Source of the DNA: a virus
Reading direction: 5' to 3' (one strand)
Virus record (IMG/VR): IMGVR_UViG_3300002835_000844
Span: 1 to 28,431 of that record
Length of the DNA: 28,431 bases
Position numbers and translations under genes: made by a program. Positions 1-28,431 of the stretch are shown piece after piece. The notes under the pieces are model-generated. The model was given only the letters and a program-made list of their open reading frames with translations, had not been told where the DNA came from and did not search any database. How positions within the stretch are numbered: position 1 is the stretch's first letter; each line of letters starts with the position of its first letter.

Positions 1-1
1 G

Positions 2-226
2 ACTTCTGAGCGCGAGCAGAAACTCGCGATTCAGGGGTTCAAGTGTGCTATCGATGGTCTACCGCTCAAGTTAGAGGACTCTGTATGGGGTCACGATACT
101 GCTTGGGCTCAGGGTGGCGAACTCATGGAAGGTGCTGTGATTCGCAAGAGTCACAATATTAATATGGGTCAAACGACAATTGAAGAATATCGTATGATTC
201 TTGAACTTCGTAAGGGTAAGGTGTAA
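2..226 (+). CDS. C-terminal fragment of an HNH-nuclease-like protein
   Basis: This is the last 74 codons of a gene whose start lies left of the window; the reading frame is open from base 2 to a TAA at 224-226. The peptide carries a Cys followed by IDG, then GHD, GG and SHNINMG, ending with a TIEEYR stretch. That order resembles the C-x-x-C/DG, DH, GG, N-x-x-x-G layout of HNH endonuclease domains, although the second Cys of a zinc pair is not seen here and the usual DH reads HD. The next gene starts one base after its stop. HNH genes in T4-like phages are often homing nucleases or packaging-related enzymes; I cannot tell which applies. The domain assignment is an inference from a short fragment. 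Confidence 0.5.
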   Translation, partial: TSEREQKLAIQGFKCAIDGLPLKLEDSVWGHDTAWAQGGELMEGAVIRKSHNINMGQTTIEEYRMILELRKGKV

Positions 227-227
227 T

Positions 228-785
228 ATTAACATTTTCTATCTAGATCGCGATGTGAAGTTAGCGGCTCAGTATCATTGTGATAAACATGTCGTTAAGA
301 TGATACTTGAGTCAGCACAGTTGCTGTGCACTGCACATCGCCTTCTAGATGGAATTGAGTACATTGAACAAAGGTATGTTAACGGTTCATTGCCTGCGCG
401 TTATCGTAAACTGAAACGCTGGCAACTTCCAGACTGGCGCGAGCAAGTATTGTACACGGCTGGGCATATCAATCATCCCAGCGCGGTGTGGGTTCGTTCC
501 AACATAGAACATTACCGCTGGCTGTACGATCTGATGTACTATCTTATCTATGAGTACAAGCACCGCTACGACGGTAAGAAGCACAAGTGTGAGGACCTAT
601 TGCAGCCTCTATTGGACGCGCCCTATAGCATACCCATAGTTGACTGGCAGGAGCCTCCACAGGCGATGCCAGATGACTCCAAGGTGGTCGGCGATAGCGT
701 CCAAGCCTATCGTAATTACTACATGAATCACAAGCGTCGAATGGCTAACTGGAAGGTGCGCGGTCAGCCCGAGTGGTATAAATAG
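228..785 (+). CDS. Conserved phage protein, HCDKHVVKM family, apparent AUU start
   Basis: This roughly 185-residue protein belongs to a family I recognise from marine T4-like phages. The family begins (M)xIFYLD, has the block HCDKHVVKM near residue 20, then HPSAVW near residue 85, and ends with EPPQAMP and AYRNYY. Its function is unknown to me. No ATG, GTG or TTG lies at the family N-terminus. The codon there is ATT (228-230), preceded by AAGG (218-221) at a good Shine-Dalgarno distance and placed one base after the upstream stop. The only ordinary alternative in frame is TTG at 201, which overlaps the upstream gene by 26 bases and adds nine residues of no family resemblance. I prefer the AUU start. 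The reading frame itself is certain; the start is an inference. Confidence 0.8.
   Translation: MNIFYLDRDVKLAAQYHCDKHVVKMILESAQLLCTAHRLLDGIEYIEQRYVNGSLPARYRKLKRWQLPDWREQVLYTAGHINHPSAVWVRSNIEHYRWLYDLMYYLIYEYKHRYDGKKHKCEDLLQPLLDAPYSIPIVDWQEPPQAMPDDSKVVGDSVQAYRNYYMNHKRRMANWKVRGQPEWYK
777..784 (+). promoter_or_regulatory. Candidate T4-type late promoter box (TATAAATA)
   Basis: An exact TATAAATA, the T4 late promoter -10 consensus, ends five bases before the ATG of the HAD gene and overlaps the last codons of the previous gene. At the T4 spacing, transcription would start at or near the ATG and give a leaderless message. A few such 8-mers are expected by chance in AT-rich DNA of this length, so this is only a candidate. 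Confidence 0.25.
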
Positions 786-789
786 GTGA

Positions 790-1386
790 ATGCAGAAGTT
801 CTCCTCGTTTAAATCGGAAAATCTGGGCAACCTTTCTGTTTGGGATATAGATGAAACTCTATTCCAAACCAAAGCCCAAGTGCATGTCATGAAAGATGGC
901 AAGCGTGTAAAGTCTTTGTCGAATAAACAATACAATACATACCAATTAAAGAAGGGTGAGTCTTATAACTTTTCTGAGTTTAAAGACGCAAAACTATTCA
1001 ATCGGACTTCTGTTCCTATTCAACGAGCAATCGACAAAGCAGCCAAGACTCTTAAAGCCTACGCAAATCTACCAAACAGCAAGGTGATTGTGTTGACGGC
1101 TAGATCTGACTTCGACGATCCTCACACCTTCCTAAATACATTTGAAAGATATGGATTGAACATGAGAAACATTCATGTTCATAGAGCAGGGAATTTGGGT
1201 TTACCTGCCGCCGAAGCGAAGAAGATCTACATTAAACAGTATCTTGAAACTGGTAAATTTAAATCTGTGTCACTGTTTGATGACGATGCAAGAAATCTAG
1301 AAGTATTCTTGTCACTAAAGAAAGAATACCCGAAAGTGAAGTTTGTTGCCTACATGGCGAACCATGGTTATTTTAGGAAGTATTGA
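790..1386 (+). CDS. HAD-superfamily phosphatase-like protein
   Basis: This 198-residue protein has the haloacid dehalogenase motifs in order. Motif I is WDIDET, with the nucleophile Asp19 and acid/base Asp21. Motif II is VLTAR, with Thr103. Lys144/145 could serve as motif III, and the FDDDARN block (Asp164-166) as motif IV. Between motifs I and II lies a cap-like insert of about 75 residues. HAD enzymes of this type remove phosphate from small molecules or nucleic-acid ends; the substrate cannot be read from the sequence. The start is ATG at 790, with AGGTGA directly against it, which is too close for a normal Shine-Dalgarno and fits either weak or leaderless initiation. The stop overlaps the spacer before the next gene by only a few bases, so the two are probably co-transcribed. 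The family call is firm; a role in nucleotide or RNA-end repair would be a guess. Confidence 0.85.
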   Translation: MQKFSSFKSENLGNLSVWDIDETLFQTKAQVHVMKDGKRVKSLSNKQYNTYQLKKGESYNFSEFKDAKLFNRTSVPIQRAIDKAAKTLKAYANLPNSKVIVLTARSDFDDPHTFLNTFERYGLNMRNIHVHRAGNLGLPAAEAKKIYIKQYLETGKFKSVSLFDDDARNLEVFLSLKKEYPKVKFVAYMANHGYFRKY

Positions 1387-1388
1387 TT

Positions 1389-1700
1389 ATGCCAACATAC
1401 GAATTCTTGAATAAGAAAACAAAACAACTTGAAGAGCATGTAATGTCGATTGCTGCTTATGACGAGTTTAAATTGAAGAACCCACATCTAGAGCGATATA
1501 TCGAAAGTGCTCCGTTGTTCAGTTACTCTGGAACAGGTGATCTATCAGGAAAGAAAACTGACAACACCTGGAAAGAAGTCATGCATAAAATTGCTGAACA
1601 GAATCCAAGAAGTCCACTTGCTGAAAAGGTTCTTCGTAAAGATACAAAACGAGTAAAGACTGATAAGGTATTGAAGAAACATAAACTATTTCAACAATAA
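1389..1700 (+). CDS. Conserved small T4-like phage protein (MPTYEF N-terminus)
   Basis: This 103-residue protein begins MPTYEFLN, like FmdB-type zinc-ribbon proteins, but contains no cysteine, so it cannot form a zinc ribbon. The middle has a conserved-looking WKEVMHKIAEQNPRSPLAEK segment and the C-terminus is very basic (KDTKRVKTDKVLKKHK). I recognise this layout from marine T4-like phages, where the gene is of unknown function and lies near core early genes. The ATG at 1389 is chosen over an in-frame TTG at 1383 because the protein family starts at MPTY. It lies two bases after the HAD stop and nine bases before phoH, which suggests one operon. A nucleic-acid-binding role is possible from the basic tail but is not shown. 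Confidence 0.75.
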   Translation: MPTYEFLNKKTKQLEEHVMSIAAYDEFKLKNPHLERYIESAPLFSYSGTGDLSGKKTDNTWKEVMHKIAEQNPRSPLAEKVLRKDTKRVKTDKVLKKHKLFQQ

Positions 1701-1709
1701 GGATATTAC

Positions 1710-2465
1710 ATGTCTAAGAAAAAAAATGTATCGAACACCACGATTGGATTTGAAAGTGAACAACATGTTCGAGTTAGTACTCCGAATAAAATAAAACCAT
1801 CGGAACTTCAGACATTTGAACCTTTAACAGATAACCAGAGGAAGTTCTTTGATGCTTATGGACGCGGTGATTATTTTATCATGCTTACTGGTTCTGCAGG
1901 CACTGGTAAGTCTTTCATTGCGTGCTATAAAGCAATGCAAGAGGTTTACGACAAAAATTCTTCTTTCAAGCGTGTTGTTATCGTACGGTCTGCTGTTCAG
2001 TCTCGGGATGTTGGCTTTACTCCAGGCAGTCTAGAAGAAAAGATGAGTCTGTATGAACAGCCGTACATGCAGATCTATCATACGCTGTTCAATCGCCGTG
2101 ATGCCTACGAAGGTCTAAAGGACGCAGGGAAGATTGAATTCATCTCGACTTCTTTCATTCGTGGTATGAGTTTTGACGATTCGATTATTATTGTTGACGA
2201 ATGCCAGAACATGAACTGGGAAGAATTGTCGACTATCATGACTCGTGTGGGCTATCGTTCTAAGATTATCTTCTGTGGTGATTATAGACAGACTGATTTG
2301 TATCGCAAGCAAGGCGACAAGTCTGGGCTTTGGAAGTTCCATCAAATTGCCAAGACTATGCCATCGTTCACCAGCGTAGAGTTTACAACTGACGATATCG
2401 TGCGTTCAAGTCTTGTAAAGGACTTCCTGATTGCTGTTGACAAATATGATCAAGAAAACACTTGA
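1710..2465 (+). CDS. phoH: PhoH-like ATPase
   Basis: This 251-residue P-loop protein has Walker A GSAGTGKS at residues 61-68, Walker B IIIVDECQN at 159-167 and the PhoH-typical VRSAVQSRDVGFTPG and GDYRQTD blocks between and after them. The length matches other phage PhoH proteins (about 240-260). PhoH is an ATPase, related to helicase-type folds, often carried by marine phages; its role in infection is not settled. The start ATG has AAGGATATT just upstream as ribosome site. The last codons overlap the -35 box of the promoter for the next gene. Family assignment is very secure; a link to phosphate stress is traditional naming, not something visible here. Confidence 0.95.
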   Translation: MSKKKNVSNTTIGFESEQHVRVSTPNKIKPSELQTFEPLTDNQRKFFDAYGRGDYFIMLTGSAGTGKSFIACYKAMQEVYDKNSSFKRVVIVRSAVQSRDVGFTPGSLEEKMSLYEQPYMQIYHTLFNRRDAYEGLKDAGKIEFISTSFIRGMSFDDSIIIVDECQNMNWEELSTIMTRVGYRSKIIFCGDYRQTDLYRKQGDKSGLWKFHQIAKTMPSFTSVEFTTDDIVRSSLVKDFLIAVDKYDQENT

Positions 2466-2490
2466 CTTTTGCTTCGTAATACGGTATAAT
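2462..2490 (+). promoter_or_regulatory. Sigma70-type promoter for the nuclease gene
   Basis: TTGACT (2462-2467) and TATAAT (2485-2490) are separated by exactly 17 bases, a near-consensus host-type promoter. The -35 box overlaps the phoH stop codon. Transcription would start near 2497 and give a leader of about 25 bases before the nuclease ATG. The -10 region shares ATACGGTATAAT with the promoter at 4618-4646. Confidence 0.8.
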
Positions 2491-2522
2491 GACTATGTCT
2501 GGTTTGATTGAGAATTCTTGTT

Positions 2523-3191
2523 ATGTTTAATCATATTCGTCATGACTTCCCGCAACTCTTGCAAGAGAATACTGACGGGAAACGACTCTATGTCGCACCC
2601 AACGGAGAGAAGTATCCGTCTGTGACTACGGTGATTGCCGATCATGGCAAGGAAGGAATTCTAGAGTGGCGTAAGAGAGTCGGTGATGAGAAAGCCAACG
2701 AGATCTCTCGCAAGGCTACGACTCGTGGGACTAGTGTTCACAAAGTGCTCGAAATGCATCTGAACAATGAAGATGTTTCTTCTGTCGAAATGATGCCGAA
2801 TGTTAAGTCGCTCTTTGTGCGCATGAAGCAAGAGTTGAGTGAAAAGGTCAATAACATTCATTGCCTTGAAGATCGTTTGTTCTCTCACGAACTTAAACTT
2901 GCTGGCACCGTAGACTGCATCGCTGAGTACAAGGGTGTACTGTCAGTCATCGACTTCAAGACTTCCAATCGTCTCAAGAAAAAGGAGAACATCGGCGGAT
3001 ACTTCATGCAGGGTGCAGCCTATGCCACGATGTTTAATGAAATGACTGGTCTTAATATTGACCAGATTGTTATTCTGATTGGCGTAGACTCTGCTAACTT
3101 TTGCCAGACTATGATTGTCAGGGGCGAAGAACTAATTCACCATCGTCAAGAGTTGCAGAAGTATATTGATTCCTATTGGCAAAAGGTTTGA
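2523..3191 (+). CDS. PD-(D/E)XK exonuclease-like protein (RecB/Cas4-type fold)
   Basis: This 222-residue protein shows the core of a PD-(D/E)XK nuclease. It has RGTSVH near residues 68-73, LAGTVD with Asp131, then VIDFKTS with Asp144 and Lys146 as the D...DxK metal-binding and catalytic set, and a following GGYFMQGAAYA segment resembling the QxxxY motif of RecB-family exonucleases. The N-terminus has YPSVTTVI and an EWRKRVG block common in phage members. It would cut DNA ends in a metal-dependent way, perhaps in recombination or host DNA breakdown. ATG 2523 is preferred over TTG 2508 because a strong promoter starts transcription near 2497 and ATG is the usual start in the family. No four-cysteine iron-sulfur cluster as in Cas4 is seen. 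Confidence 0.85.
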   Translation: MFNHIRHDFPQLLQENTDGKRLYVAPNGEKYPSVTTVIADHGKEGILEWRKRVGDEKANEISRKATTRGTSVHKVLEMHLNNEDVSSVEMMPNVKSLFVRMKQELSEKVNNIHCLEDRLFSHELKLAGTVDCIAEYKGVLSVIDFKTSNRLKKKENIGGYFMQGAAYATMFNEMTGLNIDQIVILIGVDSANFCQTMIVRGEELIHHRQELQKYIDSYWQKV

Positions 3192-3206
3192 TAAGGGAGT
3201 TTACAC

Positions 3207-3602
3207 ATGATTGATTGTTTAATTCTTGGTGATAGCATAGCAGTAGGTACACATCAAGTGAGACCTGAGTGTGCTGTGTATGCAAAAAGCGGAATCAACA
3301 GTAGAGATTTCGTTAACAGATATATAGGTAAAGACTTAGTTGCTGAGACAGTAGTTATCAGTTTGGGTTCTAATGACCATAAAGGTATTAAGACTAAAAA
3401 CGAATTGATGGATTTGCGAAGTCAAGTAGTAGCAAAAAAAGTATATTGGATACTGCCTGCCATCAAACCAGAGATACAAGAAATAGTCGAGGAGGTGGCA
3501 AACAAATATGGAGATTGGATAATTAGAATTCCCAATCTTTCAACAGATGGTGTTCACCCAACCACAAAGGGATATAGGAGGATTGGCGAGATCGTTGAAT
3601 GA
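3207..3602 (+). CDS. Small SGNH/GDSL-type hydrolase
   Basis: This 131-residue protein has all four SGNH blocks: GDS with the nucleophile Ser10, Gly29 in KSGI, GSND with Asn56, and DGVHPT with Asp114 and His117. The full catalytic set is therefore present in a very short version of the fold (typical members are about 180-220 residues). SGNH enzymes hydrolyse esters, for example acyl or acetyl groups on lipids or sugars; the substrate here is unknown. GGGAG before the ATG is a good ribosome site. It lies 15 bases after the nuclease gene and is likely transcribed with it. A role in modifying host envelope sugars or removing acetyl groups during entry or release is a guess. Confidence 0.85.
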   Translation: MIDCLILGDSIAVGTHQVRPECAVYAKSGINSRDFVNRYIGKDLVAETVVISLGSNDHKGIKTKNELMDLRSQVVAKKVYWILPAIKPEIQEIVEEVANKYGDWIIRIPNLSTDGVHPTTKGYRRIGEIVE

Positions 3603-3624
3603 TCGAAAAACGCTAAATAACACC

Positions 3625-3789
3625 ATGAACGAAGTAACAGAAACAAAGAAGTATGGTTGTGGATGCGGTCGAAGCCCGACTGGCGTTTGCACTGGATTGC
3701 ACAAGTTAACAAATGAGCAGTATAAGGCTCATCTTGAAGAACAGAAACAATTAAACGAGCAAACAAAACCACAACTCTTACAAGGATAA
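3625..3789 (+). CDS. 54-residue protein with CDGSH-like Cys3His signature
   Basis: The protein begins MNEVTETKKY and then has CGCGRSPTGVCTGLH, that is C-x-C-x7-C-x3-H. The CDGSH iron-sulfur signature is C-x-C-x2-(S/T)-x3-P-x-C-D-G-x-H, so this peptide has the same ligand set with one residue fewer between the second and third Cys and with TG in place of DG. The remainder is a charged, probably helical tail rich in Gln, Glu and Lys. The start is ATG 3625; an open frame reaches back to 3547 but overlaps the SGNH gene. It could bind a 2Fe-2S cluster or a zinc ion. The ligand pattern is seen directly; the cofactor is an inference. It lies directly before the tmRNA gene. Confidence 0.7.
   Translation: MNEVTETKKYGCGCGRSPTGVCTGLHKLTNEQYKAHLEEQKQLNEQTKPQLLQG
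3697..3726 (+). promoter_or_regulatory. Possible promoter for the tmRNA gene
   Basis: TTGCAC (3697-3702) and TATAAG (3721-3726) are 18 bases apart inside the end of the preceding small gene. Transcription would start near 3733, about 60 bases before the acceptor segment of the tmRNA. The match is moderate, and readthrough from the promoter at 2462-2490 would also transcribe the tmRNA. Confidence 0.3.
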
Positions 3790-3791
3790 TA

Positions 3792-4062
3792 ACAGCGTAA
3801 ACATTTAGGTAAAGGCATCTTGGACGGGGTTTCAATACCCCCATCTCCACCAAAAGCACATCTTGAAAAGTCTTGGTGTGTTTTCTGAGGGGATGACAGG
3901 TTTCGACAGGGTGAGTAATAGACAAAATGCGCTCGTCAGGCGAATGACGATAATATAGCAAAACTAGTAAATGCAAACGATGATTCATTTACACCTATGG
4001 CTCTCGCTGCCTAATAAGCACATTGAGCACAAAGAGTTGACCGCTCGGTAACAGAAAGGTCT
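3792..4062 (+). ncRNA. ssrA: Circularly permuted (two-piece) tmRNA gene
   Basis: The gene encodes the halves of tmRNA in reversed order. The acceptor segment (about 3792-3852) comes first: a T-arm with stem GGGGT/ACCCC, then CATCTCC, discriminator A and an encoded CCA at 3850-3852. A 36-base spacer (3853-3888) with its own hairpin follows. The coding segment starts at 3889 with GGGGATGACAGG and a TTCGAC D-loop-like stretch typical of tmRNA 5' ends. GGGGATG (3889-3895) pairs with CATCTCC (3842-3848) over seven pairs, including the G-U wobble at the third pair that identifies alanine acceptors. CAAAATGC (3923-3930) pairs with GCATCTTG (3815-3822) with one mismatch, as helix P2. A CGTCA/TGACG stem (3934-3949) precedes the tag, and after the tag GAGC/GCTC (4025-4028, 4043-4046) interleaves with GACC/GGTC (4039-4042, 4058-4061) as an H-type pseudoknot. 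The RNA would rescue stalled ribosomes with SmpB. The exact 5' and 3' ends are estimates. Confidence 0.92.
3970..4017 (+). other. tmRNA proteolysis-tag reading frame
   Basis: The tag reads NANDDSFTPMALAA followed by two TAA stops. UAGUA (3965-3969) just before AAT matches the position of UAGUC before the resume codon in Escherichia coli tmRNA, so AAT 3970-3972 is the likely resume codon. GCA 3973-3975 is the alternative and would shorten the tag by one. The 14-residue length and the AND block align with the Caulobacter-type tag AANDNFAEEFAVAA, and the LAA end is the ClpXP/ClpAP recognition end. Confidence 0.85.
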
Positions 4063-4063
4063 G

Positions 4064-4091
4064 GGGTGGTGGTGCGAACCACCACCCTTTT
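4064..4091 (+). terminator. Intrinsic terminator after the tmRNA
   Basis: A perfect ten-pair stem (4064-4073 with 4078-4087) closes on a GCGA tetraloop and is followed by TTTTC. It directly follows the tmRNA coding segment, so it probably sets the 3' end of the precursor. Confidence 0.9.
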
Positions 4092-4119
4092 CTTTCCACT
4101 GCAATAATGGAGACTTAAC

Positions 4120-4746
4120 ATGAATGCAGTAGATATACTTCGTAATGTAGAAAATTATTTTGATCGCAACCACAACTTCTTTATGCTCTGGGGTGGCTTA
4201 TTCGCTGCTCTCTTTTTTGGATTGTTTGTGCCGTATAACATGTACTCTAGAGCTATGATGCAGTTGGAAACTCAGCAAAATGCAAATGTCATTCTTGCTA
4301 CTCAAATACTCGACATGAACACTCGCATGGAGTTTCTTGAGTTATCATTCGACAGAAAACAAAAGGTCATGCGCGAAGTTGAGTGCCTTGCGCGCAACAT
4401 TTACTTCGAAGCAGGTGGCGAGCCTCGCGCTGGCAAGATTGCTGTCGCAGAAGTTACAATGAACCGAGTGAAGAGTAATCAATTCCCAAAGACCGTTTGT
4501 GCTGTTGTTCATCAGAAACATAAGAACATCTGTCAGTTCTCTTGGGTCTGTGAAGGCAAGCGTTCGGTTCGTAACAATAATGCTTGGCGTGAATCGCAAA
4601 GAATTGCCGAAAGCATATTGATTTCCAAGAAGAGATACGGTATAATAGGTAATGCCAAATACTTTCATGCAACTTATGTTAACCCGAAATGGGCTGATGA
4701 AAGTCGAATGATTGCTCAAATCGGTAATCATATATTTTATCATTGA
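4120..4746 (+). CDS. Membrane-anchored SleB-type cell-wall hydrolase
   Basis: This 208-residue protein has a single hydrophobic segment at about residues 20-38 (FFMLWGGLFAALFFGLF), a predicted short coiled linker, and then a Hydrolase_2/SleB domain from about residue 88 to the end. Family hallmarks are LARNIYFEAGGEP with the likely catalytic Glu97, GKIAVAEVTMNRV, FPKTVCAVV and QFSWVC. These enzymes cleave peptidoglycan. The N-terminal anchor suggests an inner-membrane-tethered or signal-anchor-release lysin acting in the periplasm at lysis. The start is ATG 4120, with GGAG ten bases upstream. It lies downstream of the tmRNA terminator and carries inside its 3' end the promoter for guaC. No holin is adjacent. 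Confidence 0.88.
   Translation: MNAVDILRNVENYFDRNHNFFMLWGGLFAALFFGLFVPYNMYSRAMMQLETQQNANVILATQILDMNTRMEFLELSFDRKQKVMREVECLARNIYFEAGGEPRAGKIAVAEVTMNRVKSNQFPKTVCAVVHQKHKNICQFSWVCEGKRSVRNNNAWRESQRIAESILISKKRYGIIGNAKYFHATYVNPKWADESRMIAQIGNHIFYH
4618..4646 (+). promoter_or_regulatory. Sigma70-type promoter for the guaC-33-59 operon
   Basis: TTGATT (4618-4623) and TATAAT (4641-4646) are 17 bases apart. The -10 region contains ATACGGTATAAT, identical to the region before the nuclease gene at 2479-2490. It lies inside the hydrolase gene, about 100 bases before guaC, so the leader would be about 100 bases. Confidence 0.65.
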
Positions 4747-4752
4747 GGCTTT

Positions 4753-5775
4753 ATGCGAATTACAAACGATGTGAAACTTGACTACAAGGATGTTTTGATT
4801 ATACCAAAAAGATCTACGCTTGCGTCTAGAAGTGAGGTTAAATTAAAACGACACTTTAAATTTCGCAGCGGGAATGAATGGTACGGTGTTCCAATTATAG
4901 CAGCCAACATGGACGGTGTCGGGACATTTGACATGGACGTGGCATTAGATAATTGCCAAACAATGACTGCATTGACAAAGCATTTCAAAGATGTTGAATT
5001 GATAGACCATTTTAAAAAGAAACTCAACAGCAGCGTTTACTCTCTTGGTATTAGTGACAGAGATCTAAACAAATTCGATAATGTTTATCATGTAGTGGGC
5101 GATAAACATATTAAAGTTTGCATCGATGTCGCGAATGGATATACACAAGCGTTCGTAGAATTCATTAAGAAATTCCGCGAACGATACCCTAGTGTTATTT
5201 TGATGGCGGGTAATGTTGTTACACCAGAGATGACAGAGGAATTGATTCTCGCGGGTGTTGACATCGTGAAAGTTGGCATTGGTCCTGGCTCTGTCTGCAC
5301 AACACGCAAGATGACAGGAATCGGCTACCCACAGTTGAGTGCGGTTATTGAGTGTGCGGATGCTGCTCATGGTCTCAGGGGTCATATCATAGCGGATGGT
5401 GGGTGTTCTGTTCCAGGGGATGTTGTAAAGGCATTCGCCGCTGGTGCTGATTTCGTGATGCTCGGTGGAATGTTGGCGGGTCACAAGGAAGGTGGTGCTT
5501 CGTCATTTGGTGACAATCGATTCTATGGCATGAGTTCTGATACAGCCATGGATCTGCATAATGGTGGTGTTGCCAATTACAGAGCATCTGAAGGCAAAAC
5601 TGTAGAGATTCCATATCGCGGTGAAGTGAGCAGAACTATTCAAGATATTTTAGGTGGGTTGCGTTCAGCATGTACATATGTGGGAGCATCAGAACTAAAA
5701 GAACTGAGCAAGCGAACAACTTTTGTTCGCGTGACGCAACAACTAAACGAGACACTGAGTGCTTATGAGATCTAA
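4753..5775 (+). CDS. guaC: GMP reductase
   Basis: This 340-residue TIM-barrel enzyme would convert GMP to IMP with NADPH, releasing ammonia and moving guanine nucleotides towards adenine nucleotides. It follows the bacterial GuaC sequence from end to end: MRI at the start, [14 protein letters not shown], [45 protein letters not shown] with the catalytic Cys182 and Thr184, [29 protein letters not shown] and [14 protein letters not shown]. The length compares with 347 in Escherichia coli. There is no CBS domain as in IMP dehydrogenase, and the RKMTG context fits the reductase. It is a host-type metabolic gene in a phage, placed at the head of an operon with 33, 59 and 32 and behind a promoter inside the preceding gene. 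The stop is one base from the next start codon. Confidence 0.95.
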
Positions 5776-5776
5776 T

Positions 5777-5998
5777 ATGGCAAATCGTGAAGAAAAAAAT
5801 AACTTCTCTATGATGATTATGAATCTGGCTATTCAAGAAAAGATTGATCACATGGATGCTGTTACAACATATTGTGAACGCAACAATCTTGAGATTGAAG
5901 TTGCCGCCAGTTTGATCAATGACTCATTGAAGAGTATCATTGAAGGTGAAGCAATGGAGTTGAGATTCTTGCCACGAGGAAGCAGACTACCACTATGA
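5777..5998 (+). CDS. 33: gp33-like late transcription coactivator
   Basis: This 73-residue protein has the layout of T4 gp33, which binds the flap of host RNA polymerase and couples late sigma gp55 to the sliding clamp. The segment DHMDAVTTYCERNNLEIEVAA, followed by SLKSIIEGEA and FLP, parallels SYLEATTAFLEENSI...KIQSEAIDENLL of T4 gp33, which is 112 residues; the N-terminal part is shorter here. Short versions like this are found in T4-like cyanophages. ATG 5777 is chosen because the family begins MANREEKN; ATG 5765 would overlap guaC. It overlaps the next gene by ATGA. The gene implies a gp55-like sigma elsewhere in the genome. The assignment rests on pattern similarity of a short protein. 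Confidence 0.72.
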   Translation: MANREEKNNFSMMIMNLAIQEKIDHMDAVTTYCERNNLEIEVAASLINDSLKSIIEGEAMELRFLPRGSRLPL

Positions 5999-6246
5999 CT
6001 TGGCAACTATTAATCTGGAATATTTTTGTTTGGTCATTTACGGGAGTGATGATTTACATCACGCAATCATCTCTTTGGTGGCTGATGCTTCCCGCTTTCT
6101 TTACAGGAACTCAGAGTGCATCTGAGTTAGTTAAAGCAGTAAACGAAGCAGAAAAGAATAACGAAGAAGATGAAGTGGAGATTGACGAAGCGACGCAAGC
6201 CAAGAGGCGCGATCTTCTTGAGAAGTTTAAGAGAGGACAGATTTGA
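5995..6246 (+). CDS. Small membrane protein of unknown function
   Basis: This 83-residue protein has two hydrophobic stretches, about residues 4-22 (WQLLIWNIFVWSFTGVMIY) and 26-38 (SLWWLMLPAFFTG), followed by an acidic then basic soluble tail (EAEKNNEEDEVEID ... KRRDLLEKFKRG). Two short membrane passes with a charged tail is also a holin-like layout, but the gene lies between 33 and 59, not by the lysin, so I do not call it a holin. It overlaps 33 at its start and 59 at its end, so it is translated within the same operon. No family is recognised. Confidence 0.75.
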   Translation: MTWQLLIWNIFVWSFTGVMIYITQSSLWWLMLPAFFTGTQSASELVKAVNEAEKNNEEDEVEIDEATQAKRRDLLEKFKRGQI

Positions 6247-6851
6247 ACGGATACGATCTTTATTGCATCTATCAGGCGATTAAACTACACTTTAGTTCCG
6301 AAAGTTATAATTTTTTCCAATACGATGGCAAAACTCGAGTATCAATAGATGCATTTCAAAAACGCCGCGACAAGTTTCTTTTCCATCGTCTGGCGCGCAA
6401 GTACCGCGACGATGAGATGGTTCCATTTCTGGTTGCTAATTTTGTACACAGTGACGATAACTGGACCAAGTCATTGCTTGAAGACCAGGCTGAAGAAACT
6501 TATAGGGATTGGAAACGAACCACGGATTCGATGAGCAAGGTTTACTTGGAAGATCTACAAAAGATCTGCCCAGACCCAAACAAGTTTAACAATTTATTTA
6601 AAGTTGAAGATGGACAATTTCCACCATTACTGAATCTTCTTATGCAAAAAGAAGTGACTATAGAAACTATGGTGATTCTCAATAACATCTTTGACTTTAT
6701 TCGAATTTGGGACAAGAAGATTTCTGATGATATCATCTATCCCAAAGTGTCAAGAAAGGTGCGCAAGTATGGTGCTTTTCTTGCGGTGAATGTTGACAAG
6801 TATAAACTCTTGACAAAAGAAACTTTACTTGCTCAACAGAATAATATATAA
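6243..6851 (+). CDS. 59: gp59 helicase loader
   Basis: This 202-residue protein begins MNGYDLYCIYQAIKLHF and continues with FFQYDGKTRVS, FQKRRDKFLFHRLARKY and FVANFV, the sequence pattern of T4 gp59 (217 residues). gp59 binds forked DNA and gp32-coated single strands and loads the gp41 replicative helicase; it links recombination to replication. The start is TTG at 6243, overlapping the previous stop, with GAGAGGACA upstream as ribosome site; MNGYD at this point agrees with the family start, so the TTG is convincing. Gene order 33-59-32 is the same neighbourhood as in T4. The 3' end of the gene carries a possible promoter for gene 32. Confidence 0.9.
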   Translation: MNGYDLYCIYQAIKLHFSSESYNFFQYDGKTRVSIDAFQKRRDKFLFHRLARKYRDDEMVPFLVANFVHSDDNWTKSLLEDQAEETYRDWKRTTDSMSKVYLEDLQKICPDPNKFNNLFKVEDGQFPPLLNLLMQKEVTIETMVILNNIFDFIRIWDKKISDDIIYPKVSRKVRKYGAFLAVNVDKYKLLTKETLLAQQNNI

Positions 6852-6852
6852 T
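6824..6852 (+). promoter_or_regulatory. Possible promoter for gene 32
   Basis: TTTACT (6824-6829) and TATAAT (6847-6852) are 17 bases apart at the end of gene 59. The -35 box is weak (four of six). Transcription would start near 6859 and give a leader of about 60 bases before gene 32, which has GGAG as its ribosome site. Confidence 0.45.
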
Positions 6853-6861
6853 GATATGGTA

Positions 6862-6921
6862 ATGAAGAAAGTGGATAAGCAAAATACAATTTATACAACG
6901 CTATACGGAGAATACAAATGA
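6862..6921 (+). CDS. Possible 19-residue leader peptide before gene 32
   Basis: The frame reads MKKVDKQNTIYTTLYGEYK and its TGA overlaps the gene 32 ATG as ATGA, an arrangement typical of translational coupling. There is no good ribosome site upstream of its ATG. It may simply be the gene 32 leader with an open frame by chance. Confidence 0.25.
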   Translation: MKKVDKQNTIYTTLYGEYK

Positions 6922-7814
6922 GTTTATCAAATCTAAAGAAGGGTTCGTCCCTTGATAAGTTGAAGAAGGCAGTTGAGCAATCTTCAGCAGGTGGTGGCGG
7001 TGCTAAGAGCGCAGATGATCGCTTTTGGCAACCTGATGTTGATGCTGCTGGCAACGGATACGCAGTTATCCGCTTCCTCGATACACCAGCAGTTGACGGC
7101 GAAGATGGTTTGCCTTGGGTACAAATCTGGTCCCATGGTTTCCAAGGTCCAGGTGGTTGGTACATTGAGAACTCTCTCACCACTATGGGCAAGAACGATC
7201 CAGTTTCTGAGTACAACACTGTTCTTTGGAACTCTGGCATCGAAGCAAACAAGGAAATCGCTCGTAAGCAGAAGCGCAAGTTGACATACATCGCAAATGT
7301 GCTTGTCGTCTCTGATGCAAAGCGTCCAGAGAATGAAGGAAAAGTTTTCCTCTATAAGTTTGGTAAGAAGATCTTTGATAAGATCAAGGAAAAACTTGAG
7401 CCTCAGTTTGCTGATGAGACGCCGCTGAATCCGTTTGACTTCTGGAAGGGTGCGAACTTCAAGGTCAAGATTCGTCAGGTCGAAGGCTATCGCAACTACG
7501 ATAAGTCAGAGTTCGAGGCTGCTGCTCCATTGTTCGCTGGTGATGATGCCCAGATTGAAAAGGTCTGGAAGTCTGCTCACTCGCTCAAGGATTTCTTGAA
7601 GCCTGAGAACTTCAAGACCTATGACGAACTGAAGGCAAAGTTGAACAAGGTTCTTGGTGCTGGTGGCGTTGCTGGTGCAACTGCTACTCGGATTGATGAC
7701 GAGGAGGCTGATGCTCCTGTTGTTCGTTCCACTCCTGCCAAGAAAGTGACGGCTGAAAGCGTCAGCGTCGATGACGACGATATGGCGTTCTTTGAGAAGT
7801 TGGCAAAAGACTAA
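6918..7814 (+). CDS. 32: gp32 single-stranded DNA-binding protein
   Basis: This 298-residue protein (T4: 301) coats single-stranded DNA at the replication fork. The N-terminus has the basic Ser-rich cooperativity stretch (LKKGSSLDKLKK). The core has the OB-fold blocks FWQPDVDAAGNGYAVIRFL, SHGFQGPGGWYIEN, DPVSEYNTVLWNSG, RKLTYIANVLVV and NPFDFWKGANFKVKIR. The C-terminus is acidic, ending DDDDMAFFEKLAKD, as needed for contacts with other replication proteins. The three zinc cysteines of T4 gp32 are absent: Ser86 and Ser97 lie where two of them should be and no Cys is nearby; only His73 remains. It therefore looks zinc-free. The leader has GGAGAATACAA before the ATG, and a strong terminator follows the gene. 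Confidence 0.95.
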   Translation: MSLSNLKKGSSLDKLKKAVEQSSAGGGGAKSADDRFWQPDVDAAGNGYAVIRFLDTPAVDGEDGLPWVQIWSHGFQGPGGWYIENSLTTMGKNDPVSEYNTVLWNSGIEANKEIARKQKRKLTYIANVLVVSDAKRPENEGKVFLYKFGKKIFDKIKEKLEPQFADETPLNPFDFWKGANFKVKIRQVEGYRNYDKSEFEAAAPLFAGDDAQIEKVWKSAHSLKDFLKPENFKTYDELKAKLNKVLGAGGVAGATATRIDDEEADAPVVRSTPAKKVTAESVSVDDDDMAFFEKLAKD

Positions 7815-7855
7815 ACATCACTTATAAGCACGGTGTGCGTTCCATAGTGATGTTT
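7813..7855 (+). other. Long hairpin at the end of gene 32
   Basis: AAACATCACT (7813-7822) pairs perfectly with AGTGATGTTT (7846-7855); the 23-base loop holds a smaller GCAC/GTGC hairpin. It begins inside the stop codon and sits right before the terminator. It may protect the message end or serve as a weak terminator for the converging - strand gene. Confidence 0.6.
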
Positions 7856-7856
7856 G

Positions 7857-7885
7857 GGGGGACTAGAAATAGTCCCCCTTTTTTT
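7857..7885 (+). terminator. Intrinsic terminator after gene 32
   Basis: A perfect nine-pair stem GGGGGACTA (7857-7865) / TAGTCCCCC (7870-7878) closes on a GAAA tetraloop and is followed by seven T. It ends the + strand early/middle operon where it meets the - strand structural block. Confidence 0.95.
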
Positions 7886-7891
7886 ACACTC

Positions 7892-10189
7892 TTATACTCT
7901 ATTCATTTCATATGGAAATTCAGGATTAAATGCAGAAGGATTTCTTCTGTTTGATAATGCATCATTTCCTAACCCCACAATAGCATTTCTAGTTTCTCTT
8001 CCAAACAAATCAAGCCTTTTAGATAATGTTTCAACACCTTGAATGGCACTCATTGCTAACATGGTAGTGTCTTCTTCATTAGTTACATTTGATGTTACTG
8101 GTAATTCTTCTTCTGGTGGTAGTTCGACTCTAGGATTTTCTGGAATTGGAAAATTTGGTCTGTTGGTATGATGATCAAGATCATCCATGTCGATTGCGTT
8201 TTTCTCCCCTGCAACATCTAACGCACGGTTAATATCATATTCGCGATCACCAAGTCTATAAAAAACTGTGTCACCTCTTTGTGCTTTTGCAGGCGCAAAA
8301 ACATATGCATAAATTGTAGCACGATTTGCGCCTTTTGGTAATTTCCAAAAATCAAAATATTTCTCAACATAAGTCATTTGTTCAGCGCGAGTCATCATTT
8401 TTAATTTGCTTGTTGTAGTTCCTAATGTTTTAGCATTAGCTTCTGTCATTTGAATTAAACCTGTTGCAGTTGAACCTGGGGTTGGGTTTGGAATTGCAGG
8501 ATCAAATGTACCTCCTGTTTCTATATGCATCACTTTCAGTAAATCTTGGGGGTCAATTTTAAACTTATCAGAAACTCTGTATACTTCTTGCAAGAACTCT
8601 GTATCCTTCATCCAAGATAAACGATCAGGTCGACGACCTGATCGACGATCAGCATCTGTTGGATCTGTGTTGCCCCTTTCAGCATCTGTTGGATCTGTGT
8701 TGCCCCTTTCAGCATCTGTTGGATCTGTGTCGCGGTTATCTGTTTCATCTGGTGGTACTTCTTTTTTTGGTGTTACTCTTTCTGTTTTATCTTCATGAAT
8801 AATTCCGTAAACTTTTGTAGCCAAATATTTGCTATCTTTCCCACCGAACAATTCTGAGATAAGATGAGCAAATGTCGCGAATGTTCCGCCAAGTATAGCA
8901 CCACCAACGGTTCCTACACCAGGAAACATTGCCGTTCCCACTAATCCACCCATCAACATACCAACTCCAGTAACACCAACACTATCAATTAAACCATCAT
9001 ATCCACTAATCATCTCTTCTCTAAATTTATCTTGTGAAATTAATCCACTAGATCTATTAGACACTGCAATGGACATTTTTGATAGATGATATGTTACAAC
9101 CGCAGCATTTACTGCAGGAAATCTTTGAATCAACCCTCTGAGTAATGGCGCCACCACTTTAAATTTTTTTGCTTGATTTACTGCTTTGCTATATTTTGCG
9201 ACACGCTGACCTGCAGTTTTTTGTGCTTCGCGATATCCCATCCCACGTTTTTGAAATCCAGGGATCATTTTATTAATCATTTGTATACGAGCTTGCGATG
9301 CAGTTACAGGCTTTAATCCTGCTTTGCCTCGATCTCTTAACATAGAAATCGCGCCGCCTACCATTTTTGTTGCTTGGTATGCTCCATATCCAGCAATATA
9401 TGGATCTACTGTTTGGCTAGTTGCTTCTGTTATTGGATCATCATATGCAGTTTTACCTCCCATACGAGTTCCCATTCTTTGCATTGCACCAGGAAGATTG
9501 TATAAGGCATATGCAGCAATACCTAATCGAGCAATTCCGATGGATCTGAGTGCACCACCAGCGAGTAATGCTAATGCTGTTGGATTTTTTAATAGTAATG
9601 GTAAAAATAACTTAAAGAAATCTGTTTCAGATTTTTCTTTTTCTTTTTTTTCTTTGGCTTTCGCGGTAACACCACGAACCTTACCTCTTCGTTCTTTAAC
9701 TTTTAATTGCTGCAGTTCTGCATTAATTTGTTCTATTTGACCTTTTATAGTTCTACTCAATCCAGGAACTCTGACAGCTCTATCAGTAAATGAGTTAATA
9801 TTCATTCTTCTCTGTGTTCTAAATGAACCAAGTTCGCCATAGATGCCGCTAATGAGTGCAGTGTTTCTTTCAGTAATCATAGCAAGTGTATTAATCTTTT
9901 TATTAAGATTAGCAATAGAAAGTGCAGAAAATTGTTTGAACTGTTTATCTCTTTTTTCTTTTTTGGATTCTTCTTCGTCTTGTTTTTTCTGTAATGGTGT
10001 TCGCTGCCCAAATGATGCTTGTGCTACTGTTGCAATAAACTCTGATTTAGTTAATGTCCTGGCTAGATTGTAAACCGAAAACCGCATAGCCAAATCTTCG
10101 CGCACCATTAATTTAAATGCAGTTGATAATGGAATTTTTTTTCTAGTCTGTATTGTATACAGTTGAGAGGCTATGGCTGACAATGACAT
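7892..10189 (-). CDS. Tape-measure-like tail protein with lytic transglycosylase domain
   Basis: This 765-residue protein has an N-terminal helical region, a charged coiled stretch around residues 70-110 and 145-190, two hydrophobic regions (about 193-240, and a Gly-rich one about 401-445), a 10-residue tandem repeat at about 486-513 and an SLT-type lytic transglycosylase domain at about 530-635. The domain has the catalytic Glu557 in MHIETGG and the following GSTATGLIQMT motif. The C-terminal 120 residues are acidic and Pro-rich. It follows 26 and 51 on the same strand, close to where T4 has hub and tape-measure genes 27-29, and hydrophobic segments plus a muralytic domain are common in tape-measure proteins. 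It would be ejected first and open the cell wall. The domain is clear; the tape-measure role is inferred from context. Confidence 0.75.
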   Translation of the reverse strand: MSLSAIASQLYTIQTRKKIPLSTAFKLMVREDLAMRFSVYNLARTLTKSEFIATVAQASFGQRTPLQKKQDEEESKKEKRDKQFKQFSALSIANLNKKINTLAMITERNTALISGIYGELGSFRTQRRMNINSFTDRAVRVPGLSRTIKGQIEQINAELQQLKVKERRGKVRGVTAKAKEKKEKEKSETDFFKLFLPLLLKNPTALALLAGGALRSIGIARLGIAAYALYNLPGAMQRMGTRMGGKTAYDDPITEATSQTVDPYIAGYGAYQATKMVGGAISMLRDRGKAGLKPVTASQARIQMINKMIPGFQKRGMGYREAQKTAGQRVAKYSKAVNQAKKFKVVAPLLRGLIQRFPAVNAAVVTYHLSKMSIAVSNRSSGLISQDKFREEMISGYDGLIDSVGVTGVGMLMGGLVGTAMFPGVGTVGGAILGGTFATFAHLISELFGGKDSKYLATKVYGIIHEDKTERVTPKKEVPPDETDNRDTDPTDAERGNTDPTDAERGNTDPTDADRRSGRRPDRLSWMKDTEFLQEVYRVSDKFKIDPQDLLKVMHIETGGTFDPAIPNPTPGSTATGLIQMTEANAKTLGTTTSKLKMMTRAEQMTYVEKYFDFWKLPKGANRATIYAYVFAPAKAQRGDTVFYRLGDREYDINRALDVAGEKNAIDMDDLDHHTNRPNFPIPENPRVELPPEEELPVTSNVTNEEDTTMLAMSAIQGVETLSKRLDLFGRETRNAIVGLGNDALSNRRNPSAFNPEFPYEMNRV
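8651..8730 (-). repeat. 30-bp tandem repeat, 2.7 copies
   Basis: Two perfect 30-base units (8651-8680, 8681-8710) and 20 bases of a third (8711-8730) encode a DPTDAERGNT repeat in the tape-measure-like protein, just before its transglycosylase domain. Perfect identity suggests recent expansion and a flexible linker of variable length. Confidence 0.95.
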
Positions 10190-10419
10190 TATTTTCTCTT
10201 AGATTTCTTTAATATTCTTGATAAATTCTGCTGTGCTTCTACATTCTTCTGTTTGAGTTTCTCGGTTTCTTCCTTCACCCAATTGTTTACCATACCAATG
10301 TACATATTTCTTTCCCACGGAATCATGTTTTCTAATTCCGTAAGAGTATATTTGTATTGGTGAGTCAATGTAAACATGTTTTCGTAGTAGGCTTTTAAGT
10401 TAGCCCCCCGAAAACTCAA
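10189..10419 (-). CDS. 51: gp51-like baseplate hub assembly protein
   Basis: This 76-residue protein has a FTLTHQYKYTLTELENMIPWERNMYIGMVNNWVKEE core, the pattern of the short gp51-type proteins in marine T4-like phages, followed by a Lys-rich helical tail. gp51 is needed to assemble the central hub but is not in the mature particle. The start is TTG at 10419, overlapping the gp26 stop as TTGA; the GGGGGG just inside the gene is not a ribosome site, so translation is probably coupled to gp26. An internal ATG fifteen codons later is the alternative start. It follows gene 26 as in T4. The name depends on position and a short conserved stretch. Confidence 0.65.
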   Translation of the reverse strand: MSFRGANLKAYYENMFTLTHQYKYTLTELENMIPWERNMYIGMVNNWVKEETEKLKQKNVEAQQNLSRILKKSKRK

Positions 10420-11171
10420 GTAAAAAAATCGGTGAGACCCTCCATATGTAAGTTGTGATTAAAACCACATCGTTCGCAAGTATGTTTAATATCATAACTA
10501 ATCTTAGGTAAATTTTCAAAAAATGCTAATATTCTATCAAACTGTTCTTGAGTAAGAGACTCTAGAAATTGAACGAATTCTTCTTTAGGGTTTTCATTTG
10601 CATAGTACATACCATTTTCATCAAACACATAATCTGCACATTCATAAATCATATCAAATGTCTTTTCTGTTTCAGTTGAATTGATCACATCAGTAATTGG
10701 CTTAAATGACCTTAAAGTTGGGAATTTTAAAACAATACCAATTTTATCTGTTATATAAATTTTAGGAGATAAATCAGCGACAGGTGGCTTAATATCTAAC
10801 ACATTTACTGAAACTGGCATCATGTGTTTACACTCAACCTCGACCTCAGCTCCTTCTTCGCTATTCTCAGTTCCAGTCACGTTACGACAGATAAAAAATG
10901 TTTCAATCTTTTCTCCTATAGACCTCGATCGTAAATTTAAAAACAAATACTCAATATCAAAAATAGGTAATTTATCAATATCGATGTCATCAACCAAACA
11001 GTTATTAATAATTTGTTTAATGGTTTTGTACATTGTATCTTCTTCGTTGCTTTGTAAAGCCATAAGAAGTAATTTTTCTTCCTTAACCAAAAATGGTCTA
11101 AATTTTATTGGGTTAGGAAGTGATACTAATTTTAATTCAAATAGTGGCAAATCGATTTTTGGTAAAGGCAT
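10416..11171 (-). CDS. 26: gp26 baseplate hub subunit
   Basis: This 251-residue protein fits the T4 gp26 baseplate family (T4: 208 residues). It has an N-terminal block IKFRPFLVKEEKLLLMALQSNE, then IINNCLVDDIDIDKLPIFDIEYLFLNLRSRSIGE, which is the most typical segment of the family, and near the C-terminus CERCGFNHNLHMEGLTDFF, where a CxxC pair could bind metal together with an upstream Cys/His. gp26 takes part in building the baseplate hub. The ATG has GAGAG upstream as ribosome site. The gene overlaps gene 51 downstream and lies 50 bases after the tube-like gene. Confidence 0.85.
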   Translation of the reverse strand: MPLPKIDLPLFELKLVSLPNPIKFRPFLVKEEKLLLMALQSNEEDTMYKTIKQIINNCLVDDIDIDKLPIFDIEYLFLNLRSRSIGEKIETFFICRNVTGTENSEEGAEVEVECKHMMPVSVNVLDIKPPVADLSPKIYITDKIGIVLKFPTLRSFKPITDVINSTETEKTFDMIYECADYVFDENGMYYANENPKEEFVQFLESLTQEQFDRILAFFENLPKISYDIKHTCERCGFNHNLHMEGLTDFFT

Positions 11172-11221
11172 AATTATTATCTCTCATACATTTATTGGAG
11201 TTAAACATCTTCCTCAACAGA

Positions 11222-11947
11222 TCACTGTTCAACAGCTTCAAGCTGAGCTTCCTCATAAAACATAGAAACACTCAATTTATGAAATCCATCATCAGCCCAG
11301 TTACATGGTAACGAAGAAACATTGATTGGAAATGCGTTTATTATTTTAACACTCATGTATTTTTCATGATCTCCAGAAAAATTTTCTGTGTCTAAGTATT
11401 GAATTAGTGTTAAGTCCACCACTATATCATTAAAATATCTATTACTTGTGGTTGTGTAAGACATTTGATCTACCCAATCATTAAAAAACTCAAATATTTT
11501 TGACTGATCATTGTAGTAAAATGATAGAGTTATTTCATTATAATCTCTTCTATATGGTGTTTTAATTTTTTGCAAACCTGGTATCAAGTATTCTAGTGTG
11601 GTAACTGATCTCCCTGGCAATTCAATTGCATCGCACAAAAATGTAAAATCTGTTAGTTCGATCAGATTTATTCGCTCCGAAAGCCTTTTCGTTCCAAATG
11701 GTTCTTTTACTTTTTCTTTATTAAAAGATGAGCATTCTGGGAGTGCGTCCAACCTAAATGCGAATTTGCAAGACCGAAGTAAATTATGCTGTGATATTCT
11801 TGTTAGAGGGTTGATGTTAGTTGCTGTAACCGCAACTTCGGGTAAGGGTGCGTTTGTTTCTGTTTTTGCTGCTACCGTAACTTCTTCAGACACGCCAAGG
11901 AATTCGATTGTACCGTCAGGTCTTCGAATTATGTTATCGTTTGACAT
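11222..11947 (-). CDS. Tail-tube-fold baseplate protein, gp54-like
   Basis: This 241-residue protein has an N-terminal low-complexity stretch (about residues 15-45) and then a tail-tube type domain: FRLDALPEC, LTDFTFLCDAIELPGRSV, ITLSFYYNDQSKIFEFFNDWVDQM, YFNDIVVDLTLIQYL, MSVKIINAFPINVSSLPCNW and LSVSMFYEEA. This order of a first strand, an ELPG loop, a helix with FFNDWVD and a late FPINV strand is seen in tube proteins of contractile tails and in the T4 tube-initiating proteins gp48 and gp54. As a gp48-like protein is encoded divergently and this gene stands by hub genes, gp54 (the tube initiator) is the likeliest counterpart; gp19-like tube protein is the alternative. Its ATG overlaps the previous stop. 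Confidence 0.65.
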   Translation of the reverse strand: MSNDNIIRRPDGTIEFLGVSEEVTVAAKTETNAPLPEVAVTATNINPLTRISQHNLLRSCKFAFRLDALPECSSFNKEKVKEPFGTKRLSERINLIELTDFTFLCDAIELPGRSVTTLEYLIPGLQKIKTPYRRDYNEITLSFYYNDQSKIFEFFNDWVDQMSYTTTSNRYFNDIVVDLTLIQYLDTENFSGDHEKYMSVKIINAFPINVSSLPCNWADDGFHKLSVSMFYEEAQLEAVEQ

Positions 11948-12492
11948 TATTTCTTATACACCATTTTTGCGGTTGGGAGAAATATTGCCGTTTCCCAACT
12001 GTTCGGCTCTATGTAAATTAACGATGAACGAATGTGACTCAACAGGTATCTCTTTATACACGGTTCAATCATTTTGTATCGACGCGACCTTGATAATAGA
12101 TCATACGATAAATTAAACTTGGTCGTATCGTTGTATTTATCGTTATTGGCGAAGTCAATTAACCTATCCAATAACGATAATCTGCTGTATGGGTCCAGGT
12201 AATGCAAGTTCAAGCCTAAAAACCCATCGGAATACATCTCCATAGGAATAACCAATGGGAACTTATCGTAAACTGGTAGAACATCTTTATATTTTGGGTC
12301 GTAATGGTACATGTACATACGACCGATAAAGGCTCTAGGAGAGATTCTGGAAGCGTCGTTTAGAACATTGGAGCGATCTGAGGGGATACGGAGCTGGCTG
12401 ATTTTCCCACCCAGCCATGCTCTGGCTGCTTCTGTTCTGGGGCGAATCCCAGCGGCATTCATTTCCTTGCTAATTTTTGTAAATAGTGACAT
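11947..12492 (-). CDS. Conserved T4-like phage protein, probably structural
   Basis: This 181-residue protein is basic and rich in aromatic residues. Its central part, MYMYHYDPKYKDVLPVYDKFPLVIP, then GFLGLNLHYL and SLLDRL, followed by IEPCIKRYLLSHIRSSLI and WETAIFLP, is a layout I recognise from marine T4-like phages, where it is unnamed and encoded among head and tail genes. I know no activity for it. It is tightly linked: its ATG overlaps the gene 4 stop and its own stop overlaps the tube-like gene. DNA-end or virion-assembly roles have been suggested by context only, and I make no claim. Confidence 0.7.
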   Translation of the reverse strand: MSLFTKISKEMNAAGIRPRTEAARAWLGGKISQLRIPSDRSNVLNDASRISPRAFIGRMYMYHYDPKYKDVLPVYDKFPLVIPMEMYSDGFLGLNLHYLDPYSRLSLLDRLIDFANNDKYNDTTKFNLSYDLLSRSRRYKMIEPCIKRYLLSHIRSSLIYIEPNSWETAIFLPTAKMVYKK

Positions 12493-12926
12493 TATATACC
12501 CAAGTCTTTTTCGGTTATAACCTTAAACTTCCAATTTCGATCTTTACAGTATTCTACTGCTGCGTTCCATTTGGCTTCGTTTATACCCCATGTTGCAACC
12601 TCACGAATGTATTGCTTGGTAACTCGGCTTCGTTTTTGCGGCGGCTGGGCTTGCATCAGCGGTTTGACCTCAAGAATCATAGCCTCTGTCAGCCCACTTT
12701 TATTGCGCATTCTAACGAAAAAGTCTGGGAAGTATCGGTGCATTTTGTTGTCAATCGGCGATAAATAAGGTATGACGATTTCTTCATTCGACCACTCAAT
12801 TACATTCGAGTTACCGTCCAGGTGTACCATAACTCGGCGTTCCCAGAGCGATCTGTACCAGATGTTCGTGGGATCACCTAAATATTTATTGAAGTTTTTA
12901 GGACTAAATTTACCACTGTAAGCCAT
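12492..12926 (-). CDS. 4: gp4 head-completion protein
   Basis: This 144-residue protein (T4 gp4: 150) begins MAYSGKFSPKN and continues KYLGDPTNIWYRSLWERRVMVHLD, VIEWSNEEIVIPY, RYFPDFFVRM, EVKPLMQAQPP and KWNAAVEYCKDRNWKFKVITE, matching T4 gp4 (also called gp50) block for block. The set Glu (SLWER), Asp (FPDF) and E-x-K (EVKP) is the active-site set of a TnsA/PD-(D/E)XK-like nuclease fold. gp4 acts at the last step of head completion, before tail joining. It is the first gene of the - strand block, with an exact late-promoter box just ahead of its ATG and no Shine-Dalgarno. Confidence 0.9.
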   Translation of the reverse strand: MAYSGKFSPKNFNKYLGDPTNIWYRSLWERRVMVHLDGNSNVIEWSNEEIVIPYLSPIDNKMHRYFPDFFVRMRNKSGLTEAMILEVKPLMQAQPPQKRSRVTKQYIREVATWGINEAKWNAAVEYCKDRNWKFKVITEKDLGI

Positions 12927-12930
12927 CTAG

Positions 12931-12938
12931 TATTTATA
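12931..12938 (-). promoter_or_regulatory. Candidate T4-type late promoter box for the - strand block
   Basis: TATAAATA on the - strand lies in the 25-base spacer between divergent genes 4 and 48 and ends four bases before the gene 4 ATG. It is the only non-coding DNA available to start the - strand block, which supports it despite the short motif. Transcription at T4 spacing would start at the ATG itself. Confidence 0.5.
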
Positions 12939-12951
12939 GGAAAAACAATTC

Positions 12952-14151
12952 ATGGCAGATCCTGTAGCAGAAATCGATAATAGCGAAAGAGCTAGAAATA
13001 GAATGGCACGTGAGCGACGCGAGCAAGCCGAGGAAGCTGTAACTTTTGACAAACCAGGCGAATTTGCAGGCAATGAAACTCCACCTGAAGGAAAAAAACC
13101 AGGAACATTGACAATAAAAGCATTTCCAGACATAATTAGAACTGGTGAGTTTCCTCATATATTATTTAAAATTTTTAGATCCGCGAGTATCGCTTCTGGT
13201 GGAACAGTAGGAAATGATAGAACAGGAGCAAGTATCGTTGCTGGTGGATCTGCAGTAAATTCATTTTTAGATGGAATTCCAGGTGGAAAAGCAGCAGCTG
13301 CTGCTGCATTAGTGTTAGGTGCTGGTGGTGGATTGGGTGGTGCATTTCTTGCAGCAGGTGCAACGACAGAGACTGGACAAGGTTTGATAAATAATACGGC
13401 AAATAATTTATTTGGGACATCGCTACAAGGCAAAACATTCACTGACACTGCAAAAGGTTTAATTAAAGGTTTTAGCCTCAAAAGAAATATAGATTTATTT
13501 GAAACTGCTATAGCTCTTTTTATGCCAGATAATATTACAACCAATTACGATAATGAATATCAAGCGTTATCGATTACTTCAACATTAGGTGCTGTTGGAT
13601 TTGCAGCCCAAGCATTGGCAACCAGAGGTAAATCAGGCGATACAATAAGTCCGTATGTTATGGAAGGCGCATCGAGACTAGCATCTAAGGTTGTTGGGGG
13701 AGACGAAGATTTTACTCGACTTGGGTTGTTTGCAACTACTGGATTAGTTAATAATCCACAACTGGAAATGATTTACAACTCTCCAGTTTTAAGGAAATTT
13801 ATATTTGATTTTAGACTTGTTCCTAGGAGTAGTACTGAATCCCAGTTAATTAAAGATATAATTAAAACATTTAAACGCGAATCTGCACCAATAATCCCGA
13901 AGTCTTCAACAGGAAGATATTTAATTCCACCATCGCAGTTTGAGATATCCTTTCACAATGGAGCAGCTCAAGGTCCAGTAAATGATTATTTCTTTAAAAC
14001 TAAAAAATGTGTGTTAACTGGAATTAACGTCGATTATACACCTAATGGCTACGCCACGTTTACAGATGGTGCACCTGTAGAGACAAGATTACAATTGCAG
14101 TTTACAGAAACTGCGATTATCGACCAAAAAGCAGTAGAAGAAGGTTATTAA
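12952..14151 (+). CDS. 48: gp48-like baseplate tail-tube cap
   Basis: This 399-residue protein (T4 gp48: 364) has a charged, disordered N-terminus (residues 1-45), then a PDIIRTGEFPHILFKI block, a long Gly/Ala-rich hydrophobic stretch (about 85-150) and a C-terminal tube-like domain with YNSPVLRKFIFDFRLVPRS, PPSQFEISFHNGA and CVLTGINVDYTPNGYATFTDGAPVETRLQLQFTETAII. gp48 caps the baseplate hub and, with gp54, starts the tail tube. The ATG has AGGA ten bases upstream. It is the first gene of the + strand baseplate operon, only 25 bases from the divergent gene 4. Its base composition is AT-rich, like the - strand block. Confidence 0.78.
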   Translation: MADPVAEIDNSERARNRMARERREQAEEAVTFDKPGEFAGNETPPEGKKPGTLTIKAFPDIIRTGEFPHILFKIFRSASIASGGTVGNDRTGASIVAGGSAVNSFLDGIPGGKAAAAAALVLGAGGGLGGAFLAAGATTETGQGLINNTANNLFGTSLQGKTFTDTAKGLIKGFSLKRNIDLFETAIALFMPDNITTNYDNEYQALSITSTLGAVGFAAQALATRGKSGDTISPYVMEGASRLASKVVGGDEDFTRLGLFATTGLVNNPQLEMIYNSPVLRKFIFDFRLVPRSSTESQLIKDIIKTFKRESAPIIPKSSTGRYLIPPSQFEISFHNGAAQGPVNDYFFKTKKCVLTGINVDYTPNGYATFTDGAPVETRLQLQFTETAIIDQKAVEEGY

Positions 14152-14837
14152 TGTATTTTACATATTTTCCAAAAACATTATATTCTTTTGATTTTACTGG
14201 ATCAAGTCCAGCTGCAGTCACTAATATATTTTCGAGATTTAGTTTTTTGCAAAATGTGTTAAACACTACATTTGCATTTTATAAGTATCAGATAGTTGAG
14301 GGAGATACTCCAGAAATTGTAGCGACCAAGGTGTACGGAGACCCAACATTGTATTGGGTGATTTGTATGACAAATAATATTGTGGATCCACAATTTGATT
14401 TTTGTTTAGAACAAGATGCACTAGAAAGAAAAATTATAAAACAATATAATTATTCTTCTATTGCTGAAGCGTATGCAAGTATTCACCATTACGAATTGGA
14501 AGTTAAAAAAGTATTATCAGAAGTTGATGGTGCAACAACGACTACAACAAATACAAGTATCATTACACTAGATCAGTACAATTATACTTCTAACACCCTT
14601 CAAACAAAAAGTCTTGGCACTGCTAATTCTGAAACGAAAACCGTGTCTTTTTACGCGAATAATTCTAACGCGAACAGCGCAACAGTTGCAACATTAACAA
14701 TCAATTCTACTTATAAACCTGTTTATGTTTATGATTATGAAAACGAACTCAATGAATCCAAAAGACAAATAAAGATTTTAAAAAACGAATATATACCTGG
14801 GATAATGACAGAACTAGAAAATGTATTAAATGGATAA
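14151..14837 (+). CDS. 53: gp53 baseplate wedge protein
   Basis: This 228-residue protein (T4: 196) begins MYFTYFPKTLYSFDFTG and has a LysM-like block, YQIVEGDTPEIVATKVYGDPTLYWVICMTNNIVDPQFDFCLEQDALE, that matches T4 gp53 (NAIYGNPQLYWVLLMCNDNYDPYYGW). The C-terminal third contains a Thr/Asn-rich insert (about residues 125-185) and then a helix ending ELNESKRQIKILKNEYIPGIMTELE, also as in T4. gp53 joins neighbouring wedges around the hub. It overlaps gene 48 (TAATG) and the following gene by eight bases. The insert explains the extra length. Confidence 0.88.
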   Translation: MYFTYFPKTLYSFDFTGSSPAAVTNIFSRFSFLQNVLNTTFAFYKYQIVEGDTPEIVATKVYGDPTLYWVICMTNNIVDPQFDFCLEQDALERKIIKQYNYSSIAEAYASIHHYELEVKKVLSEVDGATTTTTNTSIITLDQYNYTSNTLQTKSLGTANSETKTVSFYANNSNANSATVATLTINSTYKPVYVYDYENELNESKRQIKILKNEYIPGIMTELENVLNG

Positions 14838-16209
14838 TTTAGCAACCAAAAGTACATCAAACAAATCTGTAAGGATTATTGCATGTAAAATTATTGGATC
14901 TAATGGACAGATCAGAGATTTAAAAGATCCAGTAGTATTCAGTAACATCCAAATTTATGAAAGTTTGTATTCTCCAGTAGTGAGTGGAACAATACAACTT
15001 CAAGAGGGTGTAAACTTACAAGTAATTTTAAATGCTCATGGCAATGAGTATTTGTACATTTCATTTAGTCGTCCAGGGGAAGAAAATGTTAGTTACCAAA
15101 GAACATTTAGAATCTATTCTTGTACAACGAAAAAACCTTTGGGCGATAGCCAAATTCAAACTTACATATTACATTTTTGTTCTGAGGAAATGATATTTTC
15201 AAATCAACAAACAATCTCGAGAACATTTAAGGGTGTTAGTAATGCAGAACATGTTAGAAATATTTTGACTCAAACTCTAAAAACTAACCAAGCGAGAGTT
15301 AGAAAAATTGAGAAAACAATTGGTTCTGATGTGCATGTTTTAACAAAATACAAACCATTTGAGGCTATAGAATATTTTGCATCACAGTCTTATAGTGAAA
15401 ATGGAACTCCATTCGTATTTTTTGAGAATAGAGATGGATACAATTTTATTAGTTTAGAAACATTGTTCAAACAAGATCCAATAGACCCAGCATTAACTTA
15501 TAAAACAGTAAAATTTATTGATACTCCTACCGAAAGTGTGGGTAAAAATTCGAATATAATAAAAACATTTGAGTTTACTCGGGGGTATGACACGTTATAT
15601 GGAACAAAAGAAGGTGTTTATGCTAATAAACTTTATACGCTAGATTTAATTCGTCAGCGATACACCAGTGTCGATTATTCAATTGTTTCAGTTAAAAATA
15701 AAAATTCATTAGTTGCAGGATATTTTCCAATAAATGACGCTAAAAATAGAGATAGTAATGCGCTTTATGAAGAATATAATGCAGCACCAAATTATTGGTT
15801 AACAGATTTCGGGCAAAATACTACCGAGTATTTGGCAGCAGTTAATACTAGACGTAATACTAAAAGACACAAAGATCCATATAGAATAAATAACAGCAAT
15901 GTAGAAGAAGCTCTTGTTCCACGAAAAATGCAATTAGAATTTTTAGAAAATACTAAACTGTATTGTATTATTCCTGGTAATCCAAACTATTCTGTTGGAT
16001 TCACAGTAAAGATTGATATTCCTGCATTTGTTCCTATTGATGAACGAGATTCAGATTATTCTGGTGAATATTTAATAACACATCTTCATCATTCGATTAC
16101 ACCAGAAGATATTGAAACTGCATTAACTCTTTGTAGAAACAGCATAAATGCAAAAATGGATAGAGCGCAAAACGAAAATCCAAATTATAAAATAGCGAGA
16201 GCATTTTAA
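14830..16209 (+). CDS. 27: gp27-like baseplate hub protein
   Basis: This 459-residue protein (T4 gp27: 391) has an N-terminal domain with VVFSNIQIYESLYSPVVSGTIQLQEGVN and LYISFSRPGE, FRIYS and YILHFCSEEMI, followed by a VLTKYKPFEAIEYFASQS block and a C-terminal RKMQLEFLENTKLYCIIPGNPNYSVGFTVKIDIP domain. This is the layout of gp27/gpD-type hub proteins that form the trimeric ring onto which the spike sits. It is directly followed by gp5, its partner in T4, with a one-base overlap. The sequence is diverged, so the name rests on fold pattern and context. Confidence 0.72.
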   Translation: MDNLATKSTSNKSVRIIACKIIGSNGQIRDLKDPVVFSNIQIYESLYSPVVSGTIQLQEGVNLQVILNAHGNEYLYISFSRPGEENVSYQRTFRIYSCTTKKPLGDSQIQTYILHFCSEEMIFSNQQTISRTFKGVSNAEHVRNILTQTLKTNQARVRKIEKTIGSDVHVLTKYKPFEAIEYFASQSYSENGTPFVFFENRDGYNFISLETLFKQDPIDPALTYKTVKFIDTPTESVGKNSNIIKTFEFTRGYDTLYGTKEGVYANKLYTLDLIRQRYTSVDYSIVSVKNKNSLVAGYFPINDAKNRDSNALYEEYNAAPNYWLTDFGQNTTEYLAAVNTRRNTKRHKDPYRINNSNVEEALVPRKMQLEFLENTKLYCIIPGNPNYSVGFTVKIDIPAFVPIDERDSDYSGEYLITHLHHSITPEDIETALTLCRNSINAKMDRAQNENPNYKIARAF

Positions 16210-17498
16210 TGATACCGCATTTTTTAGGATTAAACAATTTTGTGTGGTGGTTTGGAATAGTTGAAAATCGACTAGACCCACTACAACTTGGTCGCTGTCA
16301 AGTTAGATGTTTTGGTTGGCACTCAAAAAATAAAGCTGATATTGCAACTGAGGATTTACCTTGGGCGCATCCTGTCGTTCCATATGGTGTAAACAATGCT
16401 CAACCACCAAAAGAGGGAACTATGGTGTTTGGATTTTTCGCTGACGGTAAGGAAGCGAAATATCCGATTGTTATGGGAACTGTTCCTGGAATCCCAGAAG
16501 AACTTTTAAACAAAGAAATCGGATTTGCAGATCCATTAAGCGTTGCAGATAAACGCAATGCTGCTATGCCGCGCAAAATAGATACTGGTGCATCGCAGCT
16601 CGGTAAAGATACAAAAGGAATAAGGATTGCAGACGAGGATCCTTCAAGATATCCAAAGTATCTAAATGAACCAACAACATCAAGGCTTGCAAGACCAGTT
16701 CGCGGCGAGAAAGACGGTAAGTTTGATGGCGTTACAAACGAATCTATCGCCAATACAACCATAGATATACAAAGAAAAACCAGAGTCACAGGCATTCCTA
16801 CAGCTGCTGCTAGTCAATGGGATGAAGCATACCCTACTTATGCAGCCGAATTCCCATATAACAATGTTACAGAAACCGAGTCTGGGCATGCGTTTGAGTT
16901 AGACGACACCTTTGGCACTGAGCGTGTACAGCTTTCGCATAGAACAGGAAGCACTCTAGAATTTGCAAATACAGGCGCTACGAAGATAAAATCTACTTCT
17001 AGTCGCCAAGATATTACTATGGGTGACCAAAGAACTTATGTAAATGGCGACAAATATGAAACTATAGACGGCGATTATTATTTGCAGATTGGCGGCAAAC
17101 TCCGTATTCTTGCTAAATCAGTTGAGATTGTTTCAGGGTCTGGCACTGCTATTTCTGCGCCGCAGGGTGTATCGATAGCAGGTGGACAATCTGTAGCAAT
17201 AACTGGATTATCTGCTAGTATGTCTGGTGTATTAACTACCGTGAGTGGTGTAAAAACTCAAGTTTCTGGGGCAATGTCAACAACTGTTAGCGGTGCAGTC
17301 ACTCATATACTGGGAAATGCTGCCGTTGTTGTGAAGTCACCATATGGTCGTGCTGAACATCTAATTAGCGAAGAACAAGGAATAAAGAACTTGAATACCT
17401 GCTGTCCTAATCCAATCCCAGACCCGTTGCCTAATGGTCCACCGCCACCATCACCTATTGCTAGTTTAGATTTCCCAGCACCAAATATTAATTTTTAA
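16209..17498 (+). CDS. 5: gp5-like hub spike protein without lysozyme domain
   Basis: This 429-residue protein has the gp5 OB-fold at the N-terminus (FVWWFGIVENRLDPLQLGRCQVRCFGWH, LPWAHPVVPYG, EGTMVFGFFADG) and the gp5 entry to the beta-helix (FPYNNVTETESGHAFELDDTFGTERVQLSHRTGS). It continues with short V/T/S-rich repeats of the needle (about 240-390) and a Pro-rich tail. T4 gp5 has 575 residues with a lysozyme between these parts. Here residues 115-205 are a short linker with no lysozyme residues. The spike would thus pierce the outer membrane without digesting peptidoglycan. A transglycosylase domain occurs instead in the - strand tape-measure-like protein. It overlaps the preceding stop by one base. 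Confidence 0.88.
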   Translation: MIPHFLGLNNFVWWFGIVENRLDPLQLGRCQVRCFGWHSKNKADIATEDLPWAHPVVPYGVNNAQPPKEGTMVFGFFADGKEAKYPIVMGTVPGIPEELLNKEIGFADPLSVADKRNAAMPRKIDTGASQLGKDTKGIRIADEDPSRYPKYLNEPTTSRLARPVRGEKDGKFDGVTNESIANTTIDIQRKTRVTGIPTAAASQWDEAYPTYAAEFPYNNVTETESGHAFELDDTFGTERVQLSHRTGSTLEFANTGATKIKSTSSRQDITMGDQRTYVNGDKYETIDGDYYLQIGGKLRILAKSVEIVSGSGTAISAPQGVSIAGGQSVAITGLSASMSGVLTTVSGVKTQVSGAMSTTVSGAVTHILGNAAVVVKSPYGRAEHLISEEQGIKNLNTCCPNPIPDPLPNGPPPPSPIASLDFPAPNINF

Positions 17499-17512
17499 CA
17501 CTTGAGAAAATC

Positions 17513-18043
17513 ATGGGATCAGGAATCGCAATTTTACAACGACAGCAAGAAATAAAGACTGAAATGTCTGGAGATAATTTTGCTGCGAATGGCGTGTATG
17601 GGTTTAGCGCAGATGTCGCTCCATATGTTCCATCGTCTGCACCGCTATCAAGCAGCGATACATTCTCACCGAAGGCGCAAGATGAGTTGATAAACCCATC
17701 GCCGAGCACAGTAAACATTGTGAAGGGGCAAGATAACTCAGTTTTCTTACCGAAAACGACTGGAACAGATGTAAAGGTAACTTTTGAAAACGGTCGACCA
17801 AATGTATCGTTGAGTTTACCGAGCGCTTCATATGAAGAAATAACCAATCTGTTTATACAGGCAATTCTAAAAGGCGAAAGACCACAGCTTCCACCTAATA
17901 TTAGAACCAATTTTTCAATCACGCCACCGCGAGACTCGAGTGGAGATAGAGGAGCAGCATCTACTGTCGCATCTCCTTTAAGTAATGCTACACCAAATAC
18001 CACTACAACAACCACAGAATCTACTAAGATCAAGTTGGATTAA
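17513..18043 (+). CDS. Low-complexity protein of unknown function, likely virion
   Basis: This 176-residue protein is rich in Ser, Pro, Thr and Asn and ends in a run of Thr (NTTTTTTEST). A short ordered-looking part, NVSLSLPSASYEEITNLFIQAILKGERPQLPPN (about residues 96-128), lies in the middle. No cysteine, signal peptide or membrane segment is seen. GAGAAAA stands before the ATG. It lies 14 bases after gene 5 within the baseplate operon, so a role at the spike tip or as an assembly helper is possible but not shown. An equally long frame on the other strand is rejected because operon direction and the ribosome site favour this one. Confidence 0.65.
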   Translation: MGSGIAILQRQQEIKTEMSGDNFAANGVYGFSADVAPYVPSSAPLSSSDTFSPKAQDELINPSPSTVNIVKGQDNSVFLPKTTGTDVKVTFENGRPNVSLSLPSASYEEITNLFIQAILKGERPQLPPNIRTNFSITPPRDSSGDRGAASTVASPLSNATPNTTTTTTESTKIKLD

Positions 18044-18064
18044 GGTTTAAAAGTTGAACTAAAT

Positions 18065-18313
18065 ATGTGTATAGAATCTAGTGCAATTTATATGATGCAG
18101 ATGATTGACGCGAAAAGAGTCAGTTTGATATCTCTTTCAGAAGAAGAAAAATCCTTTTTGACTTCAAACAATCTGCAAGAAAAAATCGACGCTCACGAGG
18201 CATATATTGCTGCAATGATGCGATTAAAAGATATAGAGGACTCGTGTAGAAAACAGTACGGTGACGATATTATTAACAAATTAATTAGAGGTATGCCGCT
18301 TTCCCAGGTTTAG
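18065..18313 (+). CDS. Small helical protein of unknown function
   Basis: This 82-residue protein is predicted to be mostly helical and charged (SLSEEEKSFLTS, then EKIDAHEAYIAAMMRLKDIEDSCRKQYGDDIINKL). I recognise no family. The ATG at 18065 has no strong ribosome site, and an ATG at 18092 is possible. It is in the same direction as, and 21 bases after, the preceding gene. Its size and helical nature would fit an assembly chaperone, but nothing specific supports that. Confidence 0.55.
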   Translation: MCIESSAIYMMQMIDAKRVSLISLSEEEKSFLTSNNLQEKIDAHEAYIAAMMRLKDIEDSCRKQYGDDIINKLIRGMPLSQV

Positions 18314-18357
18314 GTAAAATAATCAAGATTATCCTCTGTCTCATCGGGGGATTACCA

Positions 18358-20340
18358 TTGTTGCAGACATTAGCCTTAATGTTTTCCTGCGTCCCTATCC
18401 CATTCGTTAAAAATGGTGGGTTGAACTTCGCACAAACTGGATTTGGTAAATTCCTCACTAGCATGAAGAATTTCTTTGACAAGGGAGCAGATATTGTTTC
18501 TAATTTCTTTAAACAATATTTCCGCAACCCTCTAGTTGATGGATTTAAACAATTTAGAAAAGAAGTTTTAGATCCAGTCCAGGAATTTTTTGCTACACCA
18601 TTCGATTGGTTTAATGAAGAATTCGACAAATACGGTGCGAATAATTATGCTGGATTAAACGAAAGATTTCCTTACATTGCTGGAAACACAAGCGTCCAAG
18701 CAACCTTTAATGCACTAGAATTATCACTCGGAAAAGCCCAAAATTTTGCTGATAACTATCAAATTGGTCCATTTACTTTTGGGCAGTTGGCAACGATTGC
18801 ACAAAATGCATCGCTTCAAGCAAGCATACAACAGTTTAGAGATCATACTGACGCGCTTTCTGGTGTTAAGTCCAAAATGGCTTATGATCTTATTACCTTG
18901 TATGGTAATGTTGCGAGCGTTGGTGCAACAGCCAACATTGCTTCTAGCAATGTGGTAACACCAAATCTAAGTTCAACTGCATATCCTATATTTGATTATG
19001 GCGACACTATTATTATTGATACTCAAACAAAAGTTATAACCGAAAAGGTATTTGCAGCCCATGCTTCTGGAAGTGTATCTATTGATATCTCTACTAATAA
19101 TGTAAAGGTTACAACCGCAAATGTTGGAACTTTAAATCTAATGAACTGTTTATTGTCTTCCTCAGGAACAATAAATTTAAACACAAACATGGCTATTACT
19201 GTTAATGATGAGATTCGAACAATTCAATCTATTAATGTCGCTGGCGATTATTTGTTAGTGGATCTACCATTTGATTCTTCAGTCACTGGTGCTACTCTTT
19301 ACAAAGAAACATCGTTTATCGTAAATACAGCGTTTACAACTACTAAAACTAATGAAATTGTATACAGAAGAACACCGTTTGTTTGTAATTCTGAGTGTTT
19401 GGATACGGTCATTACTGGTAACGGAACTACCTGGACTTCCCAGCTTGAAGTTGGTAATAAAATTATTTACGATACCAAAGAGTTTATTATTGAGGAAGTG
19501 ACAGACACAACTATTACTGTTAACGACCAACTTACATTAACTCGAAATCTTCCTGTTTATAAAGTTAATAACGAAATTGAGGTGATGTCGATAGGTGAGG
19601 ATATTGATCCTGATGAAATTATTAATGGATTTAGCATGATTGAAACAATGACTGGTGATCCAAACTTTATGAAGGGTGTAAAATCAAGAGTTCGTTTAGC
19701 AAACGGGAAATACACATCAGTTGCAACTGAAAATCCTACCGATGCAGCACAGTCTTTGTTTAAAAAAGAATTGTTGGTTCAGGCTAAAGATGCTCTGCAG
19801 CGCATGAAATATGATTTGAATGACGCTAAAACCAGGGGAATGAATGATGCTAGTTTAAATGTGGCGATTAATCGCACTATCACTAATTTTAAAAATACTA
19901 AAGAAGACATTATAGCTGCGATTGAACGCGACAAACAAATTATTAAGAATGTTAAAAATTTCGTATCTGCATTAGGCAAGTTGTTTTCTCTGGCTTGTGG
20001 AAAGAAAAAGAAGAAAAAAGGCGACAGTTCTTCCGATGATTACTTAAACATCATTACAGTGCCATATCCAGTTGAGGATGGGTGTACTGCTAATACTGGA
20101 CAATTTATTCAAATCTTAGATGACTTTGATTCTGAGTTTAACCAAGACGGATTTGTAGGACCAACAATTAACGCTAACACCAGCATTGCTGCAACCAATC
20201 AGTTTGATGGTTCTGATGTTATTATTGGACCTCTACCAAATCAAACTCAGGGCACAGGAACTGGGGAAAGCAATGTTGGCATCGATGGTCGCGATCCAAG
20301 CGTCACTGTACCAGAAGATCCTTGTTCAAAACCGTGCTAA
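18358..20340 (+). CDS. Large structural protein with shared beta module
   Basis: This 660-residue protein has a hydrophobic N-terminus, a helical part to about residue 200, a beta-rich part (about 200-410) and a helical part (about 430-550) ending in a cluster of Lys (CGKKKKKKGDSSS), then an acidic Gly/Thr-rich tail ending DPCSKPC. Residues about 251-321 contain the module (IN..GDYLLVDLPF...LYK) that also occurs in gp7 and gp8 of this phage, and residues 340-395 hold a related GNGTTWTSQLEVGNKI repeat. It is placed between the spike and gene 25 and is surely a virion protein, perhaps a baseplate or fibre component. TTG 18358 has GGGGG eight bases upstream; the frame is open up to 18289, so a longer form from a rare start cannot be excluded. 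Confidence 0.72.
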   Translation: MLQTLALMFSCVPIPFVKNGGLNFAQTGFGKFLTSMKNFFDKGADIVSNFFKQYFRNPLVDGFKQFRKEVLDPVQEFFATPFDWFNEEFDKYGANNYAGLNERFPYIAGNTSVQATFNALELSLGKAQNFADNYQIGPFTFGQLATIAQNASLQASIQQFRDHTDALSGVKSKMAYDLITLYGNVASVGATANIASSNVVTPNLSSTAYPIFDYGDTIIIDTQTKVITEKVFAAHASGSVSIDISTNNVKVTTANVGTLNLMNCLLSSSGTINLNTNMAITVNDEIRTIQSINVAGDYLLVDLPFDSSVTGATLYKETSFIVNTAFTTTKTNEIVYRRTPFVCNSECLDTVITGNGTTWTSQLEVGNKIIYDTKEFIIEEVTDTTITVNDQLTLTRNLPVYKVNNEIEVMSIGEDIDPDEIINGFSMIETMTGDPNFMKGVKSRVRLANGKYTSVATENPTDAAQSLFKKELLVQAKDALQRMKYDLNDAKTRGMNDASLNVAINRTITNFKNTKEDIIAAIERDKQIIKNVKNFVSALGKLFSLACGKKKKKKGDSSSDDYLNIITVPYPVEDGCTANTGQFIQILDDFDSEFNQDGFVGPTINANTSIAATNQFDGSDVIIGPLPNQTQGTGTGESNVGIDGRDPSVTVPEDPCSKPC

Positions 20341-20360
20341 ATATGTCGAGAGGTGCATAA

Positions 20361-20753
20361 ATGTCATTAGATGTTCGCGTATATAAAGATTTAGATTTAA
20401 ATTTTAAAGCCCATCCAGTAACAAAGGATGTAGTTAAACGCACAGGAAACGCAGCGATTATTGGTGCTCTTAAAAATCTTATTTTTACAAACCCATTTGA
20501 AAAACCTTTTCAGCCATTATATGGTTCAAAAGTTCGCTCTTTGTTATTCGAAGATGTATCATTTATTACTGCAAACATTCTGCAGACTGAGATTAATAAT
20601 ACCATAAAGAATTTTGAACCTCGTGTCGGCGTCGATGCGATTCGAGTTCAGGCTAATTTAGAACAAAATCGTTACGATATTACTATTAGATTTTATATTA
20701 ATAATCTTGAGGCACCAGTCACAATTAACTTTTTCTTAGAGAAGGTCCGTTAA
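20361..20753 (+). CDS. 25: gp25 baseplate wedge protein
   Basis: This 130-residue protein (T4: 132) is of the gpW/gp25 family. It has DLDLNFKAHPVTKDVVKRTGNAAIIGALKNLIFTNPFEKPFQPLYGSKV, the helix LLFEDV, and the conserved EPR motif in FEPRVGV, followed by a two-strand end (YDITIRFYINNLEAPVTINFFLEKVR). gp25 helps to form the core bundle of the wedge and joins the sheath to the baseplate. The ATG has GAGAGGTG upstream. It overlaps gene 6 by one base, and the order 25-6-7-8 follows T4-like phages. Confidence 0.95.
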   Translation: MSLDVRVYKDLDLNFKAHPVTKDVVKRTGNAAIIGALKNLIFTNPFEKPFQPLYGSKVRSLLFEDVSFITANILQTEINNTIKNFEPRVGVDAIRVQANLEQNRYDITIRFYINNLEAPVTINFFLEKVR

Positions 20754-22822
20754 TGGCTAATACAGACCAAAAACTAGTTGTTACAGAACTAGACTTTGCG
20801 CAGATTAAAACTAATCTAAAGAACTTTCTGCGCGATCAATCAGAATTTACTGACTTCGATTTTGAAGCCTCGGGCATAAGTACGCTATTGGATATTCTCG
20901 CATATAACACACATTACATGGCATATTATAACAATATGATTGCCAACGAAATGTTTCTAGACACTGCGATTCTTCGCGATTCTGTGGTTTCTCATGCTAA
21001 AATGCTGGGATATACGCCAGTATCTGCGATAGCACCAAGAGCAACAATTAATCTACAAATTATTAGACCAGCTAACGATACAACTGCAACACTAACTCTT
21101 CCAAGATTCACTCGGTTACAGTCAACACCATTAAATGGTGTATCATACACTTTCGTAAATACAGAAGACAAAACTACAAACTATGATCCAACTTGTAATC
21201 GCTTTTGTTTTGACGATTTGTACATATATCAGGGTCAACCGCTAACATACACATTCGTTTACAATGCTACCAATAATTCAGCTCAATCGTTTGAACTTCC
21301 AGACGCTGGCATTGACACCAGCACGCTAGAAATATTGGTGCAAGAATCTGCAACAAGTTTAAAAACTGAGAGATTTACGCTTGCAACTGATGCAACAAAT
21401 GTAACTTCGAACTCCACAGTCTACTTCATCGATGAAACTAGAAACGGAAAATACAAGATCTACTTCGGAGACGGGGTTATCGGCAAAAGTCTAACCAACG
21501 GAAATATTGTTGTAGCGAATTATCTAAGAACAGATGGCGCGGCGGCAAATAAATCAAATGCGTTTAGCCTTATTGATTCCGTTGGCGGGTTTACAGGTTC
21601 AATTGTTTTTCCAATCAAGGCAGCATCTGGTGGTAATACGCAAGAATCTGTTACAAAAATTAGATTTAGTGCACCAAAAGCCTATGTATCTAATAATCGT
21701 GGTGTTACAAAAGAAGATCTAATAGCTCTAATCAACAAAAACTACCCATACTTTGAAGCAGTTAATGTTTGGGGTGGTGAAGAAAACATCCCACCTGTTT
21801 ACGGTAAAGTATTCATAGCAGCAAAACCAACACTCGGTTTTGAGATTACAGACTCTGAAAAACTTGATGTGATTAATAATGTAATCAAACCAGTGTCAGT
21901 CGTTACTGTTATTCCAGAATTTGTTGATGTTGATTATAATTATCTACAAGTGTTTGCTGAAGTTTATTACGATGCAACTAAAACCACAAGATCTGCAGAT
22001 GCAATAAAATCTATTGTTCAAACTGCAATCACTAACTTCAAGAACACTGAATTGGATAACTTTAACAGTCGATTTAAATTGTCAAAGATGCTTCGTGCTA
22101 TCGACGACGCAGAAACATCTATCTCTTATTCTGATGCGGTTACTGTTATTGAGAAAAGACTTATTCCGCAGGTTGGTGCTGCTAGAAATTACACACTAGA
22201 CTTTGGTACACCTATCTCTCGCGAAGATCCTTCTTATAGAATCTACTCAACCCCAGCATTCGGACAATTCGATGCTGATGGTGTTCTTCGTAAGTGTTTC
22301 TTTGAAGAAACACCAGGATCTTCTTCTGGCGTTGAATCGATTACAATCAATTCGGCTACAGGTTCTTATCTAACCGCACCAACAATTTCTATAAACGGAG
22401 ACGGTGTTGGCGCTAATGCATATCCTGTGATTGTTAACGGTAAAATTACACAAATCGTTGTGGATAAACCAGGTGTTGGGTATACAACTGCTACAACACT
22501 ATTGTATTATCAAGACGAGATTGATACAACCGCGTCTTTCACTGTAAATATGCAAGGTCGTTTCGGTACACTGCGCAGTTACTTTTTTGATAATAACAAT
22601 ATCAAAACAACATTGGATGCTGAGGCTGGAACAATTGATTATCAGCTAGGTAAGATTACCTTGCAAGAATTTGATCCGTTCTCAATCGAAGATCCACTAA
22701 AGATCTTTAGAATGGTTGCTAAACCAGAAACAAATAACTTTGAATCTGCTCGTAGTCGAATTATCACTATCGACGAAGAAGATACAAATGCTATCAACAT
22801 TAGTGTTAAATCTCTCTCTTAA
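20753..22822 (+). CDS. 6: gp6 baseplate wedge protein
   Basis: This 689-residue protein (T4: 660) has the gp6/gpJ-type N-terminus: FAQIKTNLKNFLRDQSEFTDFDFEASGISTLLDILAYNTHYMAYYNNMIANEMFLDTAILRDSVVSHAKMLGYTP. Later come YKIYFGDGVIGK and the NRGVTKEDLIALINKNYPYFEAVNVWGGEENIPPVYGKVFIAAKP block, then KPVSVVTVIPEFVDVDYNYLQVFAEVYYD. gp6 dimers form the inner ring of the baseplate that triggers sheath contraction. Near residues 526-589 it carries a GxGY-type repeat module (GDGVGANAYPVIVNGKI, GVGY) also found in gp7 and gp8 here. It overlaps gene 25 and gene 7 by one base. Confidence 0.95.
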   Translation: MANTDQKLVVTELDFAQIKTNLKNFLRDQSEFTDFDFEASGISTLLDILAYNTHYMAYYNNMIANEMFLDTAILRDSVVSHAKMLGYTPVSAIAPRATINLQIIRPANDTTATLTLPRFTRLQSTPLNGVSYTFVNTEDKTTNYDPTCNRFCFDDLYIYQGQPLTYTFVYNATNNSAQSFELPDAGIDTSTLEILVQESATSLKTERFTLATDATNVTSNSTVYFIDETRNGKYKIYFGDGVIGKSLTNGNIVVANYLRTDGAAANKSNAFSLIDSVGGFTGSIVFPIKAASGGNTQESVTKIRFSAPKAYVSNNRGVTKEDLIALINKNYPYFEAVNVWGGEENIPPVYGKVFIAAKPTLGFEITDSEKLDVINNVIKPVSVVTVIPEFVDVDYNYLQVFAEVYYDATKTTRSADAIKSIVQTAITNFKNTELDNFNSRFKLSKMLRAIDDAETSISYSDAVTVIEKRLIPQVGAARNYTLDFGTPISREDPSYRIYSTPAFGQFDADGVLRKCFFEETPGSSSGVESITINSATGSYLTAPTISINGDGVGANAYPVIVNGKITQIVVDKPGVGYTTATTLLYYQDEIDTTASFTVNMQGRFGTLRSYFFDNNNIKTTLDAEAGTIDYQLGKITLQEFDPFSIEDPLKIFRMVAKPETNNFESARSRIITIDEEDTNAINISVKSLS

Positions 22823-25800
22823 TGTTTGCAAATAATTACATATCAACAATTGTAGAGAACCAGGTACCTGAGTTCGTAAGAGCCGATCATCCAACATTCG
22901 TGACATTGCTCAAAAAATACTATGAGTATATGGAGCAAACCAATAAAACATTAAGAGTCGGTAAAGACCTATATGATTACATGGATGTTGATACGACAAG
23001 AGCAGACTTGATCAAGTATTTTAAGACGAAGATTATTCCAGATTTTCCTGAAGAAACCGAACTATCTACTGAGAAACTGATAAAGGCAGCAAAATTTTTC
23101 TACTCTAAGAAAGGCTCCGCTGAATCCTTTAAGTTTCTATTCAGAACATTATACGGGCAGGAAGTTGACATTTACTTCCCGAAAGAAGATATCCTTAAAG
23201 TATCTGATGGTAAATGGAAACAACCACAAGCACTTCGCCTAGCATTTACCGACACCAGTTCTCTTGTTACGGGTGGTAATGTCAATGTGTTTGCAGTTAC
23301 TGCTAATACAATAAATGCTAATGGATTTAATATCCTATCAAAAGGCATTACAGTAAATTCATATATTCGTATCGGCGATTCTCGTAGAAAAGTTGTCACG
23401 ATTAACACATCAGGCGATTTTCTTCGAGTTGATATTCCATTCGCTAACACATCAAACGCGCAAACATTTAATTCTGCTAAATTGTTCAAGGTAGAGTTGA
23501 GCGAGTACACCAATTTTGACATTAAACTACTCGAAAGAAAACTAGGCATCGGCGAGATTTCTAGAACGACTTGCGTTATTGAAAAAGCAGTACTAACTGT
23601 TGACGGTGAAACTGGTCGCGAGTTCGTAGAACTTTATGTGTCGAATGTAACTAGACTATTTGAAGCTGGTGAAAATCTAGTCGTAAAGTATACTGACACC
23701 AATGGTGTTGAGCAAACATTTAAGTCTAAGATTATCTCCTTGCTATCAAACATCAGTTTGTTCAGAAATAGATTTGGCGTTGTTCAAACAGGTAGAAAGT
23801 ATAAAACTGGAGATCCAGTGGTATTGTTTGGTGGTCTCACCGATTCACCTGATGCTGTCAAGGGTATCGCCGTTGTTAACAATGTTTCTACGGGATCTAT
23901 TGAATCTGTTGAAGTTATCCAACCAGGATATTTCTTTAGAACAGAACCAAATTCATTGGTTCGTATAATCTCAAGTTCAGGTATCGGTGCCAATGTTCTG
24001 ATATCAGGTATCTACGATGACGGTGGTGCCAATAGTGCAAACATCCAGTTTAATACAGATGCTATTGTGTATAAAAAAGATATCCTTTTAAATGGATTAG
24101 AATATGATTTTGATAATATTACAGCGTTTGCAAATCAAACATCTGGTGCGGGAAACACAACAACAACAATTAATTTAAACACTGCATTTTATACTGCTAG
24201 CACAACTAATGATTATTATAAATCTTTTGTTGTGCAAATCCTTGACGGCACTGGTTCTACAGGTTCACCGAATTCAGCACAAATTACTGGATACAATGGA
24301 ACAACTAAAATCGCAACACTATCTCTAGCTCTCGGCGCAGCTGTAGATGGCACTAGCAATGTTAAAATTTATGCAAATGCGCAAACTGAAATAGGTAGAG
24401 CATTAACATTCGAAACAATCACACTCGGCAAGGTTCGTGCGCTGGACTTAGATGACGGTGGATCGTTCTTCGAAGAACCGCCGACATTTGATGCCATATC
24501 ATTATACGAATCTGACTATTCCCTAGACCAAGGATTTTTAACCATTCCTTCTGGTCAATTTTCGCAATATAATCCATCCGCTTCTCCGCCAACAATTCGA
24601 TTAAATTCGTCAAACTCATCATATAGTTTGGCGAATGGATTCTACACTGGCTCTCGCCTTTTCTTGGATGTGGGTGATACTGCTCACTATGCAGAAGTTG
24701 TAGATTACATTGTAAACAATCCAGGTTCTTCTTCTAACACTAAAACATTAGTTCTAGATCGACCTTTTGAAAATAACATTAATCAAACAAACATCTTAAA
24801 CTTTAACTTGTTTTTTGACTTTAGACCAAATGTTCGCGGTCCAGGCAAACTTGGTATTATCTTAGTGAGGAACGGTGGCAGCGGATACAATGTAACTAAT
24901 AACATCATTGAGTTTATTGGTACTGGTGTTGGTGCAAATGCATATCACACAGTAGACGCGAACGGAAGTATAACGAGCGTCACGATAGATAATCGCGGTG
25001 AAGGTTATCCAGAAGCACCATCTATCTTGATTAGAGATACGAATACTGGAAATGTTGCAACGGGTTCTGGTGCGCTATTCGACATTTATCTATTGAGTGA
25101 TGGTGAAGAGTTTGCCGCCGAAACATCGGATATCGGTCGTATTCAAGACTTTAGAATTCTGAACCGTGGATTCGAGTACGCTAATACACCATTGACATCG
25201 CTTAAAGTTGTCGACATACTTACAGATAATCTTGCTTCTGGGCAACTTGTCTTGTCTGGAGATTCTGTCTGGCAGGGTGGTGTTACTAATGCAGATGCTA
25301 CCTTCCGCGGAACCGTTGACGACTCTTATAGATCTGATGCAAGCAATACTGTTATTCGTGTGTTTAACTACTCTGGTTCGATTAACACATCAGAGCCGAT
25401 TCGTGTGGCTACAAGTTCTGGAAACCTCACTCTAAACCTATCTACCGCCAATGCAACGATATCATTTAACGATGTTAACGATGCAGTTGAACGCAAATAC
25501 CCACATTTCTATGGAGATGGACTAGCCAAAGCCAATACCGAGTTCCTAAGAGGGTTGATCAAATACGGTGGATTCTACCTAAACACAGATGGATTCCTCA
25601 GCGCCGATAAGAAGATACAAGATAGCGACTACTACCACAATTTCTCATATGAAATTTCGTCTGAAAAGTCTCTAAACGACTACACTGAGACTGTGAATCG
25701 CGTTGCACATCCAGCTGGCATGCAATTGCTATCGAAATATCTGTTGAAGAATATCACCCAAGACCTAGTAACTATAGCGGCAAATGTGTACTCGTCAAAT

Positions 25801-26268
25801 ACCTTGCAAACTACAAATGCTAATACATCACACAGCAGCAATGTTTTCTTTGGTAATAACTCAAACTTTACACTGAATGCCAATATCGGTGACTTAATTG
25901 TAATAAATACAACGGAAACGGCATCTTTAAAACAGTATACTAGAGTTGTCGCTAATGTTGTAAATGCGAATGTTATTTGGCTAGAATCGGCGATTGGTGG
26001 AATAGGTGACGGTAGATTACGAACAACAACTAGCAATGCTAATGTTATTGTGTTTGCGAATTCTTCAGCCGTCACAGAAAGTCTAGAAGCTGGTGACAAC
26101 ATCAGTTTCAATGTCTCTAGCACAACTTATGATAGATATGTCGTTTCAACGCCAACAAGTAATGTCGTATTGTTAAACGCAGCGGTAACTGCATCAGGAA
26201 ATGTTGTCTATAGGAAAAATCCAACATACAATGTTGTTTCTTATAGAATTATCCGAACTCAAGGGTAA
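22822..26268 (+). CDS. 7: gp7 baseplate wedge protein
   Basis: This 1148-residue protein (T4: 1032) begins with FVRADHPTFVTLLKKYYEYMEQ, LYDYMDVDTTRADLIKYFKTKIIPDFPE and FYSKKGSAESFKFLFRTLYGQEVDIYFPKEDILKVSDGKW, the N-terminus of gp7-like wedge proteins in marine T4-like phages. The middle holds several beta modules: one at about 151-224 shared with gp8 and the 660-residue protein, and GxGY modules at about 353-403 and 673-736. Near the C-terminus, KYGGFYLNTDGFLSADKKIQDSDYYHNFSYEISSE and VAHPAGMQLLSKYLL are conserved, followed by an Asn/Thr-rich beta tail. gp7 bridges inner and outer baseplate. It overlaps gene 6 by one base. Residues about 413-533 have more AT-rich codon use than their surroundings. 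Confidence 0.88.
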   Translation: MFANNYISTIVENQVPEFVRADHPTFVTLLKKYYEYMEQTNKTLRVGKDLYDYMDVDTTRADLIKYFKTKIIPDFPEETELSTEKLIKAAKFFYSKKGSAESFKFLFRTLYGQEVDIYFPKEDILKVSDGKWKQPQALRLAFTDTSSLVTGGNVNVFAVTANTINANGFNILSKGITVNSYIRIGDSRRKVVTINTSGDFLRVDIPFANTSNAQTFNSAKLFKVELSEYTNFDIKLLERKLGIGEISRTTCVIEKAVLTVDGETGREFVELYVSNVTRLFEAGENLVVKYTDTNGVEQTFKSKIISLLSNISLFRNRFGVVQTGRKYKTGDPVVLFGGLTDSPDAVKGIAVVNNVSTGSIESVEVIQPGYFFRTEPNSLVRIISSSGIGANVLISGIYDDGGANSANIQFNTDAIVYKKDILLNGLEYDFDNITAFANQTSGAGNTTTTINLNTAFYTASTTNDYYKSFVVQILDGTGSTGSPNSAQITGYNGTTKIATLSLALGAAVDGTSNVKIYANAQTEIGRALTFETITLGKVRALDLDDGGSFFEEPPTFDAISLYESDYSLDQGFLTIPSGQFSQYNPSASPPTIRLNSSNSSYSLANGFYTGSRLFLDVGDTAHYAEVVDYIVNNPGSSSNTKTLVLDRPFENNINQTNILNFNLFFDFRPNVRGPGKLGIILVRNGGSGYNVTNNIIEFIGTGVGANAYHTVDANGSITSVTIDNRGEGYPEAPSILIRDTNTGNVATGSGALFDIYLLSDGEEFAAETSDIGRIQDFRILNRGFEYANTPLTSLKVVDILTDNLASGQLVLSGDSVWQGGVTNADATFRGTVDDSYRSDASNTVIRVFNYSGSINTSEPIRVATSSGNLTLNLSTANATISFNDVNDAVERKYPHFYGDGLAKANTEFLRGLIKYGGFYLNTDGFLSADKKIQDSDYYHNFSYEISSEKSLNDYTETVNRVAHPAGMQLLSKYLLKNITQDLVTIAANVYSSNTLQTTNANTSHSSNVFFGNNSNFTLNANIGDLIVINTTETASLKQYTRVVANVVNANVIWLESAIGGIGDGRLRTTTSNANVIVFANSSAVTESLEAGDNISFNVSSTTYDRYVVSTPTSNVVLLNAAVTASGNVVYRKNPTYNVVSYRIIRTQG

Positions 26269-26271
26269 CAA

Positions 26272-27897
26272 ATGAAGTCATTAGTATTAAAAGATTTTGG
26301 TATTACAAACGCAAAGAATTTTGAGAGCATGGTCTCAGTTCCGCTTGCAAATGTTTATGTTATGGTTGGTAGATCTTTAGCATGGGCTAACACGGCTAAT
26401 GCAGATCTATTGGATGATGTTACAATTGCAGAACCATACGATACAACAGAATACAAGTTTGATTTGCAAAAAGACGGGCAACTATTAAAGAAGATTACTG
26501 GCAGCGACATTCAGCCAGTTATCCCTAGAGTTGACTGGGCAGCAAATACTGTATATGTTGCATATGACCAAACAGCAAATTTGTTCATCAAGGTGTTGGA
26601 TACCGCTGTCACTGGCGGTAATGTAAATGTTTCGCTTTCTTTGGCGAATACAGTAAACGCAAATAGCATTAATCTTGCTGCTGCAACACCTGCTCTCTCA
26701 GCGGGATCGTTTATCAAGATCGGCGATGAAACGAAAGAAGTCGTAAGAATTAATGCCGTTGGTGATTTCTTAACAGTCAACACAGTATTCAGTTCAGCGT
26801 ACACATCCGCGAACTTGTTTAAGGTTGATATTTCTCAAACGCAGTATTCTAACAAATTCTATGTTAGAAACTCACAAGACCAGGTCTTTAAGTGCCTATT
26901 TAATAATAACGGCGCAGAATCTAATACTATGCCACAGATCACCATCGGTGGTGATTTACCAGAAAACCCATACATTGAAACGGCTGATGGGTACAAGTGG
27001 AAGTATATGTACAGCATTCCAACTGGACTAAAGAATAAATTTTTCACCGATAAGTATATGCCAGTTCTTCGTGATACTATTGTTTTTGATAATGCAAAAG
27101 ATGGTCGCATAGATATCATTAAAATTGTTGACGGTGGAACAGGATACTATGCAGGTAGTTCTGTAAACAACTACTCAGTCGTCAGCGTTACTGGCGATGG
27201 AACTTTGGCTAATGTTAGCGTTGATGTTGTTAATGGTACCATTGTAGATGTTAACATTCTAAACGGTGGTAATAACTATAGCACCGCAACCGTCACCATA
27301 CAAGATCCGTTGCAACAAGCCATCGGTAACACAGCAAATCTTCAGGCAGTTATTAGCCCACAATATGGTCATGGATTTGATCCACAAAGAGAACTAGGTG
27401 GGTCTAGCATCATGGTTTCTGTTGACATTGAAGGCGATGCAGATGGAAACTTGCCAGTTCAAAACGATGGAACAGACTTAATCAGACAAATGTGTTTGGT
27501 TAAAGATGTAAAATTAGCAACTGGTGCGTTTGGAACTGCTTCGTATTATCCAATGTATACAACAATTTCAACATCTAATCCACCAGTAAACTTTTCTCAT
27601 AACGAAATAGTGTATGTTGGATCTAGTTTTTCAACCGCAACATTTAGCGCAAGAGTAATGCATTTTGACGATACTACTAATACTCTTTATGTAAATAACA
27701 TTGTTGGAAATGTTAACAACATTGAAAACGAAACAATCTACCAGAAGGACGCTCCATCAGCGTTCGCCAAGGTATTTGATGTGACAAAACCAGATATAAA
27801 TATTTTGTCTGGAGAAATTTTGTATATTGAAAATAGAGCAAAAATTACTCGTAGTGGAAATCAAACCGAATCAACTAAATTTGTTGTAGAATTTTAA
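26272..27897 (+). CDS. 8: gp8 baseplate wedge protein
   Basis: This 541-residue protein (T4: 334) begins with VYVMVGRSLAWAN and DVTIAEPYDTTEYKFDLQKDGQLLKKITGSDIQPVIPRVDWAANTVYVAYD, then FYVRNSQDQVFKCLFNNNG, PYIETADGYKWKYMYSIPTGLKNKFFTDKYMPV and the C-terminal YYPMYTTISTSNPPVNFSHNEIVYVG, all typical of gp8. The extra 200 residues are accounted for by two inserted modules: one at about 116-188 (GSFIKIGDETKEVVRINAVGDFL), shared with gp7, and a GxGY module at about 279-346. gp8 dimers sit at the periphery of each wedge and bind gp10. The ATG is four bases after the gene 7 stop, with AAGGGTAACAA as ribosome site. Confidence 0.9.
   Translation: MKSLVLKDFGITNAKNFESMVSVPLANVYVMVGRSLAWANTANADLLDDVTIAEPYDTTEYKFDLQKDGQLLKKITGSDIQPVIPRVDWAANTVYVAYDQTANLFIKVLDTAVTGGNVNVSLSLANTVNANSINLAAATPALSAGSFIKIGDETKEVVRINAVGDFLTVNTVFSSAYTSANLFKVDISQTQYSNKFYVRNSQDQVFKCLFNNNGAESNTMPQITIGGDLPENPYIETADGYKWKYMYSIPTGLKNKFFTDKYMPVLRDTIVFDNAKDGRIDIIKIVDGGTGYYAGSSVNNYSVVSVTGDGTLANVSVDVVNGTIVDVNILNGGNNYSTATVTIQDPLQQAIGNTANLQAVISPQYGHGFDPQRELGGSSIMVSVDIEGDADGNLPVQNDGTDLIRQMCLVKDVKLATGAFGTASYYPMYTTISTSNPPVNFSHNEIVYVGSSFSTATFSARVMHFDDTTNTLYVNNIVGNVNNIENETIYQKDAPSAFAKVFDVTKPDINILSGEILYIENRAKITRSGNQTESTKFVVEF
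27795..27802 (+). promoter_or_regulatory. Candidate late promoter box inside gene 8
   Basis: TATAAATA occurs about 105 bases before the ATG of the following gene, inside the end of gene 8. It would allow separate late transcription of the next gene. One or two such matches are expected by chance, so support is weak. Confidence 0.2.
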
Positions 27898-27907
27898 GGT
27901 GTAATCA

Positions 27908-28431
27908 ATGGATTTTAACGCATCACCATATTGGGACGATTTTGAGGCTACCAACGGAGCGTTGGAAAAGAACTACATGCGTATTCTTTTTCGCCCTGGA
28001 TTTTCAGTTCAGGGTCGAGAGCTAACACAAATACAGTCTATTTTACAAAACCAGATTAAACAATTCGGAAATCATATTTTCCAGGATGGTTCGCCAGTTG
28101 TAGGTGGACATTTAACTCTGGATACATCAGTTAATTATGTAAAACTTGACACCCAATTTAATGGTGTCGACATTGACCTTGAAGATTTCCTTGGATTGGT
28201 TGTGTTCAATTCTGGCACACCAAAGGTTCGCGGAAGAGTTATCCAGACATATTCTACCACAACAGATCGTACGCTACTCTTGAAGTATCTTCGCGGTAAT
28301 ACATTTACAGCAGCACAAACTATCTCAACTGCCGCTGGAAATTCTGCTAATGTATCTTCTACAGCAAATACAACAGGAACAGGCTCTGTCGTTTCAATCA
28401 ACCAAGGCGTGTTTTATGTTGATGGATTTTT
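27908..28431 (+). CDS. DUF4815-type structural protein, 5' part
   Basis: The first 174 codons of a gene cut off by the window end. It begins MDFNASPYWDDFEATNGALEKNYMRILFRPGFSVQGRELTQIQSILQNQIKQFGNHIFQDGSPVVGGHL. The motif RILFRPG-x-xVQxRELTQ-x-QSILQNQI-x-x-FGNHIFxDGSxVxGG marks a large structural protein family of marine T4-like phages (DUF4815), encoded after gene 8 and thought to be part of the baseplate or a tail fibre. The following residues show a beta-rich, Thr/Asn-rich module (VVFNSGTPKVRGRVIQTYSTTTDRTLLLKYLRGNTF). AAGGTG precedes the ATG. The family call is firm; the role is by context. Confidence 0.85.
   Translation, partial: MDFNASPYWDDFEATNGALEKNYMRILFRPGFSVQGRELTQIQSILQNQIKQFGNHIFQDGSPVVGGHLTLDTSVNYVKLDTQFNGVDIDLEDFLGLVVFNSGTPKVRGRVIQTYSTTTDRTLLLKYLRGNTFTAAQTISTAAGNSANVSSTANTTGTGSVVSINQGVFYVDGF

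What the first reader, a model, noticed from the sequence alone, without database searches (positions are those of the whole stretch)
19110..26835. One beta module recurs in three virion proteins
The 660-residue protein (about 251-321), gp7 (about 151-224) and gp8 (about 116-188) share a pattern: N..N, then I.IGD..+.V..IN..GDFL.V...F, then LFK. gp7 and gp8 also share the lead-in TGGNVNV. Copies seem to have spread between baseplate genes, explaining why gp7 and gp8 are longer than in T4. They may be exposed decoration or adhesion domains.
Basis: seen in the sequence. Interest (0 to 1): 0.5.

Follow-up and report, generated by a model that had tools for sequence, protein, structure and literature searches.

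The report
Mobile beta-barrel inserts in phage baseplate
In an uncultured T4-like phage the same small barrel-shaped protein part has been inserted, apparently sometimes one copy inside another, into several proteins of the tail's baseplate, and related phages carry it at other places, in other numbers or not at all, so these phages seem to enlarge their landing gear by reusing one portable part whose job is not yet known.

Summary
The three stretches are homologous: Smith-Waterman scores exceed all of 2000 shuffles; BLASTP E is 3e-15, 3e-6 and 4e-6; no hits in reversed or shuffled ORFs. The module is an ~80-residue beta-barrel: in a confident gp8 model (pLDDT 87.6) the body matches T4 gp8 (Z 23.3) and the module matches the insertion barrel of the phage LKA1 tailspike (Z 9.4, rmsd 2.0). 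Of 2200 ORFs from 81 contigs 95 carry it: gp7, gp8, the protein after gp8, the 660-aa protein and one unassigned; none of 54 gp6 and 53 gp25 does. Relatives show empty sites, and one gp7 copy looks horizontally acquired. Spread between genes is favoured, but old. The module explains only ~80 of gp8's 207 extra residues over T4. Outward exposure is untested; adhesion has no support. I favour structural insertions at the wedge periphery.

The parts
19087..19332 (+).
18883..19086 (+). First half of a probable outer module A copy in the 660-aa protein (residues 176-243)
   Evidence: hhalign probability 77-78 alone, 95 when joined to residues 322-345; VIA ranges around 184-340
19321..19392 (+). Probable second half of the interrupted outer copy in the 660-aa protein (residues ~322-345; edges uncertain, overlaps neighbouring parts by a few residues)
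   Evidence: join test: probability 95 against 72-73 for two control joins, but 79 for another choice of edges
19378..19572 (+). Probable further module A copy in the 660-aa protein (residues ~341-405)
   Evidence: hhalign probability 95 against far copies but 1.5 against window-type gp8 copies; local pLDDT 71-83 at ~351-390; VIA row 341-405
23266..23502 (+). Module A copy in gp7, site 1 (residues 149-227)
   Evidence: site empty in L013, L014, L021, L026
25759..26031 (+). Distant module A copy in gp7 (residues ~980-1070; HMM core 995-1057)
   Evidence: HMM i-E 7e-7 after five iterations but only 0.41 after three; hhalign probability 94.5
26005..26265 (+). Weaker distant module A copy at the C-terminus of gp7 (residues ~1062-1148)
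   Evidence: hhalign probability 86.3; not found by HMM
26608..26850 (+). Module A copy in gp8, site 1 (residues 113-193)
24130..24378 (+). A second mobile segment, 'module B', in gp7 (residues 437-519); absent in L002, L010, L013, L014; in L007, L021, L026 a module A copy lies within it near its end
18358..20340 (+). 660-aa protein holding the copies; start codon uncertain; found only in this clade
22822..26268 (+). gp7-type baseplate wedge protein, 1148 aa
   Evidence: PF23786 E 6e-10; PHROG baseplate wedge families; position between gp6 and gp8 as in T4
26272..27897 (+). gp8 baseplate wedge protein, 541 aa
   Evidence: PF09215 E 3e-12; VIA Z 23.3 to T4 gp8 1n7z

Best explanation
A portable ~80-residue beta-barrel domain (module A) has been inserted repeatedly into loops of baseplate wedge proteins of a group of uncultured T4-like phages. 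Shown: the copies are homologous; they occur at several distinct sites in gp7 and gp8, in the protein encoded after gp8 and in a clade-specific 660-aa protein; sites are full in some relatives and empty in others; copies occur alone and in arrays. Supported but weaker: copies nested within another module, and horizontal movement of a copy between lineages. Inferred: the barrel's ends lie close together, so it can be dropped into a surface loop without disturbing the host fold; copies arise by recombination (duplication within a genome, exchange between phages) and are kept as structural insertions that enlarge, brace or re-space the outer wedge, while the inner ring (gp6, gp25, gp53) is left free of them. 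A weak surface-contact role is possible but secondary.
For: Homology with controls. Fold: gp8 body = T4 gp8, Z 23.3; [quoted passage not shown] a lambda gpJ row (490-566, Z 6.5, a middling value) also falls on a segment described as inserted, 483-569 (PMC10721106 passages). The poor 660-aa model independently ranks the same LKA1 barrel first (Z 9.5, rmsd 1.6, 68 aligned). Empty sites in gp8 (50 of 81 ORFs lack site 1) and gp7. Other sites: gp8 235-299 in L073/L074 only, and a further site in the 8 gp8s with three copies each; up to 8 copies in one gp7 at i-E<1e-3, 9 in L115. Horizontal: L007 gp7 is 82-97% identical to L011 in 16 of 20 comparable 60-residue tiles, but holds at 513-601 a copy that L011 lacks and that is 65-67% identical to copies in L021 and L026, whose backbones are 23-65% identical to L007 by tile. 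Distribution: 34 gp7, 33 gp8, 16 next-gene, 11 660-aa, 1 unassigned of 95 positive ORFs; 0 of 54 gp6, 0 of 53 gp25, 0 of 8 gp53, 0 of 57 gp5-like. No tryptophan in 57 copies.
Against: gp8 site 1 needs only two changes on the gp8-body tree, so at that site the module is mostly inherited vertically, and loss cannot be told from gain. A module tree with all gp8 site-1 copies as one clade is worse by 34 log units but not rejected (p-AU 0.108), so copying between gp7 and gp8 is not proven; that tree has 76 columns for 132 rows and joined long branches. No orientation, contact or function was tested. Sequence similarity to the LKA1 barrel is not significant (hhalign 1-10%). The claim that A sits inside B in gp7 rests on the alignment; removing A raised the B score only slightly in L007 and L021 and not in L026. 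The split copy in the 660-aa protein depends on the chosen edges.
Confidence: 0.62

Rival explanations
1. Surface adhesion: the barrels are outward-facing domains that bind host polysaccharide or other surfaces weakly, as proposed for phage Ig-like domains.
For: gp7 and gp8 are peripheral in T4 (PMC3004832 passages); some copies match PHROG tail-fibre families (phrog_1980, 12 of 57 members, best E 9e-7; the first ~70 positions of that profile); in gp8 the module varies faster than the C-terminal body in 10 of 12 relatives compared.
Against: No tryptophan in 57 copies; conserved columns are hydrophobic core, glycine/asparagine turns and one basic residue. The closest fold match, LKA1's insertion barrel, has no demonstrated binding role of its own (PMC5701251 passages). 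No carbohydrate-binding family among the Pfam rows.
Confidence: 0.2
2. Ancient shared domain with differential loss: the module was part of these baseplate proteins early and was lost in some lineages, with little or no movement between genes.
For: gp8 site 1 needs a minimum of two changes on the tree; window copies are near saturation at third codon positions; an all-gp8-site-1 clade is not rejected (p-AU 0.108).
Against: Different insertion sites in gp8 (L073/L074 against the others); 0 to 9 copies in gp7; the L007 copy is absent from its near relative L011 and resembles copies of a distant lineage; gp7 and gp8 copies of one genome are 36-51% identical (12 genomes), while the window's gp8 copy is only 20-32% identical to gp8 site-1 copies of L012, L013, L022 and L025.
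Confidence: 0.13
3. Compositional convergence: asparagine/threonine-rich beta segments that look alike without common descent.
For: The copies are rich in N, T, S and V.
Against: No hits in reversed or shuffled ORFs of the same composition; control slices of the gp8 body and 12 other gp7 tiles score at most 2.8%; ordered motif and fold agree.
Confidence: 0.02

Closest known systems
Insertion domain of Pseudomonas phage LKA1 tailspike gp49 (PDB 4ru4, residues 283-370)
   Same: Six-stranded beta-barrel that interrupts its host domain; best PDB match of the module in the gp8 model (Z 9.4, rmsd 2.0, 74 aligned) and of the 660-aa model (Z 9.5); similar order of motifs by eye.
   Different: Single copy in a tailspike; no significant sequence similarity (hhalign 1-10%).
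Inserted segment of lambda gpJ HDIV (residues 483-569)
   Same: Matches the module in fold (8k35_A 490-566, Z 6.5, rmsd 3.0, 69 aligned) and is described as an additional inserted beta-sandwich (PMC10721106 passages).
   Different: Middling Z that may mean only a common arrangement; no sequence similarity (hhalign below 1%); single copy.
Ig-like domains scattered over phage virion proteins (Fraser et al. 2006; recalled, and cited in PMC10721106)
   Same: A small beta domain reused in several virion protein types.
   Different: The fold rows that fall on the module are barrels of LKA1, Chi, Mystique, F1-ATPase and Uba1; the module is inserted in loops and in arrays of one protein.
Domain mosaicism of phage proteins (Smug et al. 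2023, PMC10684548)
   Different: The passages seen do not describe this module, its arrays and nesting, or its restriction to some wedge proteins.
T4 gp8 (PDB 1n7z)
   Same: Body of the window's gp8: Z 23.3, rmsd 2.9, 263 aligned; PF09215 E 3e-12.
   Different: T4 gp8 is 334 aa; no hit of the module HMMs in the T4 stretch.

Membership tests
T4 gp8 family (Phage-Gp8) | Sequence profile match above the curated cut-off | tested here: met
   PF09215 46.7 bits against a cut-off of 25
T4 gp8 family (Phage-Gp8) | Fold of the T4 protein over the body | tested here: met
   1n7z Z 23.3, rmsd 2.9, 263 aligned
LKA1-type insertion beta-barrel | Same barrel fold | tested here: met
   Z 9.4, rmsd 2.0, 74 aligned in a model with block pLDDT of about 72-89 over the module; Z 9.5 with the poor 660-aa model
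LKA1-type insertion beta-barrel | Lies as an insertion inside another domain, with module-free relatives | tested here: met
   Empty sites in gp8 and gp7
LKA1-type insertion beta-barrel | Sequence homology with the LKA1 domain | tested here: inconclusive
   hhalign 1-10% with a single LKA1 sequence; no PDB sequence hit below E 0.27
Phage Ig-like domains | Ig-type beta-sandwich | tested here: inconclusive
   No row titled as Ig among the 50 shown; 2 of 57 members match TIG at best E 0.0034; a missing row is no proof
Carbohydrate-binding module | Demonstrated glycan binding | not testable with these tools
   Indirect only: no tryptophan in 57 copies
Named family in Pfam or NCBIfam | Significant match by more than stray members | tested here: not met
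   Pfam: 57 members scanned, each listed family matches at most 2, best E 0.0015; NCBIfam: two families with one member each, named as unrelated enzymes
PHROG tail-fibre families (phrog_1980 and others) | Profile match | tested here: inconclusive
   12 of 57 members match phrog_1980 (best E 9e-7), 10 match phrog_17834 (2.8e-5); the window's gp8 copy matches only phrog_21417 (E 0.0015)

The most novel reading that the evidence does not exclude
Module A behaves as a mobile protein domain of the baseplate: it spreads by recombination between neighbouring wedge genes and between phage lineages, accumulates in arrays (up to 8-9 copies in one gp7) and inserts into other modules, including copies of itself, so that outer-wedge proteins of these phages are built up like nested dolls while the inner ring stays clean.
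Probability: 0.42. Interest if true: 0.6.

Novelty: new variant of a known kind. Interest (0 to 1): 0.45.

Why it matters
gp7 and gp8 differ greatly in length between these T4-like phages. A single portable barrel that can be followed from empty site to filled site to array gives a concrete, testable way in which virion machinery grows, and the site-matched pairs with and without it (gp7 of L007 against L011; gp8 with and without site 1) are natural tools for asking what such inserts do. If they prove to carry surface contacts, they would also bear on host range in uncultured aquatic phages; if not, they are an example of structural padding that selection tolerates at the wedge rim.

Tried and rejected
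A search of viral contigs with the whole module alignment was not possible because no stretch was conserved enough (an error); I used single proteins instead. The module was not found in the bacterial and archaeal species genomes by pattern search (reaches close relatives only). tblastn of the tandem array of L077 and of the 660-aa protein against 50,697 phage records gave no match. No solved chain matched the module profile by sequence at E below 0.27. The module HMMs found nothing at i-E<0.5 in stretches of seven named phage records (T4, HTVC008M, S-SZBM1, phiM19, Melnitz-3, LKA1, lambda); these were parts of the records, and the recall for divergent copies is unknown.

Rejected: recent gene conversion between gp7 and gp8 in the window (within-genome identity 44.5% against 40.8% between genomes; third codon positions 39%). 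Rejected as sole cause of gp8's length: the module explains ~80 of 207 residues. The 660-aa structure model is poor (pLDDT 44.8), so its fold matches are only supporting. VIA lists are second looks at Foldseek's matches, so absence of Ig or P22 coat rows is not evidence. A T4 row (5iv5_BJ 761-845, Z 8.2) has model range 69-507 and could not be assigned to the module. The test that module B is completed by removing the nested A was only weakly positive. Counts include near-identical contigs: 155 copies at i-E<1e-8 fall to 90 at 70% identity; 81 gp8 ORFs are 67 distinct bodies. The 57 copies of A3 are a hand-chosen subset of those 90. ORFs labelled 'gp10' in my scripts are those similar to the ORF after gp8 (P0005, DUF4815); in S-SZBM1 and HTVC008M the gene in that place is annotated as tail fibre connector and VrlC, so that label is mine. 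The one unassigned positive ORF (L076 10692-14135) lies downstream of gp8 and may be part of that same gene.

Literature: searches listed no paper whose title or abstract start describes this module. Passages were read of PMC7029224, PMC5701251, PMC10721106, PMC3004832 and PMC10684548; no paper was read whole. Subscription papers and preprints are not held.
Full report
What was asked.

Context. The window is a 28,431-base virus record. gp6, gp7 and gp8 follow each other as in T4; gp7 and gp8 match baseplate wedge families (PF23786 E 6e-10, PF09215 E 3e-12; PHROGs). The 660-aa protein has no significant Pfam, PHROG or phage-record match and was found in 19 viral loci of this clade (some are contigs already fetched). 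The module lies at gp7 149-227, gp8 113-193 and 660-aa 244-325.

Is it more than chance? Yes. Pairwise scores of 92, 98 and 172 exceed the maxima of 2000 shuffles (63, 64, 74). BLASTP gives E 3e-15 for gp7-gp8 and 3e-6 and 4e-6 for the pairs with the 660-aa protein. From the 80 gp8-bearing loci and the window I listed 2200 ORFs. An HMM of the three window copies hits 43 domains at i-E<1e-3 and nothing in reversed or shuffled ORFs; after five rounds it hits 180 domains in 95 ORFs, again with none in either control. These are 34 gp7, 33 gp8, 16 of the protein after gp8, 11 660-aa and one unassigned ORF downstream of gp8. Profiles made separately from the copies of gp7, gp8, the 660-aa protein, the next protein and the far relatives find each other with probabilities of 65-99.6%; six slices of the gp8 body score at most 2.8%.

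More copies than three. Tiling gp7 in 15 pieces against the far copies gives 95.6% at 140-235, 94.5% at 980-1070, 86.3% at 1062-1148 and below 1% elsewhere. In the 660-aa protein the stretch 326-410 gives 95% and 176-245 gives 77%. The fold rows agree: Uba1-type rows span about 184-340 with about 67 aligned residues, and one row covers 341-405 with 65.

Fold. The gp8 model from 39 sequences has pLDDT 87.6 and pTM 0.72. Its body matches T4 gp8 (1n7z, Z 23.3, 263 aligned). Residues 106-189 match the LKA1 tailspike gp49 at 281-372 (Z 9.4, rmsd 2.0, 74 aligned), a Chi tail-tip chain (Z 8.2) and the Mystique tail tube (Z 8.0); lambda gpJ, T5 pb9, F1-ATPase and Uba1 rows follow at about Z 6, where a match may mean only a common arrangement. 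[quoted passage not shown] The lambda gpJ row falls on a segment described as an inserted beta-sandwich at 483-569 (PMC10721106 passages). The 660-aa model is poor (pLDDT 44.8), yet its first PDB row is the same LKA1 barrel (Z 9.5, rmsd 1.6). Sequence comparison with LKA1 is not significant (1-10%).

Empty sites and movement. In gp8, site 1 is filled in 31 of 81 ORFs; 48 have no copy, 25 have one and 8 have three. Empty-site relatives run straight through the position. L073 and L074 have their only copy at another loop, and the 8 three-copy gp8s use a further loop. Site 1 needs at least two changes on the gp8-body tree, so it is mostly inherited. In gp7, site 1 is empty in L013, L014, L021 and L026, and a second segment (module B, 437-519 in the window) is absent in L002, L010, L013 and L014. 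In L007, L021 and L026 a module A copy interrupts the aligned B segment near its end, though removing it improved the B score only slightly in L007 and L021 and not in L026. L007 gp7 is 82-97% identical to L011 in 16 of 20 comparable tiles, but its copy at 513-601 is absent there and 65-67% identical to those of L021 and L026, whose backbones match L007 at 23-65% per tile. I take this as horizontal gain of a cassette. gp7 copy number reaches 8 and 9 in L115.

Age and direction. Window copies agree at 35-39% of third codon positions. gp7-gp8 identity within genomes averages 44.5% (12 genomes) against 40.8% between genomes, so there is no strong recent homogenisation. In a tree of 132 copies the window-type gp8, 660-aa and gp7 site-1 copies and seven copies from the next protein of far relatives form one set of 38 (SH-aLRT 97). 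Holding all gp8 site-1 copies together costs 34 log units but is not rejected (p-AU 0.108), and the tree warns of few columns and long branches. Copying between genes is thus favoured, not proven.

Where it sits and what it does. In T4, gp7 and gp8 are at the baseplate periphery while gp6, gp25 and gp53 are central (PMC3004832 passages). None of 54 gp6, 53 gp25, 8 gp53 and 57 gp5-like ORFs carries the module. None of 57 aligned copies contains tryptophan; conserved columns are barrel-core hydrophobics, G/N/D turns and one basic residue. In gp8 the module is less conserved than the C-terminal body in 10 of 12 relatives, with L002 and L006 as exceptions. I therefore favour tolerated or useful structural insertions at the wedge rim over adhesion; orientation, contacts and binding were not tested.

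Known or new. Reuse of small beta domains and mosaic baseplate proteins are known (PMC10684548 passages), and the fold is known from LKA1. The sequence family is not covered by a Pfam or NCBIfam model; some far copies match PHROG tail-fibre families weakly; a gp8 of this length and fold is already deposited as a baseplate wedge subunit of an uncultured phage (A0A6J5KS80, 534 aa, TM 0.83-0.84). What I did not find described in the searches is this barrel's repeated, array-forming and probably nested insertion into wedge proteins. I rate it a new variant of a known kind.

Noticed in passing
window 3743-4105 (+): A tmRNA gene: ARAGORN calls a permuted tmRNA with tag ANDDSFTPMALAA at 3761-4105; Rfam tmRNA_permuted 126.7 bits and beta_tmRNA 116.9 bits over the full model, which hints at a betaproteobacterial host. 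None was found in the 15 of 80 relatives' loci scanned, which cover mainly the baseplate region.
   Followed up: partly
window 22322-22555 (gp6), 24844-25038 (gp7), 27103-27306 (gp8): A second repeat with GxGY-type motifs recurs in gp6, gp7 and gp8 (gp7-gp8 BLASTP E 7e-4; gp8-gp6 E 3.7e-5; gp6 matches the gp8 PHROG at E 1e-8; motif positions).
   Followed up: partly
window 24130-24378 (gp7 437-519): Module B: in several copies in gp7 of L015-L019 and L022 and also in the protein after gp8 (59 hits at i-E<1e-3, none in reversed ORFs).
   Followed up: partly
window 18310-18360: The start of the 660-aa gene is unclear: a TTG is the first start codon, but relatives L004, L009 and L010 begin upstream at MIGGLPLL, a stretch the window encodes in frame without a usual start codon.
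   Followed up: no
L001 14247-14444 and similar loci: The protein after gp8, cut by the window's end, carries a module A copy at ~871-936 in the window's clade.
   Followed up: partly
L121 2977-3195, L122 4-198: Two module hits in ORFs of 968 and 316 aa that match none of the window's five baseplate proteins, so the module may occur in other protein types too.
   Followed up: no
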